Source: Gilvimarinus chinensis DSM 19667 (lineage in GTDB: Bacteria > Pseudomonadota > Gammaproteobacteria > Pseudomonadales > Cellvibrionaceae). From it: a stretch of 64,000 nt of DNA. Below are positions 1 through 64,000 of the stretch, in pieces. How positions within the stretch are numbered: position 1 is the stretch's first letter; every line of letters begins with the position of its first letter. The stretch spans positions 248,001 through 312,000 of the forward strand of contig NZ_KB898708.1 of the NCBI RefSeq assembly GCF_000377745.1, written 5' to 3'. The notes under the pieces are model-generated. The model saw nothing but the letters and a program-made list of their open reading frames with translations, was not told where the DNA came from and made no database searches. Both the position numbers and the translations under genes were made by a program.

Positions 1-835
1 GTTGCGCAAGTGTTTCTATGGCTGCGTTGGCGTGTTGTTCTGCTTGCTGCCAGCCAAGCGGTGCAAGCCTCGGGCCGGGTTCGCGGTCGGCCAGGTGGAA
101 CCAGGGCGGGTGAAATTCCATCACACTGCGGGTTGTGTGCAAATACACGCTGTTCCACAAATTCATGTACACCGAACTCCAGGCAAAAATTAACAGCGCA
201 AGCCAAAGCCATAAGCTGAGCGCCCGGTGTAAATCAAAATTAAAGCGCGCGGCCGAGCGGCCGGTTTTGATTTTCCAGGCCTTTGTCCAGGTTTTAAAAT
301 AGTCCTTCGAAACGCTTCTTTTTTTTGCTCTGCGGGGAAAGGTGATGATCAAACCGGTAAAGCAGTCAATGGTCCATACAAGCGCAACAATACCCAAGAA
401 CCACCAGCCGGCGTCACCCAATAGCAAAGTGTAATGCAATTCGTAAATAAACGGCATCAGGTTGTGCCAACCTTCGGCCAATACACCGGGGGTCCGAGTC
501 CCCAGAACACGGCCATCCGCCGGATGCAGAATCACTTCGGTAAAGTTCGGTAGGTAAGTATCGCTTTTGCTGACCACCGTCACAATCACCCTATCCCGTT
601 CGGCCAATGACACACCTTTAACCGCAAGCCGGTCATCAAGCTGCACAGCAGCATGAGCATACTCGGCTATGTTCAGCTGCGGTTTGGTGTTTTTAGGCGC
701 GTACAAATGGGGGGCGCTGGCGCGTTCAAGTTCTGGCATAAATGCCAGCAGGCTACCTGTCAGCGCTGCAATAACCAAAAACAGCGCGATGGCGAGACCG
801 ACATAGCGGTGCAGTAAACGCAGGTAGTGGCTCAT
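1..835 (-). CDS. PepSY-associated TM protein (partial, C-terminus cut)
   Basis: The reading frame is open from an ATG at 835 to the window edge, giving about 278 residues without a stop, so the C-terminus lies outside the window. It begins MSHYLRLLHRYVGLAIALFL, an N-terminal membrane helix with the HRYVGL start typical of PepSY-associated (iron-regulated) membrane proteins. Two further hydrophobic segments are visible, one around GWWFLGIVALVWTIDCFTGL and one around LWLWLALLIFAWSS. Family members are inner-membrane proteins often encoded beside TonB siderophore receptors and proposed to reduce or release iron from siderophores; that role is inference here. The gene starts 14 bp after the stop of the upstream receptor gene, so the two are probably one transcript. 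Confidence 0.85.
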   Translation of the reverse strand, partial: MSHYLRLLHRYVGLAIALFLVIAALTGSLLAFMPELERASAPHLYAPKNTKPQLNIAEYAHAAVQLDDRLAVKGVSLAERDRVIVTVVSKSDTYLPNFTEVILHPADGRVLGTRTPGVLAEGWHNLMPFIYELHYTLLLGDAGWWFLGIVALVWTIDCFTGLIITFPRRAKKRSVSKDYFKTWTKAWKIKTGRSAARFNFDLHRALSLWLWLALLIFAWSSVYMNLWNSVYLHTTRSVMEFHPPWFHLADREPGPRLAPLGWQQAEQHANAAIETLAQ

Positions 836-849
836 TAACGCAGCAGGCC

Positions 850-2937
850 TTAAAAGTCGACGTTAATAGAAGCCACAGCGTTGAATGGCTCGCTGGGCAT
901 ATTAGACCAACGTGAACGTAAGGTGTAGTAACGCTCATTGGTAATATTGTTTAGGGTCAACCGCGTTTCTACCGGGGTACCGCCCATATTAAAACCGTAA
1001 CTGACAAACGCATCCCAGCGCGTATAGCTGTCGTCCTGGTAACTGTTATCCGTTGTGCCGAACCGCTCGGATACGTATACCGGGCCACCGCCTAGTGCTA
1101 AGCGGTGGCTGCTATAACGAAGCCATAATCCCGCCTGAGTATCAGGGGCGTTAGGCAGCTTGTTGCCCTCAGCACCTTTGTAATCTCGGGTAATCTCAGT
1201 CTCAGTAAGTGCCAGATTCGCCAGTAGAGACCATGCGGGACTTAACTCGCCAACAATATCCAATTCAAGCCCATGGCTTTGTGCTTCGCCAATGGCCACA
1301 GTGCGATTGGGGATTTCGGGGTCTGCGGTGGGTATGTTTTCTTTGCTTAATTCAAACAGGCTTGCCGTTACCGAGACTTTGTCGTTCACCCAATCGCTTT
1401 TAAACCCGACCTCCAGTTGACTTGCGGTCTCTGGATCGTAAAGAGCGCTGGGCAAGTAGTTAAAACCAGGACCAAAAGAGGTGGAGTAACTCACGTACGG
1501 TGAAAAGCCGTTGTCGAACTTATACATCACACCTAGACGACCAGTGGTTTTATCGTCATCGCGCTGGTAGTGTTCCACCGGCGAAAAATAAGACGTATGT
1601 AATTCGCGGCTGGCCGAATCATACCTAAGCCCTGCAAGCACAATCAGTTGATCCGTGAGGTACATTTGATCCTGCAGGTAAAAACCAGTGGTGCGATCGT
1701 TTTGCTGGGTAATGGCATCGTCTTGGGGGAAGCTGTCAAATTCAGCCACATTGATGTACGAATCACCTGCCTGGTAGGTAAGTATGTCGATTTCTTCAAT
1801 AAAAGTAATGGACGCTTTAGCGTCAAAATCGTATGAAAAATCCTGCACCCCAAAGGTCAGGTTATGGCGTACCGCGCCGGTAGTAAACTGGCCATTAACG
1901 CTTGCCCACATACTTTGATAGTCAGCGGCCTCTGGGCCAAACCAGGCAGAGCGGCGCACAATGGTGTTGCCGGGGCTGGGATTGCCAGTGGCATAGATGG
2001 AGCGAAAGTAAGTCTCGGAGCTAGAGCTGGAAAACCCCAGCTGCATACGCCAATCGTTATTAAAGACGTGGTCCAGCACCAGCTCGGCAGTGCTACTATC
2101 AAAGTTTTGATAGGCGTCACCTTGGGCATAGCTGGTTTCACGAGGCAGATCGATCAAGCCATCACCCCAGGCGTGTAAACCCTGGTCGTAAATATATTCA
2201 GCGTTGGATACTTCAAGATTGACTCTTAACGAGGTTCGCTCGGAAAAACCAACCGTGAAAGACGGCGCAATCAGGTATTCGGTGCTGTCTGTAACGTCGC
2301 GAAAACCACCATAGCTGCGCCAGGACGCATCCAGCCGTGCTGCAATGCCGCTATTACCCAAAGCGCCAGTCGCGTTCAGAACGGATGAAACTTCATCCAA
2401 AGAGCCGACACTTTGGCTTAATTGCATGTCGGGTTCGGCGGCAGGGGCACGGGTAATTACATTAATTGCCCCTCCCGGATCACTCATACCCAGTTCGAGT
2501 GCCGCCGGGCCTTTTAGTACTTGTACGCTTTCGGTATTAGCACGAAAAAAACGATACATGGGCTGCAATACACCATTGCGATAGCTGGCCACGTTATTTG
2601 CAAAACCGCGAACCGTAAAGCGTTCATAGGCGCCACCCATGGTAAAGGCCGGTTGCACACCACTTACGTTTCGCAGTGCTTCCTGCAGGCTGTCGGCCGC
2701 TTGTTCATTCAAAATGGCCACAGGTATCGATTGCACCGACATGGGTGTATCGGACAGGGGTAAACCATTGAGAGTAAAAGAGGATGTATCTGCCGCTCGA
2801 TAGGCGCCCTCGCCTTCACCGACCACATAAAGCTCTTCAATAATGCTGGTTTTTTGTAAAGTCGATTCGCTGGCAAAGCATGTCGTGCTTAGCGCAAACA
2901 AAGCGGCTGTCAAAGCTTTTTTAGTGTGATTCCCCAT
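850..2937 (-). CDS. TonB-dependent siderophore receptor
   Basis: This is an outer-membrane receptor of about 695 residues when started at MGNHTKKALTAALFALS, which gives a signal peptide ending near CFA. An in-frame start 33 bp upstream (2970) would spoil the signal peptide. The plug domain follows, with DTPMSVQSIPVAILNEQ and the GAYERFTVRGF segment, then a 22-strand-type barrel ending in the C-terminal phenylalanine (INVDF) required for barrel assembly. Plug features match the FhuA/FpvA-type siderophore receptor family. The PepSY protein directly downstream supports ferric-siderophore uptake. I could not find a convincing Fur box in the upstream gap, so iron regulation is expected but not shown. 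The substrate is unknown. Confidence 0.9.
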   Translation of the reverse strand: MGNHTKKALTAALFALSTTCFASESTLQKTSIIEELYVVGEGEGAYRAADTSSFTLNGLPLSDTPMSVQSIPVAILNEQAADSLQEALRNVSGVQPAFTMGGAYERFTVRGFANNVASYRNGVLQPMYRFFRANTESVQVLKGPAALELGMSDPGGAINVITRAPAAEPDMQLSQSVGSLDEVSSVLNATGALGNSGIAARLDASWRSYGGFRDVTDSTEYLIAPSFTVGFSERTSLRVNLEVSNAEYIYDQGLHAWGDGLIDLPRETSYAQGDAYQNFDSSTAELVLDHVFNNDWRMQLGFSSSSSETYFRSIYATGNPSPGNTIVRRSAWFGPEAADYQSMWASVNGQFTTGAVRHNLTFGVQDFSYDFDAKASITFIEEIDILTYQAGDSYINVAEFDSFPQDDAITQQNDRTTGFYLQDQMYLTDQLIVLAGLRYDSASRELHTSYFSPVEHYQRDDDKTTGRLGVMYKFDNGFSPYVSYSTSFGPGFNYLPSALYDPETASQLEVGFKSDWVNDKVSVTASLFELSKENIPTADPEIPNRTVAIGEAQSHGLELDIVGELSPAWSLLANLALTETEITRDYKGAEGNKLPNAPDTQAGLWLRYSSHRLALGGGPVYVSERFGTTDNSYQDDSYTRWDAFVSYGFNMGGTPVETRLTLNNITNERYYTLRSRWSNMPSEPFNAVASINVDF

Positions 2938-3133
2938 AACCCGTAAGCCCGTTGTTTTGCAAAGGCACAAACACTAACAGGCTGAATTTAGATTTATTTG
3001 GGTGTGGCAATATGTCGCACAGATGAATTTGATGGTCGTCACATTCTTTGTTTTACATTGGAAACCGGTTCGCAGTTTGAAGGCTCGGTTATACACGTTA
3101 GACACCTGAATGTCTGTAAGGCCTGAAGCTTTT

Positions 3134-3205
3134 ATGATCGACCACGTTTCTTCCTATACCAACTTTGAGGCCGCTGTAAACCGGCTTTTTATATCCAGGC
3201 CGTAA
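3134..3205 (+). pseudogene. possible N-terminal remnant of a VOC/glyoxalase gene
   Basis: The short frame starts MIDHVSSYTNFEAA and stops after 23 codons. The MIDHVS-Y-FE start is like the first strand of small VOC/glyoxalase-family proteins, in which a metal-binding or fold-defining His follows MID. Nothing resembling the rest of the fold follows in any frame, so this would be a decayed fragment. It lies in the gap between the TonB receptor start and the convergent DUF6122 gene end. Similarity by eye over about 14 residues is weak evidence, so this is a low-confidence call. Confidence 0.25.
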
Positions 3206-3223
3206 GCTTCTGCGCTCATTGTT

Positions 3224-3574
<351 letters not shown>

Positions 3575-3633
3575 TTAAAACCTCAATAAGGTCGAACTGT
3601 CGCGATTCAAACTTGATACTAGGGCTTATTTAT

Positions 3634-4257
3634 TCACGAAGTTTCGGACGATGGCTTTCTCATTAGCTCAATAGGCGGGCGTGATTTTGCACTTTCATTG
3701 TCAATAATTTGATGAATGTGATCTTTTAGCGCCTGTCTCGCCTCAGTTTCTGAGAGGTATTTGAATTTTTCGTCTAAGTCTTCACTATCGCTGTTTATCA
3801 GAAGCCGAAGGGACAGCGCGTTACCGTCTTTAGTGTCGAGGGTAAAAAATAGGTTGCTTCCCTCAAAGGCCTCTCGGAAGGCAATTTCTTCTGGGTATTC
3901 TTTTCTGTTTTCTTTGTAGAACTCGTCGCTGTCAATAAAACCAGTATCCTCTACTGTCAGCTGAAAGAAGTTAACATTTTTATAACGATAAACATTTGCC
4001 TTGCCTTCAATCGTAATCGTCACCGAAGATTCAACAAACAACGAATCAAGCTGAAACTTAATGCCGTAGACGGTATCGCTGACTCTGCTTATGTCCAGGT
4101 AATAATCGCCATTTGATCCGCCATTGTCCCCACCCCATTCGCCTAAATATTGATTGTCTATGGGTCGGCCAGGCTCGTCACTATAGGATAGTTTTGTTAT
4201 ACATCCAGTTAGCAGGTGCGCAACAATAATTAAAATCAAACACTTTATGTACGGCAT
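3634..4257 (-). CDS. Predicted lipoprotein of unknown function
   Basis: The 207-residue product starts MPYIKCLILIIVAHLLTGCI: a short positively charged n-region, a hydrophobic core and a lipobox LLTGC, so a type II signal peptide with lipidation at Cys19 is expected. The mature part is rich in acidic residues and has no motif I recognise; a repeated beta-like pattern (YYLDISRVSDTVYGIKFQLD) suggests a compact beta fold. Base composition is more AT-rich than the core genes, hinting at later acquisition. The ATG sits inside a GTTATGCCG box that is the reverse complement of a second box 47 bp upstream (see the repeat at 4252). No functional assignment is made. Confidence 0.7.
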   Translation of the reverse strand: MPYIKCLILIIVAHLLTGCITKLSYSDEPGRPIDNQYLGEWGGDNGGSNGDYYLDISRVSDTVYGIKFQLDSLFVESSVTITIEGKANVYRYKNVNFFQLTVEDTGFIDSDEFYKENRKEYPEEIAFREAFEGSNLFFTLDTKDGNALSLRLLINSDSEDLDEKFKYLSETEARQALKDHIHQIIDNESAKSRPPIELMRKPSSETS

Positions 4258-4316
4258 AACTACATCCTTTTATGGTTTTAATACTTCGCCTTTACGCGGC
4301 GCTTTTTGTTATGCCG
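4252..4316. repeat. 9-bp inverted R-box-like pair over lipoprotein start
   Basis: CGGCATAAC at 4252-4260 and GTTATGCCG at 4308-4316 are perfect 9-bp inverted complements separated by 47 bp. The outer boxes look like the R''/R' boxes of integron attC sites. An inner hairpin CGCC-TTTACGC-GGCG (4288-4302) is present, but the L''/L' pairing next to the boxes that a real attC needs is missing. One box overlaps the start codon of the lipoprotein gene. It may be a decayed attC or an operator-like dyad. Confidence 0.35.
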
Positions 4317-4584
4317 CCAACGCCTATACCAAGCCTCTTACTGCCCATCGGCTGATACTTTTTGGAAAAAGTGTAATCTTGGGTGGTAGCACAAGACGTA
4401 AGAAAAATGTGTTACCCAAAGAGCAAAAATTTTGAAGAAGCTGCTGGTAGGTTTTCGTCGGTAAGTCCCTTTGTTCATTATTTTTTTGGTGCCTCTGTAA
4501 CCGCTGAGCGCTTGATCCTTTCGGGGCTGAGTGATTCAGCCCCGAAAGGATCAAGCCAGCTAAACTACACTTTTTAGGGGTTGT
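4317..4584. other. Gene-free gap between UvrA gene and lipoprotein gene
   Basis: This stretch holds no convincing coding sequence. Short frames on both strands have no start context and no recognisable product. It contains the perfect palindrome at 4511-4555 and otherwise plain, somewhat AT-rich sequence. Promoters for the lipoprotein and DUF6122 genes would have to lie here, but I see no clear -35/-10 pair. Confidence 0.5.
4511..4555. repeat. Perfect 20-bp inverted repeat with 5-nt loop
   Basis: The arms 4511-4530 and 4536-4555 are exact reverse complements (CTTGATCCTTTCGGGGCTGA on the left) around the loop GTGAT. It starts 30 bp after the stop codon of the UvrA-like gene. The stem could stop or stabilise that transcript, but there is no T-tract directly after the stem on either strand (TTTTT follows only at 4571 on the plus strand), so it is not a textbook intrinsic terminator. 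Confidence 0.8.
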
Positions 4585-7500
4585 TTACAATTCTGTCAGA
4601 GCCTCTTTTAAAAACTGCCCCGTCAGTGATCGCTTGCGTTTAATGATGGTTTCCGGGGCGCCCTGTGCCACAACTTTACCCCCCCCGGAGCCACCTTCTG
4701 GCCCCATATCGATGATCCAATCTGCCTCGGCTACTACATCCAAGTTGTGTTCGATCACCAAAACCGAATTACCGGCGTCTACCAGTCGGTGCAATACGTG
4801 CAGCAGTTTATCCACGTCGGCCATGTGCAGCCCCACGGTGGGCTCGTCCAGCACGTACAGGTTGTGCTGATTAACCCGGCCTTTGGCGTCTTCGGGGGTC
4901 ATTTTGGCTTTGGCGAGTTCGGCCACGAGCTTAATGCGCTGGGCTTCGCCACCGCTTAAGGTGGGACTTTGCTGGCCCAGGGTTAAATACCCTAAGCCCA
5001 CGTCTTGCAGCAGGCACAGAGCGTGATGCACTTTACTGATGGGTTTGAAGAACTCGGCGGCTTCGTCGATGTTCATGGCCAGCACTTCACCGATGTGTTT
5101 GCCTTTGTAGCCTACGCTTAAGGTTTCGTCGTTAAAGCGCCAGCCGTGGCATACATCGCAAGGCACGCGTACATCGGGCAAAAAATTCATTTCGATTTTC
5201 TGCATGCCCTGCCCGCCGCAAGCCTCGCAGCGGCCGTCCCCGGCGTTAAACGAAAAACGAGCCGGTGTGTAACCGCGCAGGCGTGCATCCACAGTACCGG
5301 CAAACAGTTTGCGGATAGCGTCCCAAATACCAATATAGGTAGCCGGGCAGGAACGCGGGGTTTTGCCGATGGGCGTTTGATCCACTTCCAGGATGCGGTC
5401 GATACCCTGCCAGCCCGTAAGGTTATCGGCCCCCTGCCATTGCTGGTTTTTTTTGCGCTTATTGGCAATGGCGTTTTTAACATTGGGGTAAAGCACGCCC
5501 CGCACCAGGGTACTTTTACCACTGCCGCTCACACCGGTGATGGCCACCAATTGATGCAAGGGCACAGACACACTGACATCGCGTAGGTTGTTTTGGTTGG
5601 CGCCTTCAATAGTGAGAGATTCTTTGTCCCACAAACTGCGCATTTTAGGATTACGCAGCTCTGGCATGGGGTGACGCAATGGGTTGGCCAGCATTTGCCC
5701 GGTAAGCGACTGCTTGTTTTTCATCAGCTTTGCCACGCTACCCTCGCCCACCACTGTGCCGCCATTAACCCCGGCACGGGGGCCGATGTCGATAATATGA
5801 TCGGCTTCGCGCATGGTGTCTTCGTCGTGCTCTACCACCAATACGGTATTGCCCTGTTGTTGTAATTCGCGCAGGGTTTGCAAGAGCTTACGGTTATCCC
5901 GTGTGTGCAGGCCAATGGTGGGTTCGTCTAATACATAGCAAACACCCTGTAAGCTTGAACCCAGTTGTGCCGCCAGGCGAATGCGCTGCGCTTCGCCACC
6001 GCTTAGGGTTGGTGCGGCGCGATCAAGAGTTAAGTAGTTCAGCCCAACTTTCTGCAAAAAATGCAGACGGTTTTGCATTTCGCTTAACAGGTCGCGGGCA
6101 ATGGCTTGTTCGGCGCTTTTGAGTTTCAGTTTGCCAAACCACTGCTCGGCATCGTCCACGGGTAAAGCTGCCAATTGGGCGATGGAGCGATCGCGAAAAC
6201 GCACAGCCAATGCGGTGGGGTTTAAACGCTGGCCGTCACACTTTGGACAGGTTTGTTCTGTGCCCTCTTCTTCGGCTTGCCAGGTGTTCTCCTCGCCAGT
6301 TTGTTCTTCATCAAAGCCTTTGAGTTTAACTCCGGTACCAAAACACCCATTGCACCAGCCATGTTTTGAGTTGTACGAAAACAAGCGCGGATCTAACTCA
6401 GGAAAGCCACAACCGCAGCTTGGGCACGCACGCTGGGTAGAGAACAACCGCTCTTTGGTTTTTCTCTTGCTCGCGGCGGCTACCATAACCACGCCGTTAC
6501 CCAGGCTTAGGGTTTGTTGCAGTGCCTGAGTTAATGCTTCGTGATTTTTTGGGGTTACGGTTAAAGTGGCGAACGGTAGTTCTATATCGTGCTCTTTGTA
6601 GCGATCCAGCGTGGGCCAGTCGCTGGTGGGTTGGTATTGACCGTCTACCCGCAGTTGGGCAAACCCTTTCTCTGCTGCCCATTGTGCCAATTCACGATAA
6701 ATACCTTTACGGGCCACCACCATGGGGGCCAACAAAGTAATGCTTTGTTCGCGGTAATCTTTTTGTACGCGCGCGACTATGGCCTCCAGCGTTTGCGGCT
6801 GTATGGGCACGTCACAGCTAGGGCAATGTTGAACGCCTAGTTTTACGAACATTAAGCGCAGGTAGTGATAAATTTCCGTCAGGGTCGCTACAGTGCTTTT
6901 ACGGCCGCCACGGCTCGTGCGCTGCTCAATGGCAACGGCCGGGGGAATGCCGTAAATAGCGTCTACATCCGGGCGTGCTGCGGGTTGCACAAACTGCCGC
7001 GCGTAGGCGTTTAAAGATTCCAAATAACGGCGTTGACCTTCGCCAAAAATCAAATCAAAAGCCAGGGTGCTTTTACCACTGCCACTGACGCCGGAAATAA
7101 CCGTTAAGGTATCGCGAGGAATAGTGACGTCGATATTTTTTAAATTGTGCTCGCGGGCGTGGTGAACACTGATAACGTTCGCTGGTTTTTTGCCGCGTGC
7201 GCTTCGCTTGGCCACGGATAAATCGGCACCGCTTGTCAGGGTTTTTACGTAATCGGCGAGAGCGTTTGCGGTGTAGCCTTTGCCCTTTTCAATAAGCTGT
7301 TCGGGTGTTCCCTCGGCCATTAACTCGCCACCGGCATCGCCACCTTCGGGGCCAATGTCGATAACCCAGTCGGCTGCGCGAATGACATCCAGGTTATGCT
7401 CGATAACCAGCAACGAATGACCTGCAGCCTGCAGCTGGCGAAAAGCTTTCATTAAAGTGGCAATATCGGCAAAGTGCAAACCGGTGGTGGGCTCATCAAA

Positions 7501-10200
7501 CATAAACAGAATGTGTTCACTGTTTTTGCCTTTGCTGTTGGCCAAATGCCCAGCCAGCTTCAGGCGCTGGGCTTCGCCACCACTTAGCGTAGGTACCGCC
7601 TGCCCCAGCTGCACGTATTCCAAACCGACGTCTGCCAAGGGTTGCAGGCTTTTCAGTACTTCGGGCCGGTCAGAGAAAAAGCCTAACGCTTCGCTGACGG
7701 TCATGGCCAGGACATCGGCAATGGATACCGCACGCTGATCTTTTAGCAATTTAATTTCTAAAATTTCGTCGCGAAAGCGTTTGCCATCGCAATCGGGGCA
7801 GCGCAAATACACGTCGCTTAAAAACTGCATTTCGACGTGTTCAAAGCCGTTGCCCTGACACGTTGGGCAGCGGCCATTGCCAGAGTTAAAACTGAATATT
7901 CCCGGTTTGTAGTTGCGCTCTTTGGCTTGTGGTGTGGCGACAAAGCATTTACGAATCGCGTCGTAGGCACCTACATAGGTGGCTGGGGTGGAGCGTGTGG
8001 TTTTGCCAATGGGGCTTTGATCCACCATCACCGCCTGATCGATAGACTCAAGGCCTGTAATGGAGTCGAAATCGCCGGGCGCTTCGGTTTGCTCGCCAAA
8101 GTGCTTTAACAAGGCCGGGTGCAAAATCTGTCGCATTAAGGTGGATTTACCCGAGCCACTGACGCCGGTTAAACACACCAGTTGTCCCAGTGGAATGTTC
8201 ACCGTCGTATTTTTAAGGTTGTTTTCCCGCGCGCCACTAATGCAAATGTGCTTACCCTGACGTTGCTGCAAGGCCGGTAAATACTCGGCGGCAATTTCAC
8301 TAACGCCTTCGCCGTGCGCACCGAGGGTGGTTGTGGCGACTTCAATACGCTCACTGCCGTTTAAATAGCGCGCGGTGGTGTTGGTTTTGTTTTTCAATAG
8401 CGCTTTGGGTGTGCCAAAAAATTCGATGTTGCCGCCATCGCGACCGGGCTTTGGGCCGATATCGATAATGCGGTCAGCCGCCAGAATGACTTGCGGATCG
8501 TGCTCGACCACCAGTAATGAGTTACCCGCATCGCGCAGGCGGTGTAACACATTAACCAACCGATCAATATCCCGTGGGTGTAATCCCGTACTGGGTTCAT
8601 CCAGCACAAACAAGGTGTTGACCAGCGAGGTGCCCAGGGCGGTGGTTAAATTAATGCGCTGTACCTCACCGCCGCTTAATGTGCGCGACTGTCGATCCAG
8701 TGTTAGGTATTCAAGCCCCACTTCACACAAATACCCCAGCCGCGAGCGAATCTCGTTAAGCAGTAATTCGGTGGCCTCGTCGATGGCCGACGCACTTTCT
8801 TCTTGCGCGTGAGCCGATTTTTTTTGTTCACTGTGCGCGGCAATCTGGTTAAAGAATTCCAGCGCGTTGGTCAGTGGCAGGCGCAGTGTATCCGCAATAT
8901 TCAAGCCGGGTAGCTGGTTAAAGGTGCTGTCGGCAAGGGTCGTCCCCACAGGCTTAAAGCGACTGCGACCGGCCAGCGCGTGTTCGGCTTGCGCCTTATT
9001 GCCGATGCGCCACCATAAAGACTCGGGTTTTAGGCGTGCCCCGCCGCAAGCTTTACAAGGCGTGTAGGCGCGATACTTAGACAACAGCACGCGAATGTGC
9101 ATTTTGTAGGCTTTGGATTCCAGCCAGTCGAAAAATTCGCGCACGCCGTACCAAACGCCTTTGTCCCAACTGCCCTCGCCTTCCAGCACCCATTGGCGGT
9201 CAGCGCTGGATAAGTCGCGCCAGGGCGTGGTGATGGCAATACCGCGTTTTTTGGCAAACTTAATTAAGTCGCGCTGTACCTCGGCGTAGCTTGGGGTTTG
9301 AATCGGTTTAATGGCACCCTCTTTCAGACTTTTACTTTCATCGGGTATGACAAGCCCCCAGTCCACCCCAATCACCCGGCCAAAACCCCGGCAGGTGTCG
9401 CAGGCACCAATAGGTGAGTTAAACGAAAAGTGGCTGGGTGTGGGTTTGCCGTAGCTGATATCGCAACTTGGGCAATGGTGATGGCTGGAAAACCTGGCGG
9501 GGTCGCCCGCTTCGCGTTCGTCGTTTAGCGGGTATACCAACACATGGCCTTTACCGTAGTGCAGCGCGGCTTCCAGGGCTTCGGTTAACCGGCCGCGGTT
9601 TTCGGCTGTCAGGCGCAAACGATCCTGCACGACCTCTACCCGGCTGCCCTCACGCTGATGAACACGGGCGTAGCCCTGCTGATTCAACAGCTGTAGCACG
9701 TCATCGTCACTGAGATTTTCGGGCACCGTAATGGGCAAACACACCATCAGGCGTTGCTCGGCGGGCCAATTTTTGTACAAGTTTTCGACAATGCTCTGTG
9801 GGCTGTCGGTGACAACCTTTTTACCGCAGCCTGCACAGTACAAATCGGCCAGCCGGGCAAACAGTAACTTTAAATAGTCGTTCAGCTCAGTCATGGTACC
9901 GACGGTAGAGCGAGATGTGCGCACGGTGTTGCTCTGCTCAATGGCGATGGCGGGCGGGATACCGTCAATGCTGTCGACCGCGGGCTTGTCCATACGGTCA
10001 AGAAACTGGCGCGCATAAGCCGAAAAGGTCTCGACATAGCGGCGCTGGCCCTCGGCGTAGATGGTGTCAAACGCGAGGGTAGACTTCCCCGAGCCGCTCA
10101 CCCCGGTAACCACCACCATTTCTCCCAGCGGGATATCCAGGTCGAGGTTTTTAAGGTTGTTTTGGCGCGCGCCGCGCACTTTGATGGCGTCGAAACTCAT
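4585..10200 (-). CDS. uvrA: Double-length UvrA-like protein (tandem UvrA fusion)
   Basis: The 1871-residue protein is about twice the usual UvrA length (about 940). It has four ABC ATPase domains: Walker A GVSGSGKS at about residues 33, 679, 1037 and 1556, and signatures TLSGGE at about 507, 871, 1397 and 1746, each with an LDEP Walker B. The first half starts with the UvrA-type IKVRGARQNNLKNLDLDIP and carries AEGQRRYVETFSAYARQF; the second half repeats this with GEGQRRYLESLNAYARQF. Each half also keeps the C-terminal zinc hairpin (VEM-FLSDV-LRCPDC and IEMNFLPDV-VPCDVC). UvrA acts as a dimer in nucleotide excision repair, so this looks like a covalent pseudo-dimer. It stands alone, with no uvrB or uvrC near. 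It may be a UvrA2-type accessory or resistance protein rather than the housekeeping UvrA. Confidence 0.9.
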   Translation of the reverse strand: MSFDAIKVRGARQNNLKNLDLDIPLGEMVVVTGVSGSGKSTLAFDTIYAEGQRRYVETFSAYARQFLDRMDKPAVDSIDGIPPAIAIEQSNTVRTSRSTVGTMTELNDYLKLLFARLADLYCAGCGKKVVTDSPQSIVENLYKNWPAEQRLMVCLPITVPENLSDDDVLQLLNQQGYARVHQREGSRVEVVQDRLRLTAENRGRLTEALEAALHYGKGHVLVYPLNDEREAGDPARFSSHHHCPSCDISYGKPTPSHFSFNSPIGACDTCRGFGRVIGVDWGLVIPDESKSLKEGAIKPIQTPSYAEVQRDLIKFAKKRGIAITTPWRDLSSADRQWVLEGEGSWDKGVWYGVREFFDWLESKAYKMHIRVLLSKYRAYTPCKACGGARLKPESLWWRIGNKAQAEHALAGRSRFKPVGTTLADSTFNQLPGLNIADTLRLPLTNALEFFNQIAAHSEQKKSAHAQEESASAIDEATELLLNEIRSRLGYLCEVGLEYLTLDRQSRTLSGGEVQRINLTTALGTSLVNTLFVLDEPSTGLHPRDIDRLVNVLHRLRDAGNSLLVVEHDPQVILAADRIIDIGPKPGRDGGNIEFFGTPKALLKNKTNTTARYLNGSERIEVATTTLGAHGEGVSEIAAEYLPALQQRQGKHICISGARENNLKNTTVNIPLGQLVCLTGVSGSGKSTLMRQILHPALLKHFGEQTEAPGDFDSITGLESIDQAVMVDQSPIGKTTRSTPATYVGAYDAIRKCFVATPQAKERNYKPGIFSFNSGNGRCPTCQGNGFEHVEMQFLSDVYLRCPDCDGKRFRDEILEIKLLKDQRAVSIADVLAMTVSEALGFFSDRPEVLKSLQPLADVGLEYVQLGQAVPTLSGGEAQRLKLAGHLANSKGKNSEHILFMFDEPTTGLHFADIATLMKAFRQLQAAGHSLLVIEHNLDVIRAADWVIDIGPEGGDAGGELMAEGTPEQLIEKGKGYTANALADYVKTLTSGADLSVAKRSARGKKPANVISVHHAREHNLKNIDVTIPRDTLTVISGVSGSGKSTLAFDLIFGEGQRRYLESLNAYARQFVQPAARPDVDAIYGIPPAVAIEQRTSRGGRKSTVATLTEIYHYLRLMFVKLGVQHCPSCDVPIQPQTLEAIVARVQKDYREQSITLLAPMVVARKGIYRELAQWAAEKGFAQLRVDGQYQPTSDWPTLDRYKEHDIELPFATLTVTPKNHEALTQALQQTLSLGNGVVMVAAASKRKTKERLFSTQRACPSCGCGFPELDPRLFSYNSKHGWCNGCFGTGVKLKGFDEEQTGEENTWQAEEEGTEQTCPKCDGQRLNPTALAVRFRDRSIAQLAALPVDDAEQWFGKLKLKSAEQAIARDLLSEMQNRLHFLQKVGLNYLTLDRAAPTLSGGEAQRIRLAAQLGSSLQGVCYVLDEPTIGLHTRDNRKLLQTLRELQQQGNTVLVVEHDEDTMREADHIIDIGPRAGVNGGTVVGEGSVAKLMKNKQSLTGQMLANPLRHPMPELRNPKMRSLWDKESLTIEGANQNNLRDVSVSVPLHQLVAITGVSGSGKSTLVRGVLYPNVKNAIANKRKKNQQWQGADNLTGWQGIDRILEVDQTPIGKTPRSCPATYIGIWDAIRKLFAGTVDARLRGYTPARFSFNAGDGRCEACGGQGMQKIEMNFLPDVRVPCDVCHGWRFNDETLSVGYKGKHIGEVLAMNIDEAAEFFKPISKVHHALCLLQDVGLGYLTLGQQSPTLSGGEAQRIKLVAELAKAKMTPEDAKGRVNQHNLYVLDEPTVGLHMADVDKLLHVLHRLVDAGNSVLVIEHNLDVVAEADWIIDMGPEGGSGGGKVVAQGAPETIIKRKRSLTGQFLKEALTEL

Positions 10201-10313
10201 GGCTGGACTCTCACGACTAAAATGACTGGCTAAATATACAGGAGTGGCCGGTAGTGGCCAAGGCTTACAACAGCACTACGACCACTCGGAAGTTATGGTT
10301 CAGCGACAGCTTG

Positions 10314-11225
10314 TTACCAAAGCCATTCCAGCAAGTGGTGCAACGGATCCAGGCTTAGGCTAAAAACAGCCAGAGAAGTCAGGCAAACGGCAGTGATGGG
10401 TGCGATGCGCCTACCCCTAGCAGGCACCGATGAGAGCAAGGCTTTCACCCGGGCCTGGGTGTGGCTATGGGCAAAAAAGCTGGCATTGTTGGGAGCCTGA
10501 ACCTTTTGTTGCAGACGCGCCACATCAATAATGGTTTGCGCCACCTGAGTTGGCTCGGCGTTATGGCAGGCGGCCAGGTCACAGGCTTTTTCGTGGTTGA
10601 GGTCTAAATCCTCAAGCAACGGACGGCAAAGCGGCAGCAGTGGCAAAAGTGCCACCCTTGCGATGAGCGTGCGCAGGTTATCGCCACGCTGGCGATGGGC
10701 ACGCTCGTGGTCGGCGATGATCTCGAGCGCCGCGCTTGGTAGTGCCGTCAGTAACCCCTGGCTTGCCACCAGTTTGCACCGCCAGAACCCCAGGGTGAAT
10801 ACCGTGGGTGTCGTCGTGGGCAGCACCCACCACTCACCACGGCGTTTGGCCAATTGCAGCAGCTGCGACGCATAACGCCGACTGCCCTGCCATACCCAAA
10901 ACACCCTTGCCAACAAGCCCGTCAACAGTAGCGCACCTAAAAGCAGCAGCGCCAATGGGTACTGAATATCCGGCCGATGAGGGTCACAGATAGTACCGTG
11001 GCAATGCGACAGCAGTAATCCGCCCGCCCCGCCATTTACAGCCCATACCAAAGCGGCACTGAGTACAGCCGGCACACTGTATAACGTTAATTGTACGACG
11101 GCACTGTCAGCGGGATGCAAGCTCATAAGGTAGCGCCGCACCAGCGGATAGACTGCGCGTAATAGCAGCAGGGTAAATACCCACAACATCAGCCACTGAC
11201 TAAGGGGAGCAAAAAGCGCGCTCAT
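10314..11225 (-). CDS. M56 family (BlaR1-type) membrane metallopeptidase
   Basis: The 303-residue protein has N-terminal hydrophobic helices (WLMLWVFTLLLLRAVYPL and others), a cytoplasmic-type domain with the zinc motif HERAH in IIADHERAHRQRGDN, and a likely third ligand in LNHEKACD, followed by a final membrane segment. This is the arrangement of M56 peptidases related to the BlaR1/MecR1 sensor protease, but the extracellular penicillin-binding sensor domain is absent. It overlaps the BlaI-like gene by 4 bp (ATGA), the standard pairing in which the peptidase inactivates the repressor. The signal sensed is unknown. Confidence 0.88.
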   Translation of the reverse strand: MSALFAPLSQWLMLWVFTLLLLRAVYPLVRRYLMSLHPADSAVVQLTLYSVPAVLSAALVWAVNGGAGGLLLSHCHGTICDPHRPDIQYPLALLLLGALLLTGLLARVFWVWQGSRRYASQLLQLAKRRGEWWVLPTTTPTVFTLGFWRCKLVASQGLLTALPSAALEIIADHERAHRQRGDNLRTLIARVALLPLLPLCRPLLEDLDLNHEKACDLAACHNAEPTQVAQTIIDVARLQQKVQAPNNASFFAHSHTQARVKALLSSVPARGRRIAPITAVCLTSLAVFSLSLDPLHHLLEWLW

Positions 11226-11635
11226 GATTCTTCCTGCCGCTTTTTTCGTTTTGCCGCAATCAGCTGTTCCAGCTCGGTTAACGAGTCTTCACTGATAGTA
11301 TCGGCGAAGTCTACAAATCCGCTGAGAATGGGAGATAACTGCCCAGTGTGAACCTTGGTAATCACCCCGCCCAACAACTTCCCCAAAAATTCACCGCGCT
11401 CTAGCGCTGGCTGATAAAAGTAAGCCCGACCCCTTTTCTCACGGGTCAGCCATTGTTTGCGGTGTAAGCGTTCCAGCGTGGACTGCACCGTATTCAGGCT
11501 TAAACGCTCGCCCTCGGGCAACCTTTGCCAAATGGTTTTTGCCTCCTGCACAGGGGCATCCCAAAGCAAGCGCAGAACCGACAGTTCTAACTCGCCAAGC
11601 TGGGGTAAGGCATTACTTTGTGAACGATTTTTCAT
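11222..11635 (-). CDS. BlaI/MecI/CopY family transcriptional repressor
   Basis: Starting at MKNRSQSNALPQLGELELSV, the product is about 137 residues. The winged-helix core is LGELELSVLRLLWDA, followed by LSLNTVQSTLERLHRKQWLT as recognition helix and wing, then GRAYFYQPAL. This is the PF03965 penicillinase-repressor fold that binds DNA as a dimer. It is coupled by a 4-bp overlap to the M56 peptidase. An 8-bp dyad lies 10 bp upstream of the start and could be its own operator. No beta-lactamase gene is nearby; the divergent TonB receptor at 11892 is the more likely target. A longer start at 11659 is possible but less likely. Confidence 0.87.
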   Translation of the reverse strand: MKNRSQSNALPQLGELELSVLRLLWDAPVQEAKTIWQRLPEGERLSLNTVQSTLERLHRKQWLTREKRGRAYFYQPALERGEFLGKLLGGVITKVHTGQLSPILSGFVDFADTISEDSLTELEQLIAAKRKKRQEES

Positions 11636-11644
11636 CAAAACTCT

Positions 11645-11669
11645 TAAAACCGATTGCAAAGCGGTTTTA
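11645..11669. promoter_or_regulatory. Candidate BlaI-type operator dyad
   Basis: TAAAACCG (11645-11652) and CGGTTTTA (11662-11669) form a perfect 8-bp inverted repeat with a 9-bp spacer, just upstream of the BlaI-like start and inside the 256-bp divergent region shared with the TonB receptor. Self-regulation by such dyads is usual for this repressor family. The exact sequence does not match the classical TACA/TGTA bla operator, so the assignment is inference. Confidence 0.4.
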
Positions 11670-11891
11670 GTGGGCCATTAAGACAGGATTAAATACGACC
11701 AATAACCCCATGAATTATATAGCTTTTTGACAAGCCTGTGGCAATTCGCGCAGGGCTTTTAAAGCGCGCTTTTCTGGCGCTACTTAAAATAGCGCGCTCG
11801 TATGAACGCGATGCTGCGCAGTGTGTGAATGCCTGAATCCAGATTACAGGTTGCGCCGTACCGCGACAATGCCAACAAAAAAGGATGAGCT

Positions 11892-13949
11892 ATGAATCGC
11901 TACTGGCCTGCCAAGGCAAGTATGTTAGGTATATGGGTTGCAGCCCCGTGGGCTTTTGCCCATCCGGTTGTAGAAGAAATTAACGTATCCGGTCAACACA
12001 GTAATTTATTGGGCCGCAGTGTGTCGGCCTCTCAGGGGGTGGTATCGCAAGCCGATATGGAAGTGCGAGCCATGTTACGGGTTGGAGAAATTCTTGAGCT
12101 GGTACCGGGCATGGTGGTGACCCAGCACAGTGGTACAGGCAAAGCGAGCCAGTATTTTCTACGCGGTTTTAATCTGGACCATGGCACCGACTTTGCCACC
12201 TCTTACGACGGCATGCCGGTTAATATGCGCACCCATGGCCATGGCCAGGGTTACACCGATCTTAATTTTATTATTCCAGAAACCGTGGGCACGCTGCATT
12301 ATCAAAAAGGCCCCTACTACGCCGAGGTTGGTGATTTCAGTGGCGCAGGCGCAGCAACTATAAAGAGTGTGGATACCCGCAATCAGGGCCTTTTGCGAAT
12401 CACGGGCGGTGAAAACCAATACCAGCGCCTGTTAGCCACAGACAGCGTGCATAGCGGCGCTCATGATGTTCTATGGGCATTGGAGTACACCGGCTATCAA
12501 GGGCCCTGGACAGACGTTGATGAAGATTTAGAAAAATTTAACGCACAACTGAAAGCCAGCCACGCCTTGGCCAATGGTAAGTTTCGCTGGGGCCTGATGG
12601 CTTACCACAACAGCTGGAACAGCGCCGATCAAATTCCCACGCGAGCGGTACAGCAAGGCATGATTGATGAGCTGGGTTCAATTGACACCAGCACCGGCGG
12701 TGAGTCTTCTCGCTTCAGTGTGAACCTGGGGTTTGAAAATGAACAGTGGCTGTTTGAAGCCTATGCTATCGATTACCGCATGAACTTATGGTCTAACTTC
12801 ACCTACTTTCTCGACGATCCTGAACAGGGTGACCAATTTGAGCAGGTGGATGATCGTCGCCTGTTCGGCGGCCAGGCTCGCTACACCTTGAACGGCAACT
12901 GGGACGATAAAGAAATCGAGAATCACTTTGGCGTACAGACCCGTTGGGACAATATTGCCGAGGTAGGCCTGTACACCACTCGCAACCGTTCGCGTGATGG
13001 TGTCGTACGCGCCGATGCGGTAGACGAAGCCAGTGTCGCACTTTACTGGGATAACACCATTGCCTGGAACAAGTCGTTTAAAACCGTGCTGGGAGCACGT
13101 TACGATTATTTTGAGTTTGAGGTAAGCGACAAAGTAGGTCTGAATACCGCGGGCATCGATTTAAGCAACAACAGCGGCAAGGCTTCGGACGGCATAAGCT
13201 CGTTAAAAGCCAGCGCGATTTACTCCCTAAGCGAGCACTGGGAAACCTACTTGTCAGCAGGAACCGGATACCACTCTAACGATGCGCGAGGCACAACCAT
13301 TCGTATAGATCCGAATGACGGCAGCGCGGTTGACAGTGTAGACCCGCTTGTTCGTTCGCTGGGCAGTGAATGGGGTGTACGTGGCCACTTTAACAAACAG
13401 GTAAATGTGTCCGCCGCCCTTTGGTATTTAAAGCTCGATAGTGAGTTACTGTTCGTAGGCGATGCAGGTAATACTGAGCCCAGCGATGAAACCGAGCGCA
13501 CCGGTATTGAGCTGACCGCCTACTACCGTCTTAATGAACGCTGGACACTGGACGCCGAATACGCCTATACAAACGCGCAATTTACCCGCGAGCAACCCGG
13601 GCGCGACATTCCCGGCGCGGTTAAAGACGTATTGCAATTAGGCATCAGCGCGGACTTTACCGGTGGCGCTTTTGCCAGTGCCCGATTGCGCTATTTTGGG
13701 CCCAGGCCACTGGTTGAAACCGGCGAGGTGGAGTCGGATACCTCTACCGTGATTAATCTTAAGGCGGGTTATCACTTTGAGCGCTTTACACTCAGCATGG
13801 ATGTTTTAAATGCGCTCAACAGTCACGATCACGACATTGATTACTTTTACGAATCGCAGTTAGCAACTGAAACTGTGCCAGTAGAAGATATTCACTACCA
13901 TCCGCTTGAGCCGCGTACAGTTCGCGTGTCGTTAGACATGAATTTTTAA
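11892..13949 (+). CDS. TonB-dependent receptor, substrate unknown
   Basis: The 685-residue outer-membrane receptor has a signal peptide ending AFA before HPVVEEINVSG. The plug follows with VGEILELVPGMVVTQHSGTG and QYFLRGFNLDHGTDFAT, then the conserved MPVNMRTHGHGQGYTDLNFI stretch. The barrel ends with RVSLDMNF and its terminal Phe. A weak GGA-containing ribosome site (AAGGATGAGC) precedes the ATG. The HGHGQGY-type plug motif places it in a TonB-receptor subgroup different from the siderophore receptor at 850. The histidines suggest, but do not prove, a metal-linked substrate. It is divergent from the BlaI/M56 pair, which may regulate it, and is followed by a strong terminator. Confidence 0.88.
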   Translation: MNRYWPAKASMLGIWVAAPWAFAHPVVEEINVSGQHSNLLGRSVSASQGVVSQADMEVRAMLRVGEILELVPGMVVTQHSGTGKASQYFLRGFNLDHGTDFATSYDGMPVNMRTHGHGQGYTDLNFIIPETVGTLHYQKGPYYAEVGDFSGAGAATIKSVDTRNQGLLRITGGENQYQRLLATDSVHSGAHDVLWALEYTGYQGPWTDVDEDLEKFNAQLKASHALANGKFRWGLMAYHNSWNSADQIPTRAVQQGMIDELGSIDTSTGGESSRFSVNLGFENEQWLFEAYAIDYRMNLWSNFTYFLDDPEQGDQFEQVDDRRLFGGQARYTLNGNWDDKEIENHFGVQTRWDNIAEVGLYTTRNRSRDGVVRADAVDEASVALYWDNTIAWNKSFKTVLGARYDYFEFEVSDKVGLNTAGIDLSNNSGKASDGISSLKASAIYSLSEHWETYLSAGTGYHSNDARGTTIRIDPNDGSAVDSVDPLVRSLGSEWGVRGHFNKQVNVSAALWYLKLDSELLFVGDAGNTEPSDETERTGIELTAYYRLNERWTLDAEYAYTNAQFTREQPGRDIPGAVKDVLQLGISADFTGGAFASARLRYFGPRPLVETGEVESDTSTVINLKAGYHFERFTLSMDVLNALNSHDHDIDYFYESQLATETVPVEDIHYHPLEPRTVRVSLDMNF

Positions 13950-13952
13950 GTA

Positions 13953-13980
13953 AAAAAGCCGGGCCCTGCCCGGCTTTTTT
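13953..13980. terminator. Bidirectional intrinsic terminator
   Basis: AAAAAGCCGGGC-CCT-GCCCGGCTTTTTT forms a GC-rich stem with an A-tract on one side and a T-tract on the other. It lies 3 bp after the TonB receptor stop and 16 bp after the end of the convergent PilZ gene, so it can serve both strands. Confidence 0.95.
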
Positions 13981-13996
13981 GGCTGCGGTTAATACA

Positions 13997-14347
13997 CTAT
14001 TGATTGACTAGCTTATCGCCCACTTGCTGATCAGCCACGCTGTTAAATTGCTTTATGGCCCGCAGTAAGCCGGAAGATTGATGGTAGGACGCGGAGTTAG
14101 CGTCCAGCTCAAGGGCAATGCCATTCATTTGCTTACGCACAATATTGCCTTTCAAGGTGTAAGTGGCATTACTAAGCCTTACCACCACCTGCAGCGATTG
14201 ATAAAGGCGAAAATCGTCGGGCGGCGTGGCGATAAAAACACCCAACAAGCTGATGTTTTTTAAACGTCCGGCCGAGCGATTCTTACCAGGGGTAATTAAC
14301 TCGGCCAGCAAGTCGGTGTTGGTGCGGGGGCTTGCGCGGTGTTCCAT
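13997..14347 (-). CDS. PilZ domain protein (c-di-GMP receptor)
   Basis: The 116-residue protein is a single PilZ domain. It has R-x3-R (R4 and R8 in EHRASPRT) and the N-x-S-x2-G motif (NISLLG, residues 31-36), the two loops that bind cyclic di-GMP. It is the last gene of the minus-strand glgC-GH57-malQ-pilZ run, beginning 3 bp after the malQ stop, so it is probably co-transcribed with glycogen genes. That suggests, without proof, a second-messenger input to carbon storage. It ends at a shared bidirectional terminator. Confidence 0.85.
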   Translation of the reverse strand: MEHRASPRTNTDLLAELITPGKNRSAGRLKNISLLGVFIATPPDDFRLYQSLQVVVRLSNATYTLKGNIVRKQMNGIALELDANSASYHQSSGLLRAIKQFNSVADQQVGDKLVNQ

Positions 14348-14350
14348 AGG

Positions 14351-15910
14351 TTAATCCTCGGGTGTAACGGCGTCGGAAAACGGCAAGTCCCGCCCTAGCC
14401 GGTCATAAATAGACACTTCGTGGTGAATTCGTGCGGCTAAATCTTCAGGCAAATCTGACCAGTCAAAACGCCAATGCCAGTTATTGTCTGTGGTGCCCGG
14501 TGTGTTCATGCGGGCGCGGTTGTCCAGCTGTAAAAAGTCTTGCAACGGAATAATGGCCATACGGGCCACCGAGGACAGCGCGGTTTTGATTAAGCCCCAG
14601 CTCGTGACTTTTGTGGTACCCAGGTAATCGGCCAGCGCGTCGCACTCGGCAGCGCTGAGGTTTTCTAACCAGCCTTTTGTGGTGTCGTTATCGTGAGTGC
14701 CGGTATAAACGATGTTTACCGGTTCAAAATGATGCGGCGCATTAATGTTTTCGGCGTTACCGTCAAACCCAAACTGCAGTACCAGCATACCCGGTAAGGC
14801 AAACGCTTTGCGCAGCGATTCAACCTTATCGGTAATTAGCCCCAGGTTTTCAGCCACAATCGGCAGTGTGTGAAAGTGATCAAACAAACTTTCAAGCAGC
14901 GCCTTGCCCGGCGCCTCTACCCATTTGCCGCCACGGGCATCTTGCGCGCTGGCCGGTATTTCCCAGTAGGCCTCAAGGCCGCGAAAATGATCGATGCGAA
15001 TTAAATCAAACTGCGCCAGCTGGCCCGCAATGCGCTCGCGCCACCAACTAAAGTTATCTGCCTGCATTACCGACCAGTTGTAATGGGGGTTACCCCAATG
15101 TTGACCGGTTTCGGAAAAATAATCTGGCGGCACCCCGGCGACGGTCAGCGGCTGGCCATTGTCATCCAATTTAAATTGTTCGGGGTGGGCCCACACATCG
15201 GCGCTGTCCAGTGCGACAAAAATAGGGATATCGCCAAACAGCTGCACTTTTTTCTCTACTGCGGTTTGTTTCAGCGCCTGCCATTGGGAATAAAACGCAA
15301 ATTGTTCAAAGTGCGCTTGTTCGATATCCCGCTGGTAGTGCGCTTTTGCCTCGGCCAGCGCCTTGGCATCGCGCAACCGCAAAGGTTCACGCCACTGCAA
15401 CCAAGAGGCACCCCCGTGCGCTTTGCGCAGAGCCAGAAACAGTGAAAAGTCATCCAGCCAATGGTGTTGCTCGGCCACAAACCGCTTAAAGTTTTGCTCC
15501 AGCGCTTCGCCGTCTTGGGTTTTGATAAAGGCGTAAAACGCTTCACAGGCGAGCACGCGAAGCTCCGCCAACTGCTCGAAGGTTAGCGCACGACTTTCGG
15601 CCAGTTGCGGCTGTAATACCGCCTGACTGATCCAGCCCCAGTCGATTAAGGTTTGCAGGCAAACTAACTCGGGGTTACCCGCATGGGCTGACCAGGATTG
15701 ATAAGGGGAGCGATCATCGTGGGTGGGGCCGGTGGGCAGCATTTGCCACACACTTAAACCAGAATCGCGTAAGAAATGTATAAAGTGATGCGCGTGGTGC
15801 CCAAGGTTACCGCACGGCAAGCGGCAGCCACCCTGCAGCGTGGCGGGCAGCGAGGTAGGATGCAGCAAACAACCGGCGGTGCGGCGGTTAAAAATATCGG
15901 CGGGTTTCAC
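14351..15910 (-). CDS. malQ: 4-alpha-glucanotransferase (amylomaltase)
   Basis: The 519-residue GH77 enzyme disproportionates alpha-1,4-glucans by transferring maltosyl or longer units. Visible are the N-terminal GCLLHPTSLP, a QMLPTGPTH region, the catalytic nucleophile region LIRIDHFRGLEAYWEIPA, the acid/base region VAENLGLI, and YTGTHDNDTTKGW with the third carboxylate. Length fits bacterial MalQ of the shorter type. Its start overlaps the GH57 stop by 4 bp (ATGA), so translation is probably coupled. The neighbours (GH57, glgC, glgB, glgA) point to glycogen or maltodextrin turnover rather than a maltose uptake operon. Confidence 0.95.
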   Translation of the reverse strand: MKPADIFNRRTAGCLLHPTSLPATLQGGCRLPCGNLGHHAHHFIHFLRDSGLSVWQMLPTGPTHDDRSPYQSWSAHAGNPELVCLQTLIDWGWISQAVLQPQLAESRALTFEQLAELRVLACEAFYAFIKTQDGEALEQNFKRFVAEQHHWLDDFSLFLALRKAHGGASWLQWREPLRLRDAKALAEAKAHYQRDIEQAHFEQFAFYSQWQALKQTAVEKKVQLFGDIPIFVALDSADVWAHPEQFKLDDNGQPLTVAGVPPDYFSETGQHWGNPHYNWSVMQADNFSWWRERIAGQLAQFDLIRIDHFRGLEAYWEIPASAQDARGGKWVEAPGKALLESLFDHFHTLPIVAENLGLITDKVESLRKAFALPGMLVLQFGFDGNAENINAPHHFEPVNIVYTGTHDNDTTKGWLENLSAAECDALADYLGTTKVTSWGLIKTALSSVARMAIIPLQDFLQLDNRARMNTPGTTDNNWHWRFDWSDLPEDLAARIHHEVSIYDRLGRDLPFSDAVTPED

Positions 15911-17640
15911 GAATGGCCGTCCGTATGTCCTTGCCGCATTACGCCGCCGTTGGCGGGTGTGCCCGAGCCTTTACTGATAGGCTGAAACACTTTCGCGGGG
16001 GCTTTTTTACCAATCAACTCGTACAGGCTGGCAATATGCTGGCGGAATAAATAGTCAAAATCGCGAACGCTGTCGGACGGGTTGTAATCACCAAACCACC
16101 AGAACCAATCGCTGCCCTCGCACAGCGCAAGTTGCGCCGTAGCAAGCGCTAAGGTTTTTTCATCCAAGGTGCCCGCTTGAACCACCGCGTCGTATTCGGT
16201 TTTTGCCTGGCAGAGAATATCCCAGGCTTTGTTTTTTTCCACGTGGGCAATCCACGTAGAAAAAGTACCGTATACCCAACTGCCTGCGCACAACCCTGCA
16301 AGACTAACCGGCGCGGGGTTTGCGGTTAACCAGTCGCTGTACGTTGTGGTGTAAAGGCGTGGGTGATCGGCAAGCCGGGCGTACAGGGTATCCAGAAAGT
16401 AATAGGCGTTTTCTGGAAAGTACTCCCAGGCATTCTCTCCATCCATAATAATTGAGATCACACAGCTTGATGGATCGCTGGCGCTGTCGGCAATATTTTC
16501 AAGGTGATGTAAAAAATCCCCTACCGCATCGTCGGCATGCCAGTTGGCGTATTCAAAACCAATTTTATCCGAGAGGCCATCGTCGCGAAAAAACACACCG
16601 ACTTTTTTATCAGCCACCGTAAATTCGCGGTGGCGTTTGTCCGGGTTTTGTTCAATGTCAGAGGCGGCGGCGTGGTTTTGCTGCTGTTTTAAGCTGTGAT
16701 GCATAACCGAATCACCGGTGGCGGTCCAGTTAAACCCGGCCTGGGCTAACGCGTCCAAGGTGGTGTCGCTTAACGCGCCCTCAGAGGCCCAACAACCTTT
16801 AGGTTTAAAACCAAAGTGAGCTTCAAAAACATCCAACCCTTTTTGTAAATGCCACTGGGCACGGGCCTGCCCACCCGGGTAGCAGGACGCGGCCGGCAGC
16901 TGGGCATCGGGCATCGCCTCGCGGGTGGTTTTAAAGTCTTGCAGCAGCGGAATAATGGGGTGGGCGTAGGGGCTGGTAATAATTTCTGCCTGGCCACTTT
17001 CGGCCAAACGTCGGTAACGAGGAAGCAGGTCCGTCATTAATTCCGCAATCACCGTTAACAGCGTGCGCCGGTGCTCGGCGGTAAAACCTGTGCCCTGCTC
17101 TTGCAGTTCGCTAATGCGTAAATCTTTACGGCGCACGGTTTCTGCCAGCCAGCCCAAGTGGTACCACATGGCCAAGTCGGTTAAAAACTGTTGATTGAAA
17201 TAACAGGGTAAATCATCGTCTTGCCGCCAGGCATCCAGCATGTGGACTAACTGGCGAAAAGGCGAAAAGCGATCGATGATTCTGTCACGGTTCGCCCGGG
17301 TACACTTTTCCAGCAAGTCTAAAAACTCGGGGCTGCCTGGGCTCGGCCTTTCGGCTTCGCTTAACAGGGCCAGCAATGGGTCTTTAATCGCTGCGCCCTG
17401 TTCAAGGTTGGCGTTTAACTGACTGGCGTAATCGTCCAGCTGCTCAATAAGAATGGGCACAAAGTTAAATACCGCTTTGCACTCTGGGTGTGCCTCCAGG
17501 TGTGCCGCCATATCCACGTAGTCTTTTATGGCGTGCAGGTAAGTCCAGGGAAAATAATACTGACCGGACACACAGTCGCGATAGTCCGGCTGGTGCATGT
17601 GCCACAAAAAAACAACGGGTATTTTTGTGCCAGTGCTCAT
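15907..17640 (-). CDS. Glycoside hydrolase family 57 protein (alpha-amylase/glucanotransferase type)
   Basis: The 577-residue protein has the GH57 signature blocks: HMHQPDY at the N-terminus, a middle ITSPYAHPIIPLLQD block, the nucleophile block GCWASEGALSD, and the acid/base block FFRDDGLSDKIGFEYANW. There is no signal peptide, so it acts in the cytoplasm on alpha-glucans. GH57 members include alpha-amylases, 4-alpha-glucanotransferases and branching enzymes; which activity this is cannot be decided by eye. It sits between glgC and malQ (11 bp after glgC, 4-bp overlap with malQ), consistent with remodelling or degradation of glycogen. Confidence 0.9.
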   Translation of the reverse strand: MSTGTKIPVVFLWHMHQPDYRDCVSGQYYFPWTYLHAIKDYVDMAAHLEAHPECKAVFNFVPILIEQLDDYASQLNANLEQGAAIKDPLLALLSEAERPSPGSPEFLDLLEKCTRANRDRIIDRFSPFRQLVHMLDAWRQDDDLPCYFNQQFLTDLAMWYHLGWLAETVRRKDLRISELQEQGTGFTAEHRRTLLTVIAELMTDLLPRYRRLAESGQAEIITSPYAHPIIPLLQDFKTTREAMPDAQLPAASCYPGGQARAQWHLQKGLDVFEAHFGFKPKGCWASEGALSDTTLDALAQAGFNWTATGDSVMHHSLKQQQNHAAASDIEQNPDKRHREFTVADKKVGVFFRDDGLSDKIGFEYANWHADDAVGDFLHHLENIADSASDPSSCVISIIMDGENAWEYFPENAYYFLDTLYARLADHPRLYTTTYSDWLTANPAPVSLAGLCAGSWVYGTFSTWIAHVEKNKAWDILCQAKTEYDAVVQAGTLDEKTLALATAQLALCEGSDWFWWFGDYNPSDSVRDFDYLFRQHIASLYELIGKKAPAKVFQPISKGSGTPANGGVMRQGHTDGHS

Positions 17641-17651
17641 GATATTAACCT

Positions 17652-18905
17652 CTACTCTTGGTTGAGCATATCGGGGGTCACCAGCACAACACCGCCTGGC
17701 GACACATAAAACCTTTCGCGGTCCGCCGCTTCATCAAAACCGATAACCGTGTCTGGCGGGATGACGCAGGAGCGGTCAATCAAGGCCTTTTTGATTTTAC
17801 AGTTGCGGCCGATTTCAACGCTGGGAAAAAGCACGGAGTCGGTGATTTCACTGTAGGAGTTCACCCGTACCCGTGGAAACAACAGCGAATGCCGCACGGT
17901 AGCGCCCGAGACAATACAGCCACCGGCCACCATTGAGTCGACTGCCATACCGCGTCGGCCGCTGTCGTCAAAAATAAACTTGGCCGGTGGCACATGCTCT
18001 TGGTACGTCCAGATGGGCCACTCAGCATCGTATAAATCCAGTTCGGGGGTGATGCCGGTCAGCTCAAGGTTAGACTGCCAAAGGGCATCGACCGTACCGA
18101 CATCGCGCCAATAAGCCTCACCGCCCGAGACCGGGTCTTTAAACGGAAAGGCCTGCACTTTTCGTTTGTTTAACAACGAAGGAATAATATCTTTACCGAA
18201 GTCATGGCTGGAGCCTTCGACACTGCTGTCGTTTTCCAGTTCGTTGAACAGCACGTCCGTCGAGAACACGTAAATACCCATAGACGCCAATGCGATTCCG
18301 GGCTTGCCCGGAATTGACTCGGGGTGAGCGGGCTTTTCTTTAAATTTAACGATCTGGTAATCCTCGTCCACCGCCATTACCCCAAACGCGCTGGCCTCGG
18401 CACAGGGCACCTCAATGCAGCCCACGGTAATGTCGGCTCCGCTTTCAACGTGGGCGCCGATCATGGTGCCGTAATCCATTTTGTACACATGGTCACCGGC
18501 AAGAATCAGAACGTAGCTGGGTTCGTGGCGGCGAATGATGTCTAGATTTTGCAGCACCGCATCGGCGGTACCCGCATACCAGGAGTCACCCAAACGTTGC
18601 TGGGCGGGAATTAACTCCACAAATTCGCCCAGCTCGCCCCCTAAAAACCCCCAGCCCCGTTGAATATGTCGATTGAGAGAATGAGACTTGTACTGGGTAA
18701 GCACGCTGATACGGCGAATGCCGGAATTCACACAATTGGAAAGAGGAAAATCGATGATTCGAAATTTGCCGCCAAAATGAACGGCGGGTTTGGCGCGCCA
18801 ACGGGTTAAATCTTTTAACCGGGTTCCCTGCCCGCCTGCCAGTACCAATGCCAATGTCTCGCGCGTCAAGCGACTGACAAAACGTCCCGATTTGTGGTTG
18901 GTCAT
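17652..18905 (-). CDS. glgC: Glucose-1-phosphate adenylyltransferase
   Basis: The 417-residue protein makes ADP-glucose from ATP and glucose-1-phosphate, the committed step of bacterial glycogen synthesis. The N-terminal nucleotide-binding loop [16 protein letters not shown] is followed by [20 protein letters not shown], and the C-terminal left-handed beta-helix region is present ([14 protein letters not shown]-like repeats with [11 protein letters not shown]). The start [10 protein letters not shown] is chosen because GAAGGAG lies 9 bp upstream; the frame stays open 84 bp further up but without such a site. It leads the minus-strand operon glgC-GH57-malQ-pilZ and is divergent from glgB-glgA. 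Confidence 0.95.
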
Positions 18906-19510
18906 AGGGTAAAGCTCCTTCTCAATAGAACGGTAGTTAACGCATAAATCCCCAGCGCTGAGTACAACCTGCAGCCACGTGAAGCACAAGGTTGTTTCAG
19001 TGTAGTACTACCTTTAGCCGAAGCTATATCCACACCTAAGGGCGCAACAATATTTTTTGATCACAGCCTTGTGGTTTACCTTTCCTGATTGCCAATTCAC
19101 ACGAAAAACAAACCAACGAGCCATTGTTACGAAATCATTTAACAGCAATATAGGTGCCACAAGCCTTTAGCGAAATCGCTTTTGCGACCTTGTCCACAAA
19201 GCGCTTGTGCAATCTAAAATTGTCCACTGCTTGCATCATGCAACCTGACTTAGTCGTACGCTTGTAAAAACCAAAACTTATCATTAAAGCCATTAACCCC
19301 TGCAAAGCATCACAGAGCGAAAGGTCAAGAGGCTACAAGTTGATGTCGTAACAGGCCGAACAATGGAGTGGCACCAATAGTGCAAAAGCATTTTGCGGAA
19401 AACCTTAGTCGCTGTAGAGTGTCGCCAAAGCGGGCATCGATTTAACGCTACTATAACCAATGTGTGTTACGGTTTTGTGTTCAGCTCAGATCAAAAGGAA
19501 TAAGTCAGCT
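18906..19510. promoter_or_regulatory. 605-bp divergent control region between glgC and glgB
   Basis: No gene is seen here. The stretch is richer in A+T than its neighbours and must hold the promoters of both glycogen operons. A lone TGATCACA half-like site occurs near 19058 but has no matching second half for a CRP site. I see no clear riboswitch or terminator. The length, greater than needed for two promoters, leaves room for regulator sites or a small RNA, neither of which I can demonstrate. Confidence 0.5.
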
Positions 19511-21685
19511 ATGACGCGCGCCAAAGGAAGTCACCTTACCCCGGAAATGCAACGAATCAGTGCAGCAGCCCATCACGACCCTTTCGCCGTTCTCGGCAAC
19601 CAGCAAGACCAGCTAGTGGTTTACCTTCCAGATCTGGAGTCGCCACCCTCAGTGCTCACCCCAGAGGGTAAAACACCATTAACCCCCGTTGCCGCCAGCG
19701 GCTTTTTTACCGCGCCCTTGCAGGGCCTTAACAGCGGTCACCATAAACTGGTTTGGCAAAATGGCAACGGCTACACCCACGAACGCTATTACCCTTATAC
19801 CTTCGCACCGCAACTGTCCGACTACGACCTACACCTGTTTAACGAGGGCCGACACTGGGAGCTGTACCGTGTGCTTGGCGCTCACCCAAAAGAGGTGGAC
19901 GGCGTTAGCGGCGTGTTATTTGCGACCTGGGCACCCGGCGCCGAACGTGTCAGTGTGGTAGGCAACTTTAATCATTGGGATGGTCGCCTGCACCCCATGC
20001 GTTCGCGCGGTGGCTCAGGTGTTTGGGAGCTATTTATTCCCGACTTACAGGAAGGTGAGCTTTACAAGTTTGAAATTCGCAGCCGCGAAAATGCCCAAGT
20101 GGTGGTAAAAACCGACCCCTACGCCCAGGCCTTTGAAATGCGCCCGGCGACCGCCGCCAAAGTAGAGGCCGATAGCCACTACCCATGGCAAGATGCCGAG
20201 TGGATGACAGAGCGCGCACGCTGGGACTGGCAGCACAGTCCCCTTTCGGTTTACGAAGTGCACTTAAGTTCATGGCAGCGCAGCGACGACGGTGGTTTTT
20301 TAAGTTACCGCGAGTTGGCTCATCGTTTGTGCGATTACGTTAAACCACTGGGCTTTACCCACATTGAAATTTTGCCCGTTTCCGAGCACCCATTAGATGA
20401 CTCCTGGGGGTATCAGTGCACAGGTTACTTTGCCCCCACCAGCCGCTACGGTTCCGCCGACGATTTCCGCTACTTTGTAGACCACCTTCATAAGCACGGC
20501 ATTGGTGTTATTCTCGACTGGGTACCGGCGCACTTTCCTAAAGATGAATTCGCCCTCGCCCGCTTTGATGGCTCGGCGCTCTACGAACATGAAGACCCGC
20601 GCTTGGGTGAGCACAAAGATTGGGGCACCTTAATCTTTAACTACGGCCGTAACGAAGTGAAAAACTTTTTAATCGCCAGCGCCCTTTTCTGGTTAAAAGA
20701 GTTTCACATCGATGGCCTGAGGGTAGACGCTGTCGCCTCAATGCTGCATTTGGATTATTCCCGCGAAGACGGCGAGTGGATACCCAACCGCTACGGCGGC
20801 AACGAAAACCTGGAGGCGGTTGAATTTATTCGTGAGCTGAACGTTCAGTGTCATGGTCAGTGCCCCGGCGCCTTGATGATCGCCGAAGAGAGCACAGCCT
20901 GGCCGCAGGTATCCGGGCCTGTGTATCTGGGTGGTTTAGGATTTTCCCTCAAGTGGAACATGGGGTGGATGCACGACACGCTGGATTACATGAGCAAAGA
21001 CCCCATTTTCCGCCAGTACCATCACAACAGCCTAACCTTTGGCATGATGTACGCCTACAGCGAAAACTTCCAACTGCCTTTTAGTCACGATGAAGTAGTA
21101 CACGGCAAAGGCAGCATGATTAATAAAATGCCCGGTGATTACTGGCAAAAATTTGCCAACCTGCGGTTGCTGTACACCTATCAATTTACCTACCCCGGCA
21201 GCAAGCTGTTGTTTATGGGCTCTGAGTTTGCCCAGTGGGCCGAGTGGGCAGACAAGGGGCAGCTCGATTGGGCGCTGCTGGGGTTTGATGCCCACACCGG
21301 GGTACAAAAAACCGTTGCCGATTTGAACCGGTTGTACCGGGACTCACCGGCGTTATATCAGCGCAGCTATCAAGGTGATGGCTTCAGCTGGGTGGACTGC
21401 CATGACAATACCCAATCGGTTATCAGCTTTTTACGCATAGCCGATGAGCAAACCTACCTAATTATACTGAACTTTACCCCCGAACCTCGCAGCGGATACC
21501 GCGTAGGCGTGCCGGCCCTTGGCCAGTATCGCGAGGTATTTAATTCAGATTCGGCATTTTACGGCGGCAGCAACCTGGGTAACGGCGACAGTTTAAAGGC
21601 AGACGACACACCCTGGATGAACCAGCCCGTCAGCCTGGAACTTACACTGCCACCCTTGGCAGGAATTATTTTAACCCTGAGTTAA
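19511..21685 (+). CDS. glgB: 1,4-alpha-glucan branching enzyme
   Basis: The 724-residue GH13 enzyme makes the alpha-1,6 branches of glycogen. An N-terminal CBM48 region ([10 protein letters not shown] near the start and a second [12 protein letters not shown] block) precedes the catalytic barrel. Catalytic blocks are [20 protein letters not shown] (nucleophile Asp), LMIAEEST (acid Glu) and [15 protein letters not shown] (third Asp). The start [10 protein letters not shown] is preceded by AAAAGGAA; a frame extension 51 bp upstream lacks a ribosome site. glgA follows after 28 bp, forming a two-gene plus-strand operon. Confidence 0.95.
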
Positions 21686-21713
21686 TGGACCGCGCCGAAA
21701 AAAGGAGCAACGC

Positions 21714-23195
21714 GTGAAAATTTTATTTGTGTGCAGCGAAGCCTACCCTCTGATTAAAACCGGCGGGCTGGGTGATGTGGGCGGCGCATTGCCCCGTGCC
21801 CTGCAAAAGCGCGGCTCGCAAGTGCGATTGCTTCTGCCAGCTTATGGCGCGGTGATGGCAAACGCAAAAGAGTCAGGCGTTAAACTACTGCTGGAATTTG
21901 AGTGCGACGGGGTGCCGCTCAAATTATGGCAAACAAGACTGCCCGGCAGCCGGGTGACAACCTGGTTAGTGGATGCACCAGAGTTTTCAGCTCGCGACGG
22001 TGGCCCCTACACCGACAGCAACGGTGTCGACTGGCACGATAACGCCTGGCGGTTTTATTTGTTTAGCCGCGTCGCTGAAAAAATATCCACAGGTGAATTG
22101 CCGGTTGATTTTGTACCGGACATCACTCACTGCAATGACTGGCAAACGGGTTTGGTTCCAGCGTTATTAAGCCGCCACAAGAACAAACCTGCCACCGTAT
22201 TTACCATTCACAACCTCGCCTACGGGGGTATTTTTAACTACGACACCTTCGCGGCCCTGAAACTTCCAGATGCTTGGTGGCATCACGAAAAACTTGAATT
22301 CTGGGGGAATTTTTCTTACCTCAAGGCGGGTATTGTCTTTGCTGATGCCGTTACCACGGTCAGCCCCAGCTACGCCGAAGAAATTCAGACACCGCAATTC
22401 GGCCACGGGCTGGAAGGGTTATTGACTCACCGAAAAGCAAACTTGTCAGGCATTGTGAATGGCATTGATTGCCAAGTCTGGAATCCGGGCAGCGACAGTC
22501 ACCTCCCCTGCAAATACACTCGGCGCAGCCTAAAACGTCGCGTAGAAAACAAACGTGCACTGCAGGCTGAAAAAAACTTGCCCGTTAACGCCAATATTCC
22601 CATGTTCGGGTTTGTCGGTCGCTTAGTGGAACAAAAAGGCGTTAGCTTAATTCTGGAAGTAATGCAGCCACTGCTGGCCGCCGGTGAATGCCAGCTGGTT
22701 GCTGTGGGCACCGGGCAGCGGGAATTCGAACAGGGCCTGCTAAAACTGCAGGACCAATACCCCGAGGCCGTCGCCGTCACCATAGGTTACAGTGAGCAAC
22801 TATCCCACTGGGTTGAAGCCGGCTGCGATATGTTTTTAATGCCATCACTGTTCGAACCCTGCGGTTTGAACCAGATGTACAGCCAGCGTTATGGCGCCGT
22901 ACCCATTTGTCATTATGTCGGCGGCTTGCGCGATACCGTGGTCAATTTTTGCAAATCGCAATTGGAAGCCTACACAAACGGCAACTTAAGCCTGGAGCAA
23001 GTGGATGAAACCGGCTTTTTATTCCGCAAACCAACCCCAACAGCCTTAACCGAATGTATTAATCGCGCCCTCGCCTGCTACCAACAACCCGAGCTATGGC
23101 GAAAGTTACAACTAAACGGTATGCACAAAGACTTTAGCTGGCAACACAGCTGCGAAGGGTATATGGAGCTTTATCAGGGGTTGCTGGAGGGGTGA
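21714..23195 (+). CDS. glgA: Glycogen synthase (ADP-glucose type)
   Basis: The 493-residue GT5 enzyme elongates alpha-1,4-glucan from ADP-glucose. It begins MKILFVCSEAYPLIKTGGLG with the KTGGL ADP-glucose motif, and the C-terminal GT-B half shows FGFVGRLVEQKG and MPSLFEPCGLNQMYSQRYG with the conserved Glu. The start codon is GTG, preceded by AAAAAAGGAGCAACGC, a strong ribosome site. It is the second gene of the glgB-glgA operon. A 241-bp gap follows before the accessory island. Confidence 0.95.
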   Translation: MKILFVCSEAYPLIKTGGLGDVGGALPRALQKRGSQVRLLLPAYGAVMANAKESGVKLLLEFECDGVPLKLWQTRLPGSRVTTWLVDAPEFSARDGGPYTDSNGVDWHDNAWRFYLFSRVAEKISTGELPVDFVPDITHCNDWQTGLVPALLSRHKNKPATVFTIHNLAYGGIFNYDTFAALKLPDAWWHHEKLEFWGNFSYLKAGIVFADAVTTVSPSYAEEIQTPQFGHGLEGLLTHRKANLSGIVNGIDCQVWNPGSDSHLPCKYTRRSLKRRVENKRALQAEKNLPVNANIPMFGFVGRLVEQKGVSLILEVMQPLLAAGECQLVAVGTGQREFEQGLLKLQDQYPEAVAVTIGYSEQLSHWVEAGCDMFLMPSLFEPCGLNQMYSQRYGAVPICHYVGGLRDTVVNFCKSQLEAYTNGNLSLEQVDETGFLFRKPTPTALTECINRALACYQQPELWRKLQLNGMHKDFSWQHSCEGYMELYQGLLEG

Positions 23196-23305
23196 TTACT
23201 GGCTCTGTGCGGCTATTCGCATCGTGCAGACCGCCCCGACTCCCATCTTCTAAAAAGAGATATTGCTAACGGGGCTTTTAATATGCGCGAATACTCGCGC
23301 TTGCT

Positions 23306-23324
23306 GTCACTTCTCTTTGTTTGG
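23306..23324. repeat. Left 19-nt copy of an inverted pair flanking the island
   Basis: GTCACTTCTCTTTGTTTGG here is the reverse complement, with one mismatch, of CCAAACAAAGAAAAGTGAC at 28481-28499. The pair brackets the AT-rich accessory island in opposite orientation. The rest of the 23196-23436 gap carries no gene that I can support. Confidence 0.6.
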
Positions 23325-23436
23325 AAAAAAACTATCGAATAGACCGTTATTCGGCCATGGCATTAGTGAACCCATTTATCACCCCGGCACCTTATCCATC
23401 CTCTATTTTTTATCTTGTACAAAAACGATATTAAAG

Positions 23437-23910
23437 TTAAGCCCTGACACCAGGATTCTTTGATGCTGGACATAGGAACGCTTTATTTAAGCGAAACGCA
23501 ATAAAAATAAATAAGCAACCAAAAACCATGGAAATTAAATGTGGTCTCCGAATGCCGGCCTTTAACGATGCCTGAGCGTGATTTCTTGGGTTAACATAGA
23601 TCTCTATATATTCTCCGACTCTATAACTTTGAGTTGGGCCAGAAAAACCAAAACCCACAAAAGAGGAACTATACTCCCTCCCCGCAAACTCATAGGAGTA
23701 GCTAAACCGACCTCCAGATCCACTATTGCTTAAATGGCGAGTAACGGACACGACAGAATACCCTTTGTCATATGCCCCCTGAACTTTCGCCTGAATCAAG
23801 TGCCACGAACTAGCTTTAGCGCTATTAACCCCGTTCCAAAGCGAACTTCCAACGAGAAACAGGCCTGCCGCCAGTGGCAGTGAAATTAAAGACAATTTAA
23901 TAAATTTCAA
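23437..23910 (-). CDS. DUF3592-like membrane protein
   Basis: The 157-residue protein has an N-terminal membrane helix (LSLISLPLAAGLFLVGSSLW), an extracytoplasmic middle with WHLIQAKV and RFSYSYEFAGREYSSS, a YRVGEYIEIYVNPRNHAQA block, and a C-terminal helix (ISMVFGCLFIFIAFRL). The order of helix, G/A-x-V beta strands, Y-x-Y-x-F/V-x-G-x-x-Y and V-x-Y-x-P-x-N-P is that of DUF3592 proteins, whose function is unknown. It shares strand and composition with the integron cassettes upstream but has no recognisable attC after it, so its membership in the array is open. Confidence 0.7.
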   Translation of the reverse strand: MKFIKLSLISLPLAAGLFLVGSSLWNGVNSAKASSWHLIQAKVQGAYDKGYSVVSVTRHLSNSGSGGRFSYSYEFAGREYSSSFVGFGFSGPTQSYRVGEYIEIYVNPRNHAQASLKAGIRRPHLISMVFGCLFIFIAFRLNKAFLCPASKNPGVRA

Positions 23911-24073
23911 TTTACTATCCCTAGCCGTGGGGTCGAATTAAATTGGAGCAAGCGAGTGTCTTCTTTAATTGGTGGCTGATACACAGCTGTTTGAGTCAAG
24001 CCTTACAAGTTTCGATCACTTAAAACGTTGCATGTAAAATTAAATGCCTGACCCTCGGCTCTATTCTTGATAA

Positions 24074-24439
24074 TCAATTTTTACTTCTTTTTATGTGAGC
24101 AGCCCATCCGGTAGGAATAGTTAAGATTAGTAGTAGAAAAATCGGCACCAGTAATATACTTGGGTTTGTGTATGGCTTACATAGAAAATAGATATAACCG
24201 ATCAAACCTGGAAGCGAGCTTGCAAATGATGGACACCACCAAACTAATCCATATATTTTTACTATAAAGTATGCACCTAGCGCTGGAATCAAAAATGAAA
24301 GCGCCAGCATAACCCACCCCAAAACGACCACCCTGCCCTCTAAAAACAAAGTCGCGAACGATAAAACTACAGCCAGCAATCCAAACACGCCGAATATTAC
24401 AGTGGAAATTATGTAGATCAGAGTTTTCTGTCTATTCAT
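24074..24439 (-). CDS. Unknown membrane protein, cassette 4
   Basis: The 121-residue protein starting MNRQKTLIYIISTVIFGVFG is mostly hydrophobic, with four likely membrane helices and a short cytoplasmic tail (HIKRSKN). I recognise no family. The start is 8 nt after the GTTAAGC R' box of the attC at 24448-24507, the usual position for the first codon of an integron cassette. A longer frame would run through that attC and is rejected. No attC with the matching GCTTAAC R'' box is seen after its stop, so the cassette is either the last, decayed one or not a cassette. Confidence 0.6.
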   Translation of the reverse strand: MNRQKTLIYIISTVIFGVFGLLAVVLSFATLFLEGRVVVLGWVMLALSFLIPALGAYFIVKIYGLVWWCPSFASSLPGLIGYIYFLCKPYTNPSILLVPIFLLLILTIPTGWAAHIKRSKN

Positions 24440-24447
24440 GATTAAAT

Positions 24448-24507
24448 GCTTAACGGCGGGACCTTGTGAACGTCCGGCAGCCATAGATAGACTGCGCCTT
24501 GTTAAGC
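24448..24507 (-). other. attC site (integron cassette recombination site), 60 bp
   Basis: Read on the minus strand the site runs GCTTAAC-AA-GGCGCAG ... CCCGCC-GTTAAGC. The R'' box GCTTAAC and R' box GTTAAGC are exact complements. L'' (GGCGCAG) and L' (CCCGCC) pair with an unpaired base, as in real attC sites. The TAA stop of the preceding gene lies inside the R'' box, a typical cassette arrangement. R'' also matches the start of its own cassette (GTTAAGC at 24864-24870). Confidence 0.85.
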
Positions 24508-24855
24508 ATCTTTCAGAATCCAGTCTACAAAACGAATGCTCCACTTTCGCCCATACCCATGCCTGGGCGTTTGGTACGTTCGGTGGTATATACGTCTGGC
24601 TTCTTCAGCGCCTAATATCTTTGATGCCGCCCGTAACCAAACGAAGCTTGAACCAATCACCGCAACAATCGCGTAGGCAAGAAAAGCTAAAACGATTGAG
24701 CCAAGAACGAAATAGTCCCAAGCTTCAAAAGTTCGCACTTGCTTCGACCAGAACCCGTTAGCCGATTGCATGTTCGTCAGTGCGAGGTAAATAGTTCCGA
24801 AAATTGCAATGATAGGCGGAGCGCCACATGTTATTTGTCCTACGAAGTCTCTCAT
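24502..24855 (-). CDS. Unknown membrane protein, cassette 3
   Basis: The 117-residue protein starts MRDFVGQITCGAPPIIAIFG. It has two or three hydrophobic segments (PPIIAIFGTIYLAL, DYFVLGSIVLAFLAYAIVAV) and a basic C-terminal part (RRIYHRTYQTPRHGYGRKWS). I know no family for it. The start lies 8 nt after the R' box of the attC at 24864-24938, and its TAA stop falls within the next attC, so the gene fills a 416-bp cassette almost exactly. An in-frame extension upstream passes through the attC and is not believed. Confidence 0.65.
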   Translation of the reverse strand: MRDFVGQITCGAPPIIAIFGTIYLALTNMQSANGFWSKQVRTFEAWDYFVLGSIVLAFLAYAIVAVIGSSFVWLRAASKILGAEEARRIYHRTYQTPRHGYGRKWSIRFVDWILKDA

Positions 24856-24863
24856 GACAACCG

Positions 24864-24938
24864 GCTTAACGCTTTGCTCACCGTAAAATTGGGAGCGTAG
24901 CGAGTAATTTTTCCGTGTGCAGCAACTTGTTATACGGC
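24864..24938 (-). other. attC site, 75 bp
   Basis: On the minus strand it reads GCCGTATAAC-AAGTTGCTGCAC ... GTGAGCAAAGC-GTTAAGC. L'' TTGCTGCAC pairs with L' GTGAGCAA leaving one extra G unpaired, the hallmark asymmetry of attC sites. The R'' region GCCGTATAAC is the exact 10-nt reverse complement of GTTATACGGC at 27325-27334, where its own cassette begins 2.46 kb away. That long-range match is strong support that the two ends belong to one cassette. Confidence 0.88.
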
Positions 24939-24971
24939 ATTTAAACGGATCTGGTTTCAACATCGCCGACA

Positions 24972-25262
24972 TCAAGATTTATACTTTTCGTATTCATCTA
25001 GATACAGGCGCTCTGACTCATCACGAAACTGATTTCTTCTATTGTGTAAATCGTTAAGCTTTTCACTGATACTTTTATATATAATTTGATGAGCTTGGTT
25101 CTTTAGGTTATCTTCATTGTACTCATCGATTTGGAAGCCTTCCTCTAGAGCCGCATTAACTAACTTCAAAAGAATTGTCTTATCTATTTTATCGATAGTT
25201 TCATACGTACCGTCTTCTGTCAGGAAGTGTCCCTGACTATTTTCAATTTTTAATGCTTTCAT
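24972..25262 (-). CDS. Unknown 96-residue partner of the PHP-ABC ATPase
   Basis: The product starts MKALKIENSQGHFL and ends in a charged, probably helical tail (NRRNQFRDESERLYLDEYEK). It has no signal peptide, membrane helix or motif I recognise. The start is chosen because GAGG lies 6 nt before this ATG; an ATG 21 bp upstream is also in frame. The gene overlaps the end of the ATPase gene by 20 bp and shares its cassette, so the two are very likely translated together and act as a pair. In such pairs the small partner can be an effector, an inhibitor or a regulator; the sequence does not say which. Confidence 0.75.
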   Translation of the reverse strand: MKALKIENSQGHFLTEDGTYETIDKIDKTILLKLVNAALEEGFQIDEYNEDNLKNQAHQIIYKSISEKLNDLHNRRNQFRDESERLYLDEYEKYKS

Positions 25263-27279
25263 AGCCGCCTCTTCTATCAACATAAGCTTCTTCGCCAGCC
25301 TCCAGTGTGTTCATGGTAACCTGGAAATTGTTTATTGTTTTTCCGTCAACTGAACAAAGTTCTTTGTCAGATGGGTACCCTGAATACCTTCTATATACGA
25401 TCTCATCATCTTCAATCTCTTTTGATGTGTACACCATATAATCTGCATTGATTGAAGCTCCAACTGTACTATTATGGGTGACAACGACTACCGGCATTGT
25501 CTTAGATATTTCTTTCAGCATTTGATTAGCTTCGCCTTTCAGGAAAAGGTTATCAAACGACGACTCTGGTTCATCTATCAATAGATAATCAAAGTTTTGT
25601 GCATCTTTTATTTCCTGCAAAAGACGAAATTCAGACCTTTCACCACCTGACACCTTGAATCCATCTCTGTTGAGTATTTCATATTCAATGCATGCAAAGT
25701 ACTTATAAAACTCGGATTGAGTCCAAGCTCCATTTTCCTTTAATGCAATGAGATACTTATAAGGTAAAGCATATTCTTTATAGGCGTCGCTGAAACCAAC
25801 CTTTTGCCCACTTACACGCAAAATTTCGCCGGCACCATTAAATGCTCGCTGCTTGCAAACCACCTTAAATCCCTGAATATTCTCCTGAAATATTACCTTC
25901 TCAGTTTGTAGTAACTTTGCAATTTGGTTGAATTTTAAAACCTTCCTGTGCTCAATCATAACCCTGTACAGGTCGACATCTTTAACTTGTGTCGCTGACG
26001 TTCTTAGTTGGAGCTTACTTTTGACATCTCTAACGATGTCATTTACAAAACTTCTCTTCTTTCTTTCATACGCTTTTGACCAAAGAAGCTCAATTAACTC
26101 CATTGCCAAAGATTTCAAGTTATTTACATCAATATGTTTGTCAATGATCCCTCTATATTCGATGTTCTCTATCAGTTGTCGAACAGCACCGACAAGATCT
26201 CCAAGCCCCTTATCCTGGGCCACTTCAAATTGCGTTTCATTAAATAGTGCCACTTTAGAGAATGCGTCATATTTCTCTGCCTCTTCTGCCGACTTTAGAA
26301 GTGTTGCCAGATAATCGTCAACCTTTCGTTGATTAACTCTAAGATCAATATTTAACACATCATCGAGAACAGTCTTGAATGGAGTCAGATGCTTATCAGC
26401 GAATATACTCTTCTTCCGAGCGACATCGTCATTGAATTCTTTTTCATAGTTAACGTCATCTCTTTGAACAAGTGAAAATTGTGGAATATATTTTACATTT
26501 TCGCAGTCATTGCTTATCTGAGTTAGCATTTCAGTCTTCCCTGAAGATCGTGCACCTAGAACAATATTAAGCCCGGTGGATAGCTTCTGACCATCGTCAA
26601 AAACCTGAAATAGTGAATTCCCCTCTGACCTAGATAGAGATACTTTATTTCTATCACGCAAGCTATATTTCAATGAACTAAGGGAAATATCTCCACAGTC
26701 GATATATGTTTGTCTTGAGGGGAACTTGCTCATACCTTCACGAATTCTTACATCACTAAAAATAACTGGTGTTAATTCTGTGTCATCTTTAGCCAAACGA
26801 ATAAATTTTTTGGGGCTATCAACTTCACCAGCAGATATGAATTCGTCCATTTGGTCAATCGTCTGTCGCGATATGGATGGCTTTTTTTCATAATGGGGGA
26901 TTAGCAAGTACTTATTGAGGTCACCAAAAATATGGAACAACTCATCTATGCTAATAAAGTCACCTATAACCTTGATTTTTTCAGTTACGGCTTGAGTTTT
27001 TATTTGAAACTCATCTAAATGTTCATTTTCAGAAATGAGAAGAATATGACCTTTAGCTAGATTTATCTCAATACCTGGAAAAACAACACAGTCAAGCGCT
27101 TTATCGATTTCTCTAAATTGTGCCAAATCGAACACGTCATGATTTGTTATTGCTATAGCGTCGAGTTCGGCTGTTTTAACATACTCATCTAATTTCTCTA
27201 ACGAAAAATCAAAGTGAGCATCACTAATCGTAGGCACTGTGTGCATGTGAAGGTCAATTTTCTTCAATTTTTTCTCCAT
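25243..27279 (-). CDS. PHP domain-ABC ATPase fusion, candidate defence protein (cassette 2)
   Basis: The 678-residue protein has an N-terminal PHP phosphoesterase domain with metal motifs DLHMHT (His11, His13), TNHD (46-48), PGIEIN (Glu71), GHILL (His78), PHY (His129) and FSDVR (Asp176). A split ABC ATPase follows: Walker A GARSSGKT (242-249), a long helical insert (about 270-520), signature VSGGERSE (from 544), Walker B LLIDEPE (566-572), and H-loop VVVTHN (His602). All catalytic residues are intact. PHP fusions to SMC/ABC-type ATPases occur in predicted conflict systems where nucleotides or nucleic acids are cut after sensing; that role is inference. The gene is AT-rich, lies in a 2.46-kb integron cassette and overlaps a small partner gene. 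A TTG start 12 bp inside, preceded by GGAG, is possible. Confidence 0.85.
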   Translation of the reverse strand: MEKKLKKIDLHMHTVPTISDAHFDFSLEKLDEYVKTAELDAIAITNHDVFDLAQFREIDKALDCVVFPGIEINLAKGHILLISENEHLDEFQIKTQAVTEKIKVIGDFISIDELFHIFGDLNKYLLIPHYEKKPSISRQTIDQMDEFISAGEVDSPKKFIRLAKDDTELTPVIFSDVRIREGMSKFPSRQTYIDCGDISLSSLKYSLRDRNKVSLSRSEGNSLFQVFDDGQKLSTGLNIVLGARSSGKTEMLTQISNDCENVKYIPQFSLVQRDDVNYEKEFNDDVARKKSIFADKHLTPFKTVLDDVLNIDLRVNQRKVDDYLATLLKSAEEAEKYDAFSKVALFNETQFEVAQDKGLGDLVGAVRQLIENIEYRGIIDKHIDVNNLKSLAMELIELLWSKAYERKKRSFVNDIVRDVKSKLQLRTSATQVKDVDLYRVMIEHRKVLKFNQIAKLLQTEKVIFQENIQGFKVVCKQRAFNGAGEILRVSGQKVGFSDAYKEYALPYKYLIALKENGAWTQSEFYKYFACIEYEILNRDGFKVSGGERSEFRLLQEIKDAQNFDYLLIDEPESSFDNLFLKGEANQMLKEISKTMPVVVVTHNSTVGASINADYMVYTSKEIEDDEIVYRRYSGYPSDKELCSVDGKTINNFQVTMNTLEAGEEAYVDRRGGYESIKN

Positions 27280-27324
27280 AAATAATTAGAAGAACGTACG
27301 ATCCGAAACGCACATTCGCACAAT

Positions 27325-27405
27325 GCCGTATAACGCGGAGCGCAGCGGCGGCCCGTCAGGGACGTCCGGCGACCATCGGCCGCGTACTGGCGCGAATTGT
27401 TAGAG
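27325..27405 (-). other. attC site, 81 bp
   Basis: On the minus strand it runs CTCTAAC-AATTCGCGCCAG ... GCGCTCCGC-GTTATAC, with CGCG pairing between L'' and L' next to unpaired bases. The TAA stop of the HEPN gene lies inside the R'' box. R'' (CTCTAAC) does not match its own R' but is the exact complement of GTTAGAG at 27951-27957, the left edge of the HEPN cassette. That is what happens when each cassette brings its own first six bases to the junction. Confidence 0.85.
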
Positions 27406-27942
27406 ATGTTGGTCAAGATACTCATCCGTTACGCGAACCAAATCCCTCAGGAATCGAATCACCTTCTCCAATTCATCTTTCTTGATCAGATGAGCGGCCG
27501 GCGATCCGTTATTGATTGGCTTTGAGCGATGAACTGCATCCCCACGCTTTGAAATCCACTGATTCAGCGACTTTCGAGCTTTTTCCGGGGTCACGTTCGC
27601 CCAGGACCAAGCTGAAGTAACGTCTAACCCAAGATAGTCCTGAAATATTTTTTTGGTCTTATCTGAGGCTGGGTTATGGAACTGCTTTAGCTCTTGTCGA
27701 AGTTTTTTCTGTATAAACTCCCCAACGTAACTACCGGAGACGACACTGAGACGTTTATCCATAGCCTCGGTGATACGGTCTTCAACGTACGTTTCCCACG
27801 CTGTCAAAGCCATGACCAAACCAGCTCGCTTTAGCACCTCAGCATTCGCTGGGGGTGGATTGCAGTTGATCGCATCGAAATGAGCAAGGAGCTCTTCTGC
27901 GTCTTTTATTCCATGCTCGAATGAGCTCTTTGCTTGTGACAT
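27400..27942 (-). CDS. RiboL-PSP-HEPN-type protein, cassette 1
   Basis: The 180-residue protein is all-helical, with a conserved Trp-Glu (ALTAWETYVEDRI, residues 45-57) and the HEPN R-x4-H motif RGDAVH (Arg133-His138). This pattern fits the MAE_28990/RiboL-PSP-HEPN family, where the R-x4-6-H motif is the RNase active site in many members. These proteins are found in toxin-antitoxin, abortive infection and restriction-linked loci. No antitoxin candidate is in the same cassette. The start is 8 nt after the GTTAGAG box at 27951-27957, and the stop lies inside the attC, so the gene fills a 623-bp cassette. Confidence 0.85.
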   Translation of the reverse strand: MSQAKSSFEHGIKDAEELLAHFDAINCNPPPANAEVLKRAGLVMALTAWETYVEDRITEAMDKRLSVVSGSYVGEFIQKKLRQELKQFHNPASDKTKKIFQDYLGLDVTSAWSWANVTPEKARKSLNQWISKRGDAVHRSKPINNGSPAAHLIKKDELEKVIRFLRDLVRVTDEYLDQHL

Positions 27943-27950
27943 ATTCCCTT

Positions 27951-27957
27951 CTCTAAC
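27951..27957 (-). other. Cassette junction box (R' of an upstream attC or attI)
   Basis: GTTAGAG on the minus strand is the exact complement of the R'' box CTCTAAC of the attC at 27325-27405, so it marks the left end of the HEPN cassette. The rest of the site to which it belonged is not clearly recognisable. A short GCGCATGCGCG palindrome 13 bp upstream may be its remains. Confidence 0.6.
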
Positions 27958-28035
27958 ATTTGTATATCGCGCATGCGCGTTATCATTCCTTGAAACAGCA
28001 TTAGGAATTGTACGCAGGCTTATGATTTATAAACT

Positions 28036-28137
28036 ATTTAACCAATTTCTTGGTCTTGGGAAGGAGAAGCAAAGTGTGCATGCGTATTATCTCGCTCACG
28101 GCGGTCTTGTTATCTAACCTTCCCAGTTGGTTAAGCA
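28036..28137. repeat. 102-bp imperfect inverted repeat, attC/VCR-like
   Basis: Outer arms TTTAACCAA (28037-28045) and TTGGTTAAG (28127-28135) and inner arms GGGAAGG (28058-28064) and CCTTCCC (28118-28124) give a long interrupted hairpin. Read on the minus strand it begins GCTTAACCAACTGGGAAGG. The size and the TTAAC/GTTAA ends resemble long attC sites such as the Vibrio VCRs. It lies just upstream of the first clear cassette and may be the older neighbouring attC. Confidence 0.5.
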
Positions 28138-28325
28138 TTTGACTATAAACGTTTTTTTAATTATTGAAAACCGCAAAGCGAGCCAGCCCTACGAGCGATG
28201 CGTGCGCTTTAGGCGATAGAGGTCAAATATACCTGTATAAAAAGTCGCGCCTTAAAGGTGAGATAGAAAATCTCAGCCAACTACGAAGCACCGCTCTTAG
28301 AATCCCCTGCATCCAGCCGAGCGAA

Positions 28326-28417
28326 GGCCTATTTTAGGGCGGTAAGTACGCATGGACGCGTACGCAAGCATCGCCACGCCAGGGACGGCGTGTCGATGCG
28401 GCCCCCTAAAATCGGCC
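28326..28417. repeat. Intergenic hairpin repeat element
   Basis: Outer arms GGCCTATTTTAGGG-type (28326-28339) and CCCTAAAATCGGCC (28404-28417) pair over 14 bp with one mismatch. Inside, CATCG/CGATG and ACGCC/GGCGT form a second stem around AGGGAC. The compact two-level hairpin without coding capacity is like the dispersed palindromic repeats common between genes in marine gammaproteobacteria. Only one copy is seen in this window. Confidence 0.55.
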
Positions 28418-28480
28418 GTAGCGAGGGCACCCGAAGGGCTGAATGCCGGGGTGGGCTTTCTTTTCGTTAGTTTTCTTTGC

Positions 28481-28499
28481 CCAAACAAAGAAAAGTGAC
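28481..28499. repeat. Right 19-nt copy of the inverted pair flanking the island
   Basis: CCAAACAAAGAAAAGTGAC pairs, with one mismatch, with the reverse complement at 23306-23324. It also forms the right half of a local hairpin TTTTCTTTG ... CAAAGAAAA (28471-28494). Confidence 0.6.
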
Positions 28500-28623
28500 T
28501 CGCCCGCCCGGCGAAACGGGCAAACAAAGAGTTACCGCCTCCGGCGGCGCAATTTGTCTAGACACCGGCTCAAGGCCGATGATGATAAAAGAGCGGCAGC
28601 TCAATGACTCGCGTAAGCGAAAC

Positions 28624-29475
28624 CTACAACCCCGCTCCACCCACATAATCCCTCGCAAACTGCCAAGCCACCCGCCCGCTTCGCGACCCACGGGTCATGC
28701 TCCAGCGCAGCGCAGCTGCCTGCACGTCATCTGTCCACTGTCCGCCGAAAAACTCAACCCAGTAATGGCAGGCCGCAAAATATTCGTCCTGACGGAAGGG
28801 GTAAAACGTTAGCAGTAAGCCAAAACGCTCCGACAGCGAGGTTTTTTCTTCCATGCTGTCGCCGGGGCGAATTTCACCGTTTACCTGTTCGGTTTCCAGG
28901 TTATCGCTCATTTTATGGGGCAGCAGGTGTCGGCGGTTGCTGGTGGCATAGAACAGCACGTTATCGCCGGGGGCGCGGATGGAGCCATCCAAAGCCGATT
29001 TAAGTGCTTTGTAGTTATGCTCGCCCTCTTCAAACGACAGGTCATCGCAAAATACGATAAAACGCTCAGGCCGCTTTGCCAAAATACCCAGCAAACGCCC
29101 CAGGTCTTTTAAATCGGGCTTGTCAATTTCCACCAGTTTGATGTGGCTTTTATGCTCAAACCAGCAGGCTTTGATAAGGGTGGATTTTCCGGTGCCCCGT
29201 GAGCCCGTTAACAGGATATTGTTGGCGGGTTTGCCTGCCGCGTACTGAGCGGTATTGCGCAAGATAGCCTGCTTTTGCCGATCGACATTCTGCAGCGCGT
29301 TCAGGGGAATATGGTGGGGGTCTTCTACCGCCTCCAGATAACCGCCACGGGAATCGGCAACCCAGTAAAACGCATCCGCGTGCCACTGTGTTTGGGGGGG
29401 AAGCGGCGGCACGACTTGCTCCAACCGATCCAGTAATTTGTCTACCTTGGTTAGTACATCAGACAATTCAGCCAT
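28624..29475 (-). CDS. DUF815 family AAA ATPase
   Basis: The 283-residue protein starts MAELSDVLTKVDKLLDRLEQ, chosen because AGGAGGT lies 6 nt upstream. Walker A is TGSRGTGKST (about residues 90-99) and a Walker B/sensor region is FIVFCDDLSFEEGEHNYKAL. YATSNRRHLLP (a sensor I-like Asn) and SLSERFGLLLTFYPF (arginine finger region) follow. These are the marks of DUF815, a single-domain AAA+ ATPase conserved in bacteria with no agreed function. It is upstream of, and divergent from, a response regulator gene. Confidence 0.9.
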   Translation of the reverse strand: MAELSDVLTKVDKLLDRLEQVVPPLPPQTQWHADAFYWVADSRGGYLEAVEDPHHIPLNALQNVDRQKQAILRNTAQYAAGKPANNILLTGSRGTGKSTLIKACWFEHKSHIKLVEIDKPDLKDLGRLLGILAKRPERFIVFCDDLSFEEGEHNYKALKSALDGSIRAPGDNVLFYATSNRRHLLPHKMSDNLETEQVNGEIRPGDSMEEKTSLSERFGLLLTFYPFRQDEYFAACHYWVEFFGGQWTDDVQAAALRWSMTRGSRSGRVAWQFARDYVGGAGL

Positions 29476-29604
29476 TGGGACCTCCTGAAAAAGGAGGGTC
29501 ACAATAGCAACTGAAACAGGAAAATCAAGCGCCACTTTTATGTTACTGGGGCACAAACTTGGGTATCTTACGTTATAGTATGTGCAACACAGAGGAAGGA
29601 TGCC

Positions 29605-30192
29605 ATGCAGTTCAGCCCCCAGGAAAAGTCTCTCATTCTGCAAACCTTACAGCAGCGCTGTGACTGGTTAAGTAAAAAATTAACGAATATGCCTGAGGGG
29701 GAGTCCCGCCAAAAGGTTGAATCCGTTCAGCAACAGCTTGCCGCAATTGTGGGTAAGTTTGACTCTACCGCAGGCGCGGAGCCTACCAGCGCCACACCCT
29801 CCAGCCCTGCTGAGGTTAGAGTATTAATTGTGGACGATGACGAAGACCTAACCGAGCTGCTTGCCACACTGCTGGAAGGCTTGGGGTTTAGCAGTATTGA
29901 TGTTGTCCATGACGGCCAGTCGGCGATTAAATCGATGTACGAGAAACACCTTCCTTACCACCTTATTCTTTCGGACTGGAACATGCCCATTAAAAGCGGT
30001 TTAGAGGTTCATGCCGCTATGCAGGCCTCTGACCGGTATAAAGACTCTGTTTTCGTGATGACCACCTCTGTCACGCAAGCGAGTCAAATTCGTGAAGCCA
30101 TTGAGCGCGGTGTCAGTGATTACCTGGCTAAACCCATTTCGGCCGAGACGCTTGAACGAAAGTTTAAACGCCTCTTTCCGGGCATGATTTAG
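29605..30192 (+). CDS. Response regulator, receiver domain only, with helical N-terminus
   Basis: The 195-residue protein has about 68 residues of helical, Gln-rich N-terminus and a Pro/Ser/Thr linker, then a CheY-like receiver domain. The acidic pocket is VDDDED (Asp77-79), the phosphorylation site Asp124 in LILSDWNMP, the switch Thr in VMTTSV and Lys176 in YLAKP. No output domain follows, so it probably acts by protein contact. No histidine kinase is near. Its stop overlaps the stop of the convergent ion channel gene by 4 bp. Confidence 0.9.
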   Translation: MQFSPQEKSLILQTLQQRCDWLSKKLTNMPEGESRQKVESVQQQLAAIVGKFDSTAGAEPTSATPSSPAEVRVLIVDDDEDLTELLATLLEGLGFSSIDVVHDGQSAIKSMYEKHLPYHLILSDWNMPIKSGLEVHAAMQASDRYKDSVFVMTTSVTQASQIREAIERGVSDYLAKPISAETLERKFKRLFPGMI

Positions 30193-31034
30193 CTTTTTTT
30201 GTTGAGCGCCAACAGTTCATCTACCGATTTTTGCAGTTGAATCAGTTGAGCTTCAAGCTCGGAGCGCGCAGGCTGTTCGCCCTCCTCTTCGATCTGGCGG
30301 GCGCGGTTTTCAGATTCAATCACGTTCACCACAATGCCAATAATCATGTTCAAAAAAGCAAAAGCGGTTAAAAAGATAAAACTGACGTAGTACATCCAAC
30401 TGAGCGGGTATTGCTCCATGGTTTCGTACATTACGTCGGTCCAGTCTTCAAACGTCATCACTCGAAACAATGTCAGCATGCTGACGGCAATATCGCCCCA
30501 CAACACGTCATTGATAGGGGCAAAGAAAAAGCTGCCCACTGCGCCGTAGATATAAAAGATAATAAACATTAACAGCGCGACGTAGCCAAGCTGAGGCATG
30601 GCTTTGATGAGCGAGCTGAGCAAAATCCGCAGCTCGGGGATAATGGATACCATCCGCAGCACGCGGAACACGCGAATCAGGCGACCTACCAGCGCCATGT
30701 CGCTGTCTTCGATGGGCACCAAGCTGATCACAACGATTAAGGTATCGAAAATATTCCAGGCGGATTTAAAAAAGTCGCGTTTGCGCGGCTCACCGATAAA
30801 GCGAATGGTGATTTCAAACAGAAAAAACAGCGTGATTAACCAATCGAGAACCACAATGACCTGTGACAGCAGGGGTGGAATATCGTAAGTTTTGGCGCCG
30901 ATAACCAGTGCCGAGAACACGATAATAGCCACCACAAACAACTCAAACGCTTTGTTGCTGCGCAGGCGATGAAAACGTGCCTGCAGGCTGTTGGGGTCGA
31001 AATGCAATTCGGACAAATCAGAATGACCGCTCAC
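30189..31034 (-). CDS. Voltage-gated cation channel (BacNav-type, Ca-like filter)
   Basis: The 281-residue protein has six membrane segments. S4 carries arginines at every third position (R118, R121, R124, R127 in GRLIRVFRVLRMV). The pore filter is TFEDWTD (194-200). The long S6 FLNMIIGIVVNVIES is followed by an acidic neck and a coiled coil (LEAQLIQLQKSVDELLALNK), as in tetrameric BacNav channels. NavAb has TLESWSM at the filter; the engineered calcium-selective CavAb has TLDDWSD. The charge pattern here (E, D and D at the same three places) matches the latter, so calcium permeation is plausible. Confidence 0.9.
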   Translation of the reverse strand: MSGHSDLSELHFDPNSLQARFHRLRSNKAFELFVVAIIVFSALVIGAKTYDIPPLLSQVIVVLDWLITLFFLFEITIRFIGEPRKRDFFKSAWNIFDTLIVVISLVPIEDSDMALVGRLIRVFRVLRMVSIIPELRILLSSLIKAMPQLGYVALLMFIIFYIYGAVGSFFFAPINDVLWGDIAVSMLTLFRVMTFEDWTDVMYETMEQYPLSWMYYVSFIFLTAFAFLNMIIGIVVNVIESENRARQIEEEGEQPARSELEAQLIQLQKSVDELLALNKKS

Positions 31035-31043
31035 GGCTAGCCT

Positions 31044-31361
31044 CTATTCATAAATGCAGTGTTTGGAGAACAGCCGTGCGTCGCTATCCGACCAATTGCC
31101 GTCTGGCGTCGCCATCATGGCGTCGCACCAGGGCTCAGTGCCGGGCTCCGCCTGGGTATCGGGTACTAAGGAGGCATCGCTGTTTCTCAGTTGAGGCACC
31201 AGCGCAACCGACTGAGGCGACGAGCTGCTGGCATCCGTTGGTGCAACCTGAGTGGTTTCCGGGGCGGGCGCTGGTGTGGTGGCGAGTATATACAGCCCCA
31301 CGCCCAGCGTACACACACCGATAACCGTCGCTACTAAAGCGATGAGCAGTGATTTATTCAT
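31044..31361 (-). CDS. DUF3012-like membrane-anchored protein
   Basis: The 105-residue protein has one N-terminal membrane helix (LLIALVATVIGVCTLGVGLY), a Pro/Ser/Thr-rich linker, and a C-terminal block EPWCDAMMATPDGNWSDSDA followed by RLFSKHCIYE. The W-C-x2-M/L ... W-x4-A ... F-x-K-x-C-I pattern fits DUF3012, small envelope proteins of unknown function with two conserved cysteines. It starts about 78 bp after the hemB stop and ends 9 bp before the channel start, so it may be co-transcribed with the channel. Confidence 0.75.
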   Translation of the reverse strand: MNKSLLIALVATVIGVCTLGVGLYILATTPAPAPETTQVAPTDASSSSPQSVALVPQLRNSDASLVPDTQAEPGTEPWCDAMMATPDGNWSDSDARLFSKHCIYE

Positions 31362-31438
31362 AAAGTTAACGTTTGTATGAGTTGGCTTTTGTTAGTACTG
31401 GCCGTAACGAATAGGCGTTACGGCTTACCCGCTGTAAA

Positions 31439-32419
31439 TCAGTCCGCCTGCGAGGGCGTTAGCCAGTGAGCAAGGTCAGTGGCGTAATAGGTAATGATTA
31501 AGTCCGCCCCTGCCCGTTTAAAGGCCAGCATGGTCTCCAGCACAATGGCTTGTTCGTCAATCACACCGGCGCTGGCGGCGGCTTTAATCATGGCGTATTC
31601 ACCGCTCACATGGTAAACCGCCAGCGGTAACGCCGAGTTGGCGCGAATGTCTGCAATAACATCCAAATACGCGGTGCCCGGTTTTACCATCAGTAAATCA
31701 GCGCCTTGGGCTTCGTCTTCAAGTGATTCTGCCAATGCTTCGCGGCCGTTGGCCGGGTCCATCTGGTAGGTGTTGCGACTGCCTTTGAAGGTGCTGTCCA
31801 CGGCATCGCGGAATGGGCCGTAAAATGCCGAGGCGAATTTAGTGGAATAGGACATGACCGGTATATGGCTGTAGCCGCTGCTGTCTAAAGCGTCGCGAAT
31901 GGCGGCGATCATGCCGTCCATCATGCCCGAGGGGGCAATCATGTCGACCCCGGCGCGGGCGCAATTGACCACCTGTTTTTGCAGGTTTTTCAGGGTTTTG
32001 TCGTTATCCACGTCGTGATCGCAGACCACGCCGCAATGGCCGTGGCTGGTGTATTCGCAAAAGCAGTTGTCGCTAATCACCAGCATATCGGGGGCGGCGG
32101 CTTTGGCGGTGCGAATCATACGCGCCAGCAAACCGTCTTCACGCCAGGTGTCTGAGCCGGTGTCATCTTTGTTTTCCGACACGCCAAACAGCAGCACCGC
32201 TTTAATACCAAGCTGCCAGGCGTTTTGCACGGCCTGGGCCAGTTGATCTTCGGGGTAGCGCACAACGCCCGGCATGCTTTCGATGGTCACCGGCTCGGAG
32301 ATGCCTTCTTGCACAAAAATCGGCAGGATTAAATCGTCGGTGGTCAGTTGGGTTTCTCGGACTAAATCGCGGATGGCTGCACTGCGACGACGACGGCGAA
32401 AGCGAATGGCTTGGTTCAT
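31439..32419 (-). CDS. hemB: Delta-aminolevulinic acid dehydratase (porphobilinogen synthase)
   Basis: The 326-residue enzyme condenses two 5-aminolevulinate molecules into porphobilinogen in haem synthesis. Catalytic lysines are Lys194 (MSYSTKFAS) and Lys246 (LLMVKPG). The metal site DNCFCEYTSHGHCG has all three cysteines (119, 121, 129), predicting a zinc-dependent active site rather than the Asp-rich magnesium type. The gene begins 3 bp after the stop of a 144-residue unknown protein and so probably shares its transcript. Confidence 0.97.
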   Translation of the reverse strand: MNQAIRFRRRRRSAAIRDLVRETQLTTDDLILPIFVQEGISEPVTIESMPGVVRYPEDQLAQAVQNAWQLGIKAVLLFGVSENKDDTGSDTWREDGLLARMIRTAKAAAPDMLVISDNCFCEYTSHGHCGVVCDHDVDNDKTLKNLQKQVVNCARAGVDMIAPSGMMDGMIAAIRDALDSSGYSHIPVMSYSTKFASAFYGPFRDAVDSTFKGSRNTYQMDPANGREALAESLEDEAQGADLLMVKPGTAYLDVIADIRANSALPLAVYHVSGEYAMIKAAASAGVIDEQAIVLETMLAFKRAGADLIITYYATDLAHWLTPSQAD

Positions 32420-32422
32420 AAA

Positions 32423-32857
32423 TCAGGCTCTTAAATAATCTTCGTGGCTCCACTGGCACTGCACGAGCATATCGCCAGAGCCGGGTACGTGAAAGTTGCG
32501 GCTGCTTTCCCAGCTAAAGGTGTGGGTACCGTAGAGTTCGGTTTCAAGGTGTACTGTGGCGGAAACCCAATACATTTTACTGAGCAGGCCTTCAAACTGT
32601 TCAATCCACTGATTCCATTCGTACTCAACAGCCTTGTAGGAGGCGCCAAAGTGCATCACTTCGGTTTGGTAATTAGTGCTGAGTAAGCGGGGTTCGGGAA
32701 TGGAGAACATCTCCTGGCACAGAAACGGCCATTGCTCAGCCTTGGGCAGCGACAGCATTGCGTCGCGGTTAACGCGCATACGATCGCCCTGCCCGGCACC
32801 GACAATGCTGTCTTTGATGCAACCGTAAACTATCGATTCAGGGTCCATTGTACTCAT
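32423..32857 (-). CDS. Conserved-looking protein of unknown function
   Basis: The 144-residue soluble protein has many aromatic residues (VEYEWNQWIEQFE, KMYWVSATVHLE, THTFSWESSRNFHVPGSGD) and no signal or membrane segment. I do not recognise a family. It sits between ligA and hemB on the same strand, 20 bp after ligA and 3 bp before hemB, so it is part of the run smc-zipA-ligA-orf-hemB. Good spacing and core-like composition support it as a real gene. An ATG at residue 4 is an alternative start. Confidence 0.75.
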   Translation of the reverse strand: MSTMDPESIVYGCIKDSIVGAGQGDRMRVNRDAMLSLPKAEQWPFLCQEMFSIPEPRLLSTNYQTEVMHFGASYKAVEYEWNQWIEQFEGLLSKMYWVSATVHLETELYGTHTFSWESSRNFHVPGSGDMLVQCQWSHEDYLRA

Positions 32858-32877
32858 GTATTCAACCTGCTAAACCT

Positions 32878-34956
<2,079 letters not shown>

Positions 34957-35943
34957 TCAGGCGCCGGCGCGTGACAGGCGCTTACGCTCGTATTCGGCAA
35001 TGCGCTGACGGCAGTGCTCCATGGTTTGACGGGTCATCACGCTGCGGTTTTCGTCTTTTAACTCGCCGCCTAAACCGTCGGCAATGGCCCATGCGGTGTC
35101 GCGCATAATATCAAACGCTTTAATGCTATCGACCCTAAGCGGCAGGGTTAAAAACAGACTGACACCCGGAGTTTGAAAGCTGGCCATATTATCCAGATCA
35201 AAAGTGCCGGGCTTTACCATATTGGCAAGACTGAACAGCACAGGGCCTTCGCCGCTTTCGCGGGCGTGGCGGTGAAAGATATTCATATCGCCGTAGCGCA
35301 TACCGACCTGCAACAGCGCATCCAACAACCGCTCTCCGGCAAAGACCTGCCCTTCCCGCGCCATGACATTAATGATTATGACTTCGTCGGGTGCGGCTGG
35401 CGCAGTTTGTGGTTCGTCGCTGGCGGATAGACGCTCATCTACCTCCATCTCGGCACTGGATGCTGGTGGCGCAGAGTCTTCCGAGGTTGTATCGATGGCC
35501 GAAAATGAAGGCTCATGACGGGCTTCGTTAGCAGGCTCGGCCTGATGGGAGTGCTGCTCTTCGGGGTCAGTGGCGCTGAAACTTGGCTCGACACGCTCGT
35601 GCGGCTCAGCGGCAATGTCAGTTTGTTCGTCGACAGACTCCATTAACATGGGTACCGACTCGTCAAGGTTTAAAGTAACCTGCTGTGGGATGCTGTCGCG
35701 GTCGCCATGATGTTGAGCTGGTGTGGGGGTATCGAGAATTTCACGTTTAGCCACGACTCGCGCGCCACCGTTAGGAAGCTCGCTGGTGTAGGGTTCATCA
35801 ATTGAGTCCGGGCCGGATTCAAACTGCCTGGCCCGTCTGGAAACCTTTATGCTGTCGCGTTTTGAAGCGCGCATACGGCGCCAGCCATCCAGGAGGATAG
35901 CGACGATTAACAGAACTACGATGACCGTTAACCATTCTTGCAT
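34957..35943 (-). CDS. zipA: Cell division protein ZipA
   Basis: The 328-residue protein has an N-terminal membrane anchor (LTVIVVLLIVAILLDGWRRM), a long acidic, Pro/Glu/Ala-rich linker, and the C-terminal FtsZ-binding domain with IIINVMAREGQVFAGERLL and YGDMNIFHRH. The domain then continues with SLANMVKPGTFDLDNMA and TPGVSLFLTLPL. ZipA tethers FtsZ to the inner membrane at the division site. The gene lies between smc (32 bp before) and ligA, the standard order. Confidence 0.95.
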   Translation of the reverse strand: MQEWLTVIVVLLIVAILLDGWRRMRASKRDSIKVSRRARQFESGPDSIDEPYTSELPNGGARVVAKREILDTPTPAQHHGDRDSIPQQVTLNLDESVPMLMESVDEQTDIAAEPHERVEPSFSATDPEEQHSHQAEPANEARHEPSFSAIDTTSEDSAPPASSAEMEVDERLSASDEPQTAPAAPDEVIIINVMAREGQVFAGERLLDALLQVGMRYGDMNIFHRHARESGEGPVLFSLANMVKPGTFDLDNMASFQTPGVSLFLTLPLRVDSIKAFDIMRDTAWAIADGLGGELKDENRSVMTRQTMEHCRQRIAEYERKRLSRAGA

Positions 35944-35975
35944 AGTGAGTCTTCCAATTCCTGTAAATTCGTTGC

Positions 35976-38900
35976 TTACACAGCGGCCAGTTCGGCCGCC
36001 TCGTCTACGTCTACGGTTACCAGACGCGATACGCCCGGCTCGTGCATGGTTACACCCATTAACTGATGCGCCATTTCCATGGCGATTTTGTTGTGGGTAA
36101 TGTATATAAATTGTACCTGGGCGGACATCTCTTCCACCATGCGCGCATAGCGGCCCACGTTGGCATCGTCCAGCGGTGCGTCTACTTCGTCCAGCATACA
36201 GAATGGCGCCGGATTCAGACGGAAAATTGAAAACACCAGGGCGATAGCGGTCAGGGCTTTTTCGCCACCGGACAACAAGTGGATGGTGCTGTTACGTTTG
36301 CCGGGCGGACGCGCCATAATCGCAATACCGGTATCGAGCATATCTTCGCCGGTGAGTTCCAAATACGCGTGACCGCCGCCAAAGACTTTGGGGAACAACT
36401 CCTGCAAACCGCCGTTAACCTGATCAAATGTTTCTTTAAATCGCGTACGGGTTTCGCGGTCGATTTTCTTAATGGCGTTTTCCAGTGTTTCCAGTGCTTC
36501 CATTAAGTCTTCGTTTTGCGCATCGAGGTAATTTTTACGCTCGGACTCCGACTTGTACTCTTCAATGGCGGCCAGGTTAATGGCGCCCAAACGTGCAATT
36601 CGGTTTGCCAGTTGCTCAAGCTCAGCCTCAAGAGGCGCCATCTCGGCGTCTTCCGGGGTGTTGGCCAGCAGAGTTTCTAAGTCAAAATTGTCTTCGGCCA
36701 GCTGTTCGGCCAACGTGCGGCGCTGCACATCAAAGGTTTGTGCCTGCAAACGCTCCTGCTCAAGGTGTGAGCGCACCGCTTGTACTTCTTGCTCGGCACG
36801 GTTGCGCGACTGTTCAACTTCGCGCAGCTCGTGTTCGACCGCTTCAAGGGCGCGACGAGATTCGTTGAGCTCTTCTTCAACGTTGACGCGTTTTGCCAGC
36901 AGTGCTTCCAGTTCTAACTTGTTCTCTTCGGCCGGATCGCGGTTTTCCGCCATGGACTCGGCCAGCTGTTCGCGGCGTTCGGTCAGGCTCTCGCTCTGCT
37001 CTTGCAGTCGAGCGATGCTTAACTTGATACTGTCTATTTGAGTGTTAAGCGACGAGGCCCGCATTTGCAGCTCGTGGGCCTTGTCTTTGTCGTGACGCGC
37101 TTTTTGTCTGGCGTCGTCCAGCTTGCTGCGAATGTCATCACGTCGGGCCAGCAGGTTTTCGCGCTCTTCGGTGTCCGCTTCCATCGCCTCAATGGCGTCG
37201 CTGAGAATAACGCGAGCCTCGGCCAGTTGCTCGGCCTCCTGCTCCATTTGCTCGCGGGCTTCGCGAATTTCACCTTCCAGGCGAGATTTGCGCATGCCCA
37301 GCTGTTCAATCTGCACTTGTTTAGCGCTGATGCTTGAGCGCAGCTCGCCGTGGCGGCTGTTTAGGCTGTCGAGTTCGCGGCGCAGGTTTTCCCGCTCTTG
37401 CTCTTGCGCTTTAATGGCTTCGCGATTCTGTTCGCGTTTTTGTGAGAGCTGGTCAACCTGCGCTTCGGTGGTTTCGATCTCGGCACTGAGCGCTTCTAAC
37501 TCTTGGCGGCGGGCAATAACACCAGCGCTGGCATCGGTATCGCGGGCTACCTTAATCCAGTGGGCACTCAGCCAAATGCCATCGCGGGTGACGACGGTAT
37601 CACCAGCGGCCAGCTTGGCGCGCAGTGTCAGGGCTTCGCTGAGGTCTTCAGCCACATGTACACCCGCCAAAACACCCGCAGCGTCCCAATCGGCATTGAC
37701 GTAATCGGCCAGTAATGGGCCTTTACCTGATGTGGCCGGGGCGGCTTTGGCGCTGGCATCCAGCAGCACCAGCTCGCCCTGGCTTAAATTTTCCAGCGTC
37801 GCGGCTACCTGATCGGCACCGTCGACGCACACCGCTTGCAAGGTAGTGCCCAGCACGGTTTCCAGCGCTTTGTCCCAGCCGTCTTTTACACTGACCTGCT
37901 CGGCTAAACGAGGTGCATCGGTTAACGACTGTGTTTCTAACCACTGGGTGACGGCTTTGTTTTTCTCACCCAGCGCGGCTTGCTGCAAAGCCTCAAGCGA
38001 GGCGTGACGCCCGCGCATGCTCTGCAATTTACCGCGGGCGCTGTCTAGCTCATCGCCAATATCGCGGCCAGTGTTGCGCGCCTGCTCTAACTCGTCGGAT
38101 AAGACCTCGCTGCGTTCGCGGCGGGTTTCCATATCCACTTCAAGTTCGGCCAGCTCTTCGCGGGCGATGGCTAAGTCTTCGTCTTCAACGGCGTTTTCAC
38201 CCAGGCTTTTCTTTTCATCGTTGAGCTTTTCAACCCGGGTTAACAAACGCGCTTGCACCTGCTCTAAATGCTGGATGCGCGATTGCTGTACTTCGGCGCG
38301 CTGACGCGGCTCTGCCGCGCGCTGGTTAAACGTATCCCAGTCACTTTGCCAGGCTTGCATCAGCTCTTCGGCTTCGTGCAAGAGGTCGCCGGAACTTTGT
38401 TCCGCGGCCTCTACCAGCTCAAGCTCGGGCTCTATTTCTAACAGCTCCGCCTGCCACTGCTGCTCGCGCTCGGTATCTTGCTCAAGACGTTCACGGGACT
38501 CTCGCACTTCACGATCAGTACGTTCCAGATCGGTTTGCAACTGGCGGTTACGCTCTTCGGCGTGCTTGATGCTTTGCTCGATGCGGGCAATGTCAGCGCC
38601 AATGGCGTAAAAGCGCCCTTGCACTTCGTGAAATTTATCGCCGAGTTCAGAGTGCTGGGTGCGGTACTTCTCAATCTGGGTGTCTTTGTTGACCTGCTCG
38701 GTGACAAAGGACTCCATTTTCAATTCCAGGTCGCGAATGGCATCCTGTTTGCCTTTGGCCTGCTGGTCCAGGTTGCGATATTTCAGTGCTTGCACCTGAG
38801 CTTTTAAGACGCGCTCTTGCTTTTTAAATTCGGTGTATTTTTCGGCGGCTTGGGCCTGACGTTCCAGCCTTGCCAGCTGGCGCTCTAGCTCATCGCGAAT

Positions 38901-39488
38901 ATCGGTTAGGCGCTCCAAATTTTCCATGGTGCGGCGCATGCGGTTTTCGGTATCGCGGCGGCGTTCTTTGTATTTGGAAATACCGGCGGCTTCTTCAATA
39001 TAAACCCGCAGCTCTTCCGGCTTGGCTTCAATCAAGCGGGAGATCATACCCTGCTCGATAATGGCGTAGCTGCGAGGCCCAAGGCCGGTACCTAAAAAGA
39101 TGTCGGTAATGTCTCGGCGGCGGCACTTGGCACCGTTCAGAAAGTAGACATTTTGCCCGTCGCGGCTCACGCGACGCTTGATGGAGATTTCGGTAAAGGC
39201 GGCGTATTCACCCACCAGCGAGCCGTCGCTATTATCAAACACCAGTTCAATAGAGGCCTGGCCCACGGGCTTGCGACCACCGGAGCCGTTAAAAATAACG
39301 TCGGTCATGGATTCGCCGCGCAGGTTTTTGGCTGAGGATTCACCCATCACCCAGCGCACGGCGTCAATAATGTTGGATTTGCCGCAACCATTGGGGCCTA
39401 CCACGGCGCATAGGTTGCTGGGAAAGTTGACGGTTGTCGGGTCGACAAACGACTTAAAACCCGCCAATTTAATACACTTTAACCGCAT
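35976..39488 (-). CDS. smc: Chromosome segregation protein SMC
   Basis: The 1170-residue protein has an N-terminal head with Walker A GPNGCGKSNIID, two long coiled coils broken by a hinge (about residues 515-660, with LADYVNADWDAAGVLAGVHV), and a C-terminal head with signature HLLSGGEKALTA, Walker B CMLDEVDAPLDDAN and a D-loop. This is the MukB-free type of SMC found in Pseudomonas relatives, working with ScpA and ScpB in chromosome compaction. It starts the smc-zipA-ligA run. Long antisense frames inside it are shadows of the Glu/Arg/Leu-rich coiled coil. Confidence 0.97.
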   Translation of the reverse strand: MRLKCIKLAGFKSFVDPTTVNFPSNLCAVVGPNGCGKSNIIDAVRWVMGESSAKNLRGESMTDVIFNGSGGRKPVGQASIELVFDNSDGSLVGEYAAFTEISIKRRVSRDGQNVYFLNGAKCRRRDITDIFLGTGLGPRSYAIIEQGMISRLIEAKPEELRVYIEEAAGISKYKERRRDTENRMRRTMENLERLTDIRDELERQLARLERQAQAAEKYTEFKKQERVLKAQVQALKYRNLDQQAKGKQDAIRDLELKMESFVTEQVNKDTQIEKYRTQHSELGDKFHEVQGRFYAIGADIARIEQSIKHAEERNRQLQTDLERTDREVRESRERLEQDTEREQQWQAELLEIEPELELVEAAEQSSGDLLHEAEELMQAWQSDWDTFNQRAAEPRQRAEVQQSRIQHLEQVQARLLTRVEKLNDEKKSLGENAVEDEDLAIAREELAELEVDMETRRERSEVLSDELEQARNTGRDIGDELDSARGKLQSMRGRHASLEALQQAALGEKNKAVTQWLETQSLTDAPRLAEQVSVKDGWDKALETVLGTTLQAVCVDGADQVAATLENLSQGELVLLDASAKAAPATSGKGPLLADYVNADWDAAGVLAGVHVAEDLSEALTLRAKLAAGDTVVTRDGIWLSAHWIKVARDTDASAGVIARRQELEALSAEIETTEAQVDQLSQKREQNREAIKAQEQERENLRRELDSLNSRHGELRSSISAKQVQIEQLGMRKSRLEGEIREAREQMEQEAEQLAEARVILSDAIEAMEADTEERENLLARRDDIRSKLDDARQKARHDKDKAHELQMRASSLNTQIDSIKLSIARLQEQSESLTERREQLAESMAENRDPAEENKLELEALLAKRVNVEEELNESRRALEAVEHELREVEQSRNRAEQEVQAVRSHLEQERLQAQTFDVQRRTLAEQLAEDNFDLETLLANTPEDAEMAPLEAELEQLANRIARLGAINLAAIEEYKSESERKNYLDAQNEDLMEALETLENAIKKIDRETRTRFKETFDQVNGGLQELFPKVFGGGHAYLELTGEDMLDTGIAIMARPPGKRNSTIHLLSGGEKALTAIALVFSIFRLNPAPFCMLDEVDAPLDDANVGRYARMVEEMSAQVQFIYITHNKIAMEMAHQLMGVTMHEPGVSRLVTVDVDEAAELAAV

Positions 39489-39727
39489 AGGTCCTTGTCA
39501 CTCGTTATATGCCTTTCCGGTTCAGCGCATCGATCCCGCGATGCTTTAAACGCCAATGGGCCGTTCAATTATCCGGATAAAACAAAGAATTCTACACACT
39601 TGCCGTGGGCATTACACCTGCCCTATCAGCGTTTGTGACAAGTTTTTTGCCTTCGAGCTGGGCGCAGCCAAGCCGCCTGTTTAGCTTTTGTACAAAGCAG
39701 GCCAATCATCGCCCTACCCCCAGAGAC
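39489..39727. other. Gap between smc and ccmI
   Basis: This 239-bp stretch has no gene I can support. It must contain the smc promoter and the end of the ccm transcript. No GC stem followed by a T-tract is apparent. Confidence 0.5.
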
Positions 39728-40993
39728 TCAGGGGCGTCGGGTATCAATGATAAGGCGTATTCCCGCCGGCAGATCAGCCATATCCAAAGGCCCCACCCGA
39801 CCTTCCAGATCACCCGATTGCGGCATAGCCTGGCCCGACAGAGACAAGCGGGCAACAAGCTCAATTTGCCCCTCTTGCAGTAAACGTTCGGCGCTGGTCA
39901 TAGCCATGGATTCATCAAGCGTTACCGCCTGCGGAAACTTACCCGCGGGCGCGCGATAGACAGCCAGGGGCATAGGACTGCCTTGATACTCGCGCGCGAA
40001 CACAAACAGCGTTGACCCGGCAGGCACCTGCAGGTTATCCGCCAAGGAAACCTCGACGGGAATATTCCATTGGCCACCTTGGGCCGAAGAATTGGTGTCG
40101 CTCTTGAGCGCCGGCTCTGCTTTGCCCCCCTGAGCTTCGGCACGGGCTCGTTCAACCCCGGCCATCAGAGCCTGACGGCCTGGCGCACCCGGTGGTGTTA
40201 ATTCGGCGGCGCGCTGCCAATACTGGGCAGCAGCGGCAAAATTTTGTTGCTCAAAGGCGCGGATACCAGCAAGGCCCAAGGCCGTGGTATCGTCCGCATC
40301 CACCTCCAGCGCTTTGTTGGTGAGAAAGCTGATCTCTTCGCTCATGCGGTTGCCCTGCCCGAGGAAGAGCACTTGCGCTAATTCGGACGCACTGCCCGGC
40401 TCGTTAGGCACCCGCTGATACACTTCGCGATAGCCCTTTTCAGCCAGCGTGAAGTCACCGAGCTGACTCGCATAATTACCCAGCAAATACCAATACTGGG
40501 TATTATCTGGGTGACGCTCAAGGCGGCTTTGCACTAAGTCAATTAACTCCCGTGTACCGGTTGGGTCTGGGCTTTCACCCGCCTGCATGGCAAGGAAGTT
40601 ATCCTCTAGCACTTGCCGCTGCAAATGCGTAAACGCCACATCGCCACTCGCGCCACGCGCTAGATAGAGCACCGCGGAAACCACAACCGCAATACTGGCA
40701 ACGGCCAGCAGAAGCCAGCGCCCCCCATGTTGATAACCCGCGCTGCTTGATGGCTGGTCGGACAACAAGTTTTTTTTCGCTTCGAGCACAAGCTTGTCAA
40801 ACTGCACTTGATCAATTTCGCCCGCGGCGAGAGATTGAGCCAATTCTTGCTCATGCTCTCGGTAGAGCGCGACATTTTCTGCCAGACGATGCCCATGCGC
40901 TTGCTTTCGTTGCTTGCGTGCAAACAAAGGCCAAAGCACACAGGTTACGGTAACCAGAGACAGCGCTATGGCGCCGACGATAAAAACGGTCAT
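39728..40993 (-). CDS. ccmI: Cytochrome c biogenesis protein CcmI
   Basis: The 421-residue protein has an N-terminal membrane helix pair (FIVGAIALSLVTVTCVLWPLF and LLLAVASIAVVVSAVLYLAR), a charged cytoplasmic loop with YREHEQEL, and a periplasmic TPR region (NTQYWYLLGNYASQLGDFTL, AEKGYREVYQRVP) with a C-terminal beta domain. CcmI holds apocytochrome c for haem ligation with CcmF and CcmH. It overlaps ccmH by 4 bp (ATGA). It is the last gene of the split ccm operon. Confidence 0.93.
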   Translation of the reverse strand: MTVFIVGAIALSLVTVTCVLWPLFARKQRKQAHGHRLAENVALYREHEQELAQSLAAGEIDQVQFDKLVLEAKKNLLSDQPSSSAGYQHGGRWLLLAVASIAVVVSAVLYLARGASGDVAFTHLQRQVLEDNFLAMQAGESPDPTGTRELIDLVQSRLERHPDNTQYWYLLGNYASQLGDFTLAEKGYREVYQRVPNEPGSASELAQVLFLGQGNRMSEEISFLTNKALEVDADDTTALGLAGIRAFEQQNFAAAAQYWQRAAELTPPGAPGRQALMAGVERARAEAQGGKAEPALKSDTNSSAQGGQWNIPVEVSLADNLQVPAGSTLFVFAREYQGSPMPLAVYRAPAGKFPQAVTLDESMAMTSAERLLQEGQIELVARLSLSGQAMPQSGDLEGRVGPLDMADLPAGIRLIIDTRRP

Positions 40994-41505
40994 ACAGACT
41001 TCTCACGGGAATGAATGGACTCTGAGCGGTTAGTTTCAGCGTGATCGCTTTGAGTATGCGCTTCCAGTAACGCGTCAAGACGCGCCTGCTCGGAAGCCGT
41101 TAACTCCCCTTCTTCTGAGTGCTCCGCTTTCGCGCGCTTACGCACCATCAGGAGAACAACAATAACGCCAATCAGCAAAAGCGCGACCGGAAAAATCCAC
41201 AACACCGCGGTGGAAGAATCAAATGGAGGTCGATACAAAATATAGTTGCCGTAACGCTGAACCATTTCATCCACAATTTCTTTATCGCTGCGTCCGGCTT
41301 GTATCTGCTCGTACAATTCGCGTCGCAGGTCTCCCGCCTGCATGGATTCAGAGTCGGCAATGTTCTGATTCTGACATTGAGGGCAGCGCAGCTCTTTGGA
41401 GAAATGCTCGAATCTTGCGCGATCGACGGGATTCGAAAACTGGTAGATTTCTTCTGCCTGCACCTTTACAAAAAATAAAAGTAAAACAAAAACTAAACGC
41501 ACCAT
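40990..41505 (-). CDS. ccmH: Cytochrome c maturation protein CcmH
   Basis: Starting at MVRLVFVLLLFFVKVQA (a signal peptide), the 171-residue protein has the redox motif LRCPQCQNQN (Cys41, Cys44), the R-x-L-Y-x-Q helix, the RYGNYILYRPPF motif and a C-terminal membrane helix (AVLWIFPVALLLIGVIVVLL). CcmH reduces apocytochrome cysteines. The frame extends 90 bp upstream, but that part is a charged non-signal sequence. It is separated from ccmG by an 809-bp stretch holding two plus-strand tRNA genes, so it needs its own promoter, probably in the gap up to 41630. Confidence 0.93.
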   Translation of the reverse strand: MVRLVFVLLLFFVKVQAEEIYQFSNPVDRARFEHFSKELRCPQCQNQNIADSESMQAGDLRRELYEQIQAGRSDKEIVDEMVQRYGNYILYRPPFDSSTAVLWIFPVALLLIGVIVVLLMVRKRAKAEHSEEGELTASEQARLDALLEAHTQSDHAETNRSESIHSREKSV

Positions 41506-41629
41506 ATCGACCTCAATTGTCACAGAGTGGCGAGTATAACTGTAGCGCCAATCTGGTGCGAGTTTGGACTCTGCGTTTGTATGCTTTTTGGTCATCGACG
41601 ACGGACAAATAAAAATTTAAAAAAAGTGG

Positions 41630-41657
41630 TTGACCTTGGGCGGTTTATCATTAGAAT
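41630..41657 (+). promoter_or_regulatory. Sigma70-type promoter of the tRNA genes
   Basis: TTGACC (41630-41635) and TAGAAT (41652-41657) are spaced by 16 bp and lie 20 bp upstream of the tRNA-Val 5' end, which fits a short tRNA leader. A run of A and T just upstream (AAATAAAAATTTAAAAAAAG) looks like an UP element. Confidence 0.75.
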
Positions 41658-41677
41658 ACGCAGCTCTTGAACGGAGG

Positions 41678-41753
41678 GGGTGGTTAGCTCAGCTGGGAGA
41701 GCATCGCCCTTACAAGGCGAGGGTCACAGGTTCGATCCCTGTACCACCCACCA
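41678..41753 (+). tRNA. tRNA-Val (anticodon UAC)
   Basis: A full cloverleaf of 76 nt is seen: acceptor GGGTGGT with ACCACCC, D arm GCTCAGCTGGGAGAGC, anticodon arm TCGCCCT-TAC-AAGGCGA, T arm ACAGGTTCGATCCCTGT and an encoded CCA end. Anticodon TAC is at 41711-41713. It is followed 12 bp later by tRNA-Asp on the same strand. Confidence 0.97.
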
Positions 41754-41765
41754 ATTCAAGACTGC

Positions 41766-41842
41766 GGACCGGTAGTTCAGCTGGTTAGAATGCCGGCCTG
41801 TCACGCCGGAGGTCGCGGGTTCGAGTCCCGTCCGGTCCGCCA
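41766..41842 (+). tRNA. tRNA-Asp (anticodon GUC)
   Basis: A 77-nt cloverleaf is seen: acceptor GGACCGG with CCGGTCC, D arm GTTCAGCTGGTTAGAAT, anticodon arm CCGGCCT-GTC-ACGCCGG, T arm GCGGGTTCGAGTCCCGT, discriminator G and encoded CCA. Anticodon GTC is at 41800-41802. Its 3' end and terminator are duplicated downstream. Confidence 0.97.
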
Positions 41843-41873
41843 CTATTTAAAAAAGGCTCCACACTGTGGGGCC
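41826..41873 (+). repeat. tRNA-Asp 3'-end repeat, copy 1
   Basis: These 48 bp (last 17 nt of tRNA-Asp through CCA, then ACTATTTAAAAAAGGCTCCA and the terminator stem) recur at 42021-42068 with a single mismatch. The distance between copies is 195 bp. Confidence 0.9.
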
Positions 41874-41880
41874 TTTTTTT
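41849..41880 (+). terminator. Intrinsic terminator of the tRNA operon
   Basis: AAAAAAGGCTCCACACTGTGGGGCCTTTTTTT: the stem GGCTCCAC/GTGGGGCC with a short loop is followed by a 7-T tract, 6 bp after the tRNA-Asp CCA. It looks bidirectional because of the A-tract before the stem. Confidence 0.9.
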
Positions 41881-42020
41881 ATGCCCGTTTAAAATACCCA
41901 TGTCGATCACGGACGGGACGATGAACCCGCGAAGCGATGTTCGACAAAACGGCAGGATAGCCGTTTTGCACAGCGCGCATGCGCTGCCCGTGGGGCGAGG
42001 GCCAGGAGGGCTCGAGTGTT

Positions 42021-42068
42021 TCCCGTCCGGTCCGCCACTATTTAAAAAAGGCTCCACCCTGTGGGGCC
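42021..42068 (+). repeat. tRNA-Asp 3'-end repeat, copy 2
   Basis: This matches 41826-41873 with one mismatch (CCACCCTG for CCACACTG). After the stem the T-tract is replaced by TCGACGGG, so this copy no longer forms an intrinsic terminator. Confidence 0.9.
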
Positions 42069-42166
42069 TCGACGGGATGATAAGCCCGAAAGCCGCGGAC
42101 GATAAAATGGCATTTCGCGCAGGGCGAGGATGGCGCCAGTGCTTCTCGCCCTATCCGCCACAAATT

Positions 42167-42195
42167 AAAAAGGCCCCATAGTGTGGAGCCTTTTT
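42167..42195. terminator. Terminator at the end of the repeat array / behind ccmG
   Basis: AAAAAGGCCCCATAGTGTGGAGCCTTTTT has a stem GGCCCCA/TGGAGCC with one mismatch-type pair, flanked by A and T tracts. It can end transcripts from both directions: the tRNA-repeat RNA and the minus-strand ccmA-G transcript, which ends 120 bp away. Confidence 0.8.
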
Positions 42196-42314
42196 ATATC
42201 CATAAGAGCCTTGCAGCGCTCACGCCGACTCTTTACCTGCACCGCTCTTTGCCGTGCCCACACTCGGCGCATGGGCCAGCTGACAGTACTTGAAAAGGCT
42301 GAGCATTCACAAGG

Positions 42315-42845
42315 CTATAGCCCTTCCAGCTCCCGATACTTGGGCCCAAGCACCTCATTCCAGACTTTGTCGTTCACCACCCCGATATGACGGTAGTGAA
42401 TCATACCTTCACCATCCACCAAATACGTTTCGGGCGCACCGGTTACACCTAAATCCAACCCCAGGCGGCCTTCGTCATCGTAAACACTGAACAGATAAGG
42501 GTTATGCAAATCACGTAACCATTTTTGCGCCGCAGTTCGCTCGTCTTTGTAATTAACGCCAATAATGCGGACACCCTGCTCTGCCAGCTTATTCAAATAA
42601 GGATGCTCTGCTTTGCACGCAAAACACCAGGTAGCCCAAACATTTAATAAGACTGGTCGATTGCCGATGTCAGCCTGGGTTATAAACTCATCGGCATTTG
42701 CGACCTTGCTTAACCTAAACTCGGGCACCGGGTTGCCAATAAGAGCCGAAGGCATAGCGCTTGGATCAAGCCTAAGCCCCACATAAAAAAGTGGTAACAG
42801 AATCAGCAAGATAATCAGCGGTAAAAACAGCTTTAAACGCCCCAC
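42315..42845 (-). CDS. ccmG: Thiol:disulfide interchange protein CcmG (DsbE)
   Basis: Starting at the GTG at 42845 (3 bp after the ccmF stop), the 176-residue protein has an anchor (LKLFLPLIILLILLPLFYVG) and a periplasmic thioredoxin fold. The active site is WATWCFACKAEHP and the CcmG-specific GVNYKD and GVTGAPETYLVD follow. It supplies reductant for the CXXCH motif of apocytochromes. The frame extends 120 bp further up inside ccmF, but without signal-like character. The CFAC active-site dipeptide is uncommon compared with the usual CPTC/CPSC. Confidence 0.93.
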   Translation of the reverse strand: MGRLKLFLPLIILLILLPLFYVGLRLDPSAMPSALIGNPVPEFRLSKVANADEFITQADIGNRPVLLNVWATWCFACKAEHPYLNKLAEQGVRIIGVNYKDERTAAQKWLRDLHNPYLFSVYDDEGRLGLDLGVTGAPETYLVDGEGMIHYRHIGVVNDKVWNEVLGPKYRELEGL

Positions 42846-42847
42846 GC

Positions 42848-44821
42848 TTAGGCCTCCTGAACTCTGGTGACTGCCCCTGGCTGGCTCTTTACTTGGCGTT
42901 TGCGATATCGCTTGTCGATAACAGCCAGCAAACCACCGCCTGCCATTAACAATGCACCCAACCAAATCCAGCGCACAAACCGCATATAGTGAATACGCAT
43001 TGCCCAGCTCTCAGCGTTAATATTATCGCCCATGGCAATATACACATCGCGGAAAAAGCCAGAGTCCAGCGCCACCTCTGTCATGATTTGGCCGCTGGCA
43101 AAATACTGGCGTTTTTGTGGCTTTAACACCTGAACGACTTTATCGTTTTTACTCATTACCACTACAGCTTGATCGGCTAAATAATTGGGGCCGCGAACTT
43201 TCTCCAGTTTTTCTAAGGTGAACTGGTAGCCGGCCACGGTTACAGGCTGATTCAAGTTCATACGGACTTTTTGCATATTAGCGTAATGACTGTTTAAGCA
43301 AACGCCGAGAACAGCAACGGCTATACCTAAGTGAGCAACAACCATCCCCCAATAACTTAAACTCAGCTTTCTCAGCCCTGCTACACGCCCTTCTTTAGCG
43401 GCGCTTTTGCGCCACAAGTCGAACAGCGTTGTAAAACCTACCCAGCAACCGACAAAAACAGCAAACATCATTACCAAGGTAAAGTCTCCCAAGGCCAGCG
43501 GCACCACTATGGCGAGCAACAGGCTAACCACAGCCGGTAAAGCCAGAGCCCTGGCGACTTTCTTGGTATCAGTGCGCTTCCAGCGGCTTTCCGGCGCAAC
43601 CCCCATCAGCAAACAAATGATGGTAATAAATGGCAGGAAGGTCATATTAAAATACGGGGCGCCCACAGAATATTTGCCCAGCTTGAGGGCGTCAGCAACC
43701 AGCGGAAACAACGTGCCAAACAGCACGGTGATCATGGCAATAACCAACAAAATATTATTCGCAAGCAGCAAGGTCTCGCGTGACAACAATTTAAAGCCGG
43801 GCGCACTTTTTACGACCGGCGCCCGCAGGGCAAATAACAGCAGTGAACCACCCGCCACTACAGCGAGAAACACCAAAATAAATAAACCGCGCTCGGGGTC
43901 ATTCGCGAACGCGTGCACCGAGGTCAACACCCCCGACCGGACAAGGAAGGTTCCAAGCAGGCTGAGCGAGAATGCAAAAATTGCCAGCAAAATGGTCCAA
44001 CTTTTAAACAGCCCCCGCTTTTCTGTGACAGCCAGTGAATGAATAAGCGCTGTCCCCACAAGCCAGGGCATAAACGATGCGTTTTCGACGGGATCCCAAA
44101 ACCACCAGCCGCCCCAACCCAATTCGTAATAAGCCCACCAGCTACCCAAAGCAATACCCACCGTTAGAAATGCCCAGGCCACCGTCGCCCAGGGGCGAGA
44201 CCATCGCGCCCAGGCGGTGTCGAGCTTACCGGTAAGCAGGGCTGCAATAGCAAAGGCAAACACACTGCTGAAGCCCACGTAGCCCATATACAACAGCGGC
44301 GGATGAAATATCAGCCCTGGATCTTGCAGCAAGGGGTTGAGGTCGGCTCCGTCTTGCGGTGCAAGCGGCAAAATTCGGTCAAAGGGGTTGGAGGTGAAAA
44401 GAATAAACATTAAGAAGCCAGTGGCGACAAAGCCCATCACCGCCAGCACCCGCGCCTGCATGTCCAGCGGCAGTGAGCGACTAAACACGGCAATGGCGAA
44501 CGTCCACCCGGAAAGGATTAAAATCCATAACAGTAATGAGCCTTCATGCCCACCCCAAATAGCACTTAATTTGTACTTTATCGGCATCAAGGAGTTTGAG
44601 TGGTTGGCGACATAAGCCACTGAAAAATCATCCTGCAGAAACGCCCAGCCCAGCACCACAAATGCCGCGCCAATCATTACCAGCTGGCCTGTCGCCAGCG
44701 ACCTTGCAGCCAACATCAGGGTTTGGTTTAAACGGTAAGCCCCCCACATAGGCAATACAAAAAGGGCCGCACTCAATACCAGCGCAAAAATTAACGCCAG
44801 ATGACCTAACTCAGGAATCAT
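42848..44821 (-). CDS. ccmF: Haem lyase CcmF
   Basis: Starting at MIPELGHLALIFALVLS, the 657-residue protein has about 14 to 15 membrane helices and the haem-handling WWD motif GWGGWWFWDPVENASFMPWL. It ligates haem from holo-CcmE to apocytochrome c together with CcmH/CcmI. The start overlaps the end of ccmE by 11 bp. A start 12 bp upstream is also in frame. Confidence 0.96.
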   Translation of the reverse strand: MIPELGHLALIFALVLSAALFVLPMWGAYRLNQTLMLAARSLATGQLVMIGAAFVVLGWAFLQDDFSVAYVANHSNSLMPIKYKLSAIWGGHEGSLLLWILILSGWTFAIAVFSRSLPLDMQARVLAVMGFVATGFLMFILFTSNPFDRILPLAPQDGADLNPLLQDPGLIFHPPLLYMGYVGFSSVFAFAIAALLTGKLDTAWARWSRPWATVAWAFLTVGIALGSWWAYYELGWGGWWFWDPVENASFMPWLVGTALIHSLAVTEKRGLFKSWTILLAIFAFSLSLLGTFLVRSGVLTSVHAFANDPERGLFILVFLAVVAGGSLLLFALRAPVVKSAPGFKLLSRETLLLANNILLVIAMITVLFGTLFPLVADALKLGKYSVGAPYFNMTFLPFITIICLLMGVAPESRWKRTDTKKVARALALPAVVSLLLAIVVPLALGDFTLVMMFAVFVGCWVGFTTLFDLWRKSAAKEGRVAGLRKLSLSYWGMVVAHLGIAVAVLGVCLNSHYANMQKVRMNLNQPVTVAGYQFTLEKLEKVRGPNYLADQAVVVMSKNDKVVQVLKPQKRQYFASGQIMTEVALDSGFFRDVYIAMGDNINAESWAMRIHYMRFVRWIWLGALLMAGGGLLAVIDKRYRKRQVKSQPGAVTRVQEA

Positions 44822-45275
44822 ACTTCGCCTCATCGCAGGTTGCCTGATGTTTTTCGCCGTTATTCATCGCTTCGGCTACTTCTGGCGGCATATAGTTTTC
44901 ATCGTGTTTTGCCAGCACCTGATCGGCGTAAAATATATTATCTTCACGCCATATTCCATTCACCACAGCCGCCTCACCCTCAGCAAACAGGTCTGGCAAA
45001 ATGCCTTCATAGCTCACTGTTAGGCGGCCAGAGGGATCTACCAAGTCAAAAGTGACCTGCAGGGAGTTTTCATCACGAGAGACACTACCCGGCTGAACGC
45101 AGCCACCGGCACGCAGACGGACATCGCGGGGAACTTCACCGGTACTGAATTTCGCCGGAGGGTAAAATAAGTTAATGTTTTCTCGCAGGGCAAAAACCAA
45201 CAAACCAATGGCGATGGAAGAAAGCACCACCAGTGCGAGAACAATCAATAAACGCTGTTTGCGAACTGGATGCAT
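44811..45275 (-). CDS. ccmE: Haem chaperone CcmE
   Basis: The 154-residue protein has an N-terminal anchor (LLIVLALVVLSSIAIGLLVF) and an OB-fold periplasmic domain. The haem-binding His124 lies in VLAKHDENYMPPEV, with the nearby Tyr128 also conserved. CcmE carries haem covalently from CcmC to CcmF. It is 3 bp after ccmD and overlaps ccmF. Confidence 0.96.
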   Translation of the reverse strand: MHPVRKQRLLIVLALVVLSSIAIGLLVFALRENINLFYPPAKFSTGEVPRDVRLRAGGCVQPGSVSRDENSLQVTFDLVDPSGRLTVSYEGILPDLFAEGEAAVVNGIWREDNIFYADQVLAKHDENYMPPEVAEAMNNGEKHQATCDEAKYDS

Positions 45276-45278
45276 AGG

Positions 45279-45500
45279 TTACGACTCGCTGGAGGTTGGG
45301 CGTTTGTGGCGTTTTTGTTGATACTGTTGCAGCGCCAATTGTTGTTGAATTTTACGTTTCTGCAAGCGCAGCAACCAAAGTGGATGCACGAGCAGCGCCG
45401 TTAACATCAACAAAGCAATAGCAGTACAACTCCAAACGTAAATACCATGACCATCCATAGCGGCGAACTCTGCAACAGAGGCAAACTTAAAGTCGAACAT
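45279..45500 (-). CDS. ccmD: Haem exporter protein CcmD
   Basis: The 73-residue protein has one membrane helix (YVWSCTAIALLMLTALLVHP), preceded by FAAMDGHGIYVW and followed by a Lys/Gln-rich cytoplasmic tail. This is the usual CcmD layout; CcmD helps release holo-CcmE from the CcmABC complex. Position between ccmC and ccmE supports the call. Confidence 0.93.
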   Translation of the reverse strand: MFDFKFASVAEFAAMDGHGIYVWSCTAIALLMLTALLVHPLWLLRLQKRKIQQQLALQQYQQKRHKRPTSSES

Positions 45501-45504
45501 AAGG

Positions 45505-46263
45505 CTAATCTTTTGTGTGAGAGCTTTGCGTGTTCACCAATTCGGATACCCACTTAGTGCGGGCCTCGCGCGCGAGAATTTCCTGGCGGGTGTACAGAAT
45601 CAGCGATAAAGTATAAAAGCAGTAATAAGCGACGATACACAACAATAAGGGGTACAGCATACTCGGGTGAATACTACTGGAGCCCGTTAATTTAATACTG
45701 GCGGGCTGGTGCAAGCTGTACCACCAGTCTACCGACTTATAAATAATTGGCACATTGACGGTACCGACAAGAGCGAGAATGGCACAGGCTTTGTCAGCCG
45801 CCTCCCGAACGGGGTAGACCCGCCCAAGCATGATGATGCTTAGATACAGAAACAGCAAAATCAGCATAAAGATATTTCGAGCGTCCCACTCCCAGAACGT
45901 ACCCCAGGTCGGATACCCCCAAAGTGAACCAGTGATAAGCGTAAGCGCAGTCAATGCAGCGCCGACATAAGCGGCCGACTGCATAACCATAAAAGGCAGC
46001 TTCATTTTCCAAATGAGACCAATTCCACCAGCGATAGCCATCAGATAATAACCGGCTAAAGACAGTACCGCGGCCGGCATGTGAATGTAGATAATGCGGT
46101 AGCTGTTGCCCTGTTTGGCATCCACTGGAGCAAAGGCCAGCCCCCATGTAAGACCGACGAGTAAAAGCGCAACACTCAGTGGGGCAAACCATGTTAGCCA
46201 GCGGCTGGTTTTCTCATAAAACCAGCGTGGTGAACCTAATTTGTGAAACCATTGCCAAGCCAA
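45505..46263 (-). CDS. ccmC: Haem exporter subunit CcmC
   Basis: The 252-residue protein has six membrane helices and the tryptophan-rich motif TWGTFWEWDARNIFMLILLF between two conserved histidines (YIHMPAA and SLHQPASI). It presents haem to CcmE. It is 4 bp upstream of ccmD and 25 bp downstream of ccmB. Confidence 0.95.
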   Translation of the reverse strand: MAWQWFHKLGSPRWFYEKTSRWLTWFAPLSVALLLVGLTWGLAFAPVDAKQGNSYRIIYIHMPAAVLSLAGYYLMAIAGGIGLIWKMKLPFMVMQSAAYVGAALTALTLITGSLWGYPTWGTFWEWDARNIFMLILLFLYLSIIMLGRVYPVREAADKACAILALVGTVNVPIIYKSVDWWYSLHQPASIKLTGSSSIHPSMLYPLLLCIVAYYCFYTLSLILYTRQEILAREARTKWVSELVNTQSSHTKD

Positions 46264-46288
46264 AACCTATGCCCTCGTGGATATATTG

Positions 46289-46981
46289 TTATTGATTTGC
46301 CGATATTTTTAATGCCCCGGCAATCGCCGCAGGCATGACAATTAATGCTATTGCTAAGCCTGCACCTAGCAGCGCCAGCTCGCGCAGAAAACTGAACCCC
46401 GCCACCGCACTGCCCACACAGTTAGCGCCGATAATTAACACCGGCAAATACAAGGGCATCACGATTAGGGTAAGAACCAGCCCCCCTGCCCGCAGGCAAA
46501 CGGTGAGAGCCGCCCCCAGAGCACCAATAAGGCTCATAATCGCCGTGCCCAATAGTAGTGATAGCATTAACGCAATGTAACCCCCATCGGGCAACGCGAG
46601 CATGGAGGCGAGCACTGGCGAGATCAGAGAAAGGGGTAGCCCGGTGGTAAGCCAGTAGGCTGTAACCTTGCCCAGCACAGTGAGAAATAGCGGCTCTGCG
46701 GAGAGCTGGAACTGAATCAGGCTACCGTCTTCGTAATCACTGCGAAACAAGGTATCCAAAGACAGTAAGGTGGCCAGCAGCGCCATGATCCAAAGCATGC
46801 CGGGGGCAATGCTGCCTAAGAACTGGCGCGAGGGGTCAACCCCCAACGGCAGCAGCGTAATAGTAATAAGATAAAAAACCAGTGGGTTAACCACGTCTGT
46901 TCGCTGTCGCCAGATGAGCTTTAAGTCACGAGCGACAATGGTACGCCAGGCGCTGGTAGTTACAGTGCTTTGCTCAGACAT
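46289..46981 (-). CDS. ccmB: Haem exporter subunit CcmB
   Basis: The protein starts MSEQSTVTTSAWRTIVARDL and has about 230 residues with six membrane helices, including the conserved LGVDPSRQFLGSIAPGMLWI region and YEDGSLIQFQLSAEP. CcmB is the membrane part of the CcmABCD ABC complex. The start codon overlaps the ccmA stop region by 8 bp, so translation is coupled; a start 15 bp upstream is less likely. Confidence 0.95.
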   Translation of the reverse strand: MSEQSTVTTSAWRTIVARDLKLIWRQRTDVVNPLVFYLITITLLPLGVDPSRQFLGSIAPGMLWIMALLATLLSLDTLFRSDYEDGSLIQFQLSAEPLFLTVLGKVTAYWLTTGLPLSLISPVLASMLALPDGGYIALMLSLLLGTAIMSLIGALGAALTVCLRAGGLVLTLIVMPLYLPVLIIGANCVGSAVAGFSFLRELALLGAGLAIALIVMPAAIAGALKISANQ

Positions 46982-47642
46982 ACGCGCAAGCCTCATCTGG
47001 CTGAAAAGCCGCTAGATCCAGCGTGTGTAAATTCTCTAAGCGTAAAGGCTGATGCGAAGTTAAAACACTGATCCCGCCATGGGACGCGTGGGTGGCCAAC
47101 AACTGCTGCAAGCGCCCCACGCCCTCTTTATCAATCGCGGTGAAAGGTTCATCCAGAATCCACAGGGGGGCAGCGCTGAGGTAAAGTTGCGCCAAAGCGA
47201 CTCGACGCTTTTGACCAGCAGACAAATGACCACAGCTGGTGTTTTGGTACGCCTCTAGGTCCACCTGCTCTAACGCCGAGCAAAGCTCTTCAGCACTGGG
47301 GGATTGGCCACGCAGTCGAGCCAGCCACTGAATATTTTCCGCCACGGTTAAGGCCGGCTTTACCGGTGCTTGATGCCCCAGGTAAAACAACGAGCGGGTG
47401 TAGCTACGATTGCCTGCAATGGACTCCCCCCGCCAGCGGATGACCCCAGACGCAGGCGGCATTAATCCGGCAAGGGTGTGCAGCAGAGTGGTTTTTCCCG
47501 CGCCATTAAACCCCAGCACTTGCAACACAGCACCCGCACAACAGGTATACTCAAGTTGCGTAAACAGCACCCTGTCCTCACGCGTACAGGTTAGGTTACT
47601 TATGCTAAGTTCGTTTGGTGCGGGTTCTTCCCACTGCGACAT
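46974..47642 (-). CDS. ccmA: Haem exporter ATP-binding subunit CcmA
   Basis: The 222-residue ABC ATPase has Walker A GFNGAGKTTLL, signature LSAGQKRRVALAQLYL, Walker B LWILDEPFTAID and an H-loop region VLTSHQPL. The first gene of the ccm operon, it powers release of holo-CcmE. The ATG at 47642 is preferred; a TTG 12 bp upstream is in frame. The 146-bp gap to the divergent FliK-like gene must contain the operon promoter. Confidence 0.95.
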   Translation of the reverse strand: MSQWEEPAPNELSISNLTCTREDRVLFTQLEYTCCAGAVLQVLGFNGAGKTTLLHTLAGLMPPASGVIRWRGESIAGNRSYTRSLFYLGHQAPVKPALTVAENIQWLARLRGQSPSAEELCSALEQVDLEAYQNTSCGHLSAGQKRRVALAQLYLSAAPLWILDEPFTAIDKEGVGRLQQLLATHASHGGISVLTSHQPLRLENLHTLDLAAFQPDEACAYV

Positions 47643-47788
47643 CAGGACACTCAATGTTTATGGCCATCGGCCGAAAGCTGTAAGCCTTTGGCCAAAATTG
47701 GGTTGCGCGGCGATTATATAGCCACCTGCGCTAAAAGTTTACCCAAAACCGGGTTAAATGAAGTAAACAGCACCACAACAGGTCGAAT

Positions 47789-49363
47789 ATGCCGATAGAT
47801 TTCACCCACTTATACACCGCCAGCAGCGCGAAAACGGGCGCCCCGGCTGTAGATACGGGGGTGAACCGCCAAACCAGCCATATGTTGGCAGCTCTTGGAT
47901 TAAAGACAGGAGAACCCGCTAACGCTCAAGTGGTTACGGTAAAACACATAAAGCCAGAGCACCAACTGTGGCTTGATCGTGAGCGCCCAGGCAGCATTCC
48001 CCCGCCGACCTCTAAAACTACTGAGCCCCTTTCGGCATTACGCTTGGCAACCTTGCTGATCAAGGGGCAGAACTTAGCGGTTATAACCCGCGAGGCGCTG
48101 CAGCCCGGGCAGGCTTTAACAGTTACCTTGAACAGTGCTCGCCAGTTAACCTTCGGCCCTGAATCTGCTGCTGTCGCGCCCTTGCGCGAATCACCTGCAG
48201 CGGGAGCAGCCGCGCAACGGGCTCAGCTTAGCCCTGAAACACTCAATCAAGCATTACGTGAAGTGCTGCCTCGACAGACCGCCCCCAGGCTTGAACCATT
48301 AGCCGAAGCACTGAGCCGTTTATTTACGAAGCTACCGCCCGCCCCAGAAGTAAAATCACTCGCCAGCGCGTTACAGCGAATTGCCAGCGCCCCCATGACA
48401 CTGGCGCCAGCAAATCCCATTGAACCCGCAACGTTAAAGGCTGCGATACAGCATAGCGGCAGCTTATTCGAAACAAACCTGGCAAAGGCAAGCACGACCG
48501 GGCCAGAAGCCGTGAAACAGGTTCTGGCGCTGGATCGCAAGGCGAACCTAATACAGCTGGCTAAGCAAGTGGCAACGCAACTCCCCGCACCTTCCAGTCT
48601 CAGATCAGAGCCAAGCCCGCCATTGGCGCAGTTAACGTTTACGCCACGAGAAACTGCCGACTCTACGGTCATTGCCCGTCTATTAACCAGTGCACCACCC
48701 TCCCCAACGACGGCTGGTCTGACGACGCCCTCGATAAACAAGCCCCCCTCTGCCGGAGCCACTGCATTTACAGACGTTTCGCTTCATAAATCAGGGAACC
48801 TGAACCTTAACCAAATACTGCTAAACCCTCAGAATATACCCACTGAGGCTGCAGAAGCCCGAGTGCTTAGAACCCAGCTGATGCTGCTAACCCACCAATT
48901 GACACTGAACAGTTTAGCGCGCATTCGCCAGCAACAGTTACAGCCGGAAGCAAACCGCGCCCGTACCCTAGACACCCCCGCCGGCACTAATATTCACTTT
49001 GACCTCCCCATACGAATTGATGAACAGATTTACCCCGTCAAAATCGCCATTCAGGAGCAAGCAAACGCTGAAACCGCTAACCCCGCAGGAAAAAAAGGCA
49101 AGTTGTGGCACGTTAATTTGACTCTTGAAACACCCGACGCGGGCCTTGTTTATACGCGAATCAGTTACCTAAACCGAATGCTCGACATTGTTTTTTGGGG
49201 GGAGAATAAAACCGTCATCAGCAATGCAAAAGCGACTTTTTCCGATTATGTCAAGCCTCTTGCAGCCGCTGGTTTGGAAATCAGCAGTGTACAATTTCTT
49301 CAAGGTGCCCCTGCGTCAGATGGAAACTCTTTAGCCTATAACCTAGTAGACATACGATCATGA
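47789..49363 (+). CDS. Flagellar hook-length control protein FliK-like
   Basis: The 524-residue protein is Ala/Pro/Thr-rich and of low complexity over most of its length, as FliK N-terminal rulers are. The C-terminal domain (from about residue 410) has LWHVNLTLETPDAGLVYTRI and DIVFWGENKTVISNAKATFS, the Flg_hook fold. FliK sets hook length and switches export specificity through FlhB. The following FlhB-like gene overlaps by 4 bp, supporting a linked role. No other flagellar gene is in the window, so this may be a second, stand-alone copy. Confidence 0.8.
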   Translation: MPIDFTHLYTASSAKTGAPAVDTGVNRQTSHMLAALGLKTGEPANAQVVTVKHIKPEHQLWLDRERPGSIPPPTSKTTEPLSALRLATLLIKGQNLAVITREALQPGQALTVTLNSARQLTFGPESAAVAPLRESPAAGAAAQRAQLSPETLNQALREVLPRQTAPRLEPLAEALSRLFTKLPPAPEVKSLASALQRIASAPMTLAPANPIEPATLKAAIQHSGSLFETNLAKASTTGPEAVKQVLALDRKANLIQLAKQVATQLPAPSSLRSEPSPPLAQLTFTPRETADSTVIARLLTSAPPSPTTAGLTTPSINKPPSAGATAFTDVSLHKSGNLNLNQILLNPQNIPTEAAEARVLRTQLMLLTHQLTLNSLARIRQQQLQPEANRARTLDTPAGTNIHFDLPIRIDEQIYPVKIAIQEQANAETANPAGKKGKLWHVNLTLETPDAGLVYTRISYLNRMLDIVFWGENKTVISNAKATFSDYVKPLAAAGLEISSVQFLQGAPASDGNSLAYNLVDIRS

Positions 49364-49641
49364 GCGACACGGCAGAATTGCACGAACTGCAAAAAGCGGT
49401 AGCCTTGTATTACGATGGAAAAAACAGTCCGGTAATCAGCGCTAAAGGCAGTGGTGAGCTGGCCAAGCAAATCATTGAGCTGGCTCAGGAGCATGATGTG
49501 CCCTTGTGTGACAACCCCTCACTGGTGGATTTTTTAGTAACTCTTGAGCTTGGGGACGAGATACCAGAACAACTTTATTTGGCTGTGGCCTATATAATAG
49601 CGTTTGCCTACGAGCTTAAAGGCCAAACTCCGGAGCAGTAG
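49360..49641 (+). CDS. FlhB C-terminal domain-like export switch protein
   Basis: The 93-residue protein matches the cytoplasmic C-terminal part of FlhB/YscU: AVALYYDGKNSPVISAKGSG, AKQIIELAQEHDVPLCDNPSLVDFLVTLELGDEIPEQLY, and AVAYIIAFAYEL. The autocleavage N-P-T-H motif of FlhB is absent, as expected for FlhX-type proteins, which can stand in for the cleaved FlhB fragment. It overlaps the FliK-like gene by 4 bp. The convergent gene downstream ends 10 bp away. Confidence 0.85.
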   Translation: MSDTAELHELQKAVALYYDGKNSPVISAKGSGELAKQIIELAQEHDVPLCDNPSLVDFLVTLELGDEIPEQLYLAVAYIIAFAYELKGQTPEQ

Positions 49642-49651
49642 CATTCATACA

Positions 49652-50356
49652 TTAATCAGGATACTGATACCTTATCAGCACATCGAATGCTTCGTTATTT
49701 TGATTGGTTAAGTTAGACCGCCCGGCATACAATGCAAGCCGCATTTTTTGGTCAAACGCCAAATAAATAGGATCGAGAAACATTGCCAGAAATCGATTGT
49801 TTAAAGCCATTTTAACGTATGTATAAGAGGGCTCACCTTGAGCAAAAGGTGTGCTCTCGACGTTTACGCTTTGAGCACGCAGCGAAATATTTTTTAAGCG
49901 GTCAGCAAAAGCAAAGTTAAATTCAAATCCCTGTGCCAATTCGTTTTTATTTTCGGCGATGGCGGCAACAAACCCCGCATCAATCACTTGGTTCTTCTGT
50001 ACATTAATCGTCTGGCTTTCAGGTTTACCTTCAATCTCTTTGGTTAACCTAATACCCCCGTCTGAATGTTTTGCCGACAGTATCCGCGAAAATCGCAAAT
50101 CTTCAAATGTGAAGTCGGGCGCGGTTTTACCTGTGTGATAATCAAGTAGCTTTCGACCGATGAGAACCTCGCCTGGTGAAAAGTACAGAACTCGCTGCTG
50201 ACCACCCCCGTCGTTAAAATATTCTTCTCGGTAAGCAGGTTGATCACGTTTGTCTAAATAATAAGCCCTGCCCGTAGCATAAGACTCAACCTCGCCGAAG
50301 GCGTGGATGCTAAACACGTTGAGCGCCATTAATAGCGCGATAGAGAACACTCGCAT
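49652..50356 (-). CDS. Periplasmic protein of unknown function
   Basis: The 234-residue protein has a signal peptide (MRVFSIALLMALNVFSIHAFG, cut near AFG) and a beta-rich mature part with repeated strand patterns (VESYATGRAYYLDKRDQPAY, QQRVLYFSPGEVLIGRKLLD). I do not know a family name. It is the last gene of the photolyase/lipid operon, 3 bp after the DUF2878 gene, in a place where related operons carry other small envelope proteins. A role with the lipid products is inference only. Confidence 0.75.
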   Translation of the reverse strand: MRVFSIALLMALNVFSIHAFGEVESYATGRAYYLDKRDQPAYREEYFNDGGGQQRVLYFSPGEVLIGRKLLDYHTGKTAPDFTFEDLRFSRILSAKHSDGGIRLTKEIEGKPESQTINVQKNQVIDAGFVAAIAENKNELAQGFEFNFAFADRLKNISLRAQSVNVESTPFAQGEPSYTYVKMALNNRFLAMFLDPIYLAFDQKMRLALYAGRSNLTNQNNEAFDVLIRYQYPD

Positions 50357-50359
50357 GGT

Positions 50360-50884
50360 TTATCGTCCCTTTGCATAGCGCATTACATTAAATGAATCCG
50401 TTATTGCTTTATGAGCAGGCAAAACCAAAAGCCAAATGACCGCGATAACAAATGCACCCCGAGGGCCAAACTCGCCCCAACTGACATCGCTAAGGGCGAT
50501 ACCTGCTGTATAAGAAAGCCCGGCGGCCACAGCCCCCACCAGGCTGGCAAGCCAGGGTCGAGAGTAAATTGGCCACAGCGAATGCCGTAAAGTGAGCCCC
50601 AGCATCAACCATAAACAGGTTAACCAAATGGGCTGCGCGCTTGCAGAGTCGCTTAGCACCCCCGTCTGCAATAGTGCCGTGTCGTGTATAAAGCCCAAAG
50701 CCATAGCGACGGCGACGGCCAGTGCATCAGCGCACCGGGCTTCTGGTTTCAAAATTCGAAAATGAACCACCGTAAAAAGCGCCGTGTACAGCAGCGCCCA
50801 CGCCACAGGGGCGAGCAAACAAATAAACCACCCCGCCTGAAAAGCGACGGCGTTGGCAATTGAAAAGTAAACGGGTTTAGCCAT
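50360..50884 (-). CDS. DUF2878 family membrane protein
   Basis: Starting at MAKPVYFSIANAVAFQAGWF, the 174-residue protein has about five hydrophobic helices and the block ALGFIHDTALLQTGVL with GLTLRHSLW, which I associate with DUF2878. The family is found beside CFA synthase and DUF1365 genes and its function is unknown. The start overlaps the CFA gene end by 8 bp. Confidence 0.8.
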   Translation of the reverse strand: MAKPVYFSIANAVAFQAGWFICLLAPVAWALLYTALFTVVHFRILKPEARCADALAVAVAMALGFIHDTALLQTGVLSDSASAQPIWLTCLWLMLGLTLRHSLWPIYSRPWLASLVGAVAAGLSYTAGIALSDVSWGEFGPRGAFVIAVIWLLVLPAHKAITDSFNVMRYAKGR

Positions 50885-52145
50885 TGCGATACGCAGGACC
50901 TGCAAATAAGAACTGGCCGGTTCCTATACTGCGCTCGATAAACCCGCCTTCGCAGTAGCACAAATAATATTCCCATAATCGAATAAAACGCTCGTCAAAA
51001 CCCTGCTCTCTCACCTGAGAAAGTTGCGCCAGGAACCTCTCTCGCCAACACTTTAAGGTTTTGGCGTAATCCTGACCTATGTCCTCAAAGCCCATCAAGT
51101 TGAGTTTGGTAACATCGCTCATGAGCTCAAGCACTTTGTTGACTGAAGGCAAACCTCCACCGGGAAAGATGTAACGCTGAATAAAATCAACCGAATTTTT
51201 GGCCATTTCGTAACGTTGGTCAGCGATGGTAATTGCTTGCAAGAGCATCAGGCCGTCGTCTTTTAGAAGGCGCGAACAAACTTCGAAATAGGTGGGGTAG
51301 TGTTCGTAACCAACAGCTTCGATCATTTCTACCGACACCAGCTTATCGTATTGGCCTTGTAAATCTCGGTAATCGTCAAACAGCAGCGTAATTCTGTTTT
51401 GCAGGCCGAGCTCTTGCACACGCTGCCTAGCGTGCTCATATTGTTCCGCCGAAATTGTGGTTGTGGTAACACGGCAACCGTAATGCTGCGCAGCATAAAT
51501 GGCCATACCGCCCCACCCTGTGCCAATCTCAAGCAAATGGTCAGTCGGCTTGAGTTCAAGCTTTTCACAGATGGTTTTGAGCTTGTATTCGGCAGCTTCT
51601 TCAAGGGTTTGAGCGTCGTTGGCAAAAATGGCCGACGAATACATTAGCTTTGAGTCTAAAAATAACGAGAAGAATTCATTGCCCAGATCGTAATGAGCGC
51701 TGATATTGCGCTTAGCTCCCTCTTTGGAGTTGCGCTTAAAATACGCAAAAACCCTAAGAATCAACTTGCTCAATCTTGACTGACCTTGATCCATTGCGTC
51801 TAGCGCATCCATGTTGCTGACAAAAACTCTGACCACATTGGTCAAGTTCGGAGTGGACCAATAACCGGACATATACGCTTCGCCAGAGCCGACAGAACCT
51901 GCAAAGGCTACATCGGCGTAGGCCGCTGGGTTATGAACATGAATATCCGCGACTAAACTGGCCTTACGGGGGTCTTCACCAAAGGTGTAACACTCGTCTT
52001 GCTCGTGAATTCTCAGGCAACCATGGTGCAGCTTCTGTAAAGTCTTCAGAACCAGCTTCTTTGCTACCTGCTCGCGGTAGGTGAAAGTTTTCGACCTATG
52101 GGCGCTAAATCCAGCGATCCCTTTGCGCGTTGACGATTCAGTCAC
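50877..52145 (-). CDS. Cyclopropane-fatty-acyl-phospholipid synthase family methyltransferase
   Basis: The 422-residue enzyme has the N-terminal region of the CFA family (AGSVGSGEAYMSGYW), the AHYDLGNEFFSLFLD block, the SAM-binding motif LLEIGTGWGGMAIYAAQHYG and the C-terminal YIFPGGGLPS and EDIGQDYAKTL. It transfers a methyl(ene) group from SAM to unsaturated acyl chains of phospholipids. Members in photolyase operons may make methylated or furan-type fatty acids rather than cyclopropanes; the sequence does not settle this. It overlaps the DUF1365 gene by 8 bp. Confidence 0.92.
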   Translation of the reverse strand: MTESSTRKGIAGFSAHRSKTFTYREQVAKKLVLKTLQKLHHGCLRIHEQDECYTFGEDPRKASLVADIHVHNPAAYADVAFAGSVGSGEAYMSGYWSTPNLTNVVRVFVSNMDALDAMDQGQSRLSKLILRVFAYFKRNSKEGAKRNISAHYDLGNEFFSLFLDSKLMYSSAIFANDAQTLEEAAEYKLKTICEKLELKPTDHLLEIGTGWGGMAIYAAQHYGCRVTTTTISAEQYEHARQRVQELGLQNRITLLFDDYRDLQGQYDKLVSVEMIEAVGYEHYPTYFEVCSRLLKDDGLMLLQAITIADQRYEMAKNSVDFIQRYIFPGGGLPSVNKVLELMSDVTKLNLMGFEDIGQDYAKTLKCWRERFLAQLSQVREQGFDERFIRLWEYYLCYCEGGFIERSIGTGQFLFAGPAYRNG

Positions 52146-52905
52146 AATGTTTCTCCTCTCCCATATCTGGGCTTGAATGGTCGTAAACCGGAACCCGCTT
52201 TAACCACAACTTAAGGGCCTGCCAATAAATCGCCGCAGGTACTTTTATACTGTTGTACGGGGTACGCCATAACATTCTATTTAGATGTGCAGCGTTCCAG
52301 TTTTTTTTCTCCAAAGTGAGAGTTGCGTCCATATGTTTCTCGCCACCCTTATGGTTTTCCATATGCACACTCAGCGTTTCACCTGGACAGCTGCTGAACC
52401 AGTGATAATCCATATCCATAGGGTTAAATGGGGAAACGTGAAACGTTTTGGGGAACCTGACATCCCTGGCTTTTTGGTTATCCCCCATGGGTACCACATA
52501 GGTATGGCGCTCATTCCAAGGGGTGTTGTTCACTTCGGCAACGATGCCTTTAAGAACGCTGTCTTGATAAACATAGTAAAGACTGACCGGATTGAAGCAA
52601 AAACCCCATAAGCGAAGATTTGCCAGTAAAAAAACCTGCGTAACACCCTCACGCTGCAGTAAAGGTGATGCTTTTTTAAGCACAACCTCTTTCAAACCTT
52701 GATCGGTCGGTGCCATGTAATCTTCACGGCGAAAGCTGCCGAGGTTCGTTTTGTTTAACGACCACAGTCGCCCCACCGAAAAAAGCTCGGGCAATTTGTC
52801 TAAATCCATAAAAAACAAATGCTGTTGGTAAGAAAACTCATGCCTGCGCGGGGTAAAGCGCCTGTGCCTTACCCACCCACTGTAAATGGCGCTTTCGGGC
52901 CTCAT
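52138..52905 (-). CDS. DUF1365 family protein
   Basis: The 255-residue protein has the DUF1365 blocks: SAIYSGWVRHRRFTP at the start, FFMDLDKLPEL, LRLWGFCFNPVSLYYVYQD, EVNNTPWNERHTYVVP, KTFHVSPFNPMDMDYHW. Function is unknown; the family is nearly always next to a CFA-type methyltransferase and an FAD oxidoreductase, implying a shared lipid pathway. It overlaps both neighbours by 4 to 8 bp. Confidence 0.92.
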   Translation of the reverse strand: MRPESAIYSGWVRHRRFTPRRHEFSYQQHLFFMDLDKLPELFSVGRLWSLNKTNLGSFRREDYMAPTDQGLKEVVLKKASPLLQREGVTQVFLLANLRLWGFCFNPVSLYYVYQDSVLKGIVAEVNNTPWNERHTYVVPMGDNQKARDVRFPKTFHVSPFNPMDMDYHWFSSCPGETLSVHMENHKGGEKHMDATLTLEKKNWNAAHLNRMLWRTPYNSIKVPAAIYWQALKLWLKRVPVYDHSSPDMGEEKHCD

Positions 52906-54167
52906 AAAGTCTCACCAAAATAGCTCGCGACACGCAGCGCCGATACAACCCCATCCTCATGAAAACCGTTGTGCCAATAAGCCCCGCAAAAATGGGTATG
53001 ATGCTGCGCGTTAATATTCGCCCAGCGACTTTTTGCGGCAACGCTCTCTTTGGTAAAAACAGGATGAGCGTAACGATACCGGCCATGAATATACTCCTCG
53101 TCAATGCGCTCACCAGGGTTAACGGTTACACAGAAGGTTTCTGGCGAACGAATGTTCTGCAAAATGTTCATGTTGTAGGTCAGCAGGCAGGCATCATCCG
53201 CGGGCTTAGGGATGCGATAATTCCAGCTCGCCCAGGCGCTTTTTTTATCAGGCAAAAGAGAGGCATCGGTATGCAACACCACATCATTGTCTTTGTAAGG
53301 AATGCTACCAAGTACGCTTTTTTCCTGCGCTGTAGGATCACCCAGCAAAGCCAGCGCCTGATCGCTATGACAGGCGAAAACCACCTCGTCAAACTGACTC
53401 AGGGTTCCGTCCGCGTGCAGAATATCAACACCGCTATCGGTGCGAACCACCGATTTTATGGAGGCGCCCGTAATAATAGAGTCTGCGAAAGGTGCCGTTA
53501 ATGGCTTTAAGTACGAATGGGACCCGCCCACGAGGGTGTACCACTGAGGCTGATCCATGACGGTAAGCAAGCCGTGGTTATGAAAAAATCGGATAAAAAA
53601 ATCCAGCGGCATTTTTGCGGCGGTTTCGGTACCGGACGACCAGATTGCCGACACCATAGGCAAAAGATAAAAGTTAACGAAGCGCTTTCCAAAACCTTCT
53701 TTTGTTACAAACTCATCAAGAGTAAAGCTTGGGTCGATGTTATCGCGTTGAAACAGTTCGGTGCAGCGGCGGTTAAAGCGGACAATATCGGCCAGCATTC
53801 GCCAATGCGAAACCTTAAACACATTGCGCTTTTGTGCAAACAACCCGCCAACCGATGTTCCAGCGTATTCGTAGCCACTATTTTCACAGCTGACACCAAA
53901 CCCCATCTCTGTTTTTTGTCCGGCAACATTAAGCTGCTGCATCAGCTTGATAAAATTAGGGTAAGTACGGTCGTTATAAACAATAAATCCGGTGTCGATC
54001 CAATAATCACCACTGGGCGTGGATACCGGCTTTGTTGCCGTATGACCGCCAATGCTTTGCTCTTTTTCGAAGACGGTAACTGAGTGATTGCGGCAAAGCA
54101 GATAAGCGCAGGTTAATCCGCTAACCCCGGAACCGATGATCGCTATGCTCTTTTTGTTCTCTGTCAT
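52902..54167 (-). CDS. FAD-dependent oxidoreductase (amine oxidase fold)
   Basis: The 421-residue protein starts with the dinucleotide-binding motif SIAIIGSGVSGLTCAYLL and FEKEQSIGGHT, followed by YWIDTGFIVYNDRTYPNF. These are typical of the desaturase/amine-oxidase type flavoproteins paired with DUF1365 and CFA genes. A homologous type is reported to act on methylated acyl chains in furan fatty acid synthesis in alphaproteobacteria; use here is inference from context. It overlaps the SDR gene by 1 bp and DUF1365 by 4 bp. Confidence 0.9.
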   Translation of the reverse strand: MTENKKSIAIIGSGVSGLTCAYLLCRNHSVTVFEKEQSIGGHTATKPVSTPSGDYWIDTGFIVYNDRTYPNFIKLMQQLNVAGQKTEMGFGVSCENSGYEYAGTSVGGLFAQKRNVFKVSHWRMLADIVRFNRRCTELFQRDNIDPSFTLDEFVTKEGFGKRFVNFYLLPMVSAIWSSGTETAAKMPLDFFIRFFHNHGLLTVMDQPQWYTLVGGSHSYLKPLTAPFADSIITGASIKSVVRTDSGVDILHADGTLSQFDEVVFACHSDQALALLGDPTAQEKSVLGSIPYKDNDVVLHTDASLLPDKKSAWASWNYRIPKPADDACLLTYNMNILQNIRSPETFCVTVNPGERIDEEYIHGRYRYAHPVFTKESVAAKSRWANINAQHHTHFCGAYWHNGFHEDGVVSALRVASYFGETL

Positions 54168-54922
54168 CAGGTTCGCACCATCTTTTGCATAATTTTTACT
54201 CTAAATCCGGTAGGTAAACATTTTAAAACCCCAAGGCTCAGAGCCAGTTGCCAGGGGAACTTATACAAATACCGACGTTGTGCTACCGCTTTTAACACAT
54301 GCTCGGCCGCCTGTTCAGGCTCCATGATAAATGGCATGGGAAAGTCATTTTTTGCGGTGAGCGGCGTTTTTACAAACCCCGGCTTCACAATGGATACATC
54401 GATTCCACGGTGATAAAGGTCTACTCTTAAGCTATTCAGGTAATAATCAAGCGCCGCTTTGGATGCACCATAGGCCTCGGCGCGCGATAAGGGTACCTCG
54501 GTAACCAGGCTGGATATACCGACGATATGAGGCGCATTTTCCGATGCAGCTAAAACATCAATAACGGCGTTGAGAACATTAATGGAGCCCTGTAGATTCA
54601 CCTCAAACACTCTGTTGGTGAGCTCAGCATCGACCTGCCCTGGTGCCAGGTATTCACAGGTGCCCGCGTTTAAAATTACGGTGTCGATAGCTTCCAGTTG
54701 GTTTGCGACCGCATTTACGCTGGAAAGATCGGTGATGTCTGAGTCAAACGTACGCAACTGTACGCCGTAGTTCCTTTTTAGCTCACCCAGGGTGGAGGTA
54801 TCTCTGGCCAAAGCATAGACATCACACCCCTGCTCTAACAGCTGTTTAACGCAAGCAAGGCCAAGCCCTTTGCTGCCACCTGTTACCAATACTCTACGAC
54901 CCGCGAGGGTATGTGTGCTCAT
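54167..54922 (-). CDS. Short-chain dehydrogenase/reductase
   Basis: The 251-residue protein has the NAD(P)-binding TGGSKGLG (residues 14-21), the NAG motif in VILNAGT, the catalytic Ser (GISSLVTE) and Y-x3-K in AEAYGASKAALDYYL. The substrate is unknown. It overlaps phrB by 4 bp and abuts the FAD oxidoreductase, so it is part of the same operon. Confidence 0.92.
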   Translation of the reverse strand: MSTHTLAGRRVLVTGGSKGLGLACVKQLLEQGCDVYALARDTSTLGELKRNYGVQLRTFDSDITDLSSVNAVANQLEAIDTVILNAGTCEYLAPGQVDAELTNRVFEVNLQGSINVLNAVIDVLAASENAPHIVGISSLVTEVPLSRAEAYGASKAALDYYLNSLRVDLYHRGIDVSIVKPGFVKTPLTAKNDFPMPFIMEPEQAAEHVLKAVAQRRYLYKFPWQLALSLGVLKCLPTGFRVKIMQKMVRT

Positions 54923-56358
54923 GCTGTTGTCTCGGTTTCTTTGGCTTGTGCAAATCGCTCAATAGCCTGTTTACGACTGATCTTTACATCTACCAGTGGC
55001 TTCGGATAGGAGGTTACGCCCTCCCCTGTGTGCAGAGATTTTTTATCTGTGTTGTGAAATTGAGGTAATTGTGAGCGGATAAATTCGCCCCCTGGATCGT
55101 AGCGCTCCGATTGTGTAATCGGGTTCATAATACGAAAGTATGGCGCCGCATCGGTGCCTGTGGAAGCACTCCATTGCCAGCCCCCGTTGTTCGCACAGAA
55201 ATCGGCGTCAATAAGTTGCTGCATAAAATAGTGTTCGCCCCGGCGCCAATCAACACCAAGGTTTTTGCTTAAAAACATCGCCGTGATCATGCGCAGCCGA
55301 TTGTGCATCCACCCCGTTGTGTTCAGCTGCACCATGGCTGCATCCACTATAGGCACACCTGTCTCACCTCGGCACCAAGCGGCGTATGTTTGTTCATCAT
55401 TCAGCCATTGCACATTGTCCGTGTAATCCTGCATGGGTTTATAGCGGCTTACCTGCGGAAAAGCCGCAGCGATGTGCATGTAAAACTCTCGCCAGATAAG
55501 CTCATTGACCCACACAGATACTCCTTCAGCAGCGCTCCAGTGCTCATCGCTTGCCAGGCTTGCTGCAAGAAGGCACTGCTTGGGGCTTAAAGCGCCTACT
55601 GCTAAGTACGGAGACAAACCGGAAGTTCCTTCTACTGCCGGGAAATCGCGCAGCTTGTTATAATCGTGAATATCCTCGCGGCAAAACTCAGACAAGCGCT
55701 CCAGTGCCGCTTGTTCTCCTGGCTGCCAGAATTCACTCATATCGTCAGGGTCAAAGCTGGCAAAGCACTTTTCCAGTGCCTCGGGGTTCGCACTGAATTT
55801 TTGCCTATTTTTCGGCTGTGCCTGCGGCGCTGGGTAGACTTGCAAACTCGTTTCAGAAACCAGACGTTTCCACGCTTTACTGAAGGGGGTAAAGACCTTG
55901 TAAGTGTCTCCCTGCTGAGTGTGAAGCGCGCCAGGCGGTACTAAGCATCGATCATGATAACGCTTGAATTCGATATCAGCTTGTTCGCACGCGTGCTTAG
56001 TGGCTCTGTCCCGGTTGAGTTCATCCAACGGGTATTCGGCGTTGCAAGTCAGGCGCTCGAAGTTAAAGCGCTGGCAATAATCGATTATTGATGCGGGAAT
56101 ATCAGCCGCCTTGGCGACCCACAAAAATTCAAGGGCAATGCCACATTGGGCGAGCGTTTGCTGCAACTCGCGCAGGCTTTCGCGGATAAACCACAGTTTT
56201 CTCTTACCCATAGGGTGCGATTTAACATATTCGCCGCAAAGAATGTAAATACCGCTAACCCGACTTGATTTGTAATTAACACTGTCTTGTAAAGCATAGT
56301 GCAGTGCCGGATTGTCATGAATCCGTAAGTCGTTGCGAAACCACACCAATGTTTGCAT
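54919..56358 (-). CDS. phrB: Deoxyribodipyrimidine photolyase
   Basis: The 479-residue flavoprotein repairs cyclobutane pyrimidine dimers using light. The N-terminal antenna domain starts LVWFRNDLRIHDNPAL. The FAD domain has ELIWREFYMHIAAAFP, VPIVDAAMVQLNTTGWMHNR, RMITAMFLSKNLGVDWRRGE and NNGGWQWSASTGTDAAPYFR, all typical of class I CPD photolyases. The ATG overlaps the stop of the NTF2-like gene (TGATG). Grouping with lipid genes points to a light or singlet-oxygen response. Confidence 0.95.
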   Translation of the reverse strand: MQTLVWFRNDLRIHDNPALHYALQDSVNYKSSRVSGIYILCGEYVKSHPMGKRKLWFIRESLRELQQTLAQCGIALEFLWVAKAADIPASIIDYCQRFNFERLTCNAEYPLDELNRDRATKHACEQADIEFKRYHDRCLVPPGALHTQQGDTYKVFTPFSKAWKRLVSETSLQVYPAPQAQPKNRQKFSANPEALEKCFASFDPDDMSEFWQPGEQAALERLSEFCREDIHDYNKLRDFPAVEGTSGLSPYLAVGALSPKQCLLAASLASDEHWSAAEGVSVWVNELIWREFYMHIAAAFPQVSRYKPMQDYTDNVQWLNDEQTYAAWCRGETGVPIVDAAMVQLNTTGWMHNRLRMITAMFLSKNLGVDWRRGEHYFMQQLIDADFCANNGGWQWSASTGTDAAPYFRIMNPITQSERYDPGGEFIRSQLPQFHNTDKKSLHTGEGVTSYPKPLVDVKISRKQAIERFAQAKETETTA

Positions 56359-56849
56359 CAGTGCTCCAGCCGTTTGCGTAAATGGCTAACCAAAGTCCCC
56401 AGCACGGGGATTTTCTCGTACAGCATTGCGCCTAGATCGTAATAGTCACGATGCCTATAAATTGCATCAGCAGAGTGCTGTAGATACGAAACGCCCGGTA
56501 CCGAAACAGGTGCCCCCGAGTTCAGTTTCGGGTGAATAAATGTCATTACCCAAGTCAAACAGGTGTGATAAACGCCCTCTTGTTGTTGTGTTATCACTTG
56601 TTCAAACTCAAATCTACACGTCTTTAATCCCTCTGCCATAGACGTAAAATAAGCTTGTAACGATTCTCGCCCTTCGATTTGGGTGACGGGATCAATAAAA
56701 ACGGTGTTCTCGTGATATAGGGCCGCAATATCATTAACAGACTCTGTATTAAAGGTTTTATAATGATCCATTAGTCGTTCGATTAAAGTTTTTTTCGCGT
56801 TCATGTGCCGAGTATCCATTGAGCGGAAGCCGAGAGGAGTTACGTGCAT
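56358..56849 (-). CDS. NTF2-like (SnoaL-type) protein
   Basis: The product of up to 163 residues has the NTF2/SnoaL cone-fold pattern: a first helix (LIERLMDHYKTFNTESVNDI), YHENTVFIDPVTQIEG, and strands ending VPGVSYLQHSADAIYRHRDY. The family is varied and includes small-molecule isomerases and binding proteins. Several starts are possible; the ATG at residue 16 (56804) gives the usual family N-terminus, but none has a good ribosome site. It overlaps phrB. Related genes often sit in photolyase operons. Confidence 0.85.
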   Translation of the reverse strand: MHVTPLGFRSMDTRHMNAKKTLIERLMDHYKTFNTESVNDIAALYHENTVFIDPVTQIEGRESLQAYFTSMAEGLKTCRFEFEQVITQQQEGVYHTCLTWVMTFIHPKLNSGAPVSVPGVSYLQHSADAIYRHRDYYDLGAMLYEKIPVLGTLVSHLRKRLEH

Positions 56850-56866
56850 CGCAAAATTTCAGATCA

Positions 56867-57817
56867 TCAAATATTGCGCAAACCAAGTTTTTCCGGGTGA
56901 GGCGACCAGAAGCTTTGACTCTGTAAGTAGGCATCATCAACCTTTAATAAATGGTGCTTCAACAGAGTCATAGGCACCACTAGGGGCACATAGCCAAGGC
57001 GATAATTTTCGATAAGATCACTTAGCTCGGCTTTCTCAGCGGCATCTAACTGGTTTTTCAGATAGCCGCGCAAGTGCATTAATGCATTGGTATTGCCCTT
57101 ACGGGTAGCTTGAAATGATAAGGCGTACATAAATTCTTGAATAAAGTCGTCGCATGATTCTGCTATCGACCTGCTTTTTAAATCCGCCAGTAACCGACCA
57201 ATCGCTTTGTAGCTGGGTGGGTGGTGGGCCATCACCTGGTATTTATAACGAGAGTAAAAATTAATGAGCTTTTTCGCAGTAGGGGCTGACTCGACCTGAG
57301 TGCGCCAATCGAAATAGGCATAAACCCGAGTGATAAAATTTTCCCGTAAGCCTGCATCGTTCAATCTGCCGGCCTCTTCTACCGGTAACAGAGGTAGTTT
57401 TTCCATCAATTTTTGTGCGTACAAACCTCTACCGTGCTTATCCTTCGGGTAGCCGTTATCCCCGTAGCGCTTCATATCAAAAACACCACAGCTGGGTGAA
57501 TTTTGCATAAAAATATAACCACATAAATGGCTCAGCTCGGTGGCCATTTTTTCGCCATAATCGGCAAGAGCATCTGTGTGATCTACCGATGGATCATCAT
57601 TTTGCTGTACCCGGGTGCCAGTATCCGTCGCAACCAAACGGATGGGTTTACGGGGGATACCCAAGCCAATAGCAACTTCAGGGCATACCGGGTGGTAGTC
57701 AAAGTATTGATTGAGCTGATCAGTCAAATAACGCGATCGCTTGTGCCCCCCATCGTAACGTACCGTTTCGCCTAATAAACATTGGCTGACACCAACCGGG
57801 ATTTTCTCCAACGCCAT
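56867..57817 (-). CDS. DUF523 and DUF1722 fusion protein
   Basis: The 316-residue protein joins DUF523 (VGVSQCLLGETVRYDGGHKR, VCPEVAIGLGIPRKPIRL, QNSPSCGVFDMKRY with conserved cysteines) to DUF1722 (LINFYSRYKYQVMAHHPPSY and the C-terminal YRLGYVPLVVPMTLLKHHL), as in E. coli YbgA-containing proteins. Function is unknown, though the family travels with photolyase genes. The start MALEKIPVGV has GGAG 9 nt before it; a start 15 bp upstream is possible. It is the first gene of the operon that runs to 49652. Confidence 0.9.
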   Translation of the reverse strand: MALEKIPVGVSQCLLGETVRYDGGHKRSRYLTDQLNQYFDYHPVCPEVAIGLGIPRKPIRLVATDTGTRVQQNDDPSVDHTDALADYGEKMATELSHLCGYIFMQNSPSCGVFDMKRYGDNGYPKDKHGRGLYAQKLMEKLPLLPVEEAGRLNDAGLRENFITRVYAYFDWRTQVESAPTAKKLINFYSRYKYQVMAHHPPSYKAIGRLLADLKSRSIAESCDDFIQEFMYALSFQATRKGNTNALMHLRGYLKNQLDAAEKAELSDLIENYRLGYVPLVVPMTLLKHHLLKVDDAYLQSQSFWSPHPEKLGLRNI

Positions 57818-57888
57818 AGCATTACACTCCATACACGATTGTCACAATTTCAGCACTACAGGCGGTTCAAGCCACTGCGTACTGTATT

Positions 57889-57915
57889 GTTCGATGCTAG
57901 GGAAAGTATAGATCA
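57889..57915 (-). promoter_or_regulatory. Candidate TGATC-type (ECF sigma/ChrR class) promoter
   Basis: On the minus strand TGATC (57915-57911) is followed after 17 bp by CGAAC (57893-57889), about 70 bp upstream of the first operon gene. RpoE/ChrR-type promoters of singlet-oxygen regulons have a TGATC -35 element and a -10 that often contains CGTA. The -10 match is imperfect. A TATACT overlapping the same stretch could instead be a sigma70 -10 box. Confidence 0.4.
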
Positions 57916-57930
57916 CTGGAGGCAGACGAA

Positions 57931-57956
57931 AACAGCCAGCGCTAAGGCTGGCTGTT
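57931..57956. terminator. Hairpin terminator behind cysB
   Basis: AACAGCCAGC (57931-57940) and GCTGGCTGTT (57947-57956) form a perfect 10-bp stem with a 6-nt loop, 24 bp after the cysB stop. On the minus strand the stem is followed by TTCG after the TT of the arm (TTTT in all), a modest T-run. Confidence 0.7.
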
Positions 57957-57979
57957 AGGCTACGCAGTTGGCAGACAAC

Positions 57980-58984
<1,005 letters not shown>

Positions 58985-59059
58985 TTATAAAAATATAGTT
59001 GATTATTCAGAGCAAGAATAGCTGAATTTCATATATCTACCAAATTTATAAAACTCTGC

Positions 59060-59992
59060 TTAATTTTTCTTTGCTTTAGGTTTAAATTCTGGTGAATTTG
59101 CCACCCCATGGGGTACGTGGCCGCTCGCCACATGTTCGCTGGCAGACTCAATATGAGCTTCCTGATCATCAAAAAACACATCAGCACCATAGGCTTTGAG
59201 AAAAGCACCTTTAGGCAGCCCCCCTAAAAAAAGCGATTCGTCGATACGTATTTTCCAGGCTCTGAGCGTGAGAATCACCCTTTCATGAGCGGGCGCCGAG
59301 CGTGCCGTCACCAAAGCCGTCCGTATTGGGCAGTTCTCTGCATCACCAAACTCGACCTGTAACTTATGCAAAGCATCCAGAAATGGTTTGAACGGCCCAC
59401 CGGGAAGCGGGGTTTTGGCGGCGGCCTTTTCGCTTTGGGTAAACGCTGTCAGCCCCTGACGCTTGAAAATTTGTTCGGCTTCGTCGGAAAACAGCACCGC
59501 GTCCCCATCAAACGCAAACCGTAACTCATTGTCATTGTAATTGCGGGTTTTGGGCGCAACCAATGTTGCGGCTGCTATGCCATGATCAAGGGCGTCGCGC
59601 ACGTCTGATGCTTCTGTCGACAAGAACAAATGGCAACCAAACGCACTGGCGTAGCGATACGGACTCTGGCCGCCACAGAATGCAGCGCGAGTTATGGCAA
59701 GCCCGTAGTGTTCGATGGAATTAAATACACGAAGCCCCGTATCAGCACTGTTGCGTGATAGGAGGATGATTTCCACCCGAGGGTCACCCTGTTCGCTGTC
59801 ATTGAGGCTTAGCAGCTTTTTTACCATCGGAAACGCATCGCCGGGCTCAAGGGGCTCTTCTTCATGCTCAATTTGATACTGTGCATAAGCCTCAAGCCCC
59901 CGCTCGGTATAAACCCGATGACTGTCATCAAGGTTAAACAGCGCCCGAGAAGATATAGCAATCACCAGCTTGTCACCAAATCCACTTGCCAT
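59060..59992 (-). CDS. 5'-nucleotidase (NT5C1-like family)
   Basis: The 310-residue protein has KLVIAISSRALFNLDDSHRV near the start, VEIILLSRNSADTGLRVFNS, RAAFCGGQSPYRYASAFGCH, RFAFDGDAVLFSDE, and LVTARSAPAHERVILTLR with FFDDQEAHI near the C-terminus. These blocks match the PF06189-type cytosolic 5'-nucleotidases, which dephosphorylate nucleoside monophosphates; DGDAVLFSDE supplies the HAD-like acidic residues. It ends in a Lys-rich tail. It starts 9 bp after the pepN stop and may share its transcript. Confidence 0.85.
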   Translation of the reverse strand: MASGFGDKLVIAISSRALFNLDDSHRVYTERGLEAYAQYQIEHEEEPLEPGDAFPMVKKLLSLNDSEQGDPRVEIILLSRNSADTGLRVFNSIEHYGLAITRAAFCGGQSPYRYASAFGCHLFLSTEASDVRDALDHGIAAATLVAPKTRNYNDNELRFAFDGDAVLFSDEAEQIFKRQGLTAFTQSEKAAAKTPLPGGPFKPFLDALHKLQVEFGDAENCPIRTALVTARSAPAHERVILTLRAWKIRIDESLFLGGLPKGAFLKAYGADVFFDDQEAHIESASEHVASGHVPHGVANSPEFKPKAKKN

Positions 59993-60001
59993 GCCAGCCC
60001 C

Positions 60002-62689
60002 TTAAAGACTCTTGGTTACAATTTCACTGCAGTCGGGGGATAAGCCCGCCGTTTCGTTAATACGCAGTAATTCTTGATACATGGCCTGCCCCCGCGACTC
60101 GGCATATCGACGCCAACGGGTCAACGGAGTCAGCAAGCGAGCTGCAATTTGCGGGTTTTTGCGATCCAACGCAATGACCTGGTCAGCGAGAAATTTATAG
60201 CCGGCCGCTGAATCCTGAGCCGTTCCGCCGTGAAAGTTAACGGGGTTAGCGTTGCTGAATACACCAATCACGGAGCGAATTTTATTTGGGTTGCTGGCAT
60301 CATAGGCCGGGTGATCTAGCAATGCCTTGGTCCGCTCTAACCCTCCGGGCCTAGCATTACGTGCCTGCAAGGCCAGCCAGCTATTAATAACCAACGGCTC
60401 GTGGTGCCATTTTTGATAGAACGCCTCCAGCTGTTTTTCTGCCAGCGCTTTCACGGCCGGAGCATCACAATTCACCAAAGCTGTGAGCGCGGCCAGTTCA
60501 TCGGTCATATTATTTGCCTGGTTGAGCTGCGCTAAACACGTATTGGTGTTGCTTTCGCTCGGCTTGATCATCAGGTAATCCAGCGCGGTATTGCGTATAA
60601 GCCGCGCGGCGATGTCCCGAGCCACGGGTTTGTATTCCTGTGCAGGATCAAAGGATTCAGCCAATCTCTGAAATTGACTTCGCAGCGCACTGGCAATCGC
60701 AGCCGCCACCACACGCCTTGCTTCATGGATAGCAATGGGGTCTATGACGTCTTGCTGCTCGGCAATATAGCCCTCACTTGGCAGAATCAGCATATACGCG
60801 AGCATGGCCTGATCCAGCTCTGACTCAAGAAGCAAGCTGCGGTACACCTGTAACAATCGCGCATCGGGAGTAAAGTGCTCTAACTCGTCACAGGTATAAG
60901 CGTGCAGAGCGTCATCGATCACCGCCATAGCTAATTTCTGGCAGGCTTCATAACGGTTAAAACCGTCACTGTCGTGCAAGCTGAGCTTGACTAAATCATC
61001 CCGGCTGTATTCGTACTTGAGTTTGACCGGTGCGGAAAACCCTCGCAGAAGCGATGGAACGGGCCTTTCAGGGACATTCGTAAAGACAAACGTCTGTTCC
61101 GCCTCGGTTAACTCCAGCACCATGTGAGTATTATCCGAAGGTAGATCCTCTGGTGTATTTCCCTCAAGATTCAGGGCAAGCTCACCCGCTTCACCCAGCA
61201 ATCCCATGGCAACCGGGATATGAAATGGCTGCTTATCAGTGCATTCGGGGGTCGGTGGTGTGAATTGTTTTATGGTAAGTGTGTACTGACGGCTATTCTC
61301 GTCGTAATGATCTGTCACCGTCAGCTCTGGCGTACCTGCCTGGTTGTACCAATTCTGGAAGAGGCTGAAATCCCGGTCAGAAGCGTCTGCCAATGCCTGA
61401 ACAAAATCCTCCGTAGTAACGGCCTGTCCATCGTGGCGCTCAAAATACAAATCGGTACCCTTGCGAAAGAGTTCTGGCCCTAATAAATTCGCCAGCATTC
61501 GCACCACTTCGCAACCTTTTTCATAAACGGTTAGCGTATAGAAATTGGATATTTCCATGTAGCTGGCTGGCCGAATCGGATGGGCCATAGGCCCTGCATC
61601 TTCCGCGAATTGATGTGTTCGCAGAAGCGTTACATCTTCAACTCGTTTTACCGTTGGTGAACCCATATCGGCGGAGAACTCGGCATCACGATAAACGGTA
61701 AAGCCCTCTTTTAAGCTTAATTGAAACCAATCGCGACAAGTGACACGATTACCCGACCAGTTGTGAAAGTATTCGTGTGCAACCACACCTTCCACGCGCT
61801 GAAAGCCCGCGTCCGTTGTGGTTTCAGGCTTGGCCAGAACGCAGGAGGTATTGAAGATATTCAGACCTTTGTTTTCCATTGCGCCCATATTGAAATCGTC
61901 AACTGCGACAATCATAAAGATGTCGAGATCATACTCACGACCGTACACCTTCTCATCCCAGCGCATGGCGCTTTTGAGTGAGTTCATGGCGTGGGCGCAT
62001 TTATCCAAATCTTTTTCTTCAACAAAGATTTTCAGCTCGACATTACGCCCACTAGCGGTGACAAAAGAGTCCTCAACGACACTTAAATCCCCTGCCACCA
62101 AGGCAAATAAATAACAGGGCTTTTTGTGTGGATCATGCCACAACGCAAAATGACGACCATTCTCAAGGTCGCCACTCTCCAGTAAGTTGCCGTTTGAAAG
62201 CAGTAAGGGGCACTCTGCTTTCGAAGCGCTGATGCGCGTGGTGAAATCGCTCATGACATCGGGGCGATCCAGGTAGTAGGTAATTTTGCGAAAACCTTCG
62301 GCCTCACATTGAGTACAGTAAATGGTACGCGAACGATACAGCCCCTCTAACGAGGAGTTTTTTTCAGGCTCAATGCGAACCACCGTTTGCAGCTGGAAGC
62401 TCAGCTTCGGGTTTAGCAGCACCAAAGCCCCCGCCTCCAGACGGTATTGGGCTTTATCTAGGGGCTCGCCATCTACGGCGATGGATACCAACTCCAACTG
62501 TTCGCCAGCCAGAGCAAGCTCCCGAGGGGCATCACTGTCACGGCAAACCAAGTTAAGGGTAGAATCAACAAACGTTTCACCTTTATGAATCGCCACATCC
62601 AGGTAGGTTTTTTCAATGGTGTAGGTCGGAGGTTGATAATCCTTTAAATAGACGGTGTTTGGCTGATGCAAAGATTCAGGCATAGTCAT
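60002..62689 (-). CDS. pepN: Aminopeptidase N
   Basis: The 895-residue M1 zinc aminopeptidase has the exopeptidase motif MGAMENKGLNIFN and the zinc motif VAHEYFHNWSGNR with the third ligand Glu in LKEGFTVYRDAEFS. The N-terminus (YQPPTYTIEKTYLDVAIHKG) and C-terminal helical domain (TPLTRWRRYAESRGQAMYQE) match the E. coli PepN type. It is cytoplasmic and completes protein breakdown. It lies 10 bp after the DUF1315 gene. Confidence 0.97.
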   Translation of the reverse strand: MTMPESLHQPNTVYLKDYQPPTYTIEKTYLDVAIHKGETFVDSTLNLVCRDSDAPRELALAGEQLELVSIAVDGEPLDKAQYRLEAGALVLLNPKLSFQLQTVVRIEPEKNSSLEGLYRSRTIYCTQCEAEGFRKITYYLDRPDVMSDFTTRISASKAECPLLLSNGNLLESGDLENGRHFALWHDPHKKPCYLFALVAGDLSVVEDSFVTASGRNVELKIFVEEKDLDKCAHAMNSLKSAMRWDEKVYGREYDLDIFMIVAVDDFNMGAMENKGLNIFNTSCVLAKPETTTDAGFQRVEGVVAHEYFHNWSGNRVTCRDWFQLSLKEGFTVYRDAEFSADMGSPTVKRVEDVTLLRTHQFAEDAGPMAHPIRPASYMEISNFYTLTVYEKGCEVVRMLANLLGPELFRKGTDLYFERHDGQAVTTEDFVQALADASDRDFSLFQNWYNQAGTPELTVTDHYDENSRQYTLTIKQFTPPTPECTDKQPFHIPVAMGLLGEAGELALNLEGNTPEDLPSDNTHMVLELTEAEQTFVFTNVPERPVPSLLRGFSAPVKLKYEYSRDDLVKLSLHDSDGFNRYEACQKLAMAVIDDALHAYTCDELEHFTPDARLLQVYRSLLLESELDQAMLAYMLILPSEGYIAEQQDVIDPIAIHEARRVVAAAIASALRSQFQRLAESFDPAQEYKPVARDIAARLIRNTALDYLMIKPSESNTNTCLAQLNQANNMTDELAALTALVNCDAPAVKALAEKQLEAFYQKWHHEPLVINSWLALQARNARPGGLERTKALLDHPAYDASNPNKIRSVIGVFSNANPVNFHGGTAQDSAAGYKFLADQVIALDRKNPQIAARLLTPLTRWRRYAESRGQAMYQELLRINETAGLSPDCSEIVTKSL

Positions 62690-62699
62690 TCCAGCTACC

Positions 62700-62966
62700 T
62701 CACTGCCACTTCAGTGGCGTTTCTGTATTGGGGTCATTGTCTCCAGCTTCACCGCAGTGACTGTGGGGTTTGGGCGGAATATACCCAGTGTGCTGCTCGG
62801 CCGGCAGGTTGTCGTGTTCATAGGCGATGACCGCCTGCATACACAACTCACGCTGCTCAGCAGTTAATACGCGGCCATCGGGCCATTTGCCCAGCTCTAT
62901 GGCGCGCTTCATATTGGTGTAAATTTCAGGGGTCAGGCTAGATAACACTTGTTTAAAATCACTCAT
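62700..62966 (-). CDS. DUF1315 (YeaC-like) protein
   Basis: The 88-residue protein starts MSDFKQVLSSLTPEIYTNMK and has LGKWPDGRVLTAEQRELCMQ followed by AVIAYE and a His/Pro-rich tail (TGYIPPKPHSHCGEAG). This is the DUF1315 pattern; function is unknown. Its ATG shares a base with the rhomboid stop (TGATG); a GTG one codon earlier is possible. Confidence 0.9.
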   Translation of the reverse strand: MSDFKQVLSSLTPEIYTNMKRAIELGKWPDGRVLTAEQRELCMQAVIAYEHDNLPAEQHTGYIPPKPHSHCGEAGDNDPNTETPLKWQ

Positions 62967-63850
62967 CACTTTATCTCAGATTTTTTAGCTACTGCGAGCT
63001 TGCCCAAAGCGAATAGCACACCGCTTAAAAGTCCGCCAAGGTGGGCGCCGTTGGCAACGCCCCCCGCCATAAAAAAGTCCACCACACCCAGCATACAAAT
63101 ACCAAGCCAGGCGAGCATAAAAATCAAAATACCCTTGGGTACCGCGAGCACCGGCTCGGGCTTTAACCATTGGCACACACCTATGTAACCAACCATTGCG
63201 TAGATAACACCAGACATGCCCCCGAAAAGCGTGACAGGGCCTGGCCAAAAATACTGTGCAACATTGCTGGCTATGGCGGTAACCCCGAAAAATACGAGGT
63301 AGAGCCCCAAACCCATGCTCCACTCAAGGCGTCGGCCTAACTCCCAGGTCCATAAGGCATTAAAGACAATATGGAAGATCGAAAAGTGCAAAAAGGCTGG
63401 CGTCAGTAGCCGCCAGTAGTCGGCTTGCTGCAAAGTGTCTTGCAAAGTACCCAGCACCAAACCCTGGGGGGCTGGCATAACAGGCACGAATGTCAGCTGG
63501 GCCGCCCAGGATCGCAATGGTGCAAATTCGATACACGCAAAACCAAAGATGCTCGCCAGGATTAACACAAACGTGACGGGCGAGCGGTACACACTTCGCC
63601 GCAAAGCTTCACGGGACTGATCACGGGTGTTTACACTAGCACTTTCTTGCGGGATCGCAGTAACCCGACCATCTTGCCAGGCCTCGACGAAGTCCCCCAC
63701 CGGCTCCGCCAAGGTCGCCTCTGGCACCTGGAGCACCTGCCTACCCGAAAGTTCGACGATTCGGTGTGGAATACCACGCTCGCGCAGGGCTAAAGTCAGG
63801 GGGGCTAAATTTTGCTGCAGTGGAAACTGTTTAACGTTACTCCAGGACAC
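62966..63850 (-). CDS. Rhomboid family intramembrane serine protease (GlpG-like)
   Basis: The 294-residue protein has an N-terminal cytoplasmic domain, then about six membrane helices with HFSIFHIVFNALWTWELGRR, the catalytic Ser in LFGGMSGVIYAMVGY (G-x-S-G) and the catalytic His in GVANGAHLGGLLSG. Rhomboids cut substrate membrane helices. The HxxxN-type motif and L1 loop W-x-R-like region are present. It is the first gene of the run rhomboid-DUF1315-pepN-nucleotidase. Confidence 0.93.
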   Translation of the reverse strand: MSWSNVKQFPLQQNLAPLTLALRERGIPHRIVELSGRQVLQVPEATLAEPVGDFVEAWQDGRVTAIPQESASVNTRDQSREALRRSVYRSPVTFVLILASIFGFACIEFAPLRSWAAQLTFVPVMPAPQGLVLGTLQDTLQQADYWRLLTPAFLHFSIFHIVFNALWTWELGRRLEWSMGLGLYLVFFGVTAIASNVAQYFWPGPVTLFGGMSGVIYAMVGYIGVCQWLKPEPVLAVPKGILIFMLAWLGICMLGVVDFFMAGGVANGAHLGGLLSGVLFALGKLAVAKKSEIK

Positions 63851-63893
63851 TCAGGCTCCAGAATCAAATATCGCGGTCATTAAGTGTGGCATT

Positions 63894-63998
63894 CTAAGGG
63901 TCAACGTACACCCATACATAATTATCAGGGTTTACGGTTTGTTTACCATCATGCCGATACGCCGCCAAACGGCCAAAGCGCACCGCACCATAATCCAG
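63894..63998 (-). CDS. C-terminal end of an unidentified protein (partial)
   Basis: The last 34 codons of a frame entering from beyond the window end read LDYGAVRFGRLAAYRHDGKQ and then TVNPDNYVWVYVDP before a TAG at 63894. Composition and codon pattern are protein-like, and the other two minus frames are blocked by stops. I do not recognise the family. It ends 43 bp before the rhomboid start. Confidence 0.5.
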   Translation of the reverse strand: MDYGAVRFGRLAAYRHDGKQTVNPDNYVWVYVDP

Positions 63999-64000
63999 GC

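Follow-up and report, generated by a model that had tools for sequence, protein, structure and literature searches.

A two-unit tRNA-linked repeat array behind tRNA-Asp of Gilvimarinus chinensis with a core that recurs across Pseudomonadota

The tRNA-Val-Asp locus and its repeats

The window, i.e. the whole stretch of 64,000 nt of Gilvimarinus chinensis DSM 19667 that was analysed (contig NZ_KB898708.1, positions 248,001 to 312,000), contains a tRNA-Val and a tRNA-Asp gene, and the latter is followed by what is well supported as a two-unit tRNA-linked repeat (TLR) array (Table 1). The tRNA-Val-Asp-TLR locus (within 39728-47654) is opposite in strand to the surrounding cytochrome c maturation genes and is flanked by CcmH (40990-41595, - strand) and by a thioredoxin-like gene (42315-42965, - strand) that is probably CcmG. 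At the gathering score, Rfam recognises only the two tRNAs and one TwoAYGGAY RNA in the window, the latter at 28295-28459 (+ strand) with 53.6 bits (cut-off 43). TwoAYGGAY RNAs carry GGA loops like the Csr/Rsm titrating RNAs, and the present one may be such an RNA of this genome.

A stretch of 49 nt (41826-41874), comprising the last 17 nt of the tRNA-Asp gene and 32 nt of the trailer and terminator stem, is repeated 195 nt apart at 42021-42069 with one mismatch (98% identity). This is the sole direct-repeat family reported for 41400-42800, and in our judgement the length of the match exceeds chance by far. A third, decayed copy is made up of CTATCCGCCAC (42151-42161) followed by a stem (42166-42196), and the stretches between the copies, GACGGGACGATGAACCCG (41912-41929) and GACGGGATGATAAGCCCG (42071-42088), are related to each other. 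A first-pass annotation had already described a repeat of about 48 bp with one mismatch 195 bp downstream, a weaker third copy, related stretches between the copies and the loss of the T-tract from the middle copy, and all of these observations hold, the repeat being 49 nt long. Beyond them, we find that the two inter-copy stretches are by sequence nearly complementary to the T-arm and acceptor 3' strand of tRNA-Asp (GGACGGGAC..GAACCCGCG versus CGCGGGTTCGAGTCCCGTCC of the gene), and that a folded core with relatives throughout the phylum lies at 41941-42019. Each unit has the order antisense 3' end of the host gene, core, sense 3' end and terminator stem.

Table 1 Features of the tRNA-Val-Asp locus and of the repeat array
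Feature	Position	Strand	Basis
tRNA-Val(tac)	41678..41753	+	ARAGORN, Rfam
tRNA-Asp(gtc), host gene of the repeat	41766..41842	+	ARAGORN, Rfam
T1 downstream of tRNA-Asp, inverted repeat resembling a terminator, with T-tract	41849..41879	+	inverted repeat
Unit 1 left arm, near-complement of tRNA-Asp T-arm and acceptor 3' strand	41910..41931	+	sequence; family-wide antisense-arm test
Core of unit 1 with four hairpins; model R1, whose 19 sequences include the window copy, gives 82.8 bits	41941..42019	+	covariance model
Hairpin H1, loop AGGATA (GGA)	41945..41968	+	covariation
Hairpin H2, length variable across the family	41972..41985	+	family alignment/structure; fold
Hairpin H3, loop GTG here (family consensus GCCC-GNA-GGGC)	41986..41996	+	family structure
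Hairpin H4, loop AGGAG, one nt shorter than family consensus C-ANGGAN-G	41999..42013	+	family structure
Unit 1 right arm, sense copy of tRNA-Asp 3' end	42021..42038	+	direct repeat
T2, terminator-stem copy without T-tract	42044..42069	+	sequence, direct repeat
Unit 2, decayed: antisense arm 42071-42088, core remnant, sense 3'-end remnant 42151-42161	42071..42161	+	sequence
T3, terminator-like inverted repeat with T-tract	42166..42196	+	inverted repeat

Unit 1 (41910-42038) consists of a core of about 75 nt between two arms derived from the tRNA-Asp 3' end, the left one antisense and the right one sense. By the family structure the GGA motif is present in two hairpin loops, those of H1 and H4; the single-sequence fold favours a different pairing of the H4 region. 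Unit 1 folds with -61 kcal/mol and a z-score of -2.67, and its complement reaches a better z-score of -3.30. Unit 2 has a z-score of only -0.56 and gave no match at E <= 0.5 with R1, a covariance model of 19 cores that all come from the bacterial family of the window and include the window copy. Two GGA loops in the sole intact unit fall short of the many GGA hairpins of a titrating RNA of the CsrB/RsmZ type. A simple terminator scan of 41400-42400 reported no terminator, T1 included; pairing between the A-tract and the T-tract, which draws the latter into the stem, may be the reason.

Comparison with known tRNA-linked repeats

TLRs, including the tyrT repeats (RttR) of E. coli, were first described in 1978 (Egan and Landy 1978; also Rudd 1999; cited in PMC8144298). 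According to this 2021 paper, E. coli K-12 carries 22 TLRs at ten loci, and no function of TLRs is known as yet. The window array shares with the E. coli TLRs, tyrT/RttR among them, the position directly downstream of a tRNA gene on the same strand, the tandem arrangement, a terminal copy of the host 3' end (17 nt of the tRNA gene, compared with 18-19 bp in E. coli) and a homologous core. R1 recognises the rrnB T1-T2 stretch of E. coli K-12 (RrB; between 5S rRNA and murB) with 42.2 bits (E 2.8e-9), the E. coli tRNA-Ser locus annotated as RtT with 34.9 bits (E 1.8e-7) and three E. coli tyrT units (21.1-21.4 bits, E 4e-4 to 5e-4), whose spacing of 178 nt is similar to the 195 nt of the window; the stretch between tyrT and tyrV yields 11.9 bits (E 0.1). 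The likeness to tyrT/rtT that the first-pass annotation had proposed is thus supported at the level of the family, with the reservation that the Rfam model of RtT (RF00391) misses the window copy.

Even when matches up to E <= 5 are admitted, this model (cut-off 45 bits) does not detect the copy in the window; the order of its consensus, GGAUGAGAACC..GGUUCGA, CCCGAAGGGCGAG, GAGUAAUCC and tRNA 3' end, is the same as in the window. TLR units behind tRNA genes of Erwinia, Aestuariibacter and at two loci of one Lysobacteraceae MAG score 31-42 bits with RF00391, which is below the cut-off. A full RtT with 78.4 bits is found behind two tRNA-Lys genes of the present genome (C6 near 173876; anticodon assigned by eye), to which R1 assigns only 13 bits (E 0.054). 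Since R1 scores so low on the tRNA-Lys RtT and RF00391 misses the window copy, we regard the two as distant branches. No GGA loop is present at H4 of the tRNA-Lys RtT: this genome contains two subfamilies of TLRs side by side. The Xanthomonas sRNA models sX4, sX7 and asX2 were also tried on TLR loci and were rejected: all remained below their cut-offs, and sX4 matched mainly over the tRNA-Ser part.

As stated in PMC8144298, RrA, RrB and RrF of E. coli sit between dual terminators, become processed and bind CsrA via GGA motifs. Like the window unit, they lie between terminators and have (in rrnB) the four-hairpin core with two GGA loops, but they adjoin the 5S rRNA of an rrn operon, whereas the host gene of the window unit is tRNA-Asp. 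A further difference is that their transcription and their binding of Hfq and CsrA are demonstrated (PMC8144298). CsrA binding is reported there only for these three rrn-linked TLRs, and the 19 tRNA-linked TLRs of E. coli are predicted non-binders. Aligned E. coli tRNA-linked units (L120, L182) have neither the H1 nor the H4 GGA loop. As both loops are present in rrnB and in the window and absent from these E. coli tRNA-linked units, the window unit is tRNA-linked by position and RrB-like by its core. PMC8144298 also reports that a BLAST search revealed homologues of RrB in no fewer than 31 species, which all belong to Enterobacterales, and mentions the 3'ETS-leuZ sRNA sponge, a regulatory RNA from a tRNA trailer, which pairs with the sRNAs RyhB and RybB. 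With the window unit, a core of the CsrA type is seen downstream of a tRNA gene in a bacterium that does not belong to Enterobacterales, and the same core occurs across Pseudomonadota, with and without tRNA genes.

Distribution, structure and tRNA linkage of the core

A BLAST search with the inter-repeat region gave matches in 26 of 58 genomes (own genome included), many of them outside this locus. With at most 82, 17 and 16 candidates scored per genome in the 58-genome, class and phylum surveys, so that all counts are lower bounds, R1 detected the core in 37 of the 58 genomes (up to 56 matches in one genome), in at least 115 of 274 genomes and at least 92 of 222 genera of the class sample, and in at least 82 of the 299 genomes of the phylum sample, at least 60 of which lie outside the class. 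Among the hosts that a pattern scan identified by name are Gilvimarinus, Marinimicrobium, Idiomarina, Alteromonas, Dyella, Lysobacter, Erwinia, Ewingella and Stutzerimonas; three viral-classed contigs also match the pattern, and two of them share the same site. Up to 16 or more copies each are found in genomes that do not belong to the class, for example in family f210, and ARAGORN detected no tRNA gene at seven loci from such genomes (L212-L218). This phylum-wide spread was not found in the open-licence literature searched; the TLR core is far wider than the literature found states, and the window unit is a doorway to that family.

The first-pass annotation had proposed a genome search for the repeat unit and a comparison of the locus in relatives. 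The former yielded three R1 matches in addition to the window copy. One (C2:541197) is a core that, judged by eye, interrupts an incomplete tRNA-Ala copy in its T-loop; an intact tRNA-Ala is located about 500 nt away. Another (C1:820933-821938) lies behind tmRNA, the tmRNA 3' end being matched by eye, and is followed after about 420 bp by a match to Phage_integrase, and the fourth match of the genome is antisense behind tRNA-Leu. In six other genomes of the genus the core is present at 8 of 12 tRNA-Val-Asp loci, with two cores at one locus and none at four; a further genome of the genus (G005) has a core behind tRNA-Asp.

RNAalifold on the 19 aligned cores predicted 24 pairs, of which 15 were changed on both sides, and the family structure has four hairpins: H1, whose loop contains GGA, H2, which differs in length across the family, H3 (GCCC-GNA-GGGC) and H4 (C-ANGGAN-G). 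A sequence-only profile over 218 loci extended the family to 283 copies with 276 distinct cores. In these cores the H1 cells comprise 2236 Watson-Crick, 22 G-U, 12 A-C and 36 other combinations (178 gap cells set aside), and the H4 cells 1216 Watson-Crick, 24 G-U, 10 A-C and 18 others (112 gap cells set aside), which means that pairing is strict and slightly biased towards the sense strand. When all 23 mapped pairs are taken together, G-U exceeds A-C by 143 to 91, and the multiloop pair 31-80, which is often unformed as modelled, shows the reverse (10 G-U versus 32 A-C). Since G-U pairs are few and outnumber A-C only about twofold in H1 and H4, selection on the sense RNA is not proven by these counts.

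The two loop types point in different directions. The H4 loop has G, G and A in 268, 264 and 266 of the 276 cores, and C-ANGGAN-G is reportedly the hexaloop consensus of RsmE/CsrA described by Schubert in 2007, an RNA-type signal. The C-GNA-G loop is of a type known from very stable DNA mini-hairpins, and such a triloop closes H2 in 100 of the 199 cores with a scored H2 hairpin. A GGA within the last 30 nt is present in 105 of 110 cores linked to tRNA or tmRNA genes and in 156 of 166 unlinked ones; 79 of the linked and 122 of the unlinked cores have precisely CANGGANG.

Of the 283 copies, which stem from several searches and an uneven sample, 98 lie 3' of the nearest tRNA or tmRNA gene within 450 nt, 12 are on its 5' side, a single copy overlaps with a predicted tmRNA, and no such gene is near the other 172, although some of these 172 are at locus ends. 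The copies located 3' are oriented in sense in 84 and in antisense in 14 cases. For 84 copies a gapped comparison of the arms with the host gene exceeded the 99th percentile of swapped-host controls for 43 sense and 33 antisense arms, and the first units (within 200 nt) did so in 31 of 61 cases for each arm. These counts imply that the arms track the host gene in about half of the linked copies while the core remains constant. The antisense-arm signal required the gapped comparison: without gaps (>=15/20), only 4/84 antisense arms matched (1/635 controls), versus 39/84 sense arms (2/635 controls).

A CsrA domain (PF02599) was found in 180 of the 299 genomes of the phylum sample, i.e. in 75 of the 82 core-bearing genomes versus 105 of the 217 others, a cross-table that was drawn up by hand from two lists on the assumption of the same 299 genomes and that is confounded by descent. 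Of the seven core-bearing genomes without a CsrA match (G070, G388, G409, G479, G540, G570, G591) three are less than 75% complete; G070 and G388 are 99-100% complete.

Possible role and origin of the array

The array anatomy, the homology to known TLRs, the covariation of the stems and the GGA loops are in agreement with a read-through, processed RrB-like RNA that binds CsrA/RsmA and is encoded by a core spread as a small mobile repeat. We consider this explanation moderately likely; it is also in line with the host-following arms, the sense orientation bias, the co-occurrence with CsrA and the precedent of RrA/B/F (PMC8144298). Transcription and CsrA binding of the window unit are assumed by analogy. 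Transcripts from the tRNA promoter that pass T1 would run on to T3, because T2 has no T-tract, and the enzymes of tRNA processing could cleave these transcripts after the sense tRNA 3' end, in the way that has been proposed for RrB. The RNA set free would present two GGA hairpins for weak binding of CsrA/RsmA, which would tie a little Csr titration to tRNA transcription; the decayed unit 2 probably adds length only. The core itself may have come here and elsewhere as a small mobile repeat, some of its sites being palindromes, including the T-arm region of tRNA genes.

Several findings argue against this RNA. In PMC8144298 the E. coli tRNA-linked TLRs are predicted non-binders and CsrB outcompetes RrB; there are, moreover, the core genomes without a CsrA match, the short H4 loop, the better z-score of the complement and the few G-U pairs. 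The rttR values in one E. coli RNA-seq table (PMC10651509) range from 0 to 0.47, and the screen table of a biofilm paper (PMC4606813) lists RttR with an unremarkable 97 +/- 9%. Because of these two table entries and of the modest rrA/B/F phenotypes mentioned in PMC8144298, we treat the RNA route with caution.

Alternatively, the core could act purely at the DNA level, as a non-autonomous mobile repeat whose single-stranded hairpins are moved in trans without any RNA benefit, tRNA trailers being good landing sites; we hold this for possible but rather unlikely. Mobility as such is indicated by many copies of the family at unrelated sites, up to 56 matches per genome, and by an empty site in homologues in one clean case: a 72-nt core lies in frame within a DEAD-box helicase ORF of Stutzerimonas (L104), and two aligned homologues on Cupriavidus and Azotobacter plasmids are without exactly that stretch. 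A comparison of phage portal genes (L117 and L101 versus AcaML1) gave no clean empty site, the C-termini being too divergent. In Dyella some cores are located inside palindromes, which we take to be REP-like, and in a relative of Gilvimarinus (L165) the core is part of a terminator-like hairpin with 25-nt arms and at most one mismatch. Flanking inverted repeats of >=12 nt accompany 15 of 124 unlinked copies versus 6 of 369 swapped pairs, and with only 15 of 124 the assumption that unlinked copies are always in palindromes was rejected. Copies in open frames of >=200 codons (31/121 unlinked, 16/96 linked) were set aside, as long frames by chance are common in GC-rich DNA. Rickettsia palindromic elements and REP/REPINs are likewise small dispersed palindromic repeats, some of them in frame in ORFs. 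The DNA-type H2 loops, the scarcity of G-U pairs and the better fold of the complement also suit an element that acts as DNA. On the other hand, no mobilising enzyme is known, the enzyme search having covered PF00589, and the 84-to-14 sense bias behind tRNA genes, the GGA loops, which suit CsrA/RsmA sites and are superfluous for a transposase, and the demonstrated RNA nature of RrB (PMC8144298) speak against a purely DNA-level role. The DNA-level explanation nevertheless survives, because GGA is kept alike in unlinked and linked cores.

The feature is ordinary in kind, being a TLR, and new as a member. In a bolder reading, the TLR core might be one ancient, phylum-wide mobile cassette carrying paired CsrA/RsmA-binding hairpins that lands in palindromes and gains host 3'-end arms in two orientations. 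In this way it would scatter sites for Csr titration among operons of stable RNAs, UTRs, ORFs and phages, with RtT and RrB of E. coli as two late branches. We put this forward as a tentative proposal that is probably too far-reaching. The spread of the core makes it testable whether it is a Csr site, mobile DNA or both.

Passive debris is a decidedly improbable explanation, according to which replication foldback or slippage at a palindromic tRNA trailer made the tandem copies and the core would be a relic that has no role today. The decay of unit 2 and the varying number of R1 matches per tRNA-Val-Asp locus of the genus (0, 1 or 2) would fit, and the succession of antisense and sense arms would suit foldback synthesis, but stems and loops conserved over the phylum are unexpected for neutral debris. 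An origin of the antisense arm by tRNA-primed reverse transcription was also considered and found no evidence. The first-pass annotation had offered scars of site-specific integration (att sites of phages or islands) as an alternative: tRNA 3' ends are common attachment sites and an integrase gene is located at a distance of about 420 bp from the copy behind tmRNA (C1:821429), but this remains unsupported and highly improbable, since ccm genes lie on both sides of the locus, the integrase search, which covered the tyrosine-integrase domain PF00589, gave no match on contig C3 (452,813 bp) and ten on other contigs, and the unit, about 130 nt long, has a conserved structure and is not a junction, with a core found at many unrelated genes.

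Note that the core also occurs in other arrangements. Several of 20 stretches from the genome with 56 R1 matches (G036) have flanks that are almost the same, which gives the impression of a core placed within a longer repeat, and Marinimicrobium sp. ABcell2 (L065, L082) has tandem head-to-tail cores with a period of 71-74 nt.
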